Source of the DNA: Bacteroidota bacterium
Lineage (GTDB): Bacteria > Bacteroidota > Ignavibacteria > Kryptoniales > JAKASW01
Assembly: GCA_021794075.1 (NCBI GenBank)
Contig: JAJYRM010000009.1
Coordinates: forward strand, 1-64,000
Direction: 5' to 3'
DNA: 64,000 bases
The translations under genes and the position numbers were made by a program. How positions within the stretch are numbered: position 1 is the first letter of the stretch; each line of letters opens with the position of its first letter. This document shows positions 1 to 64,000 of this stretch, one piece after another. The notes beneath the pieces are model-generated. The model was given only the letters and a program-made list of their open reading frames with translations. It had not been told where the DNA came from and did not search any database.

Positions 1-428
1 ACGTGTGTGCTAATGAGGGAGACGCATGGATGATGAGCGACCCGAACGGGATGGTAATAGCGCCGCCTGAACCGATTGAACCGGTTTTGATAGATCTGGC
101 GCTGTCTGACGGAGCAACCGTCGGTTCCGTGGGGCCGAAATTCAAAGTGATACAGACTCCAGGGCATTCTACAGGCTCGATTTGCCTGTACGAAGAAGAC
201 GAGCGAGTCCTGTTCACAGGGGATACGCTCTTCGCGGGTTCAATCGGCAGAGTGGATTTGCCGACTGGCTCGATGAAGGAAATCTCGAAGAGTATCCAGC
301 ACAGACTCATGACCTTGCCCGTTGAGGTGAAGATTTATCCGGGACATGGCAGTGACAGCACTCTCGGAAGAGAAAAGATGACGAATCCCTTCGTGCAAAG
401 TATGCTCGCCGGGAATTCGAAAGCTTAA
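1..428 (+). CDS. MBL-fold metallohydrolase, C-terminal part (cut by window edge)
   Basis: This is the C-terminal ~141 residues of a metallo-beta-lactamase-fold hydrolase of the glyoxalase II/YcbL-like group. The reading frame is open to the left edge, so the start lies outside the window. Visible zinc-site motifs are TPGHSTGS (His ligand), FTGDTLF (bridging Asp) and YPGHGSDS (final His), in the family order. The N-terminal HxHxDH motif must lie upstream. Such proteins hydrolyse thioesters such as S-lactoylglutathione or related small substrates in the cytoplasm; the substrate cannot be told from this fragment. The next gene starts about 75 nt downstream on the same strand, so co-transcription is possible. 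Confidence 0.85.
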   Translation, partial: VCANEGDAWMMSDPNGMVIAPPEPIEPVLIDLALSDGATVGSVGPKFKVIQTPGHSTGSICLYEEDERVLFTGDTLFAGSIGRVDLPTGSMKEISKSIQHRLMTLPVEVKIYPGHGSDSTLGREKMTNPFVQSMLAGNSKA

Positions 429-503
429 GTTGAGAATGATCATGAATGAATGGCAGAAGGTGAATCGCGAGAAGGTGATTGGTGGACGGATGCGAGGCGA
501 CGT

Positions 504-1610
504 ATGAAATTCAGATATTCGAAGTGGACTGAAAACTCGATGACGGACGAGCAGCGTCTCCAGAACATGGTATCGCTGTTCAGCTATCTGCTTCTCCAAA
601 CGAGTGGTGACGCGGAGGAGGCCCTCGAGTGGATGCGTCAGTTGGGCCAGGAGTACGACCTCTTTGACAAGGACATGACCATCGATGACTTCATTGAGAA
701 ACTCAAAGAGCTAGGCTACATAGACGACGCCAAGGATGTCATTGTGCTGACATCGAAGGGAGTTCAGAGGATTAGGGAAGACGCGCTCAGAGAAGTCTTC
801 ACGAATTTGAAGAAAAGTCCCGAGGGTTCGCATGAATCTCCGCACACGGGGCAGGGAGTCGACCGGCTAAGCGAGACGAAGAAGTACACGTTTGGCGACC
901 AGCCAACAAATATCGACCTGACCTCGACTCTGAAGAACGCGCTGCTTCATGATAGCATTGAGAAGTTCCAGCTGCACGAGGATGACATTGAAGTTTACGA
1001 GACTGAGCACCTGACGAATTGCGCTACAGTTGTTCTTCTGGACATCAGCCATTCCATGATCCTTTACGGAGAAGACAGGATCACGCCGGCTAAACAGGTC
1101 TCGCTCGCGCTGGCGGAGTTGATTAGGACGAAGTTCCCGAAGGATCACATGAACATTGTTGTCTTCGGAGACGACGCGAAGGAGATTACCCTGGCTGAGC
1201 TTCCTTTCGTCACGGTTGGTCCGTACCACACTAACACGCTTGCCGCGCTGCGGCTCGCGAGAAGCATCTTGCGCCGGAAGGGAAACGTCAACAAGCAAGT
1301 GTTTCTCGTGACAGACGGCAAACCTTCGGCGATATTCGACGATTCCGGCCGGCTGTATAGAAACTCGTTCGGCCTGGATCCGAGGATCGTCAACAAGACT
1401 CTCGATGAGGCGGTTGCGTGCCGGAGGGAGAAAATTGTGATAAGTACTTTCATGGTCGCGAGGGATCCTTATCTCATCAACTTCGTTGAGGAGCTAACAA
1501 GAGCTAACAAGGGGCGTGCATACTACTCTTCGCTCAATAAGCTTGGTGAGTATATATTCGTGGATTACATTCGTAATAGAAGAAAGAAGTTCAATAGTTC
1601 GCTCCCGTAA
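504..1610 (+). CDS. VWA-domain protein (CoxE/ChlD-like)
   Basis: A 368-residue cytoplasmic protein with a C-terminal von Willebrand A domain. The MIDAS motif DxSxS is intact as DISHS (Asp180), and later MIDAS-type residues appear in VTDGKPS. The first ~170 residues are mostly charged and helical, without a known enzyme motif. I chose ATG 504 because GAGG sits 6 nt upstream and the residues before it look non-conserved; the frame is open from 450. Proteins of this type usually work with a MoxR-family AAA+ ATPase as a chelatase-like or metal-insertion pair. No MoxR gene is visible here, although one could lie left of the window. The specific role is unknown. Confidence 0.8.
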   Translation: MKFRYSKWTENSMTDEQRLQNMVSLFSYLLLQTSGDAEEALEWMRQLGQEYDLFDKDMTIDDFIEKLKELGYIDDAKDVIVLTSKGVQRIREDALREVFTNLKKSPEGSHESPHTGQGVDRLSETKKYTFGDQPTNIDLTSTLKNALLHDSIEKFQLHEDDIEVYETEHLTNCATVVLLDISHSMILYGEDRITPAKQVSLALAELIRTKFPKDHMNIVVFGDDAKEITLAELPFVTVGPYHTNTLAALRLARSILRRKGNVNKQVFLVTDGKPSAIFDDSGRLYRNSFGLDPRIVNKTLDEAVACRREKIVISTFMVARDPYLINFVEELTRANKGRAYYSSLNKLGEYIFVDYIRNRRKKFNSSLP

Positions 1611-1754
1611 ATTGAAGCGCGGAGAGCGTTTGGGAGTCTATAAACGTCGGGTGCTGAATCCGTTCTGGCGAATGACTGCCGCCTCGTCGTGCGATTGGTT
1701 AAAGGAGCCGAGCGTTGTCGTTTGAGGATAGCCTGTCAAGTGCTATCTTATTTA

Positions 1755-1782
1755 TTGACGATGGTACGATACCCCTTACATT
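1755..1782 (+). promoter_or_regulatory. Candidate sigma70-type promoter for the sensor kinase
   Basis: TTGACG (1755-1760) and TACATT (1777-1782) are separated by 16 nt and lie about 25 nt before the kinase start. The 197-nt gap after the VWA gene is otherwise without a recognised feature. Confidence 0.4.
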
Positions 1783-1807
1783 TTCTCCGCAGCACGGAAA
1801 AGTTTAA

Positions 1808-3526
1808 TTGAATTCATGGCAGTTTGACGTGGTATCGTGGCTTTACGTCATCTCCATCCTCGTAGCTCTAGCTGTGTCAATGGAAGCCTGGAGGATGCGC
1901 GCCGTTCGTGGAGCCCGGGAATTCGCGATCCTCTCGTCGTCAGTTGCCGTTTGGTGCCTGGGCTATCTCTTGGGATTTTTCAATTCCGATCTTTCGTGGA
2001 AGCTGATCTTCCTCCGAATCGAATACGCCGGAATAATTTCATCGAGTTATTTCTGGCTTGTCTTTATCGCGACATACGTGGACAATGAATTTCTGAGGAA
2101 GAGAAGAACGCTAGCGGCGCTGGCCATAATTCCCTTAGTGTCATTTGTGCTTGTGTTGACAATTACGCATCAGCACATTTTCTATTCCCATTACGGGCTT
2201 TGGAAGGTGGGCGACTTTGTAACATTGCGGAAAACATATGGCGCCGGCTTCTATGTCGAGGCAATCTACGCATATCTTCTTGTGGCCGGCGGAGCTTTCC
2301 TCCTTCTGCATTCCGTTTACCAGATGCCAGATCGATACCGGAACCAATTTGTCCTCATAGGCGTGGCCATTCTTATTATTCTCGTCCCCAATTTTCTATA
2401 CGTCATGAAGACGAAGATATTCGGAATCTACGATCCGACTCCGGTATCCTTTGCCTTTGCCGGAATAATATTCAGCTTTGTCATTGTGAAATACAGGTTC
2501 CTTGACGTCGTGCCGACGGCGTATAGGCAGGTTTTCAAAAGTGTTAACAGCGGAATCATAGTGATAGACGGGAGGGAGCAAATCCTTGATATGAACCCTG
2601 GCGCTGAAAGCATCCTTTCATGCACTTCCGGCTGGGCAGTCGGGAAGAAATTAAAAGATGTGTGCGTCGAATGCGCCGGACTTGCCGACGTTCTGGAGGA
2701 TCCGGAAGAACGCAAGGAACTCCAGCTTGGGAAAGAGAAGAGAATATATTCCGTCACTCTTTCTCCGATGAATGACTCGAACGGTGAACCGGTAGGAGGC
2801 ATCCTCGTCCTTTACGACGTCACTGATTTGCGCAACGCGCTCGACGAGATCGATACGTTTGCCCACTCGGTGGCTCACGATCTAAAAACTCCACTTTCTC
2901 TTCTCACCGGTTATTCAGACCTACTCTCCTCGGATCAACTCACGCCGGAGGAGAGGGACGAGGCTGTAAACGTGATCCGAACTTACTCCGCGAAGATGAT
3001 AGATATTGTTGACGAGCTGCTGATACTTGCACGCGTGAGAAGGGAACAGGGTGTCGCCTTCACTTCGATCGACATGGCGAAGATCGTTCGGAGCTCCGTC
3101 CTTAGGCTGGAAAGGCTCGCGCAAGAGAAGAAAGGGAAAGTTTATTATCCTGACAATTGGCCCGTCGCGCTCGGCTATGCTCCATGGATTGAAGAAGTCT
3201 GGGTGAATTATCTAAGCAATGCGTTGAAGTATGGAGGCCCATCTCCGAATGTTTATCTCGGATGCGATGAAGTCGGTCGCCAGATAAAGTTTTGGGTGAA
3301 GGATAACGGACCGGGTCTCAAGGAAGGTGAGCAGCATAAACTCTTTAGAGAATTCTCGCGCCTTTCGAGCGAGGAGAATGAGCCCGGACATGGACTCGGA
3401 CTTTTCATCGCCGGTAGGATTGTGTCGAAACTTGGAGGGGAAGTAGGAGTTGAGAGTGAGCCGGGAAGCGGAGCGAAGTTCTACTTTACATTACCAAAGG
3501 CGTGTGCTTCCTCTGATTTGAGATAG
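1808..3526 (+). CDS. Sensor histidine kinase with 7TM N-terminal domain and PAS
   Basis: A 572-residue membrane sensor kinase. Residues 1-230 contain about seven hydrophobic helices of the 7TMR-HisK N-terminal type. A PAS-like domain follows (about 240-345), then HisKA with the phospho-acceptor in HDLKTP (His357). The ATPase domain has an N box (NYLSNALKYG), G1 (DNGPGL) and G2 (GHGLGLF). The only in-frame start near the membrane segment is TTG 1808, preceded by GGAAAA with 7 nt spacing; the nearby ATG at 1816 is out of frame. No response regulator lies beside it, so it is an orphan kinase in this window. The ligand is unknown. Confidence 0.9.
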   Translation: MNSWQFDVVSWLYVISILVALAVSMEAWRMRAVRGAREFAILSSSVAVWCLGYLLGFFNSDLSWKLIFLRIEYAGIISSSYFWLVFIATYVDNEFLRKRRTLAALAIIPLVSFVLVLTITHQHIFYSHYGLWKVGDFVTLRKTYGAGFYVEAIYAYLLVAGGAFLLLHSVYQMPDRYRNQFVLIGVAILIILVPNFLYVMKTKIFGIYDPTPVSFAFAGIIFSFVIVKYRFLDVVPTAYRQVFKSVNSGIIVIDGREQILDMNPGAESILSCTSGWAVGKKLKDVCVECAGLADVLEDPEERKELQLGKEKRIYSVTLSPMNDSNGEPVGGILVLYDVTDLRNALDEIDTFAHSVAHDLKTPLSLLTGYSDLLSSDQLTPEERDEAVNVIRTYSAKMIDIVDELLILARVRREQGVAFTSIDMAKIVRSSVLRLERLAQEKKGKVYYPDNWPVALGYAPWIEEVWVNYLSNALKYGGPSPNVYLGCDEVGRQIKFWVKDNGPGLKEGEQHKLFREFSRLSSEENEPGHGLGLFIAGRIVSKLGGEVGVESEPGSGAKFYFTLPKACASSDLR

Positions 3527-3623
3527 AAGAAAGTCATTCAGGCTGCGATTTTCAGATGCGGTTCCCTTGTCCAGAGTATTATGATTATTGGCGAAATTTC
3601 TTTTCCTTGACGCTACAATCGAT

Positions 3624-3629
3624 TATATT
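3624..3629 (+). promoter_or_regulatory. Candidate -10 box of the tRNA-Pro gene
   Basis: TATATT ends 10 nt before the mature tRNA 5' end, a natural distance for a tRNA transcript. The matching -35 (TTTTCC at 3601-3606, 17-nt spacer) is weak. Confidence 0.3.
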
Positions 3630-3639
3630 AATTCGAATT

Positions 3640-3714
3640 CGGGGCGTGGCTCAGCCCGGTTAGAGCGCTTGGTTCGGGACCAAGAGGTCGTGGGTTCGAA
3701 TCCCACCGCCCCGA
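3640..3714 (+). tRNA. tRNA-Pro (anticodon CGG)
   Basis: A full cloverleaf can be folded. The 7-bp acceptor stem is CGGGGCG (3640-3646) with CGCCCCG (3707-3713), and the discriminator is A3714. The anticodon stem CTTGG/CCAAG encloses the loop TTCGGGA, giving anticodon CGG, which reads the Pro codon CCG. The T arm is GTGGG-TTCGAAT-CCCAC. C1-G72 is the usual first pair of bacterial tRNA-Pro. The 3' CCA is not encoded (ACA follows), so it must be added by the CCA-adding enzyme; a candidate is encoded at 61625-63082. Confidence 0.96.
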
Positions 3715-3761
3715 CAAAAGATGTTTCGGGTATACATCCTTTCGAGTAAGAAGGCACACCA

Positions 3762-3983
3762 GTGTATCTCAAAATCAAAGTTCATCCGAATTCCAAGGCC
3801 GACAAAGTCCTGAGGAAGAGCGATGACACATTCGAAATATTCGTTCGCGCCAAGCCAGTGGACGGGAAAGCGAATGAGGCGGTACTAGAACTGGTGAGCG
3901 ATTATTTGAAGGTACCTCGTTCGAAGGTTCGGCTCTTACGAGGGGCGAACTCGCGCAACAAGCTGATTGAAACGGTTTCCTAA
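3762..3983 (+). CDS. DUF167 (YggU-family) protein
   Basis: A 73-residue protein of the DUF167/YggU family. Recognisable features are the N-terminal strand LKIKVHPNS, the central VRAKPVDGKANEAV and the closing SRNKLIE. GTG 3762 is the start; no upstream ATG is in frame. The family is widespread and small with no proven biochemical role. It stands alone, about 50 nt after the tRNA-Pro gene, and is followed by a hairpin that could end transcription. Confidence 0.9.
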   Translation: MYLKIKVHPNSKADKVLRKSDDTFEIFVRAKPVDGKANEAVLELVSDYLKVPRSKVRLLRGANSRNKLIETVS

Positions 3984-4008
3984 TGATGTTTCTTAGATTC
4001 CATGGTAC

Positions 4009-4041
4009 ACCGGCGGCTTGAAGAACAATATAGCCTCCGGT
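4009..4041 (+). terminator. Candidate terminator after the DUF167 gene
   Basis: The arms ACCGGCGGCT (4009-4018) and AGCCTCCGGT (4032-4041) pair over 10 positions with one C/T mismatch. A short T-rich stretch (TTTGTGAATT) follows. It lies about 25 nt after the stop codon. The U tract is poor, so it could equally be a processing or stability hairpin. Confidence 0.4.
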
Positions 4042-4076
4042 TTGTGAATTAAGTCAAGTTCGAACTAAATTAGTCT

Positions 4077-4670
4077 GTGAAACAGAGAGCAGCCCTGACG
4101 ATATCCTACATGTTCATGCCGACTTCCTTCGCTCTGGCAACATTTCTTTGCTTAGCATTCATGACAGGTCAAGGCGCGAACACACTCCTGATAGCTACTC
4201 TGTCTGTCCTGTTCGGCGCCATACTTCCTCTAGTTTACCTGTTCTATTTGCTCCATAGGGATAAGGTTACGCGTTTGGATGTTCCGCTTCGCGAACAGAG
4301 AACAATACCGTATCTGATCTCCGTATTAATTTACGCGGCCGGCTTCGTGGCCCTCATTTCTGTCGGGGCTTCAGTGCCAGTTTACGCCCTCATGTTTAGT
4401 TATGCGACAAGCACGCTGGTTGTTTCCGCAATCAACACGCGTTGGAAGATAAGCGCGCACGCCATGGGAGCTTCCGGACCGCTGACCGCGCTCGCGATTA
4501 CCTTCGGCAGGGATATGCTCCCCTTATTCCTGCTCGTTATTATAGTAGCCTGGGCAAGGATTGAGTTGAAAGCTCATACCAAAGCTCAGGTCACGGCCGG
4601 GGCGCTTCTTGGAATTTTCCTTACCGGCGTCCAGGTGGAAGCGTTTTATAAGATCGCTGGAGCCCATTGA
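4077..4670 (+). CDS. PAP2-superfamily-like membrane protein
   Basis: A 197-residue, very hydrophobic protein with about six membrane segments. It resembles membrane phosphatases of the PAP2 type. PLREQRTIPY stands where the first PAP2 motif is expected, SAHAMGA where PSGH is usual, and ARIELKAHTKAQVTAG matches the third motif with its catalytic His. The first two motifs are degenerate, so catalysis is uncertain. The start is probably GTG 4077; ATG 4110 is an alternative that would trim 11 residues. Its TGA stop overlaps the ATG of polX, implying translational coupling. Confidence 0.65.
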   Translation: MKQRAALTISYMFMPTSFALATFLCLAFMTGQGANTLLIATLSVLFGAILPLVYLFYLLHRDKVTRLDVPLREQRTIPYLISVLIYAAGFVALISVGASVPVYALMFSYATSTLVVSAINTRWKISAHAMGASGPLTALAITFGRDMLPLFLLVIIVAWARIELKAHTKAQVTAGALLGIFLTGVQVEAFYKIAGAH

Positions 4671-6394
4671 TGGACAAAAAAGAAATTGTCTCGGCGCTTG
4701 AAGAGATTTCGTCTCTCCTTGAACTGAAGGGAGAGGATAAGTTCAAGATAAGCGCCTATTCCAGGGCGGCGAGATCGATCTCTCAGTCTACTGCAGACGT
4801 GGTTACCCTGATAAAGGGAGGCGAAGCAAAGAAGATTGCAGGAGTCGGTGAGGCGCTCTCAAAGAAGCTGACCGAGCTTGTCGAGACAGGAAAGCTGACC
4901 TATCTCGATGAACTGCGCAGCTCCCTGCCGGAAGGCCTCCCCGAGCTATTCCGGATTCACGGGCTTGGTCCAAACAAAATCAGGACGCTTTACGAACAGC
5001 TGGACGTGAAATCAATCGCAGAACTTGAATACGCCTGCAAGGAAAACAGGCTCGTTTCGTTGAAGGGGTTCGGACAGAAGACGCAGGATAAGGTGATTGA
5101 CGAGATCGCACGATTCAAAGTGAATAGCGAGTATAGGCTGCTCGACGTCATCCATGAGACCGCCGTTTCTATCTCTGCGCTGCTTGAAAAAGTGTCAGGT
5201 GTCGAACGTTATGAATTCACAGGAAGTTATCGCCGGCGGCGTGAGGTAATTCACGATATCGACTGCGTTATAAAGTTCAAATCAGGAGAGAGGGACAAGC
5301 TTTTCGCGGCGCTCGGAAAGCTGAAGGGGGTCAAGGAAATTAAGGAGACGCAGAACGACCTTGTCTCGGTGATCTGGGAAAATGGGGTACCGGTCGAATT
5401 CATTATCGTCAACAAGTCGGAATATCCGTTGGCGGTGCTCCACTCGAGCGGGAGCAAGGAATTCTTCGCTCGTCTAAAAGAGTACGCGTCGACTCGCGGC
5501 TACACGCTCGCAATGCGGGAGATGAAGCGCGGACGCGACAAGATCAGTTTCGATTCTGAGGAGGAGATATTCGGTGAACTCGGGCTGCAGTACATACCGC
5601 CTGAGCTCCGCGAGGATGGGGACGCAGTCGTTGCGGCGGCCAAGGGGAATATCCCCGAACTCGTCACAGAGGAGGATATCCAGGGAATATTTCACGTCCA
5701 TACGAACTGGAGCGACGGAGCAGAGCCCCTCGATCAGATGATAGCGGCGGCCCGTAAGCTTGGCCTCCGCTATTTCGGACTTAGCGATCACAGCAAGAGC
5801 GCTTTTTACGCGAATGGTCTCGATGAAAAAAGACTCAAGGAGCAGGGCAAGCTTGTCGATGAAACCAATAAAGCTATGAGCGATTTTTTCGTCTTCAAAG
5901 GTAGCGAAGTTGATATACTGGCCGATGGGAAACTTGACTTCAGCGACGCCGTTCTCAAAACACTTGACTTCAGCGTGGGGTCGGTCCACAGCAAGCTCGG
6001 CATGAAGAAGGACGAAGCAACTAAACGTCTGACCGCCGCGTTGAAGAATCCGTATATGACCTTCCTCGGACATATGACAGGCCGGCTTCTCCTCGGGCGG
6101 AGCGGGTATGAGCTTGATGTGGATGAGATAATTAAGACCGCCGCTCGGAACAAGAAGATAATCGAGATAAATGCGAATCCGCATCGACTCGACATGGATT
6201 GGAGACTTATCAGGAAGGCTAAAGAAGCAGGCATAAGATTCTCAATCAATCCAGATGCTCATTCGAAGGAAGGGCTGGCTGATTACAAGTATGGTGTCTC
6301 TATCGCGCGTAAGGGGTGGCTGACGAAAGATGATTTGCTAAACACGATGAATGTCGAAGAGGTAACGAAGTTCCTGAAGAATGCCAAAGGTTAA
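4670..6394 (+). CDS. polX: PolX-type DNA polymerase / PHP-domain exonuclease
   Basis: A 574-residue family X polymerase fused to a PHP nuclease domain, as in bacterial PolX. Helix-hairpin-helix elements occur near residues 50-135 (GVGEALSKKL, GFGQKTQDKV). The polymerase core has GSYRRRREVIHDIDC with Asp196 and Asp198. The third metal ligand, normally Asp in VDxRxV, is Glu243 in VPVEFIIV. The PHP domain begins at HVHTNWSDGA (His342, His344) and keeps LSDHS, EVDILADG and NPDAH. It should fill gaps and/or remove 3' ends in base-excision repair. ATG 4670 is preferred over the adjoining TTG 4667. The 3' end overlaps the ferredoxin gene by 14 nt. Confidence 0.92.
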   Translation: MDKKEIVSALEEISSLLELKGEDKFKISAYSRAARSISQSTADVVTLIKGGEAKKIAGVGEALSKKLTELVETGKLTYLDELRSSLPEGLPELFRIHGLGPNKIRTLYEQLDVKSIAELEYACKENRLVSLKGFGQKTQDKVIDEIARFKVNSEYRLLDVIHETAVSISALLEKVSGVERYEFTGSYRRRREVIHDIDCVIKFKSGERDKLFAALGKLKGVKEIKETQNDLVSVIWENGVPVEFIIVNKSEYPLAVLHSSGSKEFFARLKEYASTRGYTLAMREMKRGRDKISFDSEEEIFGELGLQYIPPELREDGDAVVAAAKGNIPELVTEEDIQGIFHVHTNWSDGAEPLDQMIAAARKLGLRYFGLSDHSKSAFYANGLDEKRLKEQGKLVDETNKAMSDFFVFKGSEVDILADGKLDFSDAVLKTLDFSVGSVHSKLGMKKDEATKRLTAALKNPYMTFLGHMTGRLLLGRSGYELDVDEIIKTAARNKKIIEINANPHRLDMDWRLIRKAKEAGIRFSINPDAHSKEGLADYKYGVSIARKGWLTKDDLLNTMNVEEVTKFLKNAKG

Positions 6395-6668
6395 ATTTGT
6401 CCCGCTCAATAGGGTTGTCGAGATCAAGAACGGAGAAACGCTTTTCAAAGCCGCGCGCGTGAACGGAATTCCGCTGGGCAGCTCGTGCAGGGGAGATTGC
6501 GTCTGCGGTTGGTGCAAGGTGGAAATAGTCGAGGGGATGGAAAATCTCTCACAACCCGAAGAATGCGAGAAGAAATTGATGAAGAGCGGTAATTATGAAA
6601 CGCACGAAAGAGTCGCGTGCAGCACGCGCGTCTTCGGGGATGTAAGCATCTCGACAGGTTATTGGTAA
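6381..6668 (+). CDS. [2Fe-2S] ferredoxin (adrenodoxin/plant-type fold)
   Basis: A 95-residue electron carrier. The cluster loop SCRGDCVCGWC supplies three Cys in a CX5CX2C pattern, with one extra Cys inside the loop. The fourth ligand is in VACSTRV near residue 80. NGETLFKAARVNGIPLGSSC is typical of the beta-grasp ferredoxin fold. It overlaps the end of polX by 14 nt and so is probably translated with it. The redox partner is not evident. A second, unrelated [2Fe-2S] protein follows 145 nt downstream. Confidence 0.88.
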   Translation: MPKVKFVPLNRVVEIKNGETLFKAARVNGIPLGSSCRGDCVCGWCKVEIVEGMENLSQPEECEKKLMKSGNYETHERVACSTRVFGDVSISTGYW

Positions 6669-6813
6669 GAGTGAGAGTTTTTAGGTCGTAAATTCTCATT
6701 CGGAAAATAACTGCGGTGAAGACTTAAGGTGGAAAGAGCTCTAACAAAGGAACGCCGTTTGAGCAGAAATAGCCAATTCAAGAACTAAAGATCAGGAATG
6801 AGAATCCGTTGAG

Positions 6814-7194
6814 ATGAGATACGTCAGACATATTTTCATATGCACCAACAAACGGAAAGAAGACGATCCCAAAGGGTCGTGCGCGCAGAAGGGAAGCGAA
6901 GAAATTAGGGATTTGTTCAAGAAGGAGCTTCACGCTCGCGGACTCAAAACGAAAGTGAGGGCGAACAAAGCCGGCTGCCTCGATGTGTGCGAATATGGGC
7001 CGAATGTCGTCATTTATCCGGAAGGTGTCTGGTACAGCCACGTGAAGAGCGACGATGTTGTCGAAATAATTGAAAAGCATATAGTTAATGGTGAAGTGGT
7101 CGAGCGGCTGCTGCTGAATGATCCAAGGTACAGGCCCGATACGATGCGTTACCCGGCGCTTGAAAGAGGAAACTCAAAGAGCAGCGAAGGGTGA
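6814..7194 (+). CDS. Thioredoxin-like [2Fe-2S] ferredoxin
   Basis: A 126-residue soluble protein of the thioredoxin-fold [2Fe-2S] ferredoxin family. The four cluster Cys follow the family pattern: Cys10 in IFICTN, Cys23 in GSCAQKG, and Cys55 and Cys59 in GCLDVCEYGPN. The following motif VVIYPEGVWYSHV is also typical. Members act as soluble electron carriers or redox regulators; the partner here is unknown. The gap before it (6669-6813) holds nothing I recognise. The gap after it (7195-7381) is GC-rich at its start (GCGCGGCGCGC) without a clear terminator. Confidence 0.9.
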   Translation: MRYVRHIFICTNKRKEDDPKGSCAQKGSEEIRDLFKKELHARGLKTKVRANKAGCLDVCEYGPNVVIYPEGVWYSHVKSDDVVEIIEKHIVNGEVVERLLLNDPRYRPDTMRYPALERGNSKSSEG

Positions 7195-7381
7195 GCGCGG
7201 CGCGCTTTCATTTGTCGCGCGACAGGAGAAAACCACGGGAGGACGATCTTGATAAAGGGGCCATTACTTTTGAGATGAAATCAACACGGATGTTGTCGCT
7301 TATCTCGTCGTGCGTTGACGTTCTGTTTGCCAAAGCACTGGGCGTTAGCTAAATTGGCATACACAAACGCTATCTGAAAAG

Positions 7382-8098
7382 TTGAAGACCGTAAGATCTA
7401 CCCACAGAAGAAACGGAAACACTGTGATTGCGGCTGAGAAGGCGCGCGCGAGTAAGGTTTATGCTTTGCTGGTCCGTGAATATCCAGGAGTAAAACCCGC
7501 TCTGAATTTCAGCAGTCCTTTTGAACTTCTGGTGGCGACGATTTTGTCCGCGCAATGTACAGACGCGCGGGTCAACATGATTACCCCCGGTCTCATCAGA
7601 AAATATCCGGCGCCTGCCAGTTTTATGTCAGCGGACCCGGATGAGCTTGAGAAGGATGTGAAGTCTACCGGCTTTTACCGACAGAAAACGAAGGCTCTGA
7701 TAAGTTCGAGCCGTTCGCTGGTCGAAAAGTTCGGCGGAGAAGTGCCTCATACTATGGATGAGCTACTCACACTCGACGGCGTTGGGCGCAAAACAGCCAA
7801 CGTTCTTCTCGGTAATGCTTTCGGTATTCCGGGAATAGCGGTGGATACTCACGTGAGCAGACTGGCCCAGCGTCTCGGATTCACCGATGAAAGCGATCCG
7901 GGAAAAATTGAGTACGCGCTTTCGGAGCTCTTCCCAAAGGAAAACTGGACAAACTTATGTCATTTGTTGATGGCGCACGGAAGAAAGGTGTGCGCGGCCA
8001 GGCTCCCAAAATGCGAAGTTTGCGTTGTAAACGATTTGTGCCCTTCGGCATTCAACGTGTCTGCAAAGGGAAAACCGAAAAAGAAGAAAGGAACTTAG
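7382..8098 (+). CDS. nth: Endonuclease III (DNA glycosylase/AP lyase)
   Basis: A 238-residue base-excision repair enzyme that removes oxidised pyrimidines and nicks the abasic site. The helix-hairpin-helix LDGVGRKTAN carries the catalytic Lys137, and Asp155 lies in AVDTHVSR. The [4Fe-4S] ligands Cys204, Cys211, Cys214 and Cys220 fit the CX6CX2CX5C pattern. TTG 7382 gives the longest frame; GTG 7424 would be a shorter start close to the usual N terminus. A Lys-rich tail (GKPKKKKGT) ends the protein. It heads a run of closely packed genes to 11339, with the next start only 1 nt after its stop. Confidence 0.95.
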   Translation: MKTVRSTHRRNGNTVIAAEKARASKVYALLVREYPGVKPALNFSSPFELLVATILSAQCTDARVNMITPGLIRKYPAPASFMSADPDELEKDVKSTGFYRQKTKALISSSRSLVEKFGGEVPHTMDELLTLDGVGRKTANVLLGNAFGIPGIAVDTHVSRLAQRLGFTDESDPGKIEYALSELFPKENWTNLCHLLMAHGRKVCAARLPKCEVCVVNDLCPSAFNVSAKGKPKKKKGT

Positions 8099-8099
8099 T

Positions 8100-8942
8100 T
8101 TGAAAATAAGAGTTGCACACAGTCCCGATTCAGACGATGCTTTCATGTTTTATGCTCTTGCGAACAACAAGTTCGACACAGGCAATCTGGAATTTGAAAA
8201 TATCCTCAGCGATATAGAGACGCTCAACCAAAAGGCGATGAATGGAGAGTACGAAGTAAGCGCGGTCTCAATTCACGCCTATCCCTACATCTCGGACAAA
8301 TATCAGATGCTAAGCAGCGGCGCGAGCATGGGTGACGGATACGGGCCGATGCTTGTCAGCACGAAACCTTATAAAGTCGAGGACATCAACAAGCTCAAGA
8401 TCGCGATCCCCGGGAAAAGGACATCCGCATTCCTGGCCCTTAGCATCTTCGCGGGAACATTTGAGTACGAGGCTGTACCATTCGACCAGATCATTGAAAA
8501 AGTCGTTGCCGGCGAATTCGAGGCTGGCCTTATTATTCATGAGGGCCAACTCACGTACGGAAAAAGCGGGCTTCACAACATTATCGATCTCGGAGCCTGG
8601 TTCAAAGGGAAATTCAAATTGCCCCTTCCCCTGGGCGGAAATGTTATTCGGCGCGACTTGCCGGAAGACGTAAAGAGGAAGGCGGCTTACTTTCTCAGGA
8701 AAAGCATTGCCTACTCGCTGGATAACCGAAAGCAGGCGCTCGATTACGCTCTCGGCTTCGCCAGGGGCATGAACACAAACCTTGCGGACAAGTTTGTGGG
8801 AATGTACGTGAACGACTGGACACTCGACTACGGCGAGAAAGGGAAGGAGGCAATTCAGCTTTTCCTGGATATGGCGTATGAGCGCTCACTCCTCCCAGCG
8901 AGATGTGTCGCCGAGTTTATCGACACGCCGGAGAAACTCTAA
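8100..8942 (+). CDS. mqnD: MqnD-family protein (futalosine menaquinone pathway)
   Basis: A 280-residue periplasmic-binding-protein-like fold of the MqnA/MqnD family. Long matches to MqnD include DIETLNQKA, FEAGLIIHEGQLTY and IIDLGAW. MqnD makes 1,4-dihydroxy-6-naphthoate for menaquinone. The N-terminal motif reads SPDSDDAF, while classical MqnD has SPCPNDTF, so this belongs to a divergent branch and may have another substrate. There is no signal peptide, arguing against a transport-binding role. The start is TTG 8100, 1 nt after the nth stop. No other mqn gene is in the window. Confidence 0.75.
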   Translation: MKIRVAHSPDSDDAFMFYALANNKFDTGNLEFENILSDIETLNQKAMNGEYEVSAVSIHAYPYISDKYQMLSSGASMGDGYGPMLVSTKPYKVEDINKLKIAIPGKRTSAFLALSIFAGTFEYEAVPFDQIIEKVVAGEFEAGLIIHEGQLTYGKSGLHNIIDLGAWFKGKFKLPLPLGGNVIRRDLPEDVKRKAAYFLRKSIAYSLDNRKQALDYALGFARGMNTNLADKFVGMYVNDWTLDYGEKGKEAIQLFLDMAYERSLLPARCVAEFIDTPEKL

Positions 8943-8949
8943 GTCCGAC

Positions 8950-9600
8950 ATGGAATCGCACCAGACGACAACTCTGTCGTTCCCCGAAGATATCAGCGAG
9001 AACGTCCGGATGACCACTGGGGCGCGAGTCGCGCTCTTCATCATGATCGTCGGCGGGATTCTCTATCTTGGTGGATCGGCTGCGAGAGCGATCATCGGGA
9101 ACGACCTTGTCGAAATAGGGACGCTGCGGTTCAGGAGGGATATCCCATTCGATGCGGAGAAAGAAATTTATAATCTCCTGGCGCAGACTTCTCTCCTTAT
9201 TGTCTTCGGTTACTTTCTGGCCCTGGTCGGTTTCGTCACTTTCCTTTTTAAGTCCAGAATTAGGATGAAGACCCATCCGAATATCATGATGGCTGTAATC
9301 CTGTTCTCCATGTTCATACCGGTCGAGTTCTACACGTCGTATCTTGACTTGAAGTTTTTCGTGTCGTTCATTGACTTTCAACTACAATTATTCCTTGGGG
9401 CGGATCCCGGACCCTTGAGGAACGAGATGCGCAGGCTATTCGTGGAACGCGTCAGCGGGCTCGGAGGACTGTCCGTTATTGCGATTCTTTCGTACTACAG
9501 CGCGATTGGCGCAATCGTGTTCCGCCCCATCAAACGCAAGAAGACAGAAGAGATATCAGAAGAAAATGCCGAAGCTGAAGACAGAAGCACTGATAGCTGA
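8950..9600 (+). CDS. Conserved membrane protein of unknown function
   Basis: A 216-residue protein with about four membrane helices (near residues 25-47, 75-100, 110-130 and 170-195) and a charged C-terminal tail rich in Glu, Lys and Asp. I do not recognise a family. ATG 8950 is chosen because the frame upstream runs through the end of the mqnD-like gene and reads as Ser/Arg-rich filler. It starts 7 nt after that gene and its end overlaps the next gene by 35 nt, so it belongs to the nth-acpS operon. Confidence 0.7.
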   Translation: MESHQTTTLSFPEDISENVRMTTGARVALFIMIVGGILYLGGSAARAIIGNDLVEIGTLRFRRDIPFDAEKEIYNLLAQTSLLIVFGYFLALVGFVTFLFKSRIRMKTHPNIMMAVILFSMFIPVEFYTSYLDLKFFVSFIDFQLQLFLGADPGPLRNEMRRLFVERVSGLGGLSVIAILSYYSAIGAIVFRPIKRKKTEEISEENAEAEDRSTDS

Positions 9601-9916
9601 GCTTGAAGAGGCCGCGTCCCAACTCGGGCTCAAAGTGATATATGAGAAGGGAGACTTCGGCGGAGGATATTGCATCCTCAAAGAAGAGAAGTTGATCGTG
9701 GTTAACAAACGTTTCGACCAAAAGCACCGCGCTTCAACTCTCGCGAGAAGCCTTTCCGAAGTAGGTATTGAGAACCTCTTCCTCAAGCCGGCAGTAAGAA
9801 GCTATATTGAGGAACAAACCGAGGCAGAAAACAATGATCCCTCGAAAGGGACGGAGACAAACGATGAAACTACTGGTAGCGAACGGTCCGAATCTCAATC
9901 TGACGGGAACTCGTGA
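9566..9916 (+). CDS. Small conserved protein of unknown function
   Basis: A 116-residue soluble protein. The first ~80 residues (KLKTEALIAELEEAA, GDFGGGYCILKEEKLIVV, ARSLSEVGIENLFLKP) look folded, while the last 30 are Glu/Asn/Thr/Ser-rich and probably disordered. I do not know a function. ATG 9566 is the natural start; the frame before it lies inside the preceding gene. It overlaps that gene by 35 nt and aroQ by 53 nt. The disordered tail is thus read from sequence shared with the aroQ start region. Confidence 0.6.
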   Translation: MPKLKTEALIAELEEAASQLGLKVIYEKGDFGGGYCILKEEKLIVVNKRFDQKHRASTLARSLSEVGIENLFLKPAVRSYIEEQTEAENNDPSKGTETNDETTGSERSESQSDGNS

Positions 9917-10292
9917 GCCGCAAGTCTACGGCGGCGACACTCTCGCGATAATCAATTCACAGTTGAAGAGTCGCTTCCCGGATGTTACCTTCGAGTTTTT
10001 TCAGACAAACGGGGAGGGCGACCTCATAGATAAGATGCAGGTAGTTGATAAGGAACGTTTCGACGGAGTCGTGTTGAATGCCGGCGCATTGACTCATTAC
10101 AGCTACTCGCTCCGGGATGCCATCGCATCGATAAATACGCCGGTTGTAGAAGTGCACATGTCTCAGGTTTTCGCGCGTGAGGAGTTTAGGAAGACGAGTG
10201 TCATTTCGGAAGTTTGCAAAGGCACCATAACCGGCTTTGGGAAATTTTCTTACTTCGCCGCCGTTTTCACTTTTCTCGAGAAGGCCAAGTAA
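9864..10292 (+). CDS. aroQ: Type II 3-dehydroquinate dehydratase
   Basis: A 142-residue shikimate-pathway enzyme converting 3-dehydroquinate to 3-dehydroshikimate. It has the family N terminus GPNLNLTGTREPQVYG with the active-site Tyr, then FFQTNGEGDLID, NAGALTHYSYSLRDA and VEVHMSQVFAREEFRKTSV with the catalytic His. ATG 9864 gives the standard N terminus; the frame upstream overlaps the previous gene. Its TAA shares an A with the ATG of the following HAD gene, an overlap expected to couple translation. Confidence 0.95.
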   Translation: MKLLVANGPNLNLTGTREPQVYGGDTLAIINSQLKSRFPDVTFEFFQTNGEGDLIDKMQVVDKERFDGVVLNAGALTHYSYSLRDAIASINTPVVEVHMSQVFAREEFRKTSVISEVCKGTITGFGKFSYFAAVFTFLEKAK

Positions 10293-10978
10293 TGATAAAA
10301 GCGGTAATCTTCGATCTCGACAACACCCTCGTCGATTTCATGAAGATGAAGGCTGAGGCGATCGATGCGGCAATCAGAGCCATGCTCGACGCAGGTCTTG
10401 AACTCTCGCATGACGAGGTTAAGAACCGCATCGACGCCATCTACAAGGAAAAGGGAATAGAGTTCCAATATGTTTTCGATTCCCTCCTATCCGATATTTT
10501 CGATAAGGTCAATCATAAGATCCTTGCCGCTGGCGTTGTCGCCTACAGACGCGCGCGCGAGGCGGCGCTTGTCCCATATCCCCACGTTTACATTACTCTG
10601 TACGAGCTCCTAAAGATGGGGATGAAACTAGCGGTGGTTTCTGACGCGCCCACTAAGGAAGCATGGCTCCGTCTCACGTATCTCAACATGCATCATATCT
10701 TCGATGTCGTAGTGACGTTTGAAGACACGAGCGAACGAAAGCCGCATCCGGCTCCGTTTACTCTCGCGCTTAACAGGCTCGGCGTCAGACCGGACGAGGC
10801 GCTGATGGTTGGCGATTGGGCAGAGCGCGATATAATTGGGGCAAAGCAGGTTGGAATGAAGACAGTTTTCGCAAAATACGGCGACACTTTTCAGACCGCA
10901 ACCTCCGGCGGGGATTATGAGGCTAATGATATTCAGGAGCTTGTTGACATCGTTAGAAAAGAAAACGCCAATGGTTGA
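10292..10978 (+). CDS. HAD-superfamily hydrolase
   Basis: A 228-residue subfamily IA phosphatase-like protein. Motif I is FDLDNT (Asp8, Asp10), motif II VVSDAP, motif III the Lys of SERKPHP and motif IV MVGDWAERDI. The cap insert (about 20-95) is helical. It resembles the TIGR02253-type group of HAD hydrolases. The substrate is unknown; position between aroQ and acpS gives no clear clue. Translation is probably coupled on both sides: it starts on the aroQ stop and its end overlaps acpS by 8 nt. Confidence 0.88.
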   Translation: MIKAVIFDLDNTLVDFMKMKAEAIDAAIRAMLDAGLELSHDEVKNRIDAIYKEKGIEFQYVFDSLLSDIFDKVNHKILAAGVVAYRRAREAALVPYPHVYITLYELLKMGMKLAVVSDAPTKEAWLRLTYLNMHHIFDVVVTFEDTSERKPHPAPFTLALNRLGVRPDEALMVGDWAERDIIGAKQVGMKTVFAKYGDTFQTATSGGDYEANDIQELVDIVRKENANG

Positions 10979-11339
10979 AGGCGTCGGGATAGACATAGCA
11001 GAAGTCAGCAGAATAAGGAAGAGCATTGAGGATTACGGGGAGCTCTTCACGGGCAAAGTGTTCACCGAAGCCGAGAAGGCGTATTGTGTCGAAAAACCGT
11101 CGCCGTACCAGCACTTCGCGGCAAGATTTGCCGCAAAGGAGGCGTTCAGCAAAGCCACCGGGACCGGCTGGGATGACAATTTCTCCTGGCAGGAGGTTGA
11201 GGTGATCAACGAGGCAAGCGGGAAACCGGTTCTGAGGCTCAGCGGGCTGACTCTTCGCACTTTTGGGCATAAAAGAATATTCCTTTCGCTTTCTCATTCA
11301 GGCGATTACGTCACCGCTGTCGTGGTAATCGAGGGCTGA
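10971..11339 (+). CDS. acpS: Holo-[acyl-carrier-protein] synthase
   Basis: A 122-residue 4'-phosphopantetheinyl transferase that activates acyl carrier protein for fatty-acid synthesis. The first motif VGIDIAEVSRI carries the Mg-binding Asp, and the second, FAARFAAKEAFSKA, carries the Glu and Lys. LSLSHSGDYVTAVVV closes the fold. ATG 10971 lies inside the end of the HAD gene. It is the last gene of the 7382-11339 operon; the gap that follows (11340-11490) leads to the sigma factor gene. Confidence 0.94.
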   Translation: MVEGVGIDIAEVSRIRKSIEDYGELFTGKVFTEAEKAYCVEKPSPYQHFAARFAAKEAFSKATGTGWDDNFSWQEVEVINEASGKPVLRLSGLTLRTFGHKRIFLSLSHSGDYVTAVVVIEG

Positions 11340-11351
11340 TTTAAACCGTTT

Positions 11352-11513
11352 TTGAAAAAATGCGTCTTAGAATCGGACAATTTTTCAGTGAATGCGGTGA
11401 ATGAACTACCATTATTTGTACGAGAGAATATTGCAGAGCTTGGAAAACTTCCTGACGATGTTTCGCAGCAGATCAACCAGAGCCCTTTGAATGCAAAGCC
11501 CTTCCGATATTGA
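11352..11513 (+). CDS. Possible small ORF upstream of the ECF sigma gene
   Basis: An open frame of 53 codons starting at TTG 11352 (or GTG 11388, 41 codons) and ending at TGA 11511, overlapping the sigma gene by 23 nt. The predicted stretch NIAELGKLPDDVSQQINQS looks protein-like and amphipathic. However, the region is AT-richer than its neighbours, lacks a Shine-Dalgarno site and is a likely promoter zone. A separate 29-codon ATG frame (11401-11490) stops exactly before the sigma ATG. Either could be a coupling leader or chance. Confidence 0.25.
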   Translation: MKKCVLESDNFSVNAVNELPLFVRENIAELGKLPDDVSQQINQSPLNAKPFRY

Positions 11514-12042
11514 GCTTGTAGAGAAGGTTAACTCAGGTAATACGAGAGCGTACGCTGAGATTGTCAAGCGGTACGAACAACGTGTGTTCTTCGTTGTCAA
11601 GAGGATGCTAAATGACGATGATGAATCCTCGGATGCCACGCAGGAGGTATTCATCAAGCTGCATGAGTCTTTGAAGAAGTTCAGAGGTGACGCGAATCTT
11701 TACACGTACATTTACCGGATCGCAACAAACGTAGCAATTAGTTATTTAAGGAAGAGGAAAGTAAGAGCAGTTGTAAGGCTGGATGAAATGGTTTCTAACA
11801 TGTTGACGGGCGGAAACGATCCTCAGCGAGAATCAGATCAGGGTGAGTTGAGGAAGTTGGTATCGGAGGCGGTGGCAGCGCTGCCGGCTCAGCAGAAACA
11901 AGTCTTCATTTTGAGATTTTACGAAGAGCTTTCGTATGAGGAGATCGCGCAGATTATGCACCGATCTATGGGGGCCATGAAAGCAAATTATTTCCATGCG
12001 ATGAAGAAAATAGGAGACCATCTGAAAAATGCGATGCGATGA
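11491..12042 (+). CDS. ECF-type RNA polymerase sigma factor
   Basis: A 183-residue sigma-70 family factor with only regions 2 and 4. Region 2 includes DATQEVFIKLHESLKKF and TYIYRIATNVAISYLRK. Region 4 includes LPAQQKQVFILRFYEELSYEEIAQIMHRS, a helix-turn-helix for -35 recognition. The start is ATG 11491. The next gene, overlapping by 14 nt, encodes a zinc-finger anti-sigma factor, and a Spy/CpxP-like periplasmic protein follows. The layout resembles RpoE/RseA-type envelope stress units, so envelope stress is the likely signal; this is inferred from context. Confidence 0.93.
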   Translation: MQSPSDIELVEKVNSGNTRAYAEIVKRYEQRVFFVVKRMLNDDDESSDATQEVFIKLHESLKKFRGDANLYTYIYRIATNVAISYLRKRKVRAVVRLDEMVSNMLTGGNDPQRESDQGELRKLVSEAVAALPAQQKQVFILRFYEELSYEEIAQIMHRSMGAMKANYFHAMKKIGDHLKNAMR

Positions 12043-12604
12043 TGTTAAGGTCAATTTGCCGGATTATCTCCTGGACAAGGTTGAACCGAATCTCATGAGA
12101 TGCATCGAAGCCCATCTCGAAGTGTGCGCAGGATGCAGCGCCGAACTTGAAGAGATGAAGGATCCGATCAAGGTGCTGGGTGAGGTCGGTCATGAAGAGT
12201 ATCCCGAAACTTTCTGGCAGGAGCTTCATTCTTCTATAATGGCAAAAGTTGAGGAACAGGCGCCGCCGGAGAGGTGGAAGATGCCTGCGTTTGCTGGAGC
12301 GCTTGCCGCCCTCCTGTTGATCGTGGGCGTTGGCGTGTTCGAGTTGGCGCACCGGCCCGCTTCACAGCCGCGGAGCATTGCGGCGCTCGCGACAAAGTTA
12401 TCGCCCGAAGAGGCGGTCGCGCTTCCAAGCATGAACGTTAATTATGTGGATGCCGTATCTTCGCAGGCCAGTGTTCTCGACGAAATGGACGCTGTGGATG
12501 ATTCTCTGCAGGAAGCGGTCGTGAACGAGCTTTGGAACTCTATGAGCGACTCCGCCGGCGCGCTCGACGCGGCTTACAATTCAGTCAGCGGTTATTCCAA
12601 TTGA
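12029..12604 (+). CDS. Anti-sigma factor with zf-HC2 domain
   Basis: A 191-residue single-pass membrane protein. The N-terminal zinc-binding anti-sigma motif is Cys3, His29, Cys33 and Cys36 (HLEVCAGC). One membrane helix lies near residues 88-108 (FAGALAALLLIVGVGVF), so the C-terminal ~80 residues should be periplasmic. That part is Ala/Ser/Asp-rich without known motifs. It should hold the sigma factor encoded just upstream (14-nt overlap) at the membrane until a signal releases it, as in RseA-like proteins. Confidence 0.88.
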   Translation: MRCDDVKVNLPDYLLDKVEPNLMRCIEAHLEVCAGCSAELEEMKDPIKVLGEVGHEEYPETFWQELHSSIMAKVEEQAPPERWKMPAFAGALAALLLIVGVGVFELAHRPASQPRSIAALATKLSPEEAVALPSMNVNYVDAVSSQASVLDEMDAVDDSLQEAVVNELWNSMSDSAGALDAAYNSVSGYSN

Positions 12605-12614
12605 AAGGTAAGAA

Positions 12615-13178
12615 ATGAATAATGTCATACTGCTCATGGCCGTTGCGGCACTCATTCCGATTTCATCCGGGCGGGCACAAACGCTCGCGATGGATGCGTT
12701 TCAACAAAACGCTGGAGATCCTCCCGGCTACGCTCAGAAAGGTCCGAGGCCCTTTCAGGGGAGGATGAGGAAAGATTCGGAGATTAGAAGACAGCTCGAA
12801 CAGATCAAGATATGGCAAATGACGAAGGAGATGAATCTCCCAACTGATAAGGCTGAAAAATTCTTCCCGCTTTATAACAAGTATACAGAAGAGATGAGGA
12901 CCATAACTACCGAAAGAGTGAAAGCCATAAACGCATTGGATTCTTCGATGCGCGACAACGTCGGAGACGCTGAGATTAATGTTCAAATTAAACGCATACT
13001 CGACTATGATGATGAACTCGCTTCGACACACGCTAAATTTATTAGCGCTCTGGGTGGAATCTTATCGCCGACCGAGGTCGCGCGCTATATGGTCTTCGAG
13101 CAGAGATTCGACAGGGAAATACGTGAGAGAATTCGGGGCATGATGATGCGTCATCGCATGGAGGGACCGGGTCGCTGA
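12615..13178 (+). CDS. Periplasmic Spy/CpxP-like protein
   Basis: A 187-residue secreted protein. A signal peptide covers about residues 1-22 (ILLMAVAALIPISSGRAQ). The mature part is nearly all helix: IWQMTKEMNLPTDKAEKFFPLYNKY, then a charged stretch and a Met/Arg-rich tail (MMMRHRMEG). This is the general plan of Spy/CpxP/LTxxQ proteins, which act as periplasmic chaperones or stress sensors. It starts 10 nt after the anti-sigma gene, supporting a role as target or modulator of the same sigma factor. Family assignment is by helical pattern only. Confidence 0.7.
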   Translation: MNNVILLMAVAALIPISSGRAQTLAMDAFQQNAGDPPGYAQKGPRPFQGRMRKDSEIRRQLEQIKIWQMTKEMNLPTDKAEKFFPLYNKYTEEMRTITTERVKAINALDSSMRDNVGDAEINVQIKRILDYDDELASTHAKFISALGGILSPTEVARYMVFEQRFDREIRERIRGMMMRHRMEGPGR

Positions 13179-13490
13179 TCTCAAGGAGATAATGCCAAAT
13201 GTCAGTGTGAAGCGAACCCTCGCGAATGTATGAGAAGGGTCGATCACGTTCTCCCGAAAGGTTCCTTAAATAGCCTGAACGCCACGGACTCGGATAATCT
13301 CTAATATCAGCGTGGAAGACCACCTTAATCGAATGAGATAGTTGAGACTTTCGCGGGCTGAATTCTAAGCCTGACATGCATGAATGTCGGGCCAATTCCT
13401 TCTCTTCCAATTTCTCTTCCTTTTAAATCCCACCACCGTGACTTAAATTCTGTCTCGTAAAAACAGAGACAACCAACACTTTATCGAAAC
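13179..13490 (+). other. Intergenic region without a recognised gene
   Basis: About 310 nt between the sigma operon and the DUF218 gene. It opens with AAGGAG followed by an ATG frame of only 13 codons, which could be a decayed gene start. It contains one terminator-like hairpin (listed separately) and a small GTCTC/GAGAC hairpin just before the next gene. I see no RNA family. Confidence 0.5.
13370..13393 (+). terminator. Candidate terminator downstream of the sigma operon
   Basis: GCCTGACAT (13370-13378) pairs with ATGTCGGGC (13385-13393) over nine positions, including one G-T pair, around a 6-nt loop. A pyrimidine-rich tract (CAATTCCTTCTCTTCC) follows. It lies about 190 nt after the last gene of the sigma operon. 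The tract is not a pure T run, so efficiency is doubtful. Confidence 0.35.
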
Positions 13491-14420
13491 TTGAGATCTA
13501 AAGTTCTTTTGCACATAGCCGTGCTAGTCGCGCTTATCGCCATGTTGAAGATCTTCGCGCAAAGGGCAATCGCCCACGATTCCGAGACGGGTATACTAAC
13601 TTTCCGAAACATCCCTCTCGGGGCTGTGGTTCTTCTTGCAGTTGTCCTGATAGAACTGTTCAATAGGAGGCTTCCGATATTTCCGTATATCCTCGTGGTT
13701 GGTTCAGCCTTCGCCTTTTTTGCCGCTTCTTTCTACCTTCCCCCTAAGGGCCATTCTCACGAAGTCGCCATCGTGATCGCGTACCTCGCACTTCTGTTCT
13801 TGGTTTCGACGGCGCTGATTGTACCGTTCTCTTCAAATGTAAGAGTAGCAAACATTCTGGTAGTTCTCGTATTGATTTCAGGGATAGCTACGATTGCCGG
13901 ATTCATAAACACATTTTCAAATAGCGGCAGGTTTGATGGCAAGCCGGAGGCCGATGCAGCGGTGGTTTTGGGGAGCAGCGTTATCGGTCCTTACACACCT
14001 AGCCCAGACCTTAAAGGGAGGCTGGACGCGGCCGCCGAGCTTTACGATAAAGATGAGGCGAAGAAGATAGCAGTCACCGGCGGCACGAGACGGTTCGGCA
14101 CATTTGAGTCCGAAATCGGGGCGAGATACCTTGAACATATCGGCATTCCCGTCTCGGCAATTATCACAGAAGACAAAACAGAGAATACCATCGAGCAGGT
14201 GATTTATGCCAAGAGACATTTGATTGGCAAGTTGAAGATGAAGAGAATAGTGATCGTCAGCGATGGCTGGCACCTGCCGAGGGCGCTCCTGATGTGCAAA
14301 TGGCTGAATGTTAAAGCGGAAGGTTATGCGAGCAAGTACAAGATGTCGTTTCAGTCGGAGCTGTTCAATCGGTTCCGTGAATCTGCCGGATTGCAGGCAT
14401 ATATGTTATTTGGAGCTTGA
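13491..14420 (+). CDS. DUF218 / YdcF-family membrane protein
   Basis: A 309-residue protein with about five N-terminal membrane helices (residues 5-150) and a C-terminal DUF218 domain. Domain features are AAVVLGSSV, GRLDAAAELY, IAVTGGT, SEIGARYLEHIGIP, DKTENTIEQVIYAK and VIVSDGWHLPRALLM. SanA/YdcF/ElyC proteins of this fold act in envelope or peptidoglycan-precursor metabolism; the reaction is not established. TTG 13491 is the longest start; ATG 13542 would remove part of the first helix. NusB is encoded 48 nt downstream. Confidence 0.85.
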   Translation: MRSKVLLHIAVLVALIAMLKIFAQRAIAHDSETGILTFRNIPLGAVVLLAVVLIELFNRRLPIFPYILVVGSAFAFFAASFYLPPKGHSHEVAIVIAYLALLFLVSTALIVPFSSNVRVANILVVLVLISGIATIAGFINTFSNSGRFDGKPEADAAVVLGSSVIGPYTPSPDLKGRLDAAAELYDKDEAKKIAVTGGTRRFGTFESEIGARYLEHIGIPVSAIITEDKTENTIEQVIYAKRHLIGKLKMKRIVIVSDGWHLPRALLMCKWLNVKAEGYASKYKMSFQSELFNRFRESAGLQAYMLFGA

Positions 14421-14468
14421 GAATTTCTTCATGAAAAGTGAAATAAATAATCACGGGCGGAGTTCTAT

Positions 14469-14936
14469 ATGACTTCTCAGCGAAGACTCGCCAGGGAGCG
14501 CGTTCTTCAGGCGCTCTACGCATACGACCTTTCAAAGTCGGCACCAGACTTCCTGAGCAACGACATTTTCAAGGACCTCGAGGAAGGCGCGCCGATGGAG
14601 TTCGCAAAGAAACTTTTCCGCGACACGCTTGAAAACCTAGGCTCGCTCGACGTGATACTCCAGGGTCACCTTGAGCATTGGGACATAACCCGGGTGAATC
14701 CTATCGACAGGAGCCTGCTCAGGATGGGGATCGCGGAGATCCTTTACTCGGAGGAGATTCCAACAAAGGTCACTATCAACGAGATCATTGAGCTGGCAAA
14801 ACGTTACAGCACAGAGGAGAGCCCGAAATTCGTGAATGGGATACTTGATGCCTCACTGAAAGAGCTGGCCAACGACGGGAAGATTCAGAAAAGCGGGCGA
14901 GGACTTATAAACACTTCGACCAAAAAGAAGCAATGA
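14469..14936 (+). CDS. nusB: Transcription antitermination factor NusB
   Basis: A 155-residue all-helical RNA-binding protein that works with NusE in antitermination of rRNA operons. Typical features are the N-terminal SQRRLARERVLQALYAYD, the central WDITRVNPIDRSLLRMGIAEIL and the closing PTKVTINEIIELAKRYSTEESPKFVNGILD (seen here in sections). ATG 14469 is preceded by GGCGGAG. The C-terminal ~20 residues are a Lys/Ser-rich tail. Its last 4 nt overlap the MFS transporter start (ATGA). Confidence 0.95.
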   Translation: MTSQRRLARERVLQALYAYDLSKSAPDFLSNDIFKDLEEGAPMEFAKKLFRDTLENLGSLDVILQGHLEHWDITRVNPIDRSLLRMGIAEILYSEEIPTKVTINEIIELAKRYSTEESPKFVNGILDASLKELANDGKIQKSGRGLINTSTKKKQ

Positions 14937-16204
14937 TACCCGAGAAGTATTCGCGCGGCACGATTTTCTCCTGGACACTTTTCGATTACGCGCGCACATC
15001 TTTCTCGGTAATGGTCAAGACTGTCGGTTTCGCGCTTTACTTTCAGGCTATCGTAGCCGGAAGTACCGGCCGGGGAGATTTTTTTTGGGGGTTGGCAGAC
15101 AGCCTTTCCATGATAATTGCCGCGGGGCTTTCACCTGTGCTGGGGGCGGCCAGCGACTACTCACATAAGCGGAAGAGATTCCTTCTCGCGTTTTCCGCTC
15201 TTTGTATAACAGGAACAGCGGCTCTCTACTGGATTGAAAAGGGTATGATACTCCCCGGCATGCTTGTCTTCATTGCGTCCAATGTCGGCTTCCAGGGAGG
15301 ATATACGTTCTACGATGCTTTTCTTCCCGAGATTGCTCCGAAGCATATCTATGGGCGCGTGTCGGGATATGGATTCGGCATGGGGTATCTAGGCGCACTT
15401 TCGATTCTTGCTTTATCTTATCCCTTGATCGAAGGCGGATTTTCCCCGTCGAATATTCATAATTTCAGATTAAGCTTCCTCCTCGCCGCGGGATTTTTCG
15501 CCGTCTTTTCAGTGCCGGCCTTCCTCGTGCTGCGCGATCACACCGGCGTCTCTCACCGGAAGGTTCCATACTTCCGTCTCGGTTTAAGGCGCGCGGTAAG
15601 AACATTCAGAAGACTTGGCCAGTACAAGGCCTTGTCGAGATTTCTCCTCTCGTTTTTTCTTTATATCGATGGGGTAAACACCGTGATTTTCTTTTCAGCG
15701 CTCTACGCGCGCGGTACGCTTGGGTTCACCCCGGTCGATGTGATCATCTTCTTCATCGTGGCACAGACGACTGCGATCCTTGGATCGATAGTCTTTGGTG
15801 TTTTAACCGACCACTGGGGACCAAAAAAGAGCATTAATATCACGCTGATCGTTTGGATAGCCGTGGTGCTGGGAGCCTTTTTCATTAAGTCAAAAACGGA
15901 GTTCTACGTCATCGGTCTCTTCGCGGGCGCGGCGATAGGCTCATCGCAGTCGTCGAGCCGAAGTCTGATGGCGCTCCTTACGCCCCCCGAGCACGCGGCA
16001 GAGTTTTTCGGTTTTTACGACGGGATAGCCGGAAACGCGTCGGCGATTATGGGCCCGTTGACCTTCGGCGCAATTTCCAGTTTCACGGGGAGTCAGAGGA
16101 TCGCGGTCCTTTCAGTGCTGATATTTTTTGTCCTCGGACTTATATTCCTTCAACAAGTGAAGGTCCAGTGGGAGAGCAGAACTCAAGCCACGCTGGAGAA
16201 TTAA
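14933..16204 (+). CDS. MFS transporter, UMF1/Atg22-like
   Basis: A 423-residue inner-membrane transporter with about 12 helices. SWTLFDYARTSFSVMV at the N terminus is characteristic of the UMF1/Atg22-like MFS group, whose eukaryotic member exports amino acids from vacuoles. GFQGGYTFYDAFLPEIAP and GAAIGSSQSSSRSLMALLTP are also typical. The substrate is unknown. It starts within the nusB stop (ATGA) and ends 1 nt before the next gene, placing it in an operon with a secreted protein, lpxH and PBP1A. Confidence 0.88.
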   Translation: MIPEKYSRGTIFSWTLFDYARTSFSVMVKTVGFALYFQAIVAGSTGRGDFFWGLADSLSMIIAAGLSPVLGAASDYSHKRKRFLLAFSALCITGTAALYWIEKGMILPGMLVFIASNVGFQGGYTFYDAFLPEIAPKHIYGRVSGYGFGMGYLGALSILALSYPLIEGGFSPSNIHNFRLSFLLAAGFFAVFSVPAFLVLRDHTGVSHRKVPYFRLGLRRAVRTFRRLGQYKALSRFLLSFFLYIDGVNTVIFFSALYARGTLGFTPVDVIIFFIVAQTTAILGSIVFGVLTDHWGPKKSINITLIVWIAVVLGAFFIKSKTEFYVIGLFAGAAIGSSQSSSRSLMALLTPPEHAAEFFGFYDGIAGNASAIMGPLTFGAISSFTGSQRIAVLSVLIFFVLGLIFLQQVKVQWESRTQATLEN

Positions 16205-16205
16205 A

Positions 16206-16610
16206 ATGAATATCCTTTTGTTGCTTATGATAATGATGAATAGCCTATTTGCGCCGTCTCAACAGGTCAAAGTGTTCGTTAAGCCTGAGGCTTTGAAGAT
16301 TCAAGTCGGAAGTAGTGACGTGTTTGATCTCCGGTTGCAGGCTGGTGAGGGAATACACGTGAATACGCGACCCTCTATCACAATCGAGTCTCAAACGAAA
16401 GGGGTGGAGCTTTCCATCAAGGAGATTTCGAAATCGGGAGAGTATCTCGACCTTGAAAAGGCGATCGAGATTAGTTGCAAGACAGTCGGATTGGCTCCCG
16501 GCGAGTACCGAGCCGATTTCGCCGTCGGCTTTACTTACTGCAACGACAACGAAGGATGGTGCAGGCTTGGCAAGGATTCCTCTTCCATCGAAATCGAAGT
16601 AGTCAAGTAA
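16206..16610 (+). CDS. Secreted DsbD-alpha-like protein
   Basis: A 134-residue protein with a short signal peptide (LLLLMIMMNSLFA, cleavage near residue 17-19) and a beta-rich mature domain. The Cys pair in FTYCNDNEGWC recalls the active-site pair of the N-terminal DsbD domain, which carries reducing power in the periplasm. Here the domain stands alone, without the DsbD membrane and thioredoxin parts. The assignment rests on domain size, the Ig-like strand pattern and the Cys pair, so it is tentative. It is tightly packed between the MFS gene and lpxH. Confidence 0.5.
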   Translation: MNILLLLMIMMNSLFAPSQQVKVFVKPEALKIQVGSSDVFDLRLQAGEGIHVNTRPSITIESQTKGVELSIKEISKSGEYLDLEKAIEISCKTVGLAPGEYRADFAVGFTYCNDNEGWCRLGKDSSSIEIEVVK

Positions 16611-17348
16611 TTGAAGCCTGTCTATTTTGTGTCTGACATACACCTCGGTGCGCCGTCGCTCAGTTCGGATTTTGAGGAGAAGAGGAAAGATGAGCTTCTC
16701 AGATTTTTTGGAAAGGTTGAAGAAACAGGAAGTCGGATGGTCATTGTGGGCGACCTTTTTGACTTTTGGTATGAGTATAAGCACGTTGTCCCGAAGAAAT
16801 TCTTCTGGCTATACGCTAAACTCAAAGAGATGACTGATCGCGGGATTCCGATCGATTATATCGCGGGCAATCATGATTTTTATCAGGGAGAATTCTTCAG
16901 GAATTCCATAGGACTGAGGGTGCATCAGGATGGATTCTCTGAAGAGATCGGCGGCAGAAAATTCCTTGTCATCCACGGAGACGGACTCGCCTTGAAAGAC
17001 ACCGGCTATAGGATCCTGAAGAAGATCTTGCGGAACAGTTTCGTTCAGAGATTGATTAGATGGGTTCACCCGGACGTAGGATTTTGGTTGGCTCATGCCT
17101 TTTCCAAGAAGAGCAGGGAATATACGACCAGCAAGGATTTTGGCGAGACCGACGGAATGCTTCTCTTTGCAGAGAAGAAGTTGAATGAGGGATATGATTA
17201 CGTGATAATGGGACACAATCATCTGCCGAAATTTGAGCGCTTCGGGAAAGGAATTTATATGAATTTGGGCGATTGGCTCGCTAATTTCACATACGGTGTT
17301 TATGATGGCGATGAACTGCAGCTACTGAAATGGGAATTTGAGAAATGA
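16611..17348 (+). CDS. lpxH: UDP-2,3-diacylglucosamine hydrolase (lipid A synthesis)
   Basis: A 245-residue calcineurin-like metallophosphoesterase matching LpxH, which cleaves UDP-2,3-diacylglucosamine to lipid X on the cytoplasmic side of the inner membrane. Metal-site motifs appear in order: VSDIHLG, VGDLFDFW, AGNHDF, VIHGDGL and MGHNHLPKF. The FDFWYEY segment is typical of the LpxH/LpxH-like subgroup. TTG 16611 follows the upstream TAA directly. Its stop overlaps the PBP1A start by 4 nt (ATGA), linking lipid A and peptidoglycan genes in one transcript. Confidence 0.88.
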   Translation: MKPVYFVSDIHLGAPSLSSDFEEKRKDELLRFFGKVEETGSRMVIVGDLFDFWYEYKHVVPKKFFWLYAKLKEMTDRGIPIDYIAGNHDFYQGEFFRNSIGLRVHQDGFSEEIGGRKFLVIHGDGLALKDTGYRILKKILRNSFVQRLIRWVHPDVGFWLAHAFSKKSREYTTSKDFGETDGMLLFAEKKLNEGYDYVIMGHNHLPKFERFGKGIYMNLGDWLANFTYGVYDGDELQLLKWEFEK

Positions 17349-19621
17349 AATCGCGTTATTCAAAGGAAGAGATGGACAGGTATTTTAACGATCCCGAATT
17401 CAGGAAATCAGCCGGTGGAAGAGGTATGAAGAAGATCAACGCCCAGAAACTCGCATTCAAGCTCGGTATTTGGACCGCGATTATTGTCGGTCTGATATTT
17501 TACGGCATGTATATCATTCATGGACTTCCTTCATTGGAGGAACTTGAAAACCCCAAGCCTGAGCTCGCGACTAGGGTGCTATCCGCCGACGGGCAGGTGA
17601 TCGACCAGTTTTATCTTAAGAATCGCGCAGTCGCCGATGTCAAGACTCTCCCACCATATGTAATTCAGGCGCTCATCGCGACGGAGGACAAGAAATTCTA
17701 CAGCCATTGGGGCCTCGACCCTATTCGCATACTCAGCGCGTTTGTAACCGACCTTGTCCACATGCGGATCATGGAAGGAGCCAGTACGATCACGCAGCAA
17801 CTCGCGAGGAACCTGTATCTGAACCAGGAAGTCACTTTGACACGGAAGATCAGGGAGGCCATCACCGCTGTTCAGATCGAACGCACATACACGAAGCAGG
17901 AAATACTTGATATGTACCTGAACGACGTCTATTTCGGCAGAGGCGCGTATGGGATTGAGTCTGCTTCCCAGCTATACTTTGACGAGCCTTCTTCAGACCT
18001 AACTATGCCGCAGGCCGCCCTTCTGATAGGGATGTTGAGGTCGCCCGGGAGATTCGATCCCGTCACACACCCGGCGCGCGCAAACATGATCAAGAATGTC
18101 GTTTTGAGGAACCTGCATGAAGACGGCAACATTTCCGAGGCCACGATGGACAAGGAGATGAAGGCACCGATCAATCTTAAGTACCATGGCCCTTCAACTG
18201 GTCTGGCCCCGAGCTTTGTTGAGATGGTGAGGCAGGAGCTCGAGAAGAAAGCAGAGAAATATGGCTTCGACATTTACCGCGATGGGCTGACCGTGTACAC
18301 CACGCTAGATTCGAGGATGCAGGCGTACGCGGACAGCGCTGTGGCGGACCACCTGCGAAAGTACCAGCAGATATTTGACGAGCACTGGCACTGGAGTGAG
18401 AACCAGGCAACTCTCCAAGCGGCCCTTGACAAGGCGATCAAGGACCTTCCTGAATACCGTGATGCCTCGACCGACGCGGAGAAGAACGCGATTTACAAAC
18501 AGCTCTATAATAACCCGGCATTCATAGACTCAGTGAAGAAGGCAGAGCAAAGGATACAGGTAGGGTTTGTATGCATTAATCCGCAGGACGGACACATAAA
18601 AGCGATGGTCGGATCTTCGAACTTCAGACATTTCAGATACGGTTTGAACCACGTCACTCAAATAGCCCGGCAGTGCGGATCGGCATTCAAACCGTTCGTG
18701 TACACTGTCGCCGTCGATAACGGTTATGCCCCTTCGTATAAACTGCTGAACCAACCGGTCACCATCGTTATGCCGGACGGCAAGAGGTGGTCACCAAGAA
18801 ACGCTGATGGAGAGTTCGGAGGAGAAGTCACACTACGCGACGCGCTGAAATACTCGATCAACGTCGTGGCGGTGCGTGCCATACAGGAGATCGCCCCGGT
18901 TCAGCAGGTAATCGACTACGCGCACAGAATGGGTATCCAGACTTATATTCCTCCATACGCGTCGATCGCCATGGGAACAAGCCTTGTCGTTCCACTACAA
19001 CTGGCAACGGCTTACGGTGTCTTCGCGAATCAGGGAGTCCTTACGAAACCGGTCGGGATATTGAAAATCGAAGACAAGGACGGGAATGTTATTTGGCAGA
19101 GTCACACTCAGTCCACCGAAGTTCTTAGCAAGCAGACCGCCTACTTGATGACCAATATGCTGGAAGGAGTAATCAACGGCGGGACGGGGCAGAGGGTCAG
19201 GAATTACTTTTATTTAGATTGCGCTGGCAAGACAGGCACAACGAACAACTTTGCAGACGCCTGGTTCGAAGGGTACACACCCCAGCTTGTCGCAGGCGTC
19301 TGGGTCGGCTTCGACGACGAGAGAGTGCATTTCACAAACTGGTACGGCCAGGGCGGAACGGCCGCGGCGCCTATTTGGGCAATTTTTATGAGAGACGTTT
19401 ATGACGATAAGTCGATAGGTCTCCCCATAACTTCATTTGTGCAGCCGCAGGGAGTCGTCACTGCGACGATATGCGCTCAGACGGGTATGCTGGCGACTCA
19501 ATTTTGCCCGGACAAGGTGACGGAAGTATTCAACGCGAAATACCTGCCGCCGGTCTGCAATGTCCACACTTCACCGACCTCGGCAAATGTAAAGAAGCCG
19601 ACAGGCAAGATAGGTTATTAG
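17345..19621 (+). CDS. Penicillin-binding protein 1A (bifunctional)
   Basis: A 758-residue class A PBP that polymerises and cross-links peptidoglycan in the periplasm. One membrane anchor lies near residues 38-60. The GT51 domain has ATEDKKFYSHWGLD with the catalytic Glu, then GASTITQQLARNLYL and RKIREA. The transpeptidase domain has SAFKPF (SxxK Ser), SIN (SxN) and KTGTTNNFADAW. A spacer of about 60 residues rich in Gln/Asp/Ala lies between them. The TAG stop overlaps the stop of the opposite-strand SDR gene, leaving no room for a separate terminator. Confidence 0.95.
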   Translation: MKSRYSKEEMDRYFNDPEFRKSAGGRGMKKINAQKLAFKLGIWTAIIVGLIFYGMYIIHGLPSLEELENPKPELATRVLSADGQVIDQFYLKNRAVADVKTLPPYVIQALIATEDKKFYSHWGLDPIRILSAFVTDLVHMRIMEGASTITQQLARNLYLNQEVTLTRKIREAITAVQIERTYTKQEILDMYLNDVYFGRGAYGIESASQLYFDEPSSDLTMPQAALLIGMLRSPGRFDPVTHPARANMIKNVVLRNLHEDGNISEATMDKEMKAPINLKYHGPSTGLAPSFVEMVRQELEKKAEKYGFDIYRDGLTVYTTLDSRMQAYADSAVADHLRKYQQIFDEHWHWSENQATLQAALDKAIKDLPEYRDASTDAEKNAIYKQLYNNPAFIDSVKKAEQRIQVGFVCINPQDGHIKAMVGSSNFRHFRYGLNHVTQIARQCGSAFKPFVYTVAVDNGYAPSYKLLNQPVTIVMPDGKRWSPRNADGEFGGEVTLRDALKYSINVVAVRAIQEIAPVQQVIDYAHRMGIQTYIPPYASIAMGTSLVVPLQLATAYGVFANQGVLTKPVGILKIEDKDGNVIWQSHTQSTEVLSKQTAYLMTNMLEGVINGGTGQRVRNYFYLDCAGKTGTTNNFADAWFEGYTPQLVAGVWVGFDDERVHFTNWYGQGGTAAAPIWAIFMRDVYDDKSIGLPITSFVQPQGVVTATICAQTGMLATQFCPDKVTEVFNAKYLPPVCNVHTSPTSANVKKPTGKIGY

Positions 19622-20409
19622 AATATCCCTTTGTAAGCTCCGCCGTCGAACTGGATCGTCGAGCCGGTAAGATAACTGTTCTTGTCGGAGCATAAGAAGG
19701 TTACCAAGTTCCCGAATTCTTCGGGCGTACCTAGCCTGCCCAAAGGTATCTCGTTCACAATGTTTTTCATGGCAACTTCCTTAGTAATTCCCAACCTGGT
19801 CGCTGGCTGCTCCATAAGGTAGTCTATCCTTTTTGTCGAGACGTAATACGGGGCAATGTTGTTAACGAGGACGTTATCCCGCGCGAGATCTTTTGAAATC
19901 GATTTCGCGAGACCGATAATCGAAGTACGGACTGAGTTGGAGAGTAGAAGGTTGTCGATCGGCTGCTTCACGGTAAGCGACACTATGTTCACAATCCTTC
20001 CCCATCTCTCCTTTTTCATGAATGGTGCCGCCTTCCTGATTAGCCGAACCGTGCTCATCAGATTCAACTCAACCGCGCTCATCCATTGATCATCGGTGAA
20101 ATCATCGAAGCCACCGGCGGGCGGGCCACCCGCGTTCGTAACTAGAATTTGGACGGTACCGAATCGCGCGGCGATTTCGTCAAACATTCTGTCGATGTCC
20201 TCCGCTTTTGTCACGTCGGCCTGAACAGTAAAAGGAGATTGTCCCGTCCGAGATTTTATTTCCTCGGCGGCATCATTGATGTTCTGTCTGTCGCGCCCAT
20301 TAATAATCACTTCAGCACCCTCTGACGCGAGGGCAGCTGCGGTTGCTTTTCCGAGTCCCTTTGTCGAGGCTGCTACCAGGGCAACCTTGCCTTTCAATCC
20401 TAAGTCCAT
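19618..20409 (-). CDS. SDR-family protein lacking the Tyr/Lys dyad
   Basis: A 263-residue Rossmann-fold protein close to FabG. The NADP-binding motif AASTKGLGKA, the NAG motif (VTNAGGPP) and the FDGG end are intact. The active Ser is present (IVSLTVKQP), but the usual YxxxK is replaced: the expected Tyr is Ser (LLLSNSVRTS) and the Lys is Arg. A clade of SDRs shares a motif of this type; its reaction is not known to me. ATG at 20409 is preceded by AGGAG. It is the second gene after marC (9-nt gap) and its stop overlaps the stop of the PBP1A gene. Confidence 0.88.
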   Translation of the reverse strand: MDLGLKGKVALVAASTKGLGKATAAALASEGAEVIINGRDRQNINDAAEEIKSRTGQSPFTVQADVTKAEDIDRMFDEIAARFGTVQILVTNAGGPPAGGFDDFTDDQWMSAVELNLMSTVRLIRKAAPFMKKERWGRIVNIVSLTVKQPIDNLLLSNSVRTSIIGLAKSISKDLARDNVLVNNIAPYYVSTKRIDYLMEQPATRLGITKEVAMKNIVNEIPLGRLGTPEEFGNLVTFLCSDKNSYLTGSTIQFDGGAYKGIF

Positions 20410-20418
20410 CCATTTCTC

Positions 20419-21012
20419 CTAGTGTTTTGAAATAGCGTCAGTAATTCCAACTCGTATCATCATCACTGCTATGGCGGCAAGAAAAAGCGACGCGACCTTA
20501 CTGAATGCTCTCGCGCCGGCCGCTCCCATCAGGCGGTTCACGAGATCGCTATAATTGAAGATTATGTATACGATTGTCAGGTTAGCCGCAAGTGCGAGTG
20601 TCGTCAGCACATAGCCGTAAGAATTGACGAGTATAAGTATCGTGGTCAGCGCGGCGGGGCCCATAATGAGTGGGATGCCTATCGGAACAACTCCTATGGA
20701 TCCGCCCGGATCCCTGCGTTGTTGCTCATGGGCAAATATCAGGTCGTTCACCGAAAGGACGAGAAGAATTATCCCTCCCCCGATTCTGAAATCGCTCAGG
20801 GTTATCCCAAGGAAGTTGAATATACCCTTGCCTGCGACGATGAAGAGAATGGAGACGGCAAGCGCTGTGAAAGACGCCTCGATAACGAGCGTCCTCCTCT
20901 TGCGGGTTTCCAGGCCTGAAGTAAGAGATAAGAATATCGGTAAGACGCCGATCACGTCTATAGCCACGAACAAAGGAAGGAAGCAATAAAAGAAATCGTT
21001 TATGACTTTCAT
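20419..21012 (-). CDS. MarC-family integral membrane protein
   Basis: A 197-residue protein with six membrane helices of the MarC/UPF0056 family. The family hallmarks are FVAIDVIGVLPIFLSLT at the N terminus, FRIGGGIILLVLSVNDL in the middle, and VPIGIPLIMGPAALTTI. Despite the name, MarC is not shown to give drug resistance and its function is unknown. It leads a two-gene minus-strand unit with the SDR gene. The 5' region reaches the terminator of the Spy-like gene. Confidence 0.9.
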   Translation of the reverse strand: MKVINDFFYCFLPLFVAIDVIGVLPIFLSLTSGLETRKRRTLVIEASFTALAVSILFIVAGKGIFNFLGITLSDFRIGGGIILLVLSVNDLIFAHEQQRRDPGGSIGVVPIGIPLIMGPAALTTILILVNSYGYVLTTLALAANLTIVYIIFNYSDLVNRLMGAAGARAFSKVASLFLAAIAVMMIRVGITDAISKH

Positions 21013-21083
21013 ATGCGAAGATATTTGTGTGGTGGCTAAGTTGCAAGCGTTGGTGGAGAGAACGAAATGTAGCTGAAAGGAAA

Positions 21084-21114
21084 ACGGGAGCCGAAATGGT
21101 TACCGAGCTCCCGT
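21084..21114 (-). terminator. Rho-independent terminator of the Spy-like gene
   Basis: On the minus strand, ACGGGAGC pairs perfectly with GCTCCCGT around a 15-nt loop and is followed at once by TTTTCCTTT. It lies 15 nt after the stop of the 21129-21686 gene. This is the clearest intrinsic terminator in the window. Confidence 0.8.
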
Positions 21115-21128
21115 CCTAAAGCGCGAGA

Positions 21129-21686
21129 TTAGTTGTTCGGGTCTTGCGGCTGAGGAGCCTGTTGCATCATTCGATTTTGCCAGGGACCCGATCCGCGCAT
21201 CATTCCTGGCCGTCCCATCATCATACCTTTTCCTTGCATTCTGCCTTTCATCATCATCCCGGCTCTTCTTTCAAAGAACATGGGATGTTCGAGTAGCTTC
21301 TGCCATACCTTCTGCTGTTCCGGGGTCAGCAACTTGTTGACTTCGAACCATGCGTCCAGCTTGTTCTGCTGAAGTTGGGCCCTGAGATCAGCCATCTTCT
21401 TTATGGAGGCGTTCAATGCTTTCTGGTCCGGAGCTGTGGCTGTTGCGAGCTCATGGTAATCCAGACGGGCGTGCTGCAAGTTCGCGCGAACGTCGATTTG
21501 TTTCTGCATCATATTGAACCAGACATTGCGTACTTCGGTCTTCTGCTGATCCGTGAGCTTAAGAGCAGTCAGGAAGGGAGCATGGTGGTCCATCCAAGTC
21601 TGGCCCATTCGGGCGGCGGGCTGCGCGAACGCAGTTGTGCTCGCAATGACTAGGACTAGAGCCGTTGCCAACAATTTTGTTCTCAT
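21129..21686 (-). CDS. Met-rich periplasmic Spy/CpxP-like protein
   Basis: A 185-residue secreted protein with a signal peptide (LLATALVLVIASTTAFA). The mature helical core has LTDQQKTEVRNVWFNMMQKQ and LTPEQQKVWQKLLEHP, two LTxxQ-type repeats of the Spy/CpxP group. The tail is extremely rich in Met, Gly and Arg (about 15 Met in the last 50 residues), which could bind copper or silver ions or simply be flexible. AAGGAG lies 9 nt before the start. It is monocistronic with its own terminator. It is the second Spy-like gene here but is not linked to the sigma operon. Confidence 0.82.
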   Translation of the reverse strand: MRTKLLATALVLVIASTTAFAQPAARMGQTWMDHHAPFLTALKLTDQQKTEVRNVWFNMMQKQIDVRANLQHARLDYHELATATAPDQKALNASIKKMADLRAQLQQNKLDAWFEVNKLLTPEQQKVWQKLLEHPMFFERRAGMMMKGRMQGKGMMMGRPGMMRGSGPWQNRMMQQAPQPQDPNN

Positions 21687-21984
21687 TTTTCATTTCTCCT
21701 TGTTTGTAAATCTATCTCTTTGACAACGATAGAGCGGACGCGGTTTAAATCTGGTTACTCAATAATCCGCTGGCATCAAAGGTGTAGATTTGAGTATCTT
21801 TGTCATGCGTTCATCTGCAAGTTGCCCGAATGCTATAATATGCTTGATAATTAACGGAGACGGCGCTCATCGTCCGGCCACTAAGCTTCCTGGGAAAGTC
21901 AAGCGCAGGGCGAGCGCTAATAGTTTTTCCAAGAACGCCTTCGGAAAAGGTTTTCTGACTTGCCTATCAAATACAGGACTACAA
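21687..21984. other. Divergent intergenic region between Spy-like and glycosidase genes
   Basis: About 300 nt separate two divergently read genes. It should contain promoters for both. I find an extended -10 on the plus strand (listed separately) but no operator-like inverted repeat. The frame upstream of ATG 21985 is open to 21790, but its residues are Arg/Lys-rich filler and a clear signal peptide begins at 21985. Confidence 0.5.
21831..21839 (+). promoter_or_regulatory. Extended -10 promoter before the glycosidase gene
   Basis: TGCTATAAT matches the extended -10 form TGnTATAAT exactly, with no good -35 at the usual distance. Transcription would begin near 21846, giving a 5' leader of about 140 nt before ATG 21985. 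Confidence 0.45.
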
Positions 21985-24144
21985 ATGAAAAAAATCCAGA
22001 TACTTTCGGCGCTGGTCATACTCCTCGGTATTTCCACGAGCGGTATGGCTAAAAGCGATTCCACACTAGTTCATCTGAATGATTATTCCTTCCTTTACGG
22101 CAGGCAGTATTTCGTGCTCCGGAGTGGGAGGACGCAGATGTTCATACAATGGGACAAAGTCGACCTTGGCTCGGCTTTCACTTATCTACTGTTTGATGGG
22201 GAGAACGCACAGCAGAGCGCCAGGAAAGACAGTGCGTGCAATTTTAATCCGCAGTCGGGTTTCGAAAGCAGCGCGCTCGAAGTGGAAATGGGGGGATATC
22301 CGTTCGTCGCGCTTGGACAAAATGCGACCGCGCGTTGGGTCTACGAAGACGGCATCCCAAAGGTCGAGGCAGTCTGGTGGGCGGGAGGCATCAAGGTTAC
22401 CGAGAAAATATTCGCGGTCGCAGGGATGAATACTTTTGTCAGGTCTATCACGCTTGACGGCGCTTCGATTATCGGTGGCGAAAACATAAAGATCCGCCTG
22501 GGAGTGCCGGACGGGAATATCGAGAAGTTTCCGAACGCTATACTCTATTCAGGGGAGAAGGGGAGAATCGCGATCGTTGTGCCGCAGTCTGACATGCATA
22601 CCGACATAGATGGGAATTATCTTGAAATTTCAGATTCCCTGGCACCTGGACAACGCCAGACCTTCAATACTTTTGTGGTCACCCAAATCCCGACGGGTAC
22701 TCCGGAAAATATGCTGTCGCGAATGGGACGCGTGAGCACCGGCAACCAGTTCCTCGACAGGACTCGCGAGGATTGGGCGAAGACGACTACCGTGACGACG
22801 GGAGACGATGTGGTTGGTAATCTCTTCAACAATGTACGCTTCACGCTTCCCGGATACGTGTCCGAGGTTGGAATAATGGATGCGGGAGTGTTCGAGTACG
22901 GTGGTCAGTGGATAAGAGACGCTTCCAACACAACCATTGGGCTCCTCCAGATAGGACAATTCCAGCTCGCGCATAATCTCCTTTCGTATATGGCCGACAA
23001 CATGATCGGCAACAACGGCGCGACGATGATATCGAGCAGTTTCGTGAATCCGGAGGATGAGGAATTCGATCAGATGGGCGAATTCTGGGATGCCATGAAA
23101 CAGTACTATTATTGGACGGGAGACGCGTCTCTTCTGCAGAAGAACGCGAAGAAACTTATAGCGATGACGAACTTTCCTTTGCAGCAGCAGTTCCTGAATT
23201 CAACCGGAATGGTGCACGATAAGCGAGAATACTGGGAGCGGTTTCTCGGGGATGGCTATGAGCTGGCGTACCAGGTTTACGTCATCGAGGGGCTCCGTGA
23301 TGCTATCGAACTTGCTCATGTTGTCGGGGCGGAAAAATACGTCCCGCGTTGGAAGGAGATTGAGACTAAGATGTTCAATACTATGATGTACAATCCCAAA
23401 ATGGGACTCGTTCACGACGGCGCATTCATTAAGAGAAGGTCCATAGACGGACAGATTGTGGATACACTAAGGTACAAAGGTTATATCGTCGATTCGCCTG
23501 CGCTCACGGAGTCGATGCAGAGGCTGATGCCCGACGCGTCGATGGTGCTTCCAATTGACCTTGGACTCGTCAGCCCGAAGTCGGCGATCGCGAGGAACAC
23601 GTTGAACGAACTCCAGTCGCTTTGGGATTTCAGATGGTCATTTGGCGGCTACGACCGGTATAATACAAGTTCGGAGCCGGATCAGCCGGGGCCGTGGTCG
23701 TTCGCGACGGGGTTCATATTGCGCGCGCAACAGGCTGCAGACATGTATCGGCGCAGCAGGAAGACGCTGGAGTATTTATACAACGTGCAGGGCGGCCACA
23801 CCGGCGCGTATTTCGAAGAGATACCTCTGAATCGGCATCAGGAATTCAAGGATGGGATTCTCCCGTGGCCCTCCGCTGAAGTGGCTCTTTTCGTCGTCAG
23901 GTCCTGGTTAGGCGTTGGTTTCGCGAACGGCCGGGTTGTCATTAAGCCGAATCTTTATCCTGGCACAGGCGAGGTCAAGGCCAACCTCAGATATCACGAG
24001 AGCAGCATCAGGCTCAATATTGAAAACGCCGGTCCGGTGCGGGAAGCTATTGTTGATGGGAAGGTGATCCGTCCAACGAGGGAGGGAGCCATCATGCTCC
24101 CCGCCGATTTTACTGGAGGGACGGTAGACATCAGGACCCATTGA
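21985..24144 (+). CDS. Secreted six-hairpin glycosidase-like protein
   Basis: A 719-residue exported protein with a clear signal peptide (KKIQILSALVILLGISTSGMA). The N-terminal ~230 residues are beta-rich, and residues ~260-640 look like an (alpha/alpha)6 barrel of the glucoamylase-like type (GYVSEVGIMDAGVFEYGGQW, FWDAMKQYYYWTGD, GPWSFATGFILRAQQA). A short beta domain ends it. The overall plan resembles GH15/GH65/GH78-like enzymes, but I cannot name the family or substrate. It lies first in a cluster with a CE2-like esterase, a GH5-like enzyme and cellobiose phosphorylase, so a plant cell-wall glycan is likely. Confidence 0.72.
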   Translation: MKKIQILSALVILLGISTSGMAKSDSTLVHLNDYSFLYGRQYFVLRSGRTQMFIQWDKVDLGSAFTYLLFDGENAQQSARKDSACNFNPQSGFESSALEVEMGGYPFVALGQNATARWVYEDGIPKVEAVWWAGGIKVTEKIFAVAGMNTFVRSITLDGASIIGGENIKIRLGVPDGNIEKFPNAILYSGEKGRIAIVVPQSDMHTDIDGNYLEISDSLAPGQRQTFNTFVVTQIPTGTPENMLSRMGRVSTGNQFLDRTREDWAKTTTVTTGDDVVGNLFNNVRFTLPGYVSEVGIMDAGVFEYGGQWIRDASNTTIGLLQIGQFQLAHNLLSYMADNMIGNNGATMISSSFVNPEDEEFDQMGEFWDAMKQYYYWTGDASLLQKNAKKLIAMTNFPLQQQFLNSTGMVHDKREYWERFLGDGYELAYQVYVIEGLRDAIELAHVVGAEKYVPRWKEIETKMFNTMMYNPKMGLVHDGAFIKRRSIDGQIVDTLRYKGYIVDSPALTESMQRLMPDASMVLPIDLGLVSPKSAIARNTLNELQSLWDFRWSFGGYDRYNTSSEPDQPGPWSFATGFILRAQQAADMYRRSRKTLEYLYNVQGGHTGAYFEEIPLNRHQEFKDGILPWPSAEVALFVVRSWLGVGFANGRVVIKPNLYPGTGEVKANLRYHESSIRLNIENAGPVREAIVDGKVIRPTREGAIMLPADFTGGTVDIRTH

Positions 24145-24241
24145 GGCCGATGAATTATCCATCGATCCCTTATTGTGCTTGTGGAGTCAGAAACATAATT
24201 TTAGCTATGCGGAGTTAGTATCGGAGAGAAGGAGAACTACG

Positions 24242-25336
24242 GTGACTCGGTTCCTGCTTAGTACGGTCCTAATGTTTTCGTTCGGATATACAAGTAAGCT
24301 AAAAGCTGAGACGTTTGTGCCGGCGGACAACCCTTACATTCAGTACTCTGGTAGATGGGACTTCTCGGATTCGTTAAATCCGAGGCATTCATGGCCGGGA
24401 ATTTATATCACGGTGGTGTTTGATGGAGACAGCATCGGTGTCAGAATGCAGGACACCGTCAACTATTATGACGTCTACATTGATGGCAAGCTCCACGGAA
24501 TATTTCACGGGGATAAGCCTGGCGACGCCGACTATGTCCTTGCCTCTAATCTCCCTGATACAATTCACACTCTCCGTCTTAGCCAGCGGAATATTTCGTT
24601 CGGCATCTATACCTTCTCGGGCTTGATACTTCAGAACGGCGCGAGGCTTTATCCGCCGCCTTCACCTCCAGAAAGAAAGATTGAGTTCATCGGTGATTCG
24701 TATACCGCTGCCGAGGGCAACGAAGCAACTCAGAAGATTATGCCGTGGACAGCGAAGTTTCCGGTTACGGATATCGACAGCGGATTCGCTGCAATGACCG
24801 CGCGGCATTTCGATGCGCAGTACCACATTACGGCAAGATCAGGAATCGGAGCTGTCTGTGATTGGCGGGGGCATTTCAAAACGTCAATGCTGCACTATTT
24901 CGACAGGACGCTGATGGAGGCTCCTGAACCAAAGTGGGATTTCAAAAAGTGGGTGCCGAACCTCGTGGTTATTTGTCTCGGATTGAACGATCACTCCGGG
25001 CTGGCTGCAAAGAACGGCAAAGTCTCTGCGAAGAATTCTAAAATATTCCGGAATGGTTACATGAAACTCCTGTCAATGGTTCGAGAGGCCTATCCAGATG
25101 CTCCGATACTTGTGTGGGCACCTTACCCCACCTGGGCGCGCCGGAATGAAAGGGAGATAGTCGCCAAAGAAAGGGCGGAGGGGTTCAAGAAGGTCTACTA
25201 TGCCCACTTTGACAGGTTCCCCGGCGGATACGTTGCGGATGGACATCCCACTGTGGCTACGCACAGGAAGATGGCCGCCGAGCTCATAAAGGCAATTAAC
25301 CGGATAGCTGTTTTTAAGGAAAGAAAACTCAATTGA
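24242..25336 (+). CDS. CE2-like SGNH-hydrolase esterase, secreted
   Basis: A 364-residue secreted esterase. The start is GTG 24242, fixed by AAGGAG 7 nt upstream and by the signal peptide that begins there. A jelly-roll domain (about 30-140) precedes an SGNH domain with GDSYTAAEGNEA (Ser153), GLNDHS (oxyanion Asn) and DGHP (Asp333, His335). This two-domain order is typical of family CE2 acetyl esterases acting on xylan or glucomannan. There is no T9SS tail. It is one of four carbohydrate-active genes in a row; the gap before it is about 97 nt. Confidence 0.85.
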   Translation: MTRFLLSTVLMFSFGYTSKLKAETFVPADNPYIQYSGRWDFSDSLNPRHSWPGIYITVVFDGDSIGVRMQDTVNYYDVYIDGKLHGIFHGDKPGDADYVLASNLPDTIHTLRLSQRNISFGIYTFSGLILQNGARLYPPPSPPERKIEFIGDSYTAAEGNEATQKIMPWTAKFPVTDIDSGFAAMTARHFDAQYHITARSGIGAVCDWRGHFKTSMLHYFDRTLMEAPEPKWDFKKWVPNLVVICLGLNDHSGLAAKNGKVSAKNSKIFRNGYMKLLSMVREAYPDAPILVWAPYPTWARRNEREIVAKERAEGFKKVYYAHFDRFPGGYVADGHPTVATHRKMAAELIKAINRIAVFKERKLN

Positions 25337-25451
25337 ACACGACGCGGATGTTTAAGATGGTGTTTATTTCGAACAGCTCGCGAGGTCTATTCTTGTAACT
25401 TTGTGAAAAGTCATAGGTTCAAAAGCACAATTCAACTTAGGGAGAAGCAAT

Positions 25452-27707
25452 ATGCCAACAGTTGATACTAGGTCGAAATGGCGCGGATTATATTTGGGAT
25501 TCCAGATTTTTGCGGTCCTTCTGGTGATCCACGCGCGCGGCGCGACACAGACACTTGACAGAGTCAGGTACGATGGGAAAGACGTTTTCCTTAGCGGAAT
25601 CAATGTCGCATGGGTAAGTTATTCCGCTGATCTAGGACCGAATCCCGCAAATTTGTCCGCCTTTAGAACGATATTTCAGCAAGTGAGAAACAGCGGGGGA
25701 AACGCCCTCAGGCTTTGGCTATACACAACCGGCGCGAATGCCCCGACATACAACTCGCAGGGATACGTCACGGGGCCGGGGCCGGTCGCGATACAGAATC
25801 TTCGCGAGATTCTTTCCGTGGCACATCAATACCGGGTTGGACTAATTCTCTGTCTTTGGTCGTTCGACATGCTGGGGAAGCATGAGGGACTCAATTCGAC
25901 TCTACTCAGTAATAACCAGAAGATGTTGACAGATACCGCGTATACTATGGCTTTCGTCCGTAACGCGCTCACTCCACTGGTAGATTCAGTGAAGAGCAGC
26001 CCGGCGATCATCGCCTGGGAAGTTTGCAACGAACCGAACGGCATGGTAACCGGCATGGAATATTACACGCAGGACCCAACCGTCCCGATGTCATCGGTGC
26101 AGCAGTTCACGAATTTGATTGCCGGCGGCATCCACAGGGCAGACCCCGGCGCGCTTGTCACAATAGGAGCGGGCAACTTCAGTATTATCACCGACGTCAA
26201 TCCTCCCGCCGCCGCGAGGAAATCCGACCTTAAGATGGTAAGTTCGATGCCGCCGGAGCAGTTGCAGGTGATGACTGAAAACTTCAATGTGGCGCATAGA
26301 CTGAATCTGACCACACAAGAGATGCAGAATTATCTCGAGAGGATAGCTTCGCTGCCTGACAGCAACTATTTTTCCGACAGAAATTTGATCGCGGCCGGAG
26401 GTGATTCGCTCGGGACTCTAGACTTCTATTGCGAGCATTATTACGGCGGTGTTTCACTATCTCCTTTTACTCACAATTTTTCATATTGGCAGTTGAACAA
26501 GCCCGTCGTGGTGGCCGAGTTCTATATGCAGAGCACCGACGGAGTCCCCGCTACTTCGCTACTTCAGACACTGTATCAGAACGGTTACGCGGGGGCGCTG
26601 GTCTGGTCATGGACTGATTTTCCGAAGACCCCGAATAATCCGGCTTACGCGGCTACCGACACCTGGGCATCATTACTGCAACTGTGGAATTCGTACAAGC
26701 AGTCCATCGACGTCTTTGGCGCGGATTGGCCCGTCGTTTCAATGGTTAATCCAGTCAACAACGGTTCGTACCCGGACAGCACGCAGATGACTCTTACAGC
26801 CGCAGTCGTGGATACGGCCGACACAGTAAGTTATGTCAAGTTTTATGGGTCGGACTCTCTTCTGGCCACCGTGACGATCCCGTCAGATACTTCCGCCGAT
26901 ACATTATTCTATTCTTACGAATGGAAAGATCTATCCTCCGGAAACTACGGTGTAACGGCTGTGGCGGTGAATAAGCAGGGGCAATCGGATTCTTCAGCGG
27001 CGGTCAGTTTCACTGTCGGCGTCCCGCCCATGACATATATTCCGGCGAGCAAAGCTGTCGCCAATAATTCCAACATTACACTCAAGAGCGACGCTACCGT
27101 GCAGGGAGGGTCGTATTATGACATCGCAACAAACGACTCGGCTGCGAGGGTGACATGGACTTTCAAGAACATTGGCGCCGCCGGAGTTTACCCGATATCG
27201 TTCGGCTATCAACTTCACTACGCGACGCCGAAGACACAGTTTATCAATGTGAACGGCGCAAGGGTCGACACAGTTGTATTTCAGGGGTCCACTTCAGCCT
27301 GGCAGAGTGAAACTATATCTGTCCCGCTGTTAAGTGGCACTAATACTGTGCAGGTTCAAATGTCCTGGGGATGGATGTATCTGGCGTACTTAGGCGTACC
27401 GACTGAACTGATCACTCCGGTTTTGCAGGGCCCGACCATCGCGACGAGCTACTCGCTCAGCCAGAATTATCCTAACCCATTCAATCCGACGACGAAAATA
27501 GAATTCTCGCTTCCATCAGAGCAGCGGGTCAGCCTGATCATTTACGATGTGCTCGGACAGAAGGTGCGGGTGCTGCTGAATCAAAAGATGACACCCGGGA
27601 CCCATATCGTAAGCTTCAACGGCTCGAGCCTGGCCAGTGGAGTATACTTCTACCGACTTGTGGCGGGCGGCTATATGAAGACAATGAAGATGTTGTTGCT
27701 CAAATAA
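25452..27707 (+). CDS. GH5-like glycosidase with T9SS sorting domain
   Basis: A 751-residue multidomain secreted enzyme. A signal segment (about 10-32) leads to a clan GH-A barrel (35-420): WEVCNEPNG carries the acid/base Glu194 and VVVAEFYMQ the nucleophile Glu356. This suggests a beta-mannanase or beta-glucanase. An Ig-like domain (430-535), a CBM6/35-like beta-sandwich (540-655) and a T9SS type A C-terminal domain (670-751, with SQNYPNPFNPTTKIEF and GVYFYRL) follow. It should be exported across the outer membrane and attached or released. GGGAG lies before ATG 25452. A strong hairpin follows the stop. Confidence 0.87.
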   Translation: MPTVDTRSKWRGLYLGFQIFAVLLVIHARGATQTLDRVRYDGKDVFLSGINVAWVSYSADLGPNPANLSAFRTIFQQVRNSGGNALRLWLYTTGANAPTYNSQGYVTGPGPVAIQNLREILSVAHQYRVGLILCLWSFDMLGKHEGLNSTLLSNNQKMLTDTAYTMAFVRNALTPLVDSVKSSPAIIAWEVCNEPNGMVTGMEYYTQDPTVPMSSVQQFTNLIAGGIHRADPGALVTIGAGNFSIITDVNPPAAARKSDLKMVSSMPPEQLQVMTENFNVAHRLNLTTQEMQNYLERIASLPDSNYFSDRNLIAAGGDSLGTLDFYCEHYYGGVSLSPFTHNFSYWQLNKPVVVAEFYMQSTDGVPATSLLQTLYQNGYAGALVWSWTDFPKTPNNPAYAATDTWASLLQLWNSYKQSIDVFGADWPVVSMVNPVNNGSYPDSTQMTLTAAVVDTADTVSYVKFYGSDSLLATVTIPSDTSADTLFYSYEWKDLSSGNYGVTAVAVNKQGQSDSSAAVSFTVGVPPMTYIPASKAVANNSNITLKSDATVQGGSYYDIATNDSAARVTWTFKNIGAAGVYPISFGYQLHYATPKTQFINVNGARVDTVVFQGSTSAWQSETISVPLLSGTNTVQVQMSWGWMYLAYLGVPTELITPVLQGPTIATSYSLSQNYPNPFNPTTKIEFSLPSEQRVSLIIYDVLGQKVRVLLNQKMTPGTHIVSFNGSSLASGVYFYRLVAGGYMKTMKMLLLK

Positions 27708-27753
27708 TATCGCTGAGCAAATTCGTCATACAAGTTTGTGCGTTAGTAGTTAT

Positions 27754-27781
27754 CATCGCCGCCTCCCATGAGGCGGCGATG
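27754..27781 (+). terminator. Strong hairpin after the GH5-like gene
   Basis: A perfect 12-bp stem, CATCGCCGCCTC (27754-27765) with GAGGCGGCGATG (27770-27781), closes a 4-nt loop CCAT. It lies 46 nt after the stop codon. No T run follows on either strand, so it may stabilise the mRNA 3' end rather than terminate directly. The rest of the 263-nt gap to the GH94 gene shows nothing I recognise. Confidence 0.5.
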
Positions 27782-27970
27782 AAGATGGTCGGTCAGGTGT
27801 TGGATGTGATTCGAGTTATGAACCTATCTTCTTATACGATGCTTCCGGCGTGACATCCTTTCCGGTCTCTTATCCGAGAAAAAGATGATCGCCGTGTTCG
27901 AGGATGAAGCCTGTCGCCCCTGTCATGAAGACATATCAACTGTGCATTGTCAACTTATGGAGAAATGAAA

Positions 27971-30406
27971 ATGAAGTATGGCTTTTTCGACGACAAAGCA
28001 AGAGAATATGTAATCACGAACCCGCGGACACCCTTTCCGTGGATCAATTACCTGGGAAGTCAGGAATTTTTCACAATTATTTCGAACACCGCCGGTGGTT
28101 ACAGCTTCTTCAGGGACGCGAGATTGAGACGCATCACGCGTTTCAGATACAATAACGTTCCGCTTGATATGGGGGGGAAATACTTTTACATCAGGGACAG
28201 AGACACGATCTGGTCACCCGGATGGAAGCCGGTTAAGACCGACCTCGATTCTTACGAGTGTCATCATGGTCTTGGTTATACAAGATTGGTCGGGAGGAAG
28301 AACGATCTTGAAGCGGACGCGCTCTATTTTGTACCCGTTGATTTCCGCGGCGAGGTTCAGAAGTTAAGCCTAAGAAATCACGGAAAGTTGGCAAAGACAT
28401 TTAAGTTGTTTTCGTTCGTCGAATGGAGCCTCTGGAACGCTCTTGATGATATGACAAATTTTCAGCGCAATCTTTCCACCGGGGAAGTCGAGATCGAAGG
28501 CTCCGCAATCTATCACAAAACTGAATACAAAGAGCGGAGAAATCACTACGCGTTTTATTCAGTGAACGCGCCAATCTCCGGATTCGACACTGACAGGGAC
28601 TCCTTCATCGGGATCTATAACGGATTCGAAAATCCCGAGGCCGTGACGGATGGAAAGTCGAGAAATTCTGTTGCGCACGGATGGTCACCCGTCGCCTCCC
28701 ATTATGTACAAGTGGAACTAAGACCAGGCGAAGAAAAGGAATTCGTGTTTCTTCTCGGGTACGTGGAGAATGCGCAGGAGGAGAAATTCGAATCTAAAGG
28801 CGTTATCAATAAGAAGATCGCCCGCGATATGATGGACGCCGTTGCCACTTCCGAGAAAGTCGAAAGGATGTTCGCGGATCTCCGTTCGTACTGGGATAAT
28901 TTGCTTTTGATATTCAGGGTGGAGAGCAGGGACGAGCGACTCGATAGGATGGTCAACATCTGGAATCAGTATCAATGCATGGTTACGTTCTGCATGTCGA
29001 GAAGCGCATCGTACTTCGAATCTGGCATAGGTCGGGGGATGGGGTTCCGGGACTCAAACCAGGATATAATCGGTTTTGTTCATCAAATTCCCGAAAAGGC
29101 GAAGGAAAGAATCCTCGATATCGCGGCGACGCAACTGGAGGATGGAGGCGCTTATCATCAGTATCAACCACTGACGAAGAAGGGTAATAACGAGATAGGT
29201 GGAAATTTCAACGACGATCCCTTATGGCTCATACTTTCGACTTCTGCATATATCAAGGAAACCGGCGACTGGAGTATCCTCGATGAGAGAGTCCCATTCG
29301 ACAATGATCCTTCGACAGCCCGGCCTCTGCTCGAACACCTGGGGCGGTCGTTCTTCCATGTCGCGAATAATCTCGGCCCTCACAGCCTCCCGCTGATAGG
29401 CCGCGCGGACTGGAACGATTGCCTCAATCTCAACTGCTTTTCCAATAATCCCGACGAATCTTTCCAGACTACGGAAAACAGAAAGGGCGGCACGGCGGAG
29501 TCGGTATTCATAGGTGGAATGTTCATACTTTATGGGGGTGAGTATGTTTCGATTCTCAGGAAGCTCAATCGGGACGCTGAGGCCGATGAAGCTGAAAGGT
29601 TCATTCAAAATATGAAGAGCGCGATCGATGCGGCAGGCTGGGATGGCGAGTGGTTCGTTCGCGCGTATGATTACTTCGGGAAGAAGGTCGGGAGCAATGA
29701 GAACGAGGAGGGTCAGATCTTCATCGAGCCTCAGGGGATGTGCGTCATGGCGGGGGTTGGTTTGAATGATGGGCGAGCAAAAAAGGCGCTTCAGTCGGTG
29801 AAGAAAAGACTCGATTGCGACTACGGCATCGTACTCCTCAATCCAGCTTTTACAAAATACCACATCGAGTATGGTGAGATTTCCACTTACCCCGCCGGTT
29901 ATAAAGAGAACGCCGGCATCTTCTGCCATAACAACCCGTGGATAATGATCGCCGAGACAATGTTGGGGAACGGTGATCAAGCATTCGAATATTACAGGAA
30001 GATAGCGCCATGTTACTTAGAAGACATCAGTGAGTTACATAAGATGGAACCTTACGTATATCCGCAGATGATCGCAGGCAAGGACGCCTTCGTCCCGGGT
30101 GAAGCAAAGAATTCTTGGCTCTCCGGGACCGCGTCATGGGTGTTCTATGCAATCTCACAGTTCATACTTGGGATCAGGCCCGGTTACGACGGTCTGATCG
30201 TCGATCCATGCATCCCAAAAGAATGGGAAGGCTTTACTGTAACGCGCGAGTTCCGGGGGTCGGAGTACAGGATCGTCGTATCCAATCCCGACAGAGTGTC
30301 CAGGGGAGTGAAGCGACTATCGGTCGATGGAAATATATTAGCCGGTAATGTAGTGCCCTTGTTTCGTGCTGGAAGCAAACACGAAGTCGAAGTCTTAATG
30401 GGTTGA
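27971..30406 (+). CDS. Cellobiose phosphorylase (GH94)
   Basis: An 811-residue cytoplasmic enzyme that splits cellobiose with phosphate into glucose 1-phosphate and glucose. The N terminus [15 protein letters not shown] and [19 protein letters not shown] are diagnostic of cellobiose phosphorylase. The general acid is Asp480 in [10 protein letters not shown], matching the known catalytic Asp of the family. No signal peptide is present. ATG 27971 gives 8-nt spacing to GGAG and the standard N terminus; ATG 27965 is possible. With the secreted enzymes upstream, it would save ATP on imported cellobiose. No sugar transporter is seen beside it. Confidence 0.93.
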
Positions 30407-30465
30407 TTCTGACAGGGCGTCTGTAACGATAACGTATTCAGGGTATCAGAACCAAGGAAGCTTTC

Positions 30466-30591
30466 ATGGGAAATGTCAATAGCGAACTTAAAGCAGGAGG
30501 ACAAACGATTTCTCCGCTAGCTTTGAACCTTATGGAGCGGAGTCGCTCGCTTAGAAGTGCATGGCTTTGCAGCGTAGCCCGCAACGAATGA
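30466..30591 (+). CDS. Possible 41-residue ORF
   Basis: ATG 30466 follows AAGGAAG by about 6 nt and opens a 41-codon frame to TGA 30589. The peptide (NVNSELKAGGQTISPLALN then an Arg/Ser-rich end) resembles nothing I know. The remaining gap (30407-30666) also contains a TTGATT...TATCTT pair near 30616 that might be the promoter of the next gene. Chance is a fair explanation. Confidence 0.2.
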   Translation: MGNVNSELKAGGQTISPLALNLMERSRSLRSAWLCSVARNE

Positions 30592-30666
30592 AGAGGGCCG
30601 CAGGATTGATATCAATTGATTTAAGAGAATTCATCCTTATCTTAATTCCAACATCAGGGAAGAGAA

Positions 30667-31209
30667 ATGAACAAGTCGATCGTTTTAGTAGATCTTGTCG
30701 TACTTGCTGTGGTGGCTTACTTCTCATGGTACATGGCGACGGATTACCAGACATTTTCGGGAAGGGCGCATATTCCTTTCGTGCTCTGGGTAGTCGATAC
30801 TATCGATCTTTTCATTCACGAAGGGGGACATTTCTTCTTCGGATTCATGGGACGAATGATATATTTCATGGGAGGTTCTTTGATGCAGGTTGTCCTGCCT
30901 TCGCTGGCGATCTGGGTTTTTCTTAAGTCGGGATTCAGGTCATTGATAGGAACGCTCTACTGGCTCGGCCATAATCTCATAAACGTCTCGGTATATATTG
31001 CAGATGCGCCTTACCGTAGACTCCCGCTGATTTCGGATTCAGCTATTCACGATTGGAACTGGATCTTCAACCATATCGGCAATATGCAACTGGCGGCACC
31101 CGTTTCAACGACGGTCTTAGCCTGTGGAATAGTCGCGTGTTCCGGCGCCGTATTGACTGCAGGGTACTTCCTTGTGAGCGATGTAAGAGAAACTTTCTTT
31201 CTGGAGTGA
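30667..31209 (+). CDS. M50-like membrane metallopeptidase candidate
   Basis: A 180-residue protein with about five membrane helices. HEGGH (His51, Glu52, His55) within a hydrophobic helix is a zinc-protease HExxH motif of the site-2-protease-like (M50B-like) kind. A later DWNWIFNHIGNM could supply the third ligand through its Asp, where family M50 has an Asp in a distant helix. The third-ligand assignment is inference. It has no PDZ domain and is small. It is preceded by a purine-rich RBS and followed by a Dabb-domain gene 5 nt away. The substrate is unknown. Confidence 0.7.
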   Translation: MNKSIVLVDLVVLAVVAYFSWYMATDYQTFSGRAHIPFVLWVVDTIDLFIHEGGHFFFGFMGRMIYFMGGSLMQVVLPSLAIWVFLKSGFRSLIGTLYWLGHNLINVSVYIADAPYRRLPLISDSAIHDWNWIFNHIGNMQLAAPVSTTVLACGIVACSGAVLTAGYFLVSDVRETFFLE

Positions 31210-31214
31210 GACTA

Positions 31215-31514
31215 ATGATTCGACACGTAATATTTTTCAAGTTTAAGGCTGGAACCACGGAATCACAAATCGCGAAGCTGCAGGAAGGGCTTGGCGGGCT
31301 TCCGGCATTGATACCTGAAATAAGAGCGTACGAGTTCGGAAGTGACTTGGTCAAGTCAGAAAGGTCATTCGATTTTGCCCTGATCTCATCTTTCGATGAC
31401 CTGGAGTCCGTTAAACGCTACGCCGCTCATCCGGAGCACCAGAAGGTACTGATACATATCAACGCCATTTGCAGTGAAGTGAAATCGGTGGACTTTGAAA
31501 GTGGCAGCAAGTAG
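31215..31514 (+). CDS. Dabb (stress-responsive A/B barrel) protein
   Basis: A 99-residue dimeric alpha/beta-barrel domain protein. The start IRHVIFFKFKAGTTESQI, the centre ISSFDDLESVKRYAAHPEHQKV and the end are characteristic of the Dabb family. Functions in the family vary from plant stress proteins to cyclases, so none is assigned. ATG 31215 gives the standard N terminus; the open frame upstream is a shadow of the previous gene. Confidence 0.9.
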   Translation: MIRHVIFFKFKAGTTESQIAKLQEGLGGLPALIPEIRAYEFGSDLVKSERSFDFALISSFDDLESVKRYAAHPEHQKVLIHINAICSEVKSVDFESGSK

Positions 31515-31587
31515 ACGGGAAATCGATTTCGTTGATAAGGTGAGATAATGCTTATCACAATTGCCGGAGAAGCCACAGAGGAGACGA

Positions 31588-32502
31588 ATGTCTGAAACCA
31601 TTCTCATGACAGAGGGATTGAGCAAAAGGTTCGGCAACAGGTGGGCCGTGAAGGATCTCAACCTGGATGTTCGTGCAGGAGAGATTTTCGGATTTCTCGG
31701 GCCAAACGGCGCGGGGAAAAGCACGACCATCAGGATGATACTCACTCTCCTCCTTCCGACTTCAGGCAGCGTGAAACTTTTCGGCAAAGAAATTCGCCGG
31801 GCCAGGGCGGAAATACTCTCAAGGGTCTGTGGAATAGTCGAGAAGCCTGATTTCTATTTATTCCTTTCGGCATATAAGAACCTTGAGCTGCTCGGCTCAC
31901 TCTCGAGGAAAGTGACGCGAGATGAGATATTCGAGGCGCTTGAGATAGTCGGACTGAAGGCAAGGGCCGGAGATAAGGTTAAGACTTTCTCGCACGGTAT
32001 GAAGCAGAGACTTGGGATCGCGCAGGCGATCCTGACCAGGCCTGACCTCGTTATACTAGATGAGCCCACATCCGGCCTTGACCCTCAGGGGATGAAGGAG
32101 GTCCGCGAACTCATCCTCAGGCTCTCGCGGGAACATGGCACGACGGTTTTCCTGTCGTCGCATCTCCTTACTGAAGTCGAAGCGGTCGCGCAGAGAATGG
32201 CGGTACTGAATCACGGCTCGCTGATAGCCCAGGGAGCCGTCTCTGAGCTTATGAACGACGGCTCATCTTACTTTACTATTTCAGCGTCGCCGGTGGACAA
32301 GGCGTTGGAAATGTTACGAAATGTGGATTGGGTTGAGGTTGTCGCTACAGGGAACGGCATCGACGTTCGCATCGACTCGCGGAGGGCCGCCGAACTGAAC
32401 AGACTCCTTGTAACTTCCGGGATAGACGTGTCGGCGTTCGCAGCCAAGCGCACCCTCGAGGATTACTTCCTGAAAATTACGGAAGGAGCGTCAGAGGCAT
32501 GA
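31588..32502 (+). CDS. ABC transporter ATP-binding protein
   Basis: A 304-residue ABC ATPase. Walker A is GPNGAGKS, the signature motif SHGMKQRLGIA, Walker B LVILDEPTSGLD and the H-loop SSHLL. The ~85-residue C-terminal extension is typical of exporters of the CcmA/NatA class. GAGGAG stands 4 nt before ATG 31588. Its stop overlaps the permease start by 4 nt (ATGA). The pair should form an ABC-2 exporter; the cargo is unknown. Confidence 0.93.
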   Translation: MSETILMTEGLSKRFGNRWAVKDLNLDVRAGEIFGFLGPNGAGKSTTIRMILTLLLPTSGSVKLFGKEIRRARAEILSRVCGIVEKPDFYLFLSAYKNLELLGSLSRKVTRDEIFEALEIVGLKARAGDKVKTFSHGMKQRLGIAQAILTRPDLVILDEPTSGLDPQGMKEVRELILRLSREHGTTVFLSSHLLTEVEAVAQRMAVLNHGSLIAQGAVSELMNDGSSYFTISASPVDKALEMLRNVDWVEVVATGNGIDVRIDSRRAAELNRLLVTSGIDVSAFAAKRTLEDYFLKITEGASEA

Positions 32503-33341
32503 GTCTCTTCGCGATAGAAATTGAAAAGACGTACCTCCGTTGGCGGACCTACATCGGCTTCGCTGTCATACTCGTCGCCGTAATTCTGCTGGAAGTGATA
32601 ATCAAGCTTAATGAACCTCAGATGGCCCGCGCCTTCTCGGGCGGATTAAGTGCGGATTTCATCATCTCGGGGCATATCCTGAATGCATGGGTTATTACTG
32701 CTTTTGTCATGAATTCACTTTATATCCATGTCCCGTTTCTGATAGCGCTTGTCGCCGGTGACATGGTATCTTCGGAAGCCACATCGGGCACGCTTCGCTT
32801 CATGCTGATTCGCCCTCCATCACGATCCAAAATAATATCGGCCAAATTTCTCGCGATGCTTTTCTATACGGCAACGCTTATTATTTTTTTTGGTATACTT
32901 TGTGTTGGCATCGGCCTCATGTTATTTGGCGGAGGGGAGCTGATAAAGGTCCAGCCGGGTATGCCGCATATCGTCGTCCTCCCTGCGCGTCTTGCCGCTT
33001 CACAGACCGGTTTGGCTTTCATCGCCGCGATAATCTCCATGTCAGTGGTAGGCGCGCTGGCGTTTCTTTTCTCCACCCTCGTCGACAATTCGATTGGCCC
33101 GATAATAGGTTCGATAGCAGTTGTAATCATTTCATTCATACTCGGCAATCTTCCTTTCGAATTCACTGAATCGCTTCGCCCTTATTTGTTCACTACATAT
33201 ATGGGAATATGGCAACTCCTCCTTGACAATCCCGTCGATTGGCCTATGGTCCTCAAATACGCGCTCGCCCTGCTTGGTTACGATACTGTATTTTTCATGG
33301 TAGCTTATTATGTTTTTGTGAGAAAGGATATAAAGAGCTGA
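32499..33341 (+). CDS. ABC-2 type transporter permease
   Basis: A 280-residue protein with six membrane helices. The DMVSSEATSGTLRFMLIRPPSRSKI segment (seen in parts) between helices two and three is the coupling region of ABC-2 permeases of the NatB/Nos type. It is translated with the ATPase (4-nt overlap) and its TGA overlaps the start of the next gene. It probably dimerises or is the sole permease of this exporter. Confidence 0.88.
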   Translation: MSLFAIEIEKTYLRWRTYIGFAVILVAVILLEVIIKLNEPQMARAFSGGLSADFIISGHILNAWVITAFVMNSLYIHVPFLIALVAGDMVSSEATSGTLRFMLIRPPSRSKIISAKFLAMLFYTATLIIFFGILCVGIGLMLFGGGELIKVQPGMPHIVVLPARLAASQTGLAFIAAIISMSVVGALAFLFSTLVDNSIGPIIGSIAVVIISFILGNLPFEFTESLRPYLFTTYMGIWQLLLDNPVDWPMVLKYALALLGYDTVFFMVAYYVFVRKDIKS

Positions 33342-34141
33342 TGAACACGAATCGATGGATGTGCAGACAAGGGACTACCGGGCCGGAGTTCAACCCGACG
33401 CGTTGCGTGCGTCACCGGGGAGCAATTGGAAAGATCATGACTCTTTGCGGCTTGGTGATACCTCTCGTGTTTGGAGCATTAATTATCTTCGGGGCGTTTA
33501 ATCGAGCTAGGGCAGCGTCTTCAAGGGAAAAGGGGATAGCCTATCTTGAGAAGGCGATTCACAAATTCGACGGGATAAAAGATTACGTTGTCGACGTGAA
33601 GGTGCACATGGATATGAAGGGGGTCCAGATGCCTGACATGGAGGCGAAGGTGTATTTCAAGGAACCCGATAAGATTAAGATAAATTCGAAAGGGCTGTTC
33701 TTCATGCCGAAAGATGTTGGCGTGATCAATCCGCGTAATTTCAATCCAAATAAATTTGAGATCGCGCTGATAGACACTCTCACATATAACGGGAATCCCG
33801 CGGCGCAGCTGTCACTCGTTCCGAAGAGCGACGAGAGCGGGAACAAGAACATATTCCTGACGATCGATATGAAGGACTGGATTATAGTTCAAATCGCGAC
33901 GTCGCCTTCGCCGGGAAGAGAAGCGAGCGCGAAGATCAAGTACGGGATGTTTGATGGATTTCAGATGCCCGTGGAAGTGAAGGTCCATCTTGATGTCAGG
34001 AACCTAAAAGGAGAAGGGCGCATGCTTGGACCCGAACATGGGCGCCTGGATCAGTTGAACGGGAACGTAGACATCTTTTACTCTAATTACAGGATCAACA
34101 CCAATCTCCCTGACAAAATCTTTGAGAAGAAGGTTGAGTGA
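33341..34141 (+). CDS. LolA-like periplasmic lipoprotein-sorting protein
   Basis: A 266-residue exported protein. After a basic N terminus and a membrane segment (about 35-55, ending RARAAS), the rest forms an all-beta domain with features of the LolA/LolB-like fold: FDGIKDYVVDVKVHMDMK, VYFKEPDKIKINSKGL, IDMKDWIIVQI and NYRINTNLPDKIF. ATG 33341 overlaps the permease TGA; ATG 33437 would give a shorter signal peptide. It probably carries lipophilic cargo linked to the ABC exporter encoded just upstream; that link is inferred from the operon. Confidence 0.75.
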   Translation: MNTNRWMCRQGTTGPEFNPTRCVRHRGAIGKIMTLCGLVIPLVFGALIIFGAFNRARAASSREKGIAYLEKAIHKFDGIKDYVVDVKVHMDMKGVQMPDMEAKVYFKEPDKIKINSKGLFFMPKDVGVINPRNFNPNKFEIALIDTLTYNGNPAAQLSLVPKSDESGNKNIFLTIDMKDWIIVQIATSPSPGREASAKIKYGMFDGFQMPVEVKVHLDVRNLKGEGRMLGPEHGRLDQLNGNVDIFYSNYRINTNLPDKIFEKKVE

Positions 34142-34200
34142 GCCGTTCAGGTGAACTTCAAACCTTGAGGAGCTGTATCAAGTATTTGAGGAATTGGGAA

Positions 34201-34434
34201 ATGGAAGTCAATGCCGAGAAGATAGACGAAGCGGTTCTCGCGCTTCTTTACCTGACAAGCTTCGAAGAGTACGGAGCAACCCGCGCTTGGAAGAGTCACG
34301 ATTGGGAAGCGCTCAATCGCCTACATGAGAAGGGGCTGATAAGCGATCCGAAAAGCAAGTCTAAATCGGTCATCTTTTCCCCGGAGGGAGCCAAGCTGGG
34401 TGAAGAACTGTTTCACAAACTCTTTAGGAAGTAG
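34201..34434 (+). CDS. DUF6429-like small protein
   Basis: A 77-residue soluble protein: EKIDEAVLALLYLTSF, AWKSHDWEALNRLHEKGLI and SKSVIFSPEGAKLGEELF. This matches what I remember of the DUF6429 family, which looks like a winged-helix-sized domain of unknown role. ATG 34201 begins the conserved part; the frame before it overlaps the end of the LolA-like gene. It closes the plus-strand run before a 475-nt gap. Confidence 0.7.
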   Translation: MEVNAEKIDEAVLALLYLTSFEEYGATRAWKSHDWEALNRLHEKGLISDPKSKSKSVIFSPEGAKLGEELFHKLFRK

Positions 34435-34725
34435 CGTTAAGACGACGCCCAGCTTTCCGGGAAGCGGAAGGGCTGACACTCTTAATGGACGATTGGGTAC
34501 GGGCTTCAGCCGCCCGACGGAGGATTCTTCTTCAGGGTAGGATTCACCCCGCTCTTTACGCTCAAAAGACTATTTCCGTGGGGTGGCATTTCTCTGGGTG
34601 CCCCTTCTTAATTTCACGGTAATCTTGTTTATAGCTTGAGGTCATGTCAGTTCAGATGTTTCCTTGACTCTGTATCACAACATTCCAATGCGCGGCTTTT
34701 CCAGTAATACCACCTCCACTCCTTC
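34435..34725. other. Intergenic region without a recognised gene
   Basis: About 290 nt after the DUF6429 gene with scattered GC-rich short inverted repeats (for example GGGG...CCCC around 34580-34605) but no good terminator, no tRNA and no ORF of interest. The promoter and leader of mutS follow and are listed separately. Confidence 0.5.
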
Positions 34726-34754
34726 TTGATAAACTTTTCCCCCTCAAGTATATT
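34726..34754 (+). promoter_or_regulatory. Sigma70-type promoter of the mutS operon
   Basis: TTGATA (34726-34731) and TATATT (34749-34754) are separated by exactly 17 nt. Transcription should start near 34761, about 150 nt before the mutS ATG. It is the best -35/-10 pair seen in the window. Confidence 0.7.
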
Positions 34755-34760
34755 CTAAAC

Positions 34761-34872
34761 ACACGTGAGAAAGAGAGAGGAAAAGTTTGGACTTAGCTTT
34801 CCCTCCTGTGACAGCGATTGCCGTGGGAGGGTGGGGAAGTCTTCATACCTCGATCTGCCGGAGAAGTCGTGT
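34761..34872 (+). ncRNA. Candidate structured leader or small RNA before mutS
   Basis: Starting at the predicted transcript 5' end, four nested helices can be drawn: ACACG (34761-34765) with CGTGT (34868-34872); GAGG (34777-34780) with CCTC (34848-34851); GGACTT (34789-34794) with AAGTCT (34837-34842, one G-T); and CCCTCC (34801-34806) with GGAGGG (34826-34831). A competing pair TTCCC (34799-34803) with GGGAA (34834-34838) excludes the last. It matches no RNA family that I recognise. It may be a cis-regulatory leader or a separate small RNA; no T-rich terminator follows. Confidence 0.4.
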
Positions 34873-34909
34873 TAAACCAAATCTCAAAACGAGAACCTTA
34901 CGGAAGTGA

Positions 34910-37555
34910 ATGAGTAAAGGCGCTTCAGCTACGCCGTTGATGACGCAATATCGGAAGGTCAAAGACCGATATCCCGACGCAATCGTCCTTTTCAGGATGG
35001 GTGATTTTTATGAGACATTCGAAGACGATGCGAGGATTGCGAGCAGCGTCCTTTCGCTGACATTGACAAGGCGTTCCAACGGCGCCGCGTCCGATGTCCC
35101 GCTCGCAGGATTTCCTCATCATGCGATTAACCAATACCTACCGAAGCTTGTCAAAGCAGGTTACCGTGTCGCCGTCTGCGAGCAGCTCGAAGACCCGAAA
35201 CTTGCCAAGGGAATAGTAAAGCGAGACATTGTGGAAGTCGTTACACCGGGCGTGAATTTTTCGAGCGACTCCGCGAAGACGAACAATTATTTTGCCTCTC
35301 TCATCTCCGACGGTCAGGAATTCGGGCTCGGTTTTTGCGACGCGACGACCGGTGAGTTCGGCTTTGCACAGGGAGAACTCTCGGTACTCGAAACTTACTT
35401 GACTAAGATAGAGCCTCTTGAAGTCGTCCTTCCTCGCGAAGTGTCCGATGAACTTGAGCCTCTCGTTCAACGCGCACTGAAAAGAACGGTAATTACCAGG
35501 CGCGACGATTATATATTCAACTTCGATTACGCGTACGACAAGCTCATCCATCACTTTAATGTCCAGAGCCTCAAGGGATTCGGGCTCGAATCGAGAGAGC
35601 TTGCCGTGCGTGCCTCGGGCGCAGCGCTGGACTATCTTTCTGAGACACAGAACGGAAACCTGTCGCACATCGTTTCTCTGTCTGAGTTTAGCGTCTCCGG
35701 TTTTCTTGAGCTTAACTGGACGAGCCGAAGGCATCTAGAAATTGTCGATTCGACTTCCGACGGCGGTTCCACGCTTCTGAGTGTGCTGGATCTTACATCA
35801 ACGCCCATGGGGGCGAGACTTCTCAGGCGTACGCTCCTCCAGCCGATGAAGGAGGTTGCGTCAATAAACGCCAGGCTCGATGCGGTCGAGGAGGCAATCA
35901 AGAACCACTTGACTTCCAATGAGTTAGGCGAACTCCTCTCCGGATTTGGCGACCTTGAAAGACTCGTCGCAAGAGTCTCCACCAAGCGCGCGAATCCACG
36001 AGACATCGGATCGCTTCGCGTTATGCTTGAGAGGCTCCCTGGTATTAAGACCTTGGTTGAAAATTTCAAATTACCTGAGTGGCAATCTGCGAGTTCGGCT
36101 ATAAATCTTGAAGAGTCACTTCTTAAGCGCCTGAAGGACTCGCTGGCGGATGACCTCCCGGTTCAGGCGTCCGACGGCGGTGTGATAAGAAAGGGATACA
36201 ACGCCGAACTTGACGAGCTGCGCGGTCTGGCGTTCAATGCAAAGGATTGGATCGCCCGAATGCAGGTGACCGAGCGTGAACGCACAGGGATCTCATCGCT
36301 TAAAGTCGATTACAATTCCGTGTTTGGCTACTATATCGAAGTTACTAAGTCTAACCTTTCCCGAGTCCCGGAAAACTATATTCGGAAGCAGACGCTTGTC
36401 AACGCGGAGCGCTTCATCACTCAGGAACTGAAGGAGTATGAAGAGAAGGTACTCCACGCCGAGGAGAGAATACAGAAGCTGGAGCTCCAGCTTTTTGAAG
36501 AGCTTCGAGATGAGGTCGCCTGTCATTCTTCGTCTCTCCTGGCGACATCGCGAGCGATTGCGCTCTCCGACATGCTCATTGCATTTGCCAAGGGAGCCGC
36601 GGAGAACAATTACGTCAGACCGATTGTCGATGAATCACTCGATCTGGAAATTGAGGCGGGCCGCCATCCCGTGGTCGAGAAACTTCTTCCGAGCGGTGAA
36701 ACTTTCGTCCCGAATGACATCACTTTGAAGGAGGGGGAAGCTCAGATCGCGTTGATAACCGGTCCGAATATGGCAGGCAAAAGTGTTTACATAAGACAGG
36801 TGGCGGTAATCGTGCTCATGGCGCAGGCGGGCTCTTTCGTCCCGGCGAAGCGGGCGAGGATGGGCGTCGTCGATAAAATATTCACGAGGGTCGGAGCTTC
36901 CGATAACATAAGCGCGGGCGAAAGCACTTTCATGGTGGAAATGCAGGAGGCCGCGAACATATTGAACAACTCGACCACAAGAAGTATTGTTCTCCTGGAT
37001 GAGATAGGAAGAGGAACAAGCACGTTCGACGGGGTATCTATCGCGTGGTCCATAGTTGAGTACTTACACCAGAATCCCGCCAGGGCGGCGCGAACTCTTT
37101 TTGCCACGCATTACCACGAGTTGAACGAACTTTCCGAGTTGTACCCTCGCGTCAAAAACCTAAAGGCAGACGTCAGGGAGTACGGGGGCAAGGTGATCTT
37201 CCTTCACAAGATCGCTGAAGGGAGCGCCGACCACAGCTACGGCATACATGTCGCGGAGATGGCGGGACTTCCGAAAGCCGTGACGTCAAGGGCAAAGGAA
37301 ATCCTGAAAAATCTCGAATCATTTGAGTTATCCGCGACTGAATCGGCCGCGGCTTCGGCGCAGCAGCCAGTGAGGATGCCGAAACCGCGAAGGGTTGTGC
37401 CGAAAAGCAGGGAAGGCGAAATGCAGATAGAGCTATTCTCCATCGGAGATGAGGAGCTCAGAAAAAAAATTGAAGGCGTGGATCTCAACAATCTTACGCC
37501 AGTTGAAGCGCTCAATAAGATCGCCGAGTTCAAAAAGATCATAGCGAAGGAGTAA
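34910..37555 (+). CDS. mutS: DNA mismatch repair protein MutS
   Basis: An 881-residue mismatch-recognition ATPase of usual MutS length. The N-terminal mismatch-binding motif is MGDFYETF. The core and clamp follow (FGYYIEVTKSN). The ATPase has TGPNMAGKSVYIRQ (Walker A), LLDEIGRGTSTFDG (Walker B and signature) and FATHYHEL. A helix-turn-helix dimer region (AEGSADHSYGIHVAEMAGLP) and a C-terminal tail with EALNKIAEFKK end the protein. ATG 34910 follows a long leader. It is the first gene of a six-gene run, with HerA 2 nt after its stop. Confidence 0.97.
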   Translation: MSKGASATPLMTQYRKVKDRYPDAIVLFRMGDFYETFEDDARIASSVLSLTLTRRSNGAASDVPLAGFPHHAINQYLPKLVKAGYRVAVCEQLEDPKLAKGIVKRDIVEVVTPGVNFSSDSAKTNNYFASLISDGQEFGLGFCDATTGEFGFAQGELSVLETYLTKIEPLEVVLPREVSDELEPLVQRALKRTVITRRDDYIFNFDYAYDKLIHHFNVQSLKGFGLESRELAVRASGAALDYLSETQNGNLSHIVSLSEFSVSGFLELNWTSRRHLEIVDSTSDGGSTLLSVLDLTSTPMGARLLRRTLLQPMKEVASINARLDAVEEAIKNHLTSNELGELLSGFGDLERLVARVSTKRANPRDIGSLRVMLERLPGIKTLVENFKLPEWQSASSAINLEESLLKRLKDSLADDLPVQASDGGVIRKGYNAELDELRGLAFNAKDWIARMQVTERERTGISSLKVDYNSVFGYYIEVTKSNLSRVPENYIRKQTLVNAERFITQELKEYEEKVLHAEERIQKLELQLFEELRDEVACHSSSLLATSRAIALSDMLIAFAKGAAENNYVRPIVDESLDLEIEAGRHPVVEKLLPSGETFVPNDITLKEGEAQIALITGPNMAGKSVYIRQVAVIVLMAQAGSFVPAKRARMGVVDKIFTRVGASDNISAGESTFMVEMQEAANILNNSTTRSIVLLDEIGRGTSTFDGVSIAWSIVEYLHQNPARAARTLFATHYHELNELSELYPRVKNLKADVREYGGKVIFLHKIAEGSADHSYGIHVAEMAGLPKAVTSRAKEILKNLESFELSATESAAASAQQPVRMPKPRRVVPKSREGEMQIELFSIGDEELRKKIEGVDLNNLTPVEALNKIAEFKKIIAKE

Positions 37556-37557
37556 AA

Positions 37558-39078
37558 ATGGAACCAACGGGCAAAGTCGTGTCGATTCACGGAGCCACCA
37601 TCGTCGGAGAGACAAACTCCGCGCAGACCTTCAGTGTCGGTTCCTACGTCTCAGTCATCTTGGAGGAGAGCAAGCTTCTCGGTGTGATAACGTCACTGGA
37701 ACTCGCGAGCGAAGAACGAATCAGATTCACCGCCAACCTCTTCGGAAAGTTCAGCGGTGGAAGGTACTCGCGCGGGACGGAGGAACTCCCCTATCCAGGC
37801 GCCCCCATTGAGGTTCCGGAAGACAGCGAGCTCGACTTGATATTCAACACGCACAGGAGATACGACTTCGCGTTGGGTGAAATTTCTCTCTTGAAGGGGA
37901 AAAGAAATTACATGGACCCTGACCGGTTCTTCAGCAGACATGTATCCGTCGTTGGAGCTACGGGGTCCGGCAAATCGTGCGCGGTGGCCACGATACTTCA
38001 GAAAGTCGCAAAACTCCCGGGCGCGAGAATCATCCTTCTCGATCTGCACGATGAGTACAGCGAAGCGTTCGGAGATCTGGCCGAGAAGGTGAATATCGGC
38101 GACTTCGAGCTTCCATACTGGACGATGAACTTCGACGAGCTCGTGGAGACTTTTATTGATCCGGATGACCCGGCGGCGAAGAGCGAAGCGGTCGTCATGT
38201 CTGAAATTCTGTTAAACAGCAAACGATCGAAGAACGTCGCGTACAAAGACAGCCTTACGATTGATTCGCCGGTATATTTCGATTTGTCGGATATCAAGGT
38301 AAAGATGCAGGCGCTCGATACCGAGAGACTGCCGAACGGGAAGGAAGGACCCTTCTACGGAAGTTTCACGAGGTTCCTTTTTAAGTTCGATACGAAAGTG
38401 AACGACAAGAGGTTCGAGTTTCTGTTCAAGCCGAAGAAGTTCAAGACCACGGAAACGTTTTCCCAATTCCTGGAGCTCCTTTTCGGGTTGAAGTCTGGCA
38501 AATCGCTGGTCGTGCTGAATCTAAGCAACGTGCCTCCGGAAGTAATCAACGCGATAGCTTCGCTTCTTTCCAGACTTGTCTTCGATTTTAACATGTGGAA
38601 CAAATATCGCGCGAACCTTCCCATACTGCTTGTTCTCGAAGAGGCCCATAACTATTTGAACACGAGAAATTCATCGCAGACCGCGCGGCGGACCATCGAA
38701 CGCGTTGTCAAAGAAGGAAGAAAGTACGGCGTGAGCGTAATGATAGTCAGTCAGCGCCCTCTGGACATAGCCGAATCGATAATGTCGCAATGCACGAACT
38801 TTGTTGTGATGCGCTTGTCGAACCCCGATGACCAGGCGTACATCGGGAAGCTCGTGCCTGAATCCATGGTGGACCTGTTGGACATCATTCCCGCACTCAA
38901 ACAGGGAGAGGCGCTCCTGATTGGGGACGCGTGCATCCTTCCGGTCCGTACAAAACTTGATGCTCCCGATCCGTTTCCCAAAAGCAAGGACGTTGACTTC
39001 TACACCAAGTGGAGTATCCTCCCTCCCGCGGTGGATCTTGACAATGTAGTAGAACGTTGGAGAAAGATTAGTTACTAA
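37558..39078 (+). CDS. HerA-like ATPase (DUF87/FtsK-HerA superfamily)
   Basis: A 506-residue hexameric-type ATPase. An N-terminal HAS-barrel-like beta domain (1-100) precedes Walker A GATGSGKS (133-140), Walker B VLEEAH (Glu361, Glu362) and SQRP, followed by the arginine-bearing ERVVKEGRKYGVSVM region. It belongs to the HerA/DUF87 group that drives DNA end resection or translocation. The usual partner NurA, or Sir2/nuclease partners of defence types, is absent. Its neighbours are mutS and a PP2C phosphatase. It begins 2 nt after mutS and ends directly before the next ATG. Confidence 0.85.
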   Translation: MEPTGKVVSIHGATIVGETNSAQTFSVGSYVSVILEESKLLGVITSLELASEERIRFTANLFGKFSGGRYSRGTEELPYPGAPIEVPEDSELDLIFNTHRRYDFALGEISLLKGKRNYMDPDRFFSRHVSVVGATGSGKSCAVATILQKVAKLPGARIILLDLHDEYSEAFGDLAEKVNIGDFELPYWTMNFDELVETFIDPDDPAAKSEAVVMSEILLNSKRSKNVAYKDSLTIDSPVYFDLSDIKVKMQALDTERLPNGKEGPFYGSFTRFLFKFDTKVNDKRFEFLFKPKKFKTTETFSQFLELLFGLKSGKSLVVLNLSNVPPEVINAIASLLSRLVFDFNMWNKYRANLPILLVLEEAHNYLNTRNSSQTARRTIERVVKEGRKYGVSVMIVSQRPLDIAESIMSQCTNFVVMRLSNPDDQAYIGKLVPESMVDLLDIIPALKQGEALLIGDACILPVRTKLDAPDPFPKSKDVDFYTKWSILPPAVDLDNVVERWRKISY

Positions 39079-40311
39079 ATGAATCAAAGACAATTATTTC
39101 ACGCCATCGAACATGTCGCTTCGAAAGATTACAGGTCAGACGAAGAGTTACTTGAGAGTGTCGTACGAGAGATAGCAAATTCGGATCAGATACGGATTAA
39201 GGGGGGAAGGATATGGAAGCTTATTCCCCGAAAGAATGCCTATATTCTCGTGCGCCAGCTTGGCAAGATGAAGCCGTTGGAAGAAAATTATATGATAAAA
39301 GTCTCGGACTATCCGGATTTTATTAGGATCGGGAACGAGAAGACGCTTCTGAGTCTCGAGAAGAATGCCGACCTCCGGAAGGGAGGCATAATGAAATACT
39401 CCGCCACGGGCGTCGGCGACAAAACCAAGGTTAAGGGGATACCGCTGTACCAGTACATTCTCTCTTTCAATACCGAGGAAGAGGACCAGGGGCTTTTCGA
39501 TACTCTAAACGTCATCGGAAGCGCCGTAACGGCGGTGCTGCGCGGAAGACACGCGCTCGCGCGCACGAAGCAGCTTGAACAGGATATGGATCAAGCGCGA
39601 GAGATTCAGCGAAGCATCTTGCCTGAGCATGAGTATAAGTACGGCGCGTTTCAACTTTTCGGCGTGTCGCTGCCGGAACGAGTGGTCGGAGGAGATTTCT
39701 TCGACTACATTACTGCCGGCGAGGAAGGAGAATGGCTTGGAGTGGCCGTTGGAGACGCGGCCAGCAAAGGACTCAGTGCCGCCGTCGAAGCATTGTACGT
39801 CTCCGGCGCCCTGAAAATGGGCGTAGAGCTCCAAACAAATATGTCCTCACTCGTCCGGAAGATTAATAATCTCGTGAACTCGACTTTCTCCGATTCCCGT
39901 TTTGTTACCCTCTTCTACGGCGAGTTCACCGACAGCAAGAGCGGACTCTTTCTCTACGTAAATGCCGGACATAATCCTCCGATGTTTTATCGGAAATCTA
40001 CAGGAGAGGTTACGCAGTTAATTACGACGGGACCGGCTCTCGGCATCGCGCCGAACGCCAAGTACAGCATTGGAAACGTCAATTTCGAGAAGGACGACGT
40101 GTTACTACTTTACACCGACGGCGTGTCCGAAGCGAGCGACAGCAATTTCACCCTGTACGGCGAAGAAAAGTTGAAGAAAAAACTCTCGGAAGTGGCAAGC
40201 CTCGAACCGAAGAGAATGTGTTACGAAATACTCGACTCAGTCCAGCGGTTTTCCGCGTCTTCGGCTTATGCGGACGATAAGACGATAGTCGTGATAAAGA
40301 GAATGGCATAG
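39079..40311 (+). CDS. PP2C-type (SpoIIE/RsbU) protein phosphatase
   Basis: A 410-residue signalling phosphatase. Residues 1-165 form a sensory part (GAF-like in pattern: ILSFNTEEEDQGLFDTLN...). A coiled-coil linker (KQLEQDMDQAREIQRSILP) is typical of RsbU-type enzymes, and the catalytic domain has GGDFFDY, GDAASKGLSAA, NAGHNPP and LLLYTDGVSEA with its Mn-binding Asp residues. Such phosphatases act on anti-anti-sigma (STAS) proteins, but none is encoded nearby. ATG 39079 follows the HerA stop directly. Confidence 0.9.
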   Translation: MNQRQLFHAIEHVASKDYRSDEELLESVVREIANSDQIRIKGGRIWKLIPRKNAYILVRQLGKMKPLEENYMIKVSDYPDFIRIGNEKTLLSLEKNADLRKGGIMKYSATGVGDKTKVKGIPLYQYILSFNTEEEDQGLFDTLNVIGSAVTAVLRGRHALARTKQLEQDMDQAREIQRSILPEHEYKYGAFQLFGVSLPERVVGGDFFDYITAGEEGEWLGVAVGDAASKGLSAAVEALYVSGALKMGVELQTNMSSLVRKINNLVNSTFSDSRFVTLFYGEFTDSKSGLFLYVNAGHNPPMFYRKSTGEVTQLITTGPALGIAPNAKYSIGNVNFEKDDVLLLYTDGVSEASDSNFTLYGEEKLKKKLSEVASLEPKRMCYEILDSVQRFSASSAYADDKTIVVIKRMA

Positions 40312-40319
40312 GAGGTCCG

Positions 40320-41882
40320 ATGTCTGAGGAGGCAGTTCGGCTTCAAGATAAATATATCGTCGATCCGGCTCACGCGCCGGGCGTGAAACTGGTGAAGGCG
40401 TTCTCGAACGCTTTCAAAAACGTAATCGCAACAGCCCGGACGTGTTATTCATCTAAAGGTATTATCGAAGATGAAACTGTCGACGTGGAGAAATATGCCG
40501 ACCTGGCAAGAAGTATTTACGATGCCGGTCACCACACCACTTTTCAGCATGCCGCATTTCAATTCGAGCTGTCAAATGTGTCGAGACAGTTCCTCTGGTC
40601 ATTTCTTCACTCACACCCTTTCTACAATTCTGAGCAAGTCAGCCAGAGGTACGTGGAAGTTAAAGAAGGAAATTTCTTCATCCCTTCGCTAAAGGGTGAG
40701 GCCTTGGACATTTATCTGAAGGCTGTGGCAAGACAGCACGAGGCATACAGACAACTGGTTGACCTCCTTGCAAAGCCCGCGGCAGACGAGTATTTCAAGA
40801 GATTTCCGCGGAGGATAGGCGATAAACGCTTTTCCGGAGAGATCAAGAAAAAGGCGCAGGAAATAGCAAGATACGTCCTACCGGTTGCTACCTTTTCTTA
40901 CCTGTATCATACCGTTAGCGGCTTAACCCTCCTTCGGTACGCGAAGATGCAAAACGCAGGCGATACCTCTCCCGAGCAGAGGCGGGTAGTCAGCATGATG
41001 GTAGACGAGCTTCTCAAATTTGATCCGAACTATAGAATAGTTCTTGAGGAGCCTCTTGATGAAAAGTCCTTCGTTGAGTACGAGTACAGGAATTCTGGAG
41101 TCGGTTCGAAATTCATCGAGGAGTTCGACAAGGACCTGGAAGGACATACTTCAAGGCTCGTCGATTACAAGAGCAATTCTCAGAAAGTAATCGCGGATGC
41201 GGTCAGGGAGGTATTGGGCGTCACTTCCGCCGAGCTATCCGATTCGGAAGCGATAGACATCGCCATCAATCCCGCGAGGAATAAAGTATTGGGAAACTCT
41301 ATAGTGCTGACGACACACGATAAGATTTCCCGCGTCCTGTATCATGCATCTTACACATTCAAGAAAAAGCTCAGCCACACGGCGGACTCGCAGGACCAGC
41401 GCCACAGGATGACTCCGGCGTCGAGGCCCATTATCGCGGAACACCTGCGCGAAGATCCGGATTATATCATGCCGGCCCTGGTCCGCATGGAGAACGAGGC
41501 GGAGAGCCTTTACTCAGAGACCATGAAATTCACCTGGGATTCCATAAACAAACTTGTCTCGCTTGGAGTGGACAAGGAGTCCGCGGCGTATCTCTTGCCA
41601 AACGCCTTTCCGATTAGATTCACTGAGTCAGCGGATCTTTTGAACCTTCATCACAAAATCGAGATGCGGCTCTGCTACAATGCGCAGGAAGAGATCTGGA
41701 GAGCGTCGCTTGATGAGGTGGAGCAGATCAAGAAGATTCATCCTGGCTTGGGAAGCTATCTCTTGCCGCCTTGCAGCATAAGGCTTCTCGCGGGGACAAA
41801 ACCATTCTGCCCTGAAGGGAAGCGGTACTGCGGCGTTCCGGTCTGGAAGCTGGACACTTCGGAGTACGATAGGACGATTTGA
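40320..41882 (+). CDS. Tandem ThyX-domain thymidylate synthase-like protein
   Basis: A 520-residue protein made of two ThyX-like halves. ThyX uses FAD and methylenetetrahydrofolate to make dTMP. The N-terminal half (to about 250) shows AGHHTTFQHAAFQFELSNVSRQ and NSEQVSQRYVEV, but the ThyX RHR is replaced by HSH-like residues. The C-terminal half carries QRHRMTPASRP and a later ThyX-like CYNAQEEIWR. AGGAGG lies 4 nt before ATG 40320. No other thymidylate synthase is in the window. It is probably the organism's FAD-dependent thymidylate synthase, but the broken first half makes the exact reaction uncertain. Confidence 0.8.
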   Translation: MSEEAVRLQDKYIVDPAHAPGVKLVKAFSNAFKNVIATARTCYSSKGIIEDETVDVEKYADLARSIYDAGHHTTFQHAAFQFELSNVSRQFLWSFLHSHPFYNSEQVSQRYVEVKEGNFFIPSLKGEALDIYLKAVARQHEAYRQLVDLLAKPAADEYFKRFPRRIGDKRFSGEIKKKAQEIARYVLPVATFSYLYHTVSGLTLLRYAKMQNAGDTSPEQRRVVSMMVDELLKFDPNYRIVLEEPLDEKSFVEYEYRNSGVGSKFIEEFDKDLEGHTSRLVDYKSNSQKVIADAVREVLGVTSAELSDSEAIDIAINPARNKVLGNSIVLTTHDKISRVLYHASYTFKKKLSHTADSQDQRHRMTPASRPIIAEHLREDPDYIMPALVRMENEAESLYSETMKFTWDSINKLVSLGVDKESAAYLLPNAFPIRFTESADLLNLHHKIEMRLCYNAQEEIWRASLDEVEQIKKIHPGLGSYLLPPCSIRLLAGTKPFCPEGKRYCGVPVWKLDTSEYDRTI

Positions 41883-41888
41883 GCGTAA

Positions 41889-43505
41889 ATGCTTAAAGTC
41901 TTCTACCTCCTCTCAGTCTTTTTCATAATGTTTGTAGTTACGGGCTACACCTATTACCGTCAGAAGCGCGGCGGCTACCTGGTGCTGCCGGGGTGGAAGT
42001 TCATACCTATCGGGCTTTTTTTTGTGACCGGGGGTATGGCTATGGAGGCAATCCACTCGCTGATCGCCGTGAACGGCGGGTGGGATCTTGCGTTTGAGAT
42101 CGTTCAGAATTACGGGATGTACCTCCCAGGCGTAGCTCTGGTCGGATTCGGCACTATCCGTGTGATACCCGCGATGGACGCTTACATCGCAAGTCTTGCG
42201 GACAAGAAGATCATGGACCAGAATAAGATATTCACGAAGCACCTGCTGAAACTCCAGGAGAACAGCATGGCGCTCGCGTCGCCCGGAAGCGTCCAGGATG
42301 TTCTCCAAAGAATAGTGTCTAACGCGCAGGAGGTGACCGGAGCATATTTTTCCGCGTTGCTGCTTTTCAATCCGCGCACCGATACTCTGAATTCTAGTTA
42401 CTATGCGGGGAACGGGAGTGATGTCCTTCAGAAGGTAGTCGATATTCTGGATATTGACCTGAGGAATATTGAACTTCCTGCCGAGAAGATCGACTTCTTG
42501 AGAAACATTGCGCGAGGAGGGAAGCCGTACTTTGGGACCGACATCGATGAGCTTCTTACCTTTTACGTAGGCGAAAGGGAAGTACCGGCATCGATAAGGA
42601 AGTGGGATCTGCAGAGATACGTGCTCGTGCCGCTGCAAGTCGACGGTGTTCCTGACGGACTCCTCTGCTATTTATTCAAATCGGCTGATTACTCCAGCGC
42701 GCTTCTCGAGCTTTTCGCGCACCAATGCTCGCTCGCGCTCAGGAACGCTAGGCTGTTCGATGAGATGCAGCAAAATACTATCGCTCTCGAGATTCAGAGA
42801 CGGAAGGCGGAAAACGCAAACAGATCTAAGACGGAGTTTCTTGCGAATATGAGCCACGAACTTCGCACGCCGCTTAATGCGATAATTGGTTTCAGTGAAA
42901 TACTTCAAACCGACATGTCGGAAATGCCGCCCGAAATGGCGCGACAGTTTACGGAGAATATAAACAGGAGCGGGAGGCATCTGCTCGAACTTGTAAATGA
43001 TCTTCTTGACCTATCGAGACTCGAAATCGGAAGGATGAGGCTCGAAAAGTCGCACTTCCAGTTGAAGGAGGAACTCCTGCAAGCTGTGAAAATAGTTGAG
43101 CCCATGGGGCTTGAAAAGAGCATTCAGTTCGATACCGCGGTCGAAGATTCGATCTCCGAAGTTTACGCCGATCCGCAGAAACTACGACAAATAGTAATCA
43201 ATCTTCTTTCAAATGCGGTGAAGTTCAGCCATCAGGACGGTACGATCAATCTGAAGGTTTGGCGGAATTCGAGTTCGCTCCATTTCTGCGTAGAAGATTT
43301 TGGGATGGGCATTAAGAAAGAAGACATCGACAGACTTTTCACGCCTTTCGAACAGCTGACCCAAAATCCATACGCGAAAAAGTACCGCGGGGTCGGGCTC
43401 GGATTGGCTCTTACGCGCAGACTTGTTGAGCTTCACGGGGGAAGGGTTTGGGCGGAGAGCGAAGTTGGAAAAGGATCAAAATTTTATTTCACGTTGCCTC
43501 AATAA
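41889..43505 (+). CDS. Sensor histidine kinase with GAF domain
   Basis: A 538-residue kinase with two or three N-terminal membrane helices (5-20, 38-58, 78-92), a GAF domain (about 125-290), a coiled coil and HisKA with NMSHELRTPLNAI. The ATPase has NLLSNAVKFS (N box), DFGMGI (G1), FEQL (F box) and GVGLGLALTRRL (G2). The first residues resemble no named sensor. Response regulators are absent nearby. It starts 6 nt after the ThyX gene and its stop overlaps the helicase start, so it belongs to the mutS operon. Confidence 0.9.
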   Translation: MLKVFYLLSVFFIMFVVTGYTYYRQKRGGYLVLPGWKFIPIGLFFVTGGMAMEAIHSLIAVNGGWDLAFEIVQNYGMYLPGVALVGFGTIRVIPAMDAYIASLADKKIMDQNKIFTKHLLKLQENSMALASPGSVQDVLQRIVSNAQEVTGAYFSALLLFNPRTDTLNSSYYAGNGSDVLQKVVDILDIDLRNIELPAEKIDFLRNIARGGKPYFGTDIDELLTFYVGEREVPASIRKWDLQRYVLVPLQVDGVPDGLLCYLFKSADYSSALLELFAHQCSLALRNARLFDEMQQNTIALEIQRRKAENANRSKTEFLANMSHELRTPLNAIIGFSEILQTDMSEMPPEMARQFTENINRSGRHLLELVNDLLDLSRLEIGRMRLEKSHFQLKEELLQAVKIVEPMGLEKSIQFDTAVEDSISEVYADPQKLRQIVINLLSNAVKFSHQDGTINLKVWRNSSSLHFCVEDFGMGIKKEDIDRLFTPFEQLTQNPYAKKYRGVGLGLALTRRLVELHGGRVWAESEVGKGSKFYFTLPQ

Positions 43506-45490
43506 TGGAATCAAAGAAATACACTATTAAGAAAAGCGTAGTCGGCGAAGCTGAACGGCGCGTCTTCAAGATAAACTACGAGCGGGATCTTAACCCGGAT
43601 CAGCTCGAAGTCGTCAGGACCATAGACTGCCCGGTTCTGGTCATCGCCGGAGCCGGCACAGGCAAGACAAAGACACTCATATATCGCGTCGCTTACCTCG
43701 TGGAGCTCGGGGGAAATCCACGTTCGATACTTCTCCTGACGTTCACGAGAAAAGCGGCGGATGAGATGCTGAAAAGAGCGGCTTCGCTCCTTAAGTCAGC
43801 TTCTGCAGAACAGGTCGCCGGCGGGACATTCCATTCGTTTGCGAATATGACACTCCGGCAGCATGCAAAGGTGCTCGGATACGGCGAGCAATTCACCATC
43901 CTGGACGACTCGGACGCTGCGGATGTCGTGAATCTACTGAGGACCAGGCTACGTCCGGAAAAGAAATCGCAGCGTTTCCCGAAGAAGGAGACTTTGATCG
44001 ATCTATACAGCAAGTCCGAGAACACGCTCACACCGATCGAGGAAATCGTCTTCAAGGAGTACCCTCGGTTCATAGAACAAATGGAAGATATACTCAAACT
44101 GAAGCGGCAGTTCGATGAATACAAGCGCAAGTACAACCTCATGGATTACGACGATCTCCTGAAGAACCTCAAGGAGCTCCTCTCTCAAAACGAATCACTA
44201 CGGAAAACGGTCGCCGGAAAATTCAACTACGTCATGGTCGATGAGTTTCAGGATACCAACAAGGTTCAGGGAGAAATCGTCAGGCTCCTCGGGATGGATA
44301 AAGAAAACGTCATGGTTGTGGGGGACGACGCGCAGAGTATCTACTCCTTTCGCGGGGCAAACTTCAGAAACATTTTTGAATTTCCTAACTACTTCCCGGG
44401 CTGCAAGGTGATCAAACTGACTGAGAATTACCGTTCCACGCAAGGCATACTCAATTTCACGAACAAGGTGATCGAAGCGGCAAAAGAGAAATTCGATAAA
44501 GAGTTGTACTCCAGAAAGAAGGCGGGCGACAAGCCCGTCATCGTTGCTGCGGAAACGGAAAATGTGCAGTCGAAGTTTGTCGTGCAGCGCATTCTGGAAC
44601 TCCGGGAGGCGGGCATTACCTTGAACGATATCGCCGTCCTCTTCCGGTCTTCGTATCTCTCCTTTGACCTTGAGATAGAACTGACGCGGGCCAACATCCC
44701 ATACGTGAAATTCGGAGGCATGAAGCTTGTCGACGCGGCACACATCAAGGACATAATCTCATTCCTGCGGGTGATCGAGAATCCGCGCGACGCTGTCGGA
44801 TGGCACAGGATACTTCTTCTGCATCCCGGCGTCGGCCCGAGAATAGCCGAAAAGATATTGGATAACCTGACGAGCCAGAGAGCGGAAAACATTCCAGCCC
44901 CGGAGGAGCATGAAGCGAAGATACCTTCAAGCGCGGAGGAACTCATCGGCTTCATTTCAGAAGAGGGGAGAAGGAAGTCACAGCCTGTGGAATATGTTGA
45001 ATCGGTGCTGCGCTATTATCAGCCTCTCATGCAGAGTAAATACGACGACTACTCCAAGCGGCAGAAAGACCTTGAGATGTTCGCGTCGATTGCGGAGAGG
45101 TACAAATCGCTGCAGAGCTTCCTCTCGGATCTGGCGCTGGAACCACCGACAGAGAGCGTTGTGGATCTCGGCGAAAAAGACAAGAAGGAAGAACAGATTA
45201 CAATCTCGACAATTCACTCCGCTAAGGGTCTGGAATGGAACAGCGTTTTCGTCATCTGGGCGCTCGACGGGAAGTTCCCGTCGATGTATGCCACCGACGA
45301 CGACGACGCGATCGAAGAGGAAAGGAGGTTGATGTACGTCGCCTGCACGCGCGCGAAGGACAACCTCTACATCACATATCCGATGAATACTTACGACCGC
45401 GAGAGCGGAAGGATATTCACTAAACCGAGCAGGTTCATCGATGTGGTGCCGCAGGATTTTTATGAGAAATGGAATCTCGTGTTTGAATAG
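43505..45490 (+). CDS. UvrD/PcrA-type ATP-dependent DNA helicase
   Basis: A 661-residue superfamily 1A helicase. Motifs in order: the Q motif LNPDQLEVV, Walker A AGAGTGKTKT, Ia LLTFTRKAADEM, II VDEFQDTN, III GDDAQSIYSFRGA, IV LTENYRST, V TISTIHSAKGLEWNSVFV and VI RRLMYVACTRAKD. It unwinds DNA in repair or replication restart. ATG 43505 overlaps the kinase TAA by one base; residues coded further upstream in the frame are a shadow of the kinase. It ends the six-gene run and is followed by a terminator-like hairpin. Confidence 0.93.
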   Translation: MESKKYTIKKSVVGEAERRVFKINYERDLNPDQLEVVRTIDCPVLVIAGAGTGKTKTLIYRVAYLVELGGNPRSILLLTFTRKAADEMLKRAASLLKSASAEQVAGGTFHSFANMTLRQHAKVLGYGEQFTILDDSDAADVVNLLRTRLRPEKKSQRFPKKETLIDLYSKSENTLTPIEEIVFKEYPRFIEQMEDILKLKRQFDEYKRKYNLMDYDDLLKNLKELLSQNESLRKTVAGKFNYVMVDEFQDTNKVQGEIVRLLGMDKENVMVVGDDAQSIYSFRGANFRNIFEFPNYFPGCKVIKLTENYRSTQGILNFTNKVIEAAKEKFDKELYSRKKAGDKPVIVAAETENVQSKFVVQRILELREAGITLNDIAVLFRSSYLSFDLEIELTRANIPYVKFGGMKLVDAAHIKDIISFLRVIENPRDAVGWHRILLLHPGVGPRIAEKILDNLTSQRAENIPAPEEHEAKIPSSAEELIGFISEEGRRKSQPVEYVESVLRYYQPLMQSKYDDYSKRQKDLEMFASIAERYKSLQSFLSDLALEPPTESVVDLGEKDKKEEQITISTIHSAKGLEWNSVFVIWALDGKFPSMYATDDDDAIEEERRLMYVACTRAKDNLYITYPMNTYDRESGRIFTKPSRFIDVVPQDFYEKWNLVFE

Positions 45491-45527
45491 GGCGTTTTGA
45501 TCGACCACCTCCGTTAGTTACAGCTTT

Positions 45528-45566
45528 CCAGCCAATGTTTCCTCCCATAGTATCGATGATGGCTGG
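45528..45566 (+). terminator. Candidate terminator of the mutS-helicase operon
   Basis: CCAGCCA (45528-45534) pairs with TGGCTGG (45560-45566), followed by CGCTAATTTTT. The loop is long (25 nt), so folding is weaker than usual. It lies in the 108-nt gap between convergent genes. Confidence 0.35.
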
Positions 45567-45598
45567 CGCTAATTTTTGGGCTTCGCTCGGCGGGGAGG

Positions 45599-46450
45599 TT
45601 ATCGGTCGAGAAGTTCGGACGCGAGGAGTCCGGCCAATATCAGCGCGCCTCCTACGGCGCCGACCCAGCCGACGAATTCCCCGAACGCGAAATACGCTAT
45701 CACGTTTGCGAGGACGGGCTCCATCGAATAAATTATCGCGGCCCTGACAGGAGTGGTGTCGCGCTGATATTTTGTCTGGAGATAAGTGGCGAAGACAGTT
45801 GCGAGTATCGATGTGTAAAGAAGCGCCCATAAGAGTCCTGTCGTGAGGTGAACCTGCATCGTCTCGAAATATGGGGCTACTGTAATTGCGAGCATCGCGG
45901 TAAAGGCAAGCTGAAGTAGTGTCAACTTTGACACATCGTATTTTTTCGAGAAGATGTCGAGATAGACGATGTAGATCGCGTATGAGATTGCGCAGAAGAA
46001 TGTAAGCAGGTCCCCGATGTTGAAGCCCTGTCCTCCCGGTGACGTGAGTAGATAAAGACCTACGGCTACCAGCGCGACTCCGATCATGTTGGCCCTCGAC
46101 GGCATTCGCTTCTCTATCACGGCCTGGGCGATTGGGGTGAAGGCGACGAGTAGACCTGTGATAAATGCCGATTTGGAAGCTGTGGTGTATTTTAGCCCGA
46201 CGGTTTGGAACGCGAATCCGATCATCAGTAAAAAGCCAAGGAATAGTCCGACCTTGAAGGTCCCCTTGTCCATTGACAGGTAATCTCTTCTGTAAATAAG
46301 CGGAAAGATGATCGCGGCGATGCCGAAGCGGAGCGCGAGAAAGGTCAGGGGAGATGCGTCCGTTAGGGCGAACTTCACGACAGCGAAAGTTCCTCCCCAG
46401 ATGAGCGTGATGGAAAGAAGTATGAGCTCGGCTTTATGAGAGCGTGACAT
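45599..46450 (-). CDS. EamA/DMT-family transporter
   Basis: A 283-residue inner-membrane protein with ten helices arranged as two EamA repeats. ILLSITLIWGGTFAVVKFAL at the start, LKYTTASKSAFITGLLVAFTPI, and PVRAAIIYSMEPVLANVIAYF in the second half are typical of the drug/metabolite transporter superfamily. The solute is unknown. Its start lies inside the end of the upstream UbiA-type gene (17-nt overlap), so both are expressed together. Confidence 0.9.
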   Translation of the reverse strand: MSRSHKAELILLSITLIWGGTFAVVKFALTDASPLTFLALRFGIAAIIFPLIYRRDYLSMDKGTFKVGLFLGFLLMIGFAFQTVGLKYTTASKSAFITGLLVAFTPIAQAVIEKRMPSRANMIGVALVAVGLYLLTSPGGQGFNIGDLLTFFCAISYAIYIVYLDIFSKKYDVSKLTLLQLAFTAMLAITVAPYFETMQVHLTTGLLWALLYTSILATVFATYLQTKYQRDTTPVRAAIIYSMEPVLANVIAYFAFGEFVGWVGAVGGALILAGLLASELLDR

Positions 46451-47360
46451 ATCCTTTGAATAATCGAATCAATTCAGATTTATAGAGGATTGCTATCACA
46501 AAAACGACGAACAAGATGGTATTCACAATCATGGCTTTGTCGGTAAGCAGCGCTTTTGTCGGATTCTCTCCGAGCCCGGTCTTATGAACAAGGTAGAGAT
46601 ACCTGAATACGCCGTAAGTCACGAAGATCGTCGTAAAGATCATGGCTTCGGTATGAAACGCGTGAACCGTCCGCTCGGAAACAGTGTAAAGAGCGTATGC
46701 TATTATAACGCTCGCGGCTGATATGGAAAGTATCTGGTCAATGAGTCCAAGGTCGTAATCCGAGAGTACCTTCCTAGTCGTCTCATCGATGCCCTTTGTC
46801 ACGAGAACAAACTCGCTCCTGCGCTTTGCCACGGCAAGGAATATGGATAGAAAGAGCGTTGTCATGATAAGCCAGCTCGATACGTTCACATCAATAGCGT
46901 AACCGCCCGCGAGTATCCTGAGGATGAAACCTGACGCTATTACAAAAAGATCTATCAGCACGATACGCTTCAGCCCGAAAGAGTACAGAATGTTAATAGC
47001 AACGTAACCTAATATGACAAAGCTGACCGCTAGAGCGGAGCTGATGAGAGCAAGGAAGAATAGTGACAGGGCGAATAATAGAATAGAAAGCGCCCACCCC
47101 TCTGTTATCCCGACCCTCTCGGCGGCAATCGGACGACTGCGCTTAATGGGATGTATTTTGTCGAACTCTTTGTCCGCGATGTCATTTAGGACGTAGACCG
47201 CGGAGGCCGCGAGAGAGAAGGCTGCGAACGCGAGCATCGATCTATAAAATAAGCCGATAACAAGGAGATTCTTTGAAAAGATGAGAGGAACAAAGACGAA
47301 AGCGTTCTTCACCCACTGGTAGGGTCTCATCAGTCTGATGTAGTCTTTAATTCGCTTCAT
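46434..47360 (-). CDS. UbiA-family prenyltransferase (decaprenyl-phosphate phosphoribosyltransferase-like)
   Basis: A 308-residue membrane protein with about eight helices. The N terminus RLMRPYQWVKNAFVFVPLIFS and the first Asp-rich motif NDIADKEFD are diagnostic of the UbiA branch that includes the phosphoribosyltransferase of the DprE pathway. RSRPIAAERVG and NILYSFGLKRIVLIDLFVIASGF support it. It would transfer 5-phosphoribose to polyprenyl phosphate, but the usual partner genes (DprE1/DprE2) are not next to it. Overlap with the downstream DMT gene indicates co-expression. Confidence 0.85.
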   Translation of the reverse strand: MKRIKDYIRLMRPYQWVKNAFVFVPLIFSKNLLVIGLFYRSMLAFAAFSLAASAVYVLNDIADKEFDKIHPIKRSRPIAAERVGITEGWALSILLFALSLFFLALISSALAVSFVILGYVAINILYSFGLKRIVLIDLFVIASGFILRILAGGYAIDVNVSSWLIMTTLFLSIFLAVAKRRSEFVLVTKGIDETTRKVLSDYDLGLIDQILSISAASVIIAYALYTVSERTVHAFHTEAMIFTTIFVTYGVFRYLYLVHKTGLGENPTKALLTDKAMIVNTILFVVFVIAILYKSELIRLFKGYVTLS

Positions 47361-47506
47361 GCCATCGTCATTAGGTCAGTGAACTCAATTTAGTCAAAGG
47401 CGACATTGCGAAACAAATTTTGTGTTCAAAGAGTACCTGTGTAGAAACCATCTCGCGTGTCGTCCCATGGAACGAGTGGTCGACGTTTTCGGCATTCTTT
47501 CTGACA

Positions 47507-47535
47507 TTGTTAATTCCACCATAGGAAAATATATT
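47507..47535 (+). promoter_or_regulatory. Promoter of the TauE/SafE gene, leaderless arrangement
   Basis: TTGTTA (47507-47512) and TATATT (47530-47535) are separated by 17 nt. The predicted transcription start (47541-47543) falls on the ATG at 47541, and no Shine-Dalgarno site is present between them. Confidence 0.55.
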
Positions 47536-47540
47536 AATAA

Positions 47541-48425
47541 ATGCTTACTGAATTCATATTCTTGTTCCTCGTCGCCATCTTCGCAGGCTTTTTCGGCGCC
47601 CTCGTCGGAATCGGAGGTGGCGTAATCATAGTCCCAGCGTTAACTCTCTTGTTCCATCTTCCTATACACATGGCAATTGCGGCCAGCATAGTTTCCGTAA
47701 TAGCCACTTCGATAGCGGGCGCGCGATCATATGTAGATCAGCAGATCACGAATGTTCGCCTTGGAATGTTCCTTGAAATTTCTACGACCGGAGGCGCGCT
47801 GATCGGTGCGCTAATCGGCGTGCTCATGCACGGTTACGTACTCAGCCTCATCTTTGGCGCTCTAATCTTCTACATGGCCATAATGTCTTATCGGAGCAGA
47901 AACAAGGAAGAGAAGATGATCGATTCCGGCGCTTATGATGCGATGCAACTTGATGGCGTCGCAAAAAAACTTCAACTCGAAGGCACTTACCACGACGTGG
48001 CTCTCGGCCGCGATGTCAAGTACAATGCTACGAAACCAATAGCGGGAAGCCTCGTGGCTTCGCTTGCCGGAGTCGGTTCAGGACTGCTTGGAATAGGCGG
48101 CGGCGTTATCAAAGTCGCCGCGATGAATACAATGATGAGCATACCGATGAAGGCCTCTGTCGCCACGAGCAAGTTCATGATTGGTGTCACCGCTGCGACG
48201 AGCGCGGTGGTCTATTTCATTGCCGGAGGTATTAACGTGTTCGTCGTCGCGCCTGTAGCTTTGGGTACGATGCTCGGTGCAACCGGCGGAAGCATAGTCA
48301 TGAACAAGCTCCACAGTAAGGTGATAAAAATGATCTTCTTTCTCCTGATGATTTACCTCGGGTACGAAATGATTGCCAAGGGGTTGTCTATGGGATATAA
48401 CATTAATTTACCGGGACTAATGTAA
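47541..48425 (+). CDS. TauE/SafE-family sulfite/anion exporter
   Basis: A 294-residue membrane protein with about eight helices in two repeats, each holding the family motif (GALVGIGGGVIIVPAL; GLLGIGGGVIKVAAM). TauE/SafE proteins export sulfite, sulfoacetate or related anions. ATG 47541 is only 6 nt after a well-spaced promoter -10, implying a leaderless mRNA. Its TAA overlaps the ATG of a DUF1634 gene, a known pairing for this family. Confidence 0.9.
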   Translation: MLTEFIFLFLVAIFAGFFGALVGIGGGVIIVPALTLLFHLPIHMAIAASIVSVIATSIAGARSYVDQQITNVRLGMFLEISTTGGALIGALIGVLMHGYVLSLIFGALIFYMAIMSYRSRNKEEKMIDSGAYDAMQLDGVAKKLQLEGTYHDVALGRDVKYNATKPIAGSLVASLAGVGSGLLGIGGGVIKVAAMNTMMSIPMKASVATSKFMIGVTAATSAVVYFIAGGINVFVVAPVALGTMLGATGGSIVMNKLHSKVIKMIFFLLMIYLGYEMIAKGLSMGYNINLPGLM

Positions 48426-48820
48426 TGGCCATTGACGAAAAACATCTCGAAGCAGAGATTCAGGATATCAACAAGATTGTGTCGATAATACTTGCGACAG
48501 GAATGTACACGACGATGTTCTTCTACATATTCGGGTTGATACTGGTTTTCGCGAGGGGAACTCCGATCCCAAGGCTTTCGCAGCAGTATTTCCACTCCTT
48601 TGGTGATTTTTTCGCGGCGTTGTTTTCTCTTCATGCTCGGGCGTTCTTGTATCTTGGAACAATCACGTTGATCCTTACGCCGGTAAGTCGGGTCATTATT
48701 TCGATCTTTGCCTTTCGAAGGGAAAAGGACTACAAATACGTCGGGGTTACCACAATAGTATTCCTGATTATACTCGTGAGCGTGATTGTTGGGAGTGTCT
48801 TCAAGATAAGCGTTGGCTGA
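48425..48820 (+). CDS. DUF1634 membrane protein
   Basis: A 131-residue protein with three membrane helices (about 18-42, 70-90, 103-125) matching DUF1634: VSIILATGMYTTMFFYIFGL and LILTPVSRVIISIFAF. Members are found beside TauE/SafE exporters and probably form an accessory subunit; this is based on gene pairing. Translation is coupled through the shared A of TAATG at 48425. Confidence 0.85.
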   Translation: MAIDEKHLEAEIQDINKIVSIILATGMYTTMFFYIFGLILVFARGTPIPRLSQQYFHSFGDFFAALFSLHARAFLYLGTITLILTPVSRVIISIFAFRREKDYKYVGVTTIVFLIILVSVIVGSVFKISVG

Positions 48821-48866
48821 TTGTCAGGCTTTTGTGGGGAGAGGGATTTCGGGGTAAACATCTAAA

Positions 48867-48895
48867 TTGATTTTGAAGTCCGGATGTTGTAAAAT
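48867..48895 (+). promoter_or_regulatory. Promoter of the sppA gene
   Basis: TTGATT (48867-48872) and TAAAAT (48890-48895) with a 17-nt spacer; transcription should start near 48902, giving a leader of only about 18 nt before ATG 48920. Confidence 0.6.
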
Positions 48896-48919
48896 CTTGA
48901 GTCATTAAGACTTACACTG

Positions 48920-49813
48920 ATGAAAGAATCTACAAAAATTTTCCTTTGGGTGATCGGCTTAGTTCTCGGCGCCAGTGTCGTGATAGCGGTGATCGTGCTT
49001 GCGACCGGCGGCGGCGAGAACGATTATGACCTATCCGGATCGGGGGCAAAAGTAGCAGTTGTAAGCCTGAGGGGAACGATAATGTCATCGAGAGACATTG
49101 TTTCGACGCTGCAAGCTTACGCAGAAAACAGCAGCGTGAAAGCGATAGTTCTCAGAGTGGATTCACCCGGCGGCGGCGTTGCGGCAAGCCAGGAACTTTT
49201 CGAAGAAGTAAGATCCATCCGTGACACTATCAAGCCGATTGTGGTCTCGATGGGATCCATAGCGGCGAGCGGTGGATATTATGTTAGCTGTGGCGCGACA
49301 AGGATCGTCGCGAACCCTGGAACGATCACCGGAAGCATAGGCGTTATCGCGATGTTTCCGAATTACGCGAAATTAATGGAGAAGCTCGGGCTCCAGATGG
49401 ACGTTATCAAAAGTGGAAAGTACAAGGATTCAGGCTCTCCTTTCAGAGCGATGACTAAATCAGACAAGAAATATTTCCAGGGTGTGGTAGAAAACAGTTT
49501 CGACCAGTTTCTGGGCACGGTTGCCAAAGAGAGGAAACTTCCGATCGACAAGTTGAGAAAGTTTGCTGACGGTCGTGTGTTCACGGGCGAACAAGCGCTG
49601 AAGCTCGGACTTGTCGACACACTCGGCTCGCTTGACGACGCCATATCTATTGCGGCAAGACTCGGTGGCATCAATGGAAAGCCAGTAGTCGTGGAGCCGA
49701 GAAATCGTAAGAGCCTCGTAGACATGATCCTGGGTGATTTTGCCGAGAAGTTTCATTTCTTCGAGAGAGACTTTATCGAGCAACCGATACTTCAATACAG
49801 ATTCGCGCAATAG
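48920..49813 (+). CDS. sppA: Signal peptide peptidase SppA
   Basis: A 297-residue membrane-anchored serine protease of the short (36-kDa) SppA type. An N-terminal helix (8-30) precedes the catalytic domain. Ser117 in SIAASGGYY and Lys169 in SGKYKDSG form the Ser/Lys dyad, with the same 52-residue spacing known in B. subtilis SppA. DSPGGGVAASQELFEEV is the substrate-binding region. It degrades signal peptides left in the membrane. The HU gene starts 12 nt after its stop. Confidence 0.93.
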   Translation: MKESTKIFLWVIGLVLGASVVIAVIVLATGGGENDYDLSGSGAKVAVVSLRGTIMSSRDIVSTLQAYAENSSVKAIVLRVDSPGGGVAASQELFEEVRSIRDTIKPIVVSMGSIAASGGYYVSCGATRIVANPGTITGSIGVIAMFPNYAKLMEKLGLQMDVIKSGKYKDSGSPFRAMTKSDKKYFQGVVENSFDQFLGTVAKERKLPIDKLRKFADGRVFTGEQALKLGLVDTLGSLDDAISIAARLGGINGKPVVVEPRNRKSLVDMILGDFAEKFHFFERDFIEQPILQYRFAQ

Positions 49814-49825
49814 AAAGGGGAGATA

Positions 49826-50164
49826 ATGAGCGTTACTAAAGCAGACATTGTTGAAGAAATTGCACTGCAGACCGGCCTGACAAAAATTGAAACGCAGGCT
49901 GTGGTTGAAGGTTTTCTGGCTTCCGTTAGAAATGCTCTCGCGGAAGGAAAGGCGATCGAAATAAGAGGGTTCGGTAGTTTCAAGATTCGAAAAAGAAAAG
50001 GTCGGATGGCGCGTAATCCGAAGACAGGCCAGGCTTATCCGGTGAAAGAGCAGTATGTCCCATACTTCAAGGTATCAAAGGAGTTCAAGGCTTTTGTTGA
50101 TGAGCATCTTGGCAAAGAAGTGCAGGGGGAAAAGGGAAACGTTGAGGAGGCTGCCCAGGGATGA
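49826..50164 (+). CDS. HU-family DNA-binding protein
   Basis: A 112-residue histone-like protein. The core (1-92) includes TKADIVEEIALQTGLTK, IEIRGFGSFKIRKRKGR and NPKTGQ, the DNA-intercalating arm. The C-terminal ~20 residues are Gly/Glu/Lys-rich and unusual in length for HU. AGGGGAG precedes ATG 49826. The TGA overlaps the zinc-ribbon gene by 4 nt, so nucleoid protein and TPR protein are translated together. Confidence 0.94.
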   Translation: MSVTKADIVEEIALQTGLTKIETQAVVEGFLASVRNALAEGKAIEIRGFGSFKIRKRKGRMARNPKTGQAYPVKEQYVPYFKVSKEFKAFVDEHLGKEVQGEKGNVEEAAQG

Positions 50165-51135
50165 CGGGTAAGTTTTGTCCCGAATGCGGCGCTGAGACAA
50201 CCGGCGAGTTTAAATTTTGTCCGAACTGCGGCAGTAAGCTTCCGGAAAGCGCGCCGGACGGCAGAGTAATCAAAAGAAAATCGGGCGAGCAGAAGTCGGA
50301 GGGGGGCACTGTCAGATGTCCTATCTGTGGTTTTGAAAACCCAATGGGAACAAGGGCGTGTGATTCTTGCGGTTCGTTCTTGGGCGGCGGAAGCGCCGAA
50401 CAAGTGGATGTTTCTCACGCAGCACCGCGTGCCGAACATACATCCGCTCCGAAAGAAGCCTCACGGAAGCAGGTCGTTCCAAAGAAAGATGTTAAGAGAT
50501 CTTCCAAACGAGCTGCTGAAAATAAAACTCCTCAGCCGAAGAAATTTCATCTCGAAACATATCAGTCCGTTGCCATCGTCGCCGCGCTTCTTTTGGGAGC
50601 GATTTTCATCTACGGGCTTATGACGTCAAGGACGCACACCCAGCCGTCAGGCGGCGGAGGCATGCCTTCTCAGCAGACTTCATCTGGCGGACAACCGAGC
50701 GCGAACGTGCTCCACGAAATCAACAGGCTGCGAGAAGTTGTCGGCAAAGAACCTGACAACCTTAGTTCGCTTCTGGAGTTGGCCAACATGCTTGAGGACA
50801 ACGGCTTCTATAATCAGTCAACCGTTTACTATAAGCGATACCTTGCCAAGGTTCCCCGCAACGTTGACGCGAGAGTCGACTACGGCGTGACACTATTCCA
50901 GGCAGGCAATGCTCAAGACGGAATATCGCAGATCAAAGAAGCTCTAAAAACCGACCCGACACATCAAAAAGGTCTTTTCAACCTGGGAATAATTTACCTT
51001 AACACGGGACAGATCGAGAAGGCGAATGCCGCGTTCAAGAAATGTGCGAAGGTGAATCCCAACAGTGAAGTAGGAAAGAAAGCTGAACAAATTTTGCAAG
51101 AACATCAAAACATTACATCGCAGGAGGTGAATTAG
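50161..51135 (+). CDS. Zinc-ribbon / TPR membrane protein
   Basis: A 324-residue protein with two N-terminal zinc ribbons (FCPECG...FCPNCGSK and RCPICG...ACDSCGS), a Lys/Ala-rich linker, one membrane helix near 140-157 (SVAIVAALLLGAIFIYGL) and a C-terminal TPR domain (about 200-315) with repeats such as LLELANMLEDNGFYNQSTVYYKRYL. The ribbons would be cytoplasmic and the TPR domain periplasmic. Likely a scaffold; no partner is evident beyond HU upstream and a ribosomal peptide downstream. Confidence 0.8.
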   Translation: MTGKFCPECGAETTGEFKFCPNCGSKLPESAPDGRVIKRKSGEQKSEGGTVRCPICGFENPMGTRACDSCGSFLGGGSAEQVDVSHAAPRAEHTSAPKEASRKQVVPKKDVKRSSKRAAENKTPQPKKFHLETYQSVAIVAALLLGAIFIYGLMTSRTHTQPSGGGGMPSQQTSSGGQPSANVLHEINRLREVVGKEPDNLSSLLELANMLEDNGFYNQSTVYYKRYLAKVPRNVDARVDYGVTLFQAGNAQDGISQIKEALKTDPTHQKGLFNLGIIYLNTGQIEKANAAFKKCAKVNPNSEVGKKAEQILQEHQNITSQEVN

Positions 51136-51136
51136 A

Positions 51137-51232
51137 ATGCCGAGTGGTAAGAAGAGAAAACGCCATAAAATGGCCACGCACAAGAGGAAGAAGCGGCTCC
51201 GCAAGATGCGCCACAAGAAGAAGATTCGTTAA
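51137..51232 (+). CDS. AURKAIP1/COX24-domain ribosomal protein (bS22/mS38-like), 31 aa
   Basis: A 31-residue, extremely basic peptide starting MPSGKKRKRHKMATHKR and ending with further Lys/Arg/His. It matches the AURKAIP1/COX24 small-protein family, related to bacterial bS22 and mitochondrial mS38 near the decoding centre. AGGAGG (51122-51127) lies 9 nt before ATG 51137, inside the last codons of the zinc-ribbon gene. It is too short for default gene finders. A strong hairpin follows 16 nt after the stop. Confidence 0.88.
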   Translation: MPSGKKRKRHKMATHKRKKRLRKMRHKKKIR

Positions 51233-51247
51233 GTCTTTCTGAATCGG

Positions 51248-51280
51248 TCCCGATCCGCTCGCACTTAGGGCGGATCGGGA
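51248..51280 (+). terminator. Terminator after the small ribosomal protein gene
   Basis: A perfect 11-bp stem, TCCCGATCCGC (51248-51258) with GCGGATCGGGA (51270-51280), and an 11-nt loop. The tail TGAATTATTTC is moderately T-rich. It closes the sppA-HU-TPR-ribosomal protein run. Confidence 0.65.
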
Positions 51281-51313
51281 TGAATTATTTCATACCAGCA
51301 GGGAGTTTTCAGG

Positions 51314-52222
51314 ATGAACGCAGTAAGGCGGGTCGGACTATATCTATTTACGGCTGTAGCATTCACGCTTGTTTCCCAGGTCGCGTTCGGTTGGGGTTTC
51401 TGGTCGCATAGAACGATTAACAAGTATGCTGTTACTCTTCTTCCCGAGCCGCTAGAGAATTTCTATGAGGCTCACGTCGACTATATCAGCGCTCACGCCA
51501 GCGACCCCGACATGCGCAGGGGCGAATGGAAGGACGAGGGAAATTACCATTATATGGACATGGACGATTACGGGACTTATCCCAAGTTCAATGTCCCGCC
51601 AACCTACAAGGAAGCGGTTGAGAAATATGGCGAGAAGGCCGTCGTGAAGGACGGAATGGTCGCCTGGCGAGTCGGCATTGACGTCGATAGTCTCACGGAG
51701 GCCATGAGAGCTCACGACATTCCGCTAGTACTTCATCTGTCCGCAGACCTCGGGCACTACGTGGCAGACATGCACGTGCCGCTGCATGCCACGAAAAATT
51801 ACAACGGTCAATTTACCGGGAACATCGGTGTGCACTACCGTTGGGAGACGGGGATTCCCGACCGGTACGGTAAGGATTATAGTTTCAACGGTATAGGAAA
51901 AGCGTTTTACATAAAGGACCCCGTCGAGCACGCGCTTAAGATTCTCACTCACAGCTACTCTCTGTTAAACAAAGTCTTTCGGTCTGACAGCATAGCGAAA
52001 GCAGGTATTCCTAAAGACGAGCTCTATAAAGTTGAGGTGAGAGACGGGAAGAAGGAATATATCTATTCCGACGAATACTACAAGAAATTTAACGACCAAC
52101 TAAACGGCATGGATGAAAGCCAGATGCGTGAGGCGACGAGAGCGGTTGCTTCTTATTGGTACACCGCATGGGTGAATGCCGGCAAACCGAGATTCTGGGA
52201 AGAAGGGAACAATGAAAAGTAA
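51314..52222 (+). CDS. Secreted zinc-dependent phospholipase C / S1-P1 nuclease-like protein
   Basis: A 302-residue exported protein. The signal peptide ends AFG, so the mature protein begins at Trp, whose amino group is a zinc ligand in the phospholipase C/P1 nuclease fold. Further ligands are seen in [39 protein letters not shown] and GVHYRWE. Substrate (phospholipid or nucleic acid) cannot be told. ATG 51314 begins the signal peptide. Its end overlaps the TrpB2 gene by 11 nt. Confidence 0.85.
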
Positions 52223-53600
52223 GCTATCTCCAAACCGCATTTTACTGAGCGAAAGGGAAATACCGAAGAAGTGGTATAATTTGACCGCCGACCTGGAAGA
52301 GAAGCCGCGTCCGCCACTTGATCCTCAAACTCATCAACCGATCTCGCCCGACAAGTTAAGTGTTATATTTCCGCAAAATTTGATTGAGCAGGAAGTGTCG
52401 GCTCAAAGGTTCATAAAGATCCCCGATGAACTTTTGAAGGCCTACGCTAAGTGGCGCCCGACTCCACTGGTCCGAGCGCGCGGGCTTGAGGAGCTTTTGG
52501 AGACCCCGGCACATATCTACTTCAAGAATGAAAGTGTAAGTCCGGCGGGAAGCCACAAACTAAACACTGCTTTGGCCCAGGCCTATTATAACAAGCTGGA
52601 GGGTGTTCAAAGACTTGTAACGGAGACGGGCGCCGGCCAATGGGGCAGCGCTCTGGCAATGGCATCGAGGACCTTTGAACTCGGCTGCAAGGTCTTCATG
52701 GTCAAGTCGTCGTACAACCAGAAGCCTTACAGGCGAGCCATGATGCATATGTGGGGCGCCGAAGTATCGGCAAGCCCAAGCGAAGAGACGAACGCCGGTA
52801 GAGCAATCCTGGAACAACACCCCGATTCCCCTGGAACGCTCGGTATGGCCATAAGCGAGGCTGTTGAAGTGGCTGCGAGCGATAACGACACTAAATATGC
52901 CCTCGGCAGTGTGCTGAACCATGTGCTTCTCCATCAGACCATTATTGGAGAGGAAGCGATCAAGCAACTGGACAAGGTTGAAGAATTCCCTGACACGATC
53001 ATAGGCTGTGTCGGTGGTGGCTCGAACTTCGGCGGTTTTGCATTCCCATTTGTTCGTGAAATTCTTGAGCAAAGGCCGCGCGCCAAGAAGATGCGGGTCA
53101 TAGCGGTTGAGCCGTCGGCGTGTCCCACGCTGACCAGAGGCGTTTTCACGTACGATTATGGCGATACCGCCGGATTGACTCCGCTCCTTGCAATGCACTC
53201 TCTCGGACATGACTATGTTCCGCCTGCGATTCACTCTGGCGGATTAAGATATCACGGCGTGGCTCCCCTGATATCGTCTCTTGTCAATCTTGGAATAATC
53301 CAGCCCGTCGCGTATACGCAGAACGAAGTTTTCGACGCAGCGCTGAAATTCGCCAGGAGCGAAGGGATCGTCCCCGCGCCGGAATCGTCGCACGCCATCA
53401 GGGCTGCTATCGACGAAGCGCTCCGCGCTAAGTCAGACGGGAAGAAAGAAGTGATAGTGTTCAATCTTTCCGGACATGGTTACTTCGACATGAGCGCATA
53501 CGACGATTACCTGGAAGGAAAACTTGCTGACAGCACGGTTGACGAAGAGGAACTGCAGAGATATTTGAACCAGTTGAGGCACCAGTCTTTCGAATCCTGA
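52212..53600 (+). CDS. TrpB2-type tryptophan synthase beta subunit
   Basis: A 462-residue PLP enzyme of the TrpB2 class, longer than classical TrpB with the extended N terminus typical of TrpB2. The PLP Lys is K116 in [22 protein letters not shown] and the phosphate loop VGGGSNFGG follow. It condenses serine with indole; TrpB2 often acts without a TrpA partner, and no other trp gene is near. ATG 52212 follows GAAGGG; the frame before it is a shadow of the upstream gene. Confidence 0.92.
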
Positions 53601-53634
53601 GCTCGCTCTAACTCGTTATCTATATCTCCTTTTC

Positions 53635-53663
53635 TTGATTTTTACTAAAGGCATTGATAACTT
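53635..53663 (+). promoter_or_regulatory. Candidate promoter of the YtxH gene
   Basis: TTGATT (53635-53640), 17-nt spacer, TAACTT (53658-53663). It precedes the YtxH start by 30 nt and fits the TTGAT-type -35 seen at other promoters in this window. Confidence 0.4.
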
Positions 53664-53693
53664 CAAAATGAGTTTAAACTAGGGAGGTGTATC

Positions 53694-54074
53694 ATGGCAC
53701 ACGATAATGATGGGTTGACAAGCGGGTTGTTCATTGGGTTTATAGCAGGAAGCGTTATAGGCGCGGTCACGGCGTTGCTCCTCGCGCCAAAGTCCGGTGA
53801 AGAATTGCGGAAAGACTTGAAGAGTAAGTCGGATGAGCTCCGGGAAGCTGCGCAGACCCAACTCCGTCAGGCCAGGGAAAAAGCGGATGGCCTGGTTAAG
53901 GATGGAAGGAAGCGCTCAGAAGAAATTATAAGCCAGGCGAAGCGAAGAGCGGATGTTTTGCTGTCCGACGCCGAGAAGGCGATCGACCAGGCAAAAGGCG
54001 AGGGTGGCAAATTGAAATCGGCCTTAAAGGCCGGGACCGACGCGTTTAAAGAAGAGAGAGCGAAGAATAGCTAG
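53694..54074 (+). CDS. YtxH-domain (general stress-like) protein
   Basis: A 126-residue protein with an N-terminal Gly-rich membrane segment (SGLFIGFIAGSVIGAVTALLLAPKSG) followed by KSKSDELREAAQTQLRQ, the YtxH pattern, and a long charged helix likely to form a coiled coil. The family is induced by general stress in some bacteria; the molecular role is unknown. GGGAGGTG precedes ATG 53694. A DUF948-like gene follows 12 nt later. Confidence 0.85.
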   Translation: MAHDNDGLTSGLFIGFIAGSVIGAVTALLLAPKSGEELRKDLKSKSDELREAAQTQLRQAREKADGLVKDGRKRSEEIISQAKRRADVLLSDAEKAIDQAKGEGGKLKSALKAGTDAFKEERAKNS

Positions 54075-54086
54075 AAGGGATATAAA

Positions 54087-54473
54087 GTGGCGACCGTATT
54101 TTTGATAGTGGCCTCGATTGCTCTCCTGGCAATCGCGGCAGCGAGTGTTTACTCGATAATGCTGATGAAGGACGCCAAGAAAGTGCTGAATCAATTGGAG
54201 ATTTCTGTCAGGGAAATCTCCGAAACTTCCCGCCCTGTGCTTGAGAATTCCGGAGTCATTACCGGGAAGATCAGGGAAATAGCCGAGAATGTAGATGGGG
54301 AGGTCCTAAGCGTCAAAGGGGCTGTGGATTCATTGATAGGCGCCGTCGAAGACGTTGTCGACTTTGAGCGAAGAGTCAGGTCAAAAGTTGAAGATCCAAT
54401 TATGGACACGGCAGGATATCTTGCCGCCATTACAAAGGGCGTTAAGACTTTTCTGCGAGTCTTGAAGAGCTAA
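54087..54473 (+). CDS. DUF948-like membrane-anchored protein
   Basis: A 128-residue protein with one N-terminal membrane helix (3-25) and a long amphipathic, heptad-like rest (VLNQLEISVREISETSRPVL..., VDGEVLSVKGAVDSLIGAVEDVV). This matches DUF948 in plan and is often encoded next to YtxH. GTG 54087 is the start. Probably forms a membrane coiled-coil complex with the YtxH protein; this is inferred from pairing. Confidence 0.7.
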   Translation: MATVFLIVASIALLAIAAASVYSIMLMKDAKKVLNQLEISVREISETSRPVLENSGVITGKIREIAENVDGEVLSVKGAVDSLIGAVEDVVDFERRVRSKVEDPIMDTAGYLAAITKGVKTFLRVLKS

Positions 54474-54548
54474 TCTAAGCCTGTCCGGAATATATATCTT
54501 CATCCGGTACGACTTTCCTAGATTTCCCGTCAGGGAAAAGGAGATAAA

Positions 54549-56645
54549 ATGAAGGAATATCTTCCATCCAGTCTGAGGAACGTAGTACTAATTGGTCATG
54601 GCGGGAGTGGGAAGACCACTTTTGCGGAAGCTGCACTGTTTGCCGCTGGAATCACATCGAGAATGGGAACGGTTGCGGAAGGGAACACCGTCTCAGACTA
54701 TAATCACGACGAGATCGAACGAAAATTCTCCGTTAGCACGTCTCTCCTCCATGCAGAGTGGGGCGACAAGAAGTTGAATATACTCGATCCCCCCGGTTAT
54801 CCTGATTTCCTCGGAGAAGTCAAAGCCGCGATGCGTGTCTCCGATACAGCCTTGGTTCTTGTAAAAGCTGTTGAAGGCATTGAGGTGGGCACGGAAATAG
54901 ATTGGGGCTTCTGCAAAGAATACAAAGTCCCCGCATTCTTCGTGGTTAACAAAACAGATTCTGAGAACTCCCGCTTCGATGCGCGGCTTCAGGATATCAA
55001 GGACAAGCTGACTCATGATGCCGTCGCCGTGCAGATTCCCGTCAATGAAGGGACGGGGTTTGACAGCGCAATTGATGTTGTCAGAATGCGTCTCCTAAAG
55101 TTCAGCGCCGAAGGCAAGGGAAAGTATGCCGAGGAAGATATACCAGGTCCACTCAAGGAGACGGCAGAGAAGTACCGCGCGGAGCTGATCGAGCAGCTTT
55201 CTGAGACCGACGAGAAATTGCTGAACGCTTTTCTGGAAAGCGGGAAACTAACTGACGAGCAGATCACCGCAGGGTTGAAAACAGCAATTGCCGGGAGGAA
55301 GTTGTTCCCTGTTTTCGCCACCGCAGCAGGGCGCTTGACAGGTGTCGCGTCGATTCTTGATTTCATCGGAAGTTACGCACCTTCGCCTGACTCTACGCCG
55401 CCCGCGGTCGGCTACAAGACCGATGGTGCAAAAGAAGAAATCGGAATCTCTTGTGATCCCGGCGCCGATCCGGTGTTGTTCATCTTCAAGACGATATCAG
55501 AAAGAAACATAGGTGAACTATCGCTGTTCAGAGTGTATTCGGGCATCGTCATGCCCGGGATGGACCTTGTAAATCAGGTGAACGGCAAATCGGAACGGCT
55601 CGGCACTTTGTACCTCCTCAACGGCAAGGACAGGAAGGAGACACCGAAGGTCGCCGCGGGTGATATCGCGGCAGTGGTGAAGCTGAAGGATACTCACACA
55701 AACAACACCCTGAGCGGGAAAAGTCATCCGGTCGCGATGAAGAAGATCGATTTTCCCGATCCAATCATGAGGGTCGCTATCGTGTCTAAGAATAGGCATG
55801 ACGAAGACAAAGTCGCTTCCGGTCTCCACGCGCTGCACGAGGAGGATCCCACTTTCCTTGTCGAGGTCGACCCTGAACTGAAGCAGACCGTTTTGAGCGG
55901 ACAGGGCGAGATGCATCTCCAGGTCGTGACAAGGCGATTGAAGGAAAGGTACGGCGTGGAGGTGGAAATGGTTGAGCCGGATATCCCTTATCGCGAAACC
56001 ATCAGAGGCGTTGCCGCCGATTCAGAGTACAAACATAAGAAGCAGTCAGGCGGACGTGGGCAATATGGTCATGTCCATTTGAAACTTGAACCACTTCCGC
56101 GTGGAAAGGGATTTGAGTTTGTGGACGCGGTTGTTGGAGGCGTGGTGCCTGGGAGATTCATCCCCGCGGTCGAAAAAGGCGTGGTGGATTCGTTGGAACG
56201 CGGAGTAGTATCGGGACACAAAGTGGTGGATGTTCGAGTAACTTTGTTTGACGGCTCATCACACCCGGTAGACTCGGACGAAATATCTTTTAAGATTGCC
56301 GCGTCTATGTCTTTCAGAAAAGGTTTCAAGGAAGCCAAGCCAATCTTGCTAGAACCGATTTACGAGGTAGAGGTGCTGGTCCCTGATGAACACATGGGCG
56401 ACATAATGGGCGATATCTCCGGGCGGCGCGGAAAAATTCTTGGAATGGAAGCTGAGGGTGCTAATCAGAAAATAAAGGCACAGGTGCCTTTGAAAGAGCT
56501 TTACAAGTATGCCAACATTCTTCGAAGCATGACTCAGGGACGCGGCGTCTTCAAGCAGAAATTTTCTCATTACGAAGAAGTGCCGAAGGAAGTCGCGGAC
56601 AAGATTATAGCCGAAGCTCAAAAGGAAAAAGTCGAACAAGAATAA
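54549..56645 (+). CDS. Elongation factor G paralogue
   Basis: A 698-residue translational GTPase of the EF-G fold with all five domains. G1 is GHGGSGKT (16-23) instead of GHIDAGKT, G3 is DPPGYPDF (80-87) where EF-G has DTPGHVDF, and G4 is NKTD (134-137). The domain IV loop is present (SGGRGQYGHVHL). These changes mark it as a non-canonical paralogue; the main fusA is probably elsewhere. Roles could include stress-specific translocation or ribosome recycling. It stands apart from any ribosomal protein cluster. A purine-rich RBS (AAAAGGAGAT) precedes ATG 54549. Confidence 0.88.
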   Translation: MKEYLPSSLRNVVLIGHGGSGKTTFAEAALFAAGITSRMGTVAEGNTVSDYNHDEIERKFSVSTSLLHAEWGDKKLNILDPPGYPDFLGEVKAAMRVSDTALVLVKAVEGIEVGTEIDWGFCKEYKVPAFFVVNKTDSENSRFDARLQDIKDKLTHDAVAVQIPVNEGTGFDSAIDVVRMRLLKFSAEGKGKYAEEDIPGPLKETAEKYRAELIEQLSETDEKLLNAFLESGKLTDEQITAGLKTAIAGRKLFPVFATAAGRLTGVASILDFIGSYAPSPDSTPPAVGYKTDGAKEEIGISCDPGADPVLFIFKTISERNIGELSLFRVYSGIVMPGMDLVNQVNGKSERLGTLYLLNGKDRKETPKVAAGDIAAVVKLKDTHTNNTLSGKSHPVAMKKIDFPDPIMRVAIVSKNRHDEDKVASGLHALHEEDPTFLVEVDPELKQTVLSGQGEMHLQVVTRRLKERYGVEVEMVEPDIPYRETIRGVAADSEYKHKKQSGGRGQYGHVHLKLEPLPRGKGFEFVDAVVGGVVPGRFIPAVEKGVVDSLERGVVSGHKVVDVRVTLFDGSSHPVDSDEISFKIAASMSFRKGFKEAKPILLEPIYEVEVLVPDEHMGDIMGDISGRRGKILGMEAEGANQKIKAQVPLKELYKYANILRSMTQGRGVFKQKFSHYEEVPKEVADKIIAEAQKEKVEQE

Positions 56646-56808
56646 CCATCCGACTCAATCTCAAACCCGTAACCTGCACATCCGGGATTCGCGAAGCCCT
56701 GGATAAAAAGGATTGGTTCCATCTTGTCGAAGAAAGATGGGCGGGGCCTGGAAAGGATCGCGGGGTAAATTATGTTTGGGTCGTTGATGATCTTATGAAA
56801 GAGCAACT

Positions 56809-57315
56809 ATGGAAAGATTGTGGTCGCCCTGGCGATCGAAATACATCCAATCGTTTTCGGAAAAGCATGAAGTGAAAGAAGGCTCGTGTGTCTTCTGCGA
56901 CAAGCTTTCCGAGAATGATGACGAAAAAAACCTCATCGTGCGCAGAAGCTCAAAGTGCGCGATAATCATGAACATTTATCCCTACAACAGCGGTCACGTG
57001 ATGATCGTACCCTTTGCTCACAAGGGAGTATTTGAGGACCTGACTGAAGAAGAGCATCTGGATGTCATGAGCGAGACCCGTTTGGCAATTCAGCTTCTCC
57101 GGATGACATCTCACCCCGATGGCTTCAATTTCGGCGCTAACCTGGGAAGAGTCAGCGGCGCGGGAATCGCCGAGCATGTTCACTTCCATGTAGTGCCTAG
57201 ATGGAATGGTGATGTCAATTTCATGCCTGTTCTCGCGGACGCAAAGGTTATCTCTGAGGGACTCGACCAGACTTACAGAAAGTTGACTGAGGCGCTGCAC
57301 TCTCTGAAGGGTTGA
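56809..57315 (+). CDS. HIT-family nucleotide hydrolase/transferase
   Basis: A 168-residue protein of the histidine-triad superfamily, with HVHFHVVPRW as the active-site triad. The N terminus RLWSPWRSKYI and CVFCDK (possible zinc pair) are typical of the Ap4A phosphorylase-like HIT group. It probably cleaves dinucleoside polyphosphates or nucleotidyl-amidates. ATG 56809 is the start. The 163-nt gap before it shows no feature I recognise. Confidence 0.9.
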   Translation: MERLWSPWRSKYIQSFSEKHEVKEGSCVFCDKLSENDDEKNLIVRRSSKCAIIMNIYPYNSGHVMIVPFAHKGVFEDLTEEEHLDVMSETRLAIQLLRMTSHPDGFNFGANLGRVSGAGIAEHVHFHVVPRWNGDVNFMPVLADAKVISEGLDQTYRKLTEALHSLKG

Positions 57316-57455
57316 GAGGATGGATGGTATCCGAGATTTCCAGGAATAGTCGGGGCGAACAAGCCGAATAGATGTAGAAATTATTCCTGCTGGCAGGGAA
57401 CTCTCCTCGAAAAGGGCTAAATTATAGTACAAAAATGAACCATTTAGGATGACTG

Positions 57456-58601
57456 ATGCCGCATAAGGTGCTTTTCATATTTGGTACGCGTCCGGAGGCC
57501 ATAAAAATGGCACCTCTGATAAAGGAGGTCGAGAAATCGGCCGGGCTTCAGGCAAGGGTATGCGTGACGGCGCAACACCGTCAAATGCTAGATCAGGTCT
57601 TACGAATTTTCAACATCGAACCTGACTACGACCTCGACATAATGACGAGTAACCAGAGTCTTTTTGACATAACTTCCAGAGTCGTGTCTGGGCTTCAGAA
57701 GATATTAGCCGATGAGAAACCCGCACTCGTGGTGGTCCAGGGCGATACGACGACAACGTTCGCTGGCGCGCTCGCCGCTTACTATACCCGCACCAGTGTA
57801 GCACATGTGGAGGCAGGGTTGCGTACCGGCAACAAGTTCGCACCGTTCCCTGAAGAGATAAACAGAAGATTGACCAGCGTTATAACAGATATTCACCTCC
57901 CTCCGACGGAATGGGCGCGCGACAATCTCCTCAAAGAAGGGGTCGATCCTTCTACCGTATATGTCACGGGCAATACGGTGATTGACGCGCTATTCTATGT
58001 CGTCGATGGGCTGAGAAAATCGAATCCTCATTTTGAAAGGCTGTTTGATGGAATTGATTTCAACAAAAGGATGGTGCTTATAACCGGACATCGAAGAGAG
58101 AATTTTGGAGAAGGTTTCATTAACATATGTGAAGCCATACGAGAGCTCGCACAGAATAAGCCGGACGTTGAATTTGTTTATCCCGTTCATTTCAATCCCA
58201 ACGTTCGTGGTCCGGTAAACAAGATTCTGAACGGTATAACAAACGTTCATATAATTGAGCCGCTAGATTACGAACCATTTGTTTACGCGATGGATAGATC
58301 ACATATAATCTTGACGGACTCGGGAGGCGTGCAGGAAGAGGCTCCTTCGCTCGGAAAGCCGGTTCTTGTGATGCGTGATACCACTGAGCGGCCCGAAGCT
58401 TTGAAAGCGGGGACTGTGCGCCTCGTTGGGACCGATAGGAAAAAAATAGTTGGTGGCGTTACGAAGCTTCTTGACGACGCAGGCGAGTATTCTTCCATGA
58501 GCAGGGCACACAACCCTTATGGCGACGGAAAAGCGTCCCAACGCATAGTCAGGATTTTCGAAGAAAATCTTCAGAAGTCTTCCGCCGCGAAAGCCGGCTG
58601 A
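57456..58601 (+). CDS. wecB: UDP-N-acetylglucosamine 2-epimerase
   Basis: A 381-residue non-hydrolysing epimerase that converts UDP-GlcNAc to UDP-ManNAc for surface polysaccharides. The N terminus FIFGTRPEAIKMAPLIKE, HVEAGLRTG, TGHRRENFG, DSGGVQEEAPSLGKPVLVMR and TERPEAL are all diagnostic. It starts ATG 57456. The genes that follow (HAD, membrane protein, Gfo/Idh) are tightly packed and may process sugar nucleotides or glycans too. Confidence 0.95.
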   Translation: MPHKVLFIFGTRPEAIKMAPLIKEVEKSAGLQARVCVTAQHRQMLDQVLRIFNIEPDYDLDIMTSNQSLFDITSRVVSGLQKILADEKPALVVVQGDTTTTFAGALAAYYTRTSVAHVEAGLRTGNKFAPFPEEINRRLTSVITDIHLPPTEWARDNLLKEGVDPSTVYVTGNTVIDALFYVVDGLRKSNPHFERLFDGIDFNKRMVLITGHRRENFGEGFINICEAIRELAQNKPDVEFVYPVHFNPNVRGPVNKILNGITNVHIIEPLDYEPFVYAMDRSHIILTDSGGVQEEAPSLGKPVLVMRDTTERPEALKAGTVRLVGTDRKKIVGGVTKLLDDAGEYSSMSRAHNPYGDGKASQRIVRIFEENLQKSSAAKAG

Positions 58602-58605
58602 CACT

Positions 58606-59277
58606 GTGGACCGAACCCGAGAATTTTCCCTGGCGCTGTTTGATCTTGACGGCACTCTCGCCGATACTCACCAGCTCATATTCAACAGCTTCAATTTCAT
58701 ACTTCGCAAGTACAAATCTGTTGAGATGACTCCGCATGAGATACTTTCGTATTTCGGTCCGCCAGAAGAGGTATGCATAGTCAATATGATGGGATCGGAC
58801 AATTTCGAGTCAGTATGGGAAGATTTCATCGAGTACTACTCTTCACATCTCAATGAGACTACGGTTTTTGGTGGGGTGAAGGAGCTTATTTCCGGGCTGA
58901 AGTCAAACGGAAAGCTTGTTGGAGTTTTTACCGCTAAAGGTTCGAAAACCGCGGAGCTGACTCTGGAATACCACGGTCTGAAAAAGGCTTTCGACATTAT
59001 CGTGACGGGCTCTCATGTGAAGAACCATAAACCCGATCCGGAAGGTATCGATATCGCGCTCAGGAAATTGGGTGTTAACGCTGACGATACAATCGTCATC
59101 GGCGACTCCCCGTCAGATTATAAGGCTGCTCACGCCGCCGGGACTAGTTTTATTGCTGTTACTTACGACACAATTTCGAAGCACAGGTTCGACGGGATTG
59201 ATTGCGTTAAGGCAGGGTCAGTCAATGAACTCTCGCGCCTGATGTTTCATGGCGGCGACGGGATGGGGGAGAATTGA
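58606..59277 (+). CDS. HAD hydrolase, phosphoglycolate phosphatase-like
   Basis: A 223-residue subfamily I HAD phosphatase. Motif I is FDLDGTLAD, motif II FTAKG, motif III KPDPEG and motif IV VIGDSPSDYKAA. The helical cap is in the usual place (15-85). It starts at GTG 58606, 4 nt after wecB. The substrate may be a sugar phosphate; that is suggested by position only. The stop overlaps the TTG start of the following membrane protein. Confidence 0.88.
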   Translation: MDRTREFSLALFDLDGTLADTHQLIFNSFNFILRKYKSVEMTPHEILSYFGPPEEVCIVNMMGSDNFESVWEDFIEYYSSHLNETTVFGGVKELISGLKSNGKLVGVFTAKGSKTAELTLEYHGLKKAFDIIVTGSHVKNHKPDPEGIDIALRKLGVNADDTIVIGDSPSDYKAAHAAGTSFIAVTYDTISKHRFDGIDCVKAGSVNELSRLMFHGGDGMGEN

Positions 59278-60632
59278 AGTACTCGCTGTTTGACAGGTAT
59301 GCCTGGTATCTGAAAGGGGCGGCTTTACTCATAGCTCTCCTGACCTATTGGCGTTTTCGAGAGCTGGATCTTTCTGCCGTATATGCTTATGTGGCACAAG
59401 GCGACGTTATTCATTCAGCCCTCCTTCAGAGTGTCGCGGTCTCCAGGTCGATAGTCTGGGATTTCTTCGGCTTGATAGACCGGTTCGTCACGCCGCACTC
59501 TGTAAGGCTTCTGAGATACTCCGGGCTTGTTATTCTGATCCTCGACTTTTACCTAATATCAGCAGTTGTAGAATATATACTCGGTCAGAAATTCTGGGGA
59601 TTCCTTGGCGTTTTCCTCGCGGCCCTATCCCCGTTCGCCATCGTGGCTGCAGTTTCCGGAGGATCAGCCGCTTCCGCTGTAGCACTTGTGCTCCTTTTTC
59701 TCATGGCGCTATATCGCAATCAGTACGTGTACGCGGGAGTCTTGTCGGGAATTTGTTTCGCAGCCAACCTCCCAGGACTTATCATGTTCCTTATAACTGT
59801 TCTTGACTTGCTTCAGAATTTGCAGGACAAGAAACGGCTTATGCCGAAGCTCCTGTCCTCTGCGGCGGGATTCATAGTGGTGCTAGCCCTCGCCTATTTC
59901 TACTCCGTATACAGTGGAAGCGCGAAGGTGTTTTCAGTTCCGGTTAGTGAGCACGATCTTACGTGGTTTCTTAACGGGGCAGTTCCGCTTCTGATTGCCA
60001 ATGTGTTGAACGTGGCGGGAGTTATCTACATCATAGTGAAACGGCGTTACGATGCTTACAGGACTCACTTTCAAACTCTGATGATGTGGGTCGCTTCGTT
60101 GGCGCTTTGCGCGGCCCAGCCGACCACCGCGAATCTCCTCGTCGCGTTAACGGTCTCTGTCATACTTGCCATGTTCTTTGTTCAAGGTTTCAATTCACTT
60201 TGGAAAATCAAGCTGGTTTCACCCGATACGTTCGTGTTCCTCTTTGCAATCTTGTTTTTGTTCGGGGATTTGTACTCGAACAATGTTTTCCTGAAAGGTA
60301 TCGCGCTCGAAAACTCTTTCGAAAAGAACGAAGCCGTCAGCGATGTGGTTAATGCGATCGCACGCAAGGCCGGGCCAACTAGTATCGTCAGCAACTTCGT
60401 GCCGGCTGAGTTATCCGTGAAGCTTGGAAGGAAAGTCTATGAAGTTGGAGATGGGATTCTACCGGTTGGCAATTTTACAGGGAGCTCGCCTTCCGTAGTA
60501 TATGTGGCCAAACGAGATTCGCAAGTCGACTCGCTGATTACCGGATGCAGGCCTTTATTGGATACGAGGCTGGTCCAAAATAACAAATCATATTTCGTTC
60601 AGGTAGTTGAATGTAAGGCAAAAGATGAGTGA
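59274..60632 (+). CDS. Multi-pass membrane protein, GT-C-like
   Basis: A 452-residue protein with about 9-10 membrane helices and a C-terminal soluble part (about 350-452) predicted outside the membrane. The first loop (about 30-70) is polar, as in GT-C glycosyltransferases of the ArnT/PMT type, but no clear DD/DE catalytic motif is visible, so the assignment is a guess. TTG 59274 lies in the HAD stop (TTGA) and suggests coupling. Its end overlaps the Gfo/Idh gene by 8 nt. Confidence 0.6.
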   Translation: MKYSLFDRYAWYLKGAALLIALLTYWRFRELDLSAVYAYVAQGDVIHSALLQSVAVSRSIVWDFFGLIDRFVTPHSVRLLRYSGLVILILDFYLISAVVEYILGQKFWGFLGVFLAALSPFAIVAAVSGGSAASAVALVLLFLMALYRNQYVYAGVLSGICFAANLPGLIMFLITVLDLLQNLQDKKRLMPKLLSSAAGFIVVLALAYFYSVYSGSAKVFSVPVSEHDLTWFLNGAVPLLIANVLNVAGVIYIIVKRRYDAYRTHFQTLMMWVASLALCAAQPTTANLLVALTVSVILAMFFVQGFNSLWKIKLVSPDTFVFLFAILFLFGDLYSNNVFLKGIALENSFEKNEAVSDVVNAIARKAGPTSIVSNFVPAELSVKLGRKVYEVGDGILPVGNFTGSSPSVVYVAKRDSQVDSLITGCRPLLDTRLVQNNKSYFVQVVECKAKDE

Positions 60633-61623
60633 AAAGATCAAGATCGGTGTAATCGGAGTTGGGCACCTGGGGCAAACGCACGCGCGTCTGCTCAAACAGG
60701 TTGCTGCAGCGGAACTTGTGGGGATCCATGACACGGACAAAACGAAGGCAGACGCGCTAGCTGGCGAACTTGGCGTGAGGGCTTTCACGTCGGTTGATGA
60801 GCTGGCCGCCTCGGTCGATGCGGTCTCGATTGTGGCGCCAACCAGCTACCACTACGAGCTTGCCACCCGTTTGATGGGCGAGGGCAAGCATTGCTTCATT
60901 GAGAAACCTGTTACTGTGACGGTCGAAGAAGCGGAAAAAATATGCGCTCTTGCCGACGAGAAGAAGGTCAAGGTTCAGGTCGGTCATGTGGAGAGATTCA
61001 ATCCAGCTGTCCTTGCGCTATCGCATCTCAAGATCGAGCCGATGTTTGTCGAGTGCCACCGGCTGGCGCAGTTCAAACCGCGAGGGATCGACGTAGCAGT
61101 CGTGCTCGACCTTATGGTCCACGATATCGACCTGATTTTAAATTTCGTCAAGAGTCCGGTCACGAGCATAGACGCGAGCGGCGTCGGAGTAATATCGGAC
61201 ACGGTCGACATCGCCAATGCAAGAATTAAGTTCGCGAACGGCGCGGTAGCCAACCTTACTTCGAGCAGGATTTCGCAGCATCCAATGAGGAAGATGCGGA
61301 TGTTTCAGCGTGACGGTTACATTTCGATAGATTTTGCCGAAGGAATAGCCGAAGTCTATCGGGCTACAAAAGCAGACTCCGCTATGCCGACGGGACTCAG
61401 CCTTGGGACGATCGGGATTGGTGACGCTACTCGTATCATTACGTACGAGCAACCGGAGGCTCCGCAGGTGAATTCACTTAAGATGGAGCTCGAGCTTTTC
61501 ATACAGAGCATTATCGACAACATGCCGACCGCAGTCGGGCCGAAGGATGCGCTCAACGTCATGATTGTGGCGGATTCCATTGTCAAACAAATAGAGGAAT
61601 CGAAGAAACTCTTAAAATTGTAG
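60625..61623 (+). CDS. Gfo/Idh/MocA-family NAD(P)-dependent oxidoreductase
   Basis: A 332-residue dehydrogenase with the Rossmann motif GVIGVGHLGQTHARLL at the N terminus, IEKPVT (Lys in the active region) and GHVERFNPAV. It probably oxidises or reduces a sugar or sugar nucleotide. ATG 60625 is inside the end of the membrane protein gene, with the frame before it being its shadow. The genes from wecB to this one look like a single glycan-precursor transcript. Confidence 0.9.
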   Translation: MSEKIKIGVIGVGHLGQTHARLLKQVAAAELVGIHDTDKTKADALAGELGVRAFTSVDELAASVDAVSIVAPTSYHYELATRLMGEGKHCFIEKPVTVTVEEAEKICALADEKKVKVQVGHVERFNPAVLALSHLKIEPMFVECHRLAQFKPRGIDVAVVLDLMVHDIDLILNFVKSPVTSIDASGVGVISDTVDIANARIKFANGAVANLTSSRISQHPMRKMRMFQRDGYISIDFAEGIAEVYRATKADSAMPTGLSLGTIGIGDATRIITYEQPEAPQVNSLKMELELFIQSIIDNMPTAVGPKDALNVMIVADSIVKQIEESKKLLKL

Positions 61624-61624
61624 T

Positions 61625-63082
61625 ATGACGAACAAGAAAACATTTAAGATAAATGAGCCTATTCTCGCTGAACTCGGCGCGCTGGCCGATGACCTCAATT
61701 TGCAAGCGTACGTCGTTGGAGGTTACGTCAGGGATCTGATTATCGGGAAAGAGAGCAAAGATATCGATGTCATGGTCGTCGGCGATCCACTTCGGTTCGC
61801 CAGCAAGGCGGCTGAGCGGCTTAAAGCCACAAATGTGGTGGTATTCGAAAAGTTTCGAACGGCCCAGATGGCAGCGGGAGACACGAAAGTTGAAATCGTA
61901 GGCGCCAGGAGAGAGGCGTATGATTCGGACTCAAGGAAGCCGAGAGTTCAAGAGGGGACGCTTGAAGAAGACCTATCGAGACGTGACTTCACGATAAATG
62001 CAATGGCTATTCGCATCAACAGGTCGGCATATCGAGGTGACATCGAAAGCGTGCGCTCCTCATCGAGCCAGGGAGAAATCTCAGGTGAGGTCGTGGATAT
62101 CTTTGGCGGGATCGTAGCTCTTTCGGAGAAAATCATTGACACGCCGCTCGATCCCAGGGAAACTTTCAATGAAGATCCGCTTCGAATGCTTCGCGCGTTA
62201 AGATTCGCCTGCAGGTTTGAGTTCAAGCTCGCTCCTCGCGTCATGGAGGCGATTGTCTCGATGAGAGATAGGCTGGCTATCGTCTCGCAGGAGCGGATCA
62301 CAGATGAGTTCATGAAAATCCTCTTCGCGGCGCGGCCATCGGTTGGCCTGAAGCTGATGCAGGACACCGGCATCATGAAGATGGTTTTCCCGGAGATAAG
62401 CGAAATGCCGGGAGTCGAACAAAGAAACGACCACCACCATAAAGATGTCTTCCTCCACACATTGAGCGTCGTGGATCATCTTGCCCAAGTTACAGACAAC
62501 GTTTGGCTTCGCTTCGCCGGACTTGTCCATGATATTGCAAAACCTGACACCAAGAAGTTCATCGAAGGCATTGGATGGACTTTTCACGGGCATGACGAAA
62601 TTGGCGCTCGCCGGATGAAGAAGCTGTTCCAGCGGCTCCGTTTACCCGGCGACAAGCTTCCATATGTCGAGAAGTTGGTCAGACTGCATCTCCGTCCGAT
62701 GGCTCTTGCGGTAGAAGGGGTGACCGATTCCGCGGTACGCCGCCTTCTATTTGAAGCAGGTGACGATTTCGAGGACCTTATGAAGCTTTGTCGGGCAGAC
62801 ATAACCAGCAAGAACAAGAGACTGATTGAGGAATACTCGAGCAATTATGACCTCGTTGAAGAGAGAGCAAAAGTCGTCGAAGAAAAGGATAAGATCCGGA
62901 ACTGGCGTCCACCAATAAACGGCGAAGAAATAATGCAAATCTTTGGTCTTAAACCTGGAAAAGAGGTAGGGCTGCTGAAAAAGGCAGTCGAGAGTGCGGT
63001 ACTTGACGGGCGAATAGCCAATGATCATGACGCCGCTCTTTTGTTCCTCAGGGAAAACGGGGAAAAAATTCTCTCAAAATGA
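61625..63082 (+). CDS. CCA tRNA nucleotidyltransferase / poly(A) polymerase family, HD domain
   Basis: A 485-residue class II nucleotidyltransferase. AYVVGGYVRDLI and SKDIDVMVVG (Asp-x-Asp) form the active site, and RRDFTINAMAIR and EDPLRMLRALRFACRF the ATP-binding neck. An HD domain follows (KDVFLHTLSVVDHL, FAGLVHDIAKP). It probably adds or repairs the tRNA 3' CCA; the tRNA-Pro in this window lacks an encoded CCA, so such an enzyme is needed. ATG 61625 starts just after the Gfo/Idh stop. Confidence 0.9.
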   Translation: MTNKKTFKINEPILAELGALADDLNLQAYVVGGYVRDLIIGKESKDIDVMVVGDPLRFASKAAERLKATNVVVFEKFRTAQMAAGDTKVEIVGARREAYDSDSRKPRVQEGTLEEDLSRRDFTINAMAIRINRSAYRGDIESVRSSSSQGEISGEVVDIFGGIVALSEKIIDTPLDPRETFNEDPLRMLRALRFACRFEFKLAPRVMEAIVSMRDRLAIVSQERITDEFMKILFAARPSVGLKLMQDTGIMKMVFPEISEMPGVEQRNDHHHKDVFLHTLSVVDHLAQVTDNVWLRFAGLVHDIAKPDTKKFIEGIGWTFHGHDEIGARRMKKLFQRLRLPGDKLPYVEKLVRLHLRPMALAVEGVTDSAVRRLLFEAGDDFEDLMKLCRADITSKNKRLIEEYSSNYDLVEERAKVVEEKDKIRNWRPPINGEEIMQIFGLKPGKEVGLLKKAVESAVLDGRIANDHDAALLFLRENGEKILSK

Positions 63083-63164
63083 TGAAACAGTCACTTATCT
63101 AATCCGTCTAAGTAAAAGAGGCAATTAAAAGTCTGAATCTATTCATATTCTGAGGAGTTGTTCA

Positions 63165-64000
63165 ATGATCAAGAAACTGATGACTCTGGGTGTTATCTTT
63201 GTATTTACACCGATGGCATTTGGGCAGCAGGGAAGTGCCGTGAAGCAATTGACCCTCCAGGACTGTATAAACATCGCGCTGCACAGAAACACAAGCGTAC
63301 TTCAGTCAGAGTTTCAATCGGAGAGTCAAGGGGCAAAGTTGTTGACCGCTTATGGAGCACTCTTGCCCAGCGTAAGTGCTGATGGCGAGTTCTCGTACCA
63401 ATACAATCAAATAAAAAGCGGTGTACAGGTTGGAGGAGTTATTATCCCGCTGACGGCTACTTCGATATCGAGACGATACACTGCCGGTATCGGAGCGAAC
63501 TACACGCTTTTCGATGGAATGGCTAACTTTGCAGGGCTGAACATGGTAAGGTCACAAAGTGCGTCCGCCAAACTTGGTTTTGACAGGGCGAAGCAGACCG
63601 GGGTCTACCAAACTATACAGAATTACCTTGCGGTATTTAATGCGCGCGACCAGCTCAAGATAAGTGAGAATAATCTTAAAAGAGACCAGGGGCAGTTGGA
63701 TCAGATCAAAGAATCGAACAGCGTCGGTTCAGCTTCGCTTGCCGATGTCTATCAGCAGCAGGCCGTAGTAAGCGGAGATGAGTATTCATTGGTTCAGGCC
63801 AAGAACGCCTACGAACAAGCCCAGGCAAACTTGAAATATTTTCTGAGTATTCCGGTTTCTGATGATGTTCAGTTTGCTGACCCGAGCGTAAGCAGCACTT
63901 TAGATACGACCCAATTCTCGGAACTGAATGGCAAGTACAGCGATGTACCGGTATTGGTCCAAAGGGCTCTCGAAGCTAGGCCCGACTACAAAGCGGCTTT
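63165..64000 (+). CDS. TolC-family outer-membrane efflux protein (cut by window edge)
   Basis: The frame is open from ATG 63165 to the right edge, 278 complete codons. GAGGAG (63152-63157) supports the start, and a signal peptide (KKLMTLGVIFVFTPMAFG) follows. Mature features typical of TolC-like proteins include LTLQDCINIALHRN, LLPSVSADGEFSY, NYTLFDGMANF, NYLAVFNARDQL and SLADVYQQQAVV. It should form the outer-membrane channel of an RND, ABC or MFS efflux system, whose other parts would lie beyond the window. Confidence 0.88.
   Translation, partial: MIKKLMTLGVIFVFTPMAFGQQGSAVKQLTLQDCINIALHRNTSVLQSEFQSESQGAKLLTAYGALLPSVSADGEFSYQYNQIKSGVQVGGVIIPLTATSISRRYTAGIGANYTLFDGMANFAGLNMVRSQSASAKLGFDRAKQTGVYQTIQNYLAVFNARDQLKISENNLKRDQGQLDQIKESNSVGSASLADVYQQQAVVSGDEYSLVQAKNAYEQAQANLKYFLSIPVSDDVQFADPSVSSTLDTTQFSELNGKYSDVPVLVQRALEARPDYKAA

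Follow-up and report, generated by a model that had tools for sequence, protein, structure and literature searches.

A candidate genus-specific mRNA leader upstream of mutS in Bacteroidota

The mutS locus and the genomes compared

The window, meaning the whole 64,000-nucleotide stretch of DNA that was analysed, carries mutS on the forward strand (34910..37555). The gene begins with ATGA and encodes an 881-aa protein with MutS domains I–V as recognised by Pfam. Upstream of it lie a promoter block, a purine tract, a hairpin and a short open frame. A HerA-like DUF87 protein and then a SpoIIE-type phosphatase are encoded 3' of mutS. Most relatives share the gene order across 31561-40311, namely ABC transporter ATPase, permease, the gene at 33239, mutS, HerA-like protein and SpoIIE-type phosphatase; in the regions examined from G011 and G004 only its downstream part is kept. 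A further ORF, of 98 aa and with a DUF6429 domain (PF20008; 34138-34434), separates mutS from the gene that ends at 34141; it found no match at E 1e-10 in the mutS regions of 12 relatives.

The window's genome (G000; 4.5 Mb in 240 contigs) was compared with 12 relatives of the same genus, which makes a genus set of 13 genomes, and a class-wide set of 391 genomes was also used. Matches to the MutS protein were found in 60/61 genomes, most of them to full MutS, and the nearest named match in the protein search was Candidatus Kryptonium (54% identity). Several alignments used 8/13 or 5/13 genomes, depending on the test, and the identity profile of the leader was computed from 10/13. The upstream regions of recA, mutL and rpoD were intended as non-coding controls. 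Those of recA and mutL were dropped because their conserved stretches presumably lie within the preceding genes, as judged from the usual gene order and from the appearance of the sequence. Conservation controls were also taken window-wide, most with fewer genomes and several with two or three only, and some of these blocks may overlap unlisted coding sequence.

The promoter upstream of mutS

A TTGATA-N17-TATATT promoter (34726-34754) had been predicted in a sequence-only reading of this DNA. Taken alone the match is at chance level, as one was found in 2.5 kb and shuffles average 2.0. The promoter is nevertheless judged real because 13/13 genus genomes keep the block, and the prediction is thus borne out. 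The whole block, TTGATAAACTTT-N4-CCTNAAGTATATTYTAA, occupies 34724..34759 on the forward strand, with hexamers at 34726-34731 and 34749-34754 and a spacer that is also conserved. In a pattern search that allowed up to 3 mismatches, TTGATAAACTTTNNNNCCTNAAGTATATTYTAA, spacer included, was present in exactly one copy per genome, just 5' of mutS, in 13/13 genus genomes; the remaining 378 of the 391 class genomes had no copy. With a looser pattern, G000 and G006 each showed a single additional weak site. No second promoter or leader copy was found elsewhere within the E-value and mismatch limits used.

When compared with 12 relatives, the best 33-base block 5' of mutS is identical at 29.9/33 positions on average. 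The corresponding values for three intergenic controls, each compared with 11-12 relatives, are all lower (22.1, 22.6 and 24.5 of 33), with the reservation that some control blocks in this 33-base set may overlap unlisted coding sequence. In shuffled mutS upstream regions the best 33-base block averages 16.9. By comparison, then, the promoter is conserved, single-copy and confined to mutS, and no other part of the finding is as well supported. A dedicated promoter is placed here by comparison and is presumably active.

Core sigma contacts do not need a conserved spacer, and in this genus promoter conservation extends through it. An imperfect inverted repeat, TAAACTT-N9-AAGTATA (34730..34752, no strand assigned), spans the spacer. 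Its symmetric pattern occurs without mismatch in 12/13 genomes and with one mismatch in G001. A comparable repeat often arises in shuffled promoters (between 3 and 325 times in 500 trials, according to genome), so an operator at this site is considered a weak possibility. When one mismatch was allowed, the pattern also gave sporadic matches elsewhere, in most genomes fewer than its reversed control.

Bacteroidetes promoters are described as -33/-7 elements with TTTG / TANNTTTG (PMC6847099). By eye the genus promoter matches this consensus in part. TATATTCT or TATATTTT fits TANNTT, whereas the TG that ends the -7 element has no counterpart and TTTG reads CTTG here. The mutS promoter of the genus differs further in that its spacer is conserved as well. 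The best RpoD matches of the genus fall below the RpoD_Cterm cut-off in 13/13 genomes and lie in an open frame of 285-287 aa in 11. We infer that the genus has a Bacteroidetes-type sigma factor.

Two minor observations concern upstream DNA. The mutS promoter of G011 and G004 is immediately preceded by a tandem repeat with ATTCTATTGTCTTCCACGGACTCTCTA in its unit (L013 and L014, about 1240-1390). In the window, the second best conserved upstream block (24.5/33) among those compared in 11-12 relatives lies at about 13421-13453, 70 bases 5' of the gene at 13491.

The leader, its open frame and its hairpin

From the promoter spacing, the transcript is predicted to start at 34761 on the forward strand. 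The earlier proposal of a mutS mRNA leader that starts at the promoter is well supported by comparison, through the promoter, the purine tract and conservation above controls. The tract, AGAGAGAGGA (34772..34781, forward strand), is Shine-Dalgarno-like, follows immediately after the promoter and is kept almost throughout the genus; mean pairwise identity in the 34772-34783 bin is 0.95 (10 genomes). Shine-Dalgarno-like words are enriched at -4 to -20 in the window, where they precede 21/48 genes versus 5-9/48 further upstream. In general, however, Bacteroidetes reportedly have no Shine-Dalgarno sequences (PMC6847099). The sequence-only reading missed both the conserved tract and a frame that terminates at the mutS start codon.

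Beyond the tract conservation is soon lost. Identity falls to 0.29-0.56 over 34832-34891 (10 genomes); the body of the leader is fast-evolving. G011 and G004 retain promoter and tract and have lost most of the leader, with 53 nt from tract to ATG. These observations speak for an alternative in which the promoter and the first ~25 transcribed bases alone are under selection, the remaining leader is spacer, and frames and hairpins are incidental. We regard this alternative as rather unlikely. It does not account well for the near-constant distance from tract to ATG in 10/13 genomes (126, 128, 129 or 132 nt; 112 nt in G005), which is divisible by 3 in 8 of these 10 leaders.

Also at odds with mere spacer is the frame that closes with a TGA overlapping the mutS ATG (ATGA). 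It is stop-free from the tract to mutS in G009, G012, G008, G010, G003, G002 and G007. These are 7/13 genomes, or 7/11 long leaders, and dinucleotide shuffles expect 1.6/11. The frame was selected after the data were seen, and the P value of 0.0002 (0.0008 or 0.001 without close relatives) is uncorrected for frame choice; at P about 0.001 its openness exceeds chance. Of the two remaining frames, one is free of stops in G006 alone and the other in G005 alone. The ATGA frame is frameshifted in G000 and G006 and carries a stop in G001. The two genomes without a long leader also lack ATGA, and the 53-nt stretch of G011 is open in the same phase. A GTG or TTG stands exactly 4 nt past the tract in 7/13 genomes. 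The complete arrangement of tract, GTG/TTG start and frame open to ATGA is found in 4/13, or in 5 if a CTG start is admitted.

In the window's genome the frame that is open in relatives, ending at TGA 34911-34913, is broken at 34829..34831 (forward strand), where pairwise alignment and frame tables show GGG for the GGGG of G012. Another short frame (34787..34909, forward strand) starts with TTG, translates to 40 aa and ends in a TGA that abuts the mutS ATG. That frame is not conserved in relatives.

Codon usage in the leader frame is not coding-like, being about -0.1 per codon in most genomes, as in shuffles, and 0.13 ± 0.08 in pieces of mutS. Third codon positions show no excess of substitutions. 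A conserved small protein, for which codon usage and third-position bias both fail, is not supported, and the same two results favour the spacer alternative. The residue similarity specific to this frame is weak, and stops in the other frames explain part of it. The stop overlaps or abuts the main start, as in coupled ORFs, in the form of ATGA in 7/13 genomes and of TGA next to ATG in G000. A frame that is kept while its residues are not fits translational coupling better than a functional peptide, on evidence of moderate strength. The open ATGA frame suggests that mutS is translationally coupled to its leader.

Four nested helices had been drawn across the leader. They are not borne out, as the predicted leader (34761-34909) folds in an ordinary way (MFE -41.4 kcal/mol; z -0.39; 72/200 dinucleotide shuffles fold at least as well) and relatives conserve one hairpin only. 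This hairpin lies at 34797..34835 on the forward strand, with a core of CCCTCC (34801-34806) and GGAGGG (34826-34831). The idea of a structured mutS leader therefore survives in part, as an mRNA leader from the promoter with one hairpin in a subset of genomes; the whole leader is not structured.

A 54-nt piece around the stem has a z of -2.65 versus mononucleotide shuffles. The RNAalifold consensus of 8/13 genomes, from which G005, G007, G001, G011 and G004 were excluded for poor alignment across the hairpin, is the single hairpin 34797-34835 at -7.5 kcal/mol. None of 300 column shuffles was as good (z -4.9 to -5.5). The same test gave z 0.18 ± 0.97 for 21 mutS coding windows, with a minimum of -2.43, and 0.16 to 0.42 for three other upstream regions. 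Paired cells make up 83.9% in the hairpin versus 75.6% in shuffles (0/500 as high) and 56-64% when the structure is slid, and 7/14 pairs are doubly changed. The mRNA strand alone folds; the reverse strand of the hairpin region gave no fold signal. The hairpin signal thus exceeds chance, which counts against spacer alone. It also argues for a leader that is untranslated and structured, in which the hairpin would bind a protein or shield the 5' end and so control mutS output.

This last alternative is unlikely in our estimation, as three results weaken it. The z value shrinks to -1.8 or -2.4 when one member of the close clade is kept and to -0.8 without the window's close clade. When models from five genomes were tried on the eight others, structure recognised the held-out genomes no better than sequence alone. 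Finally, the hairpin as modelled is absent in 5/13 genomes, two of which have also lost most of the leader. The 8-genome model finds it in those 8, gives a weak partial match in G001 (22.7 bits, E 0.0014) and finds nothing at the mutS leader of G005, G007, G011 and G004. The CCCTCC/GGAGGG stem of the earlier reading is present and has comparative support in 8 genomes, but it fails the held-out test. In a weaker test of the 6-bp stem alone, covariation was equalled by 54/500 shuffles. Support for the hairpin comes from five related genomes. By comparison it is probably real in G000, G009, G012, G008 and G010 and uncertain beyond those five.

The existence of a promoter and a hairpin, together with a segment that had been noted as loosely cobalamin-riboswitch-like, could also be read as a riboswitch or a separate small RNA situated 5' of mutS by chance. 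The Rfam covariance models gave no match at gathering score on the leader stretch. When the limit was relaxed to E 10, the only matches were two of chance level, to SNORA7 and RAGATH-25. The cobalamin likeness is therefore not borne out, and a riboswitch or other known RNA family is rejected for want of a credible match. No terminator-like site was found between promoter and mutS, the hairpin model found no second good copy in the window, and a DNA search found no second copy of the leader in the genome; a separate small RNA is therefore unlikely. Two relatives have mostly lost the segment, and no large conserved core is present. Overall we think it very improbable that either kind of RNA lies here.

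Possible control of mutS and known systems

The region is most likely an mRNA leader specific to one Bacteroidota genus. Our tentative preference is for a genus-specific mutS leader that combines the conserved promoter, a coupled leader ORF and the hairpin. Speaking against it are the codon usage and substitution pattern of the frame, the count of 4/13 for the complete arrangement, the selection of the frame from the data themselves and the reported lack of Shine-Dalgarno sequences in Bacteroidetes. RNA polymerase would start at the dedicated, strongly conserved promoter. Ribosomes would bind at the AGAGAGAGGA tract, which lies only a few bases into the transcript, and translate a short, fast-changing leader ORF of about 40 codons. 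With its stop on or beside the mutS ATG, translation of mutS would be coupled to that of the leader. The hairpin falls in the first third of the leader ORF and is seen chiefly in five related genomes; it may adjust ribosome loading or the stability of the mRNA. In the window's genome, where one base breaks the frame of the relatives, it is the frame from TTG 34787 that reaches a TGA abutting the ATG.

A more elaborate arrangement, which we hold to be quite improbable, is a control module with mutS as its one target. It would comprise a unique and near-invariant promoter with a dyad operator in its spacer, a dedicated regulator that reads it, and a coupled leader ORF gated by the hairpin. If this were true, the level of mismatch repair, hence the mutation rate, would be set by a signal together with ribosome supply.

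MutS level influences mutation rate, and to our knowledge most of what is known about mutS control comes from E. coli. There Hfq, together with the sRNAs ArcZ and SdsR, exerts repression through the mutS 5' UTR (PMC11331407). The likeness to the leader proposed here is control of mutS via its mRNA leader; the E. coli system differs in acting near the ribosome-binding site and in belonging to Enterobacterales (PMC11331407). As far as Rfam shows, the two leader sequences are unrelated. A parallel for the reading frame is E. coli iraD, where a leader ORF is shown by experiment to be translationally coupled, with CsrA as regulator (PMC5574718). In both, a short leader ORF ends with a stop codon that overlaps the main gene's start codon, whereas the mutS leader ORF is predicted from sequence, evolves rapidly and is disrupted in some genomes. 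No equivalent mutS leader in Bacteroidota was found in the open-access literature searched.

The chief interest lies in the unusual conservation of a promoter used for mutS only. Its conservation across the genus suggests tight selection on mismatch-repair expression. The leader also offers a simple reporter test of the coupling of mutS to the leader ORF.

Further MutS-like sequence was seen in 2/13 genus genomes, in the form of adjacent open frames, ~540-580 aa long and arranged in pairs, that match the MutS ATPase domain weakly. The pairs are at G009:C42 28174-30188, G002:C82 12490-14450 and G002:C88 6369-8323.
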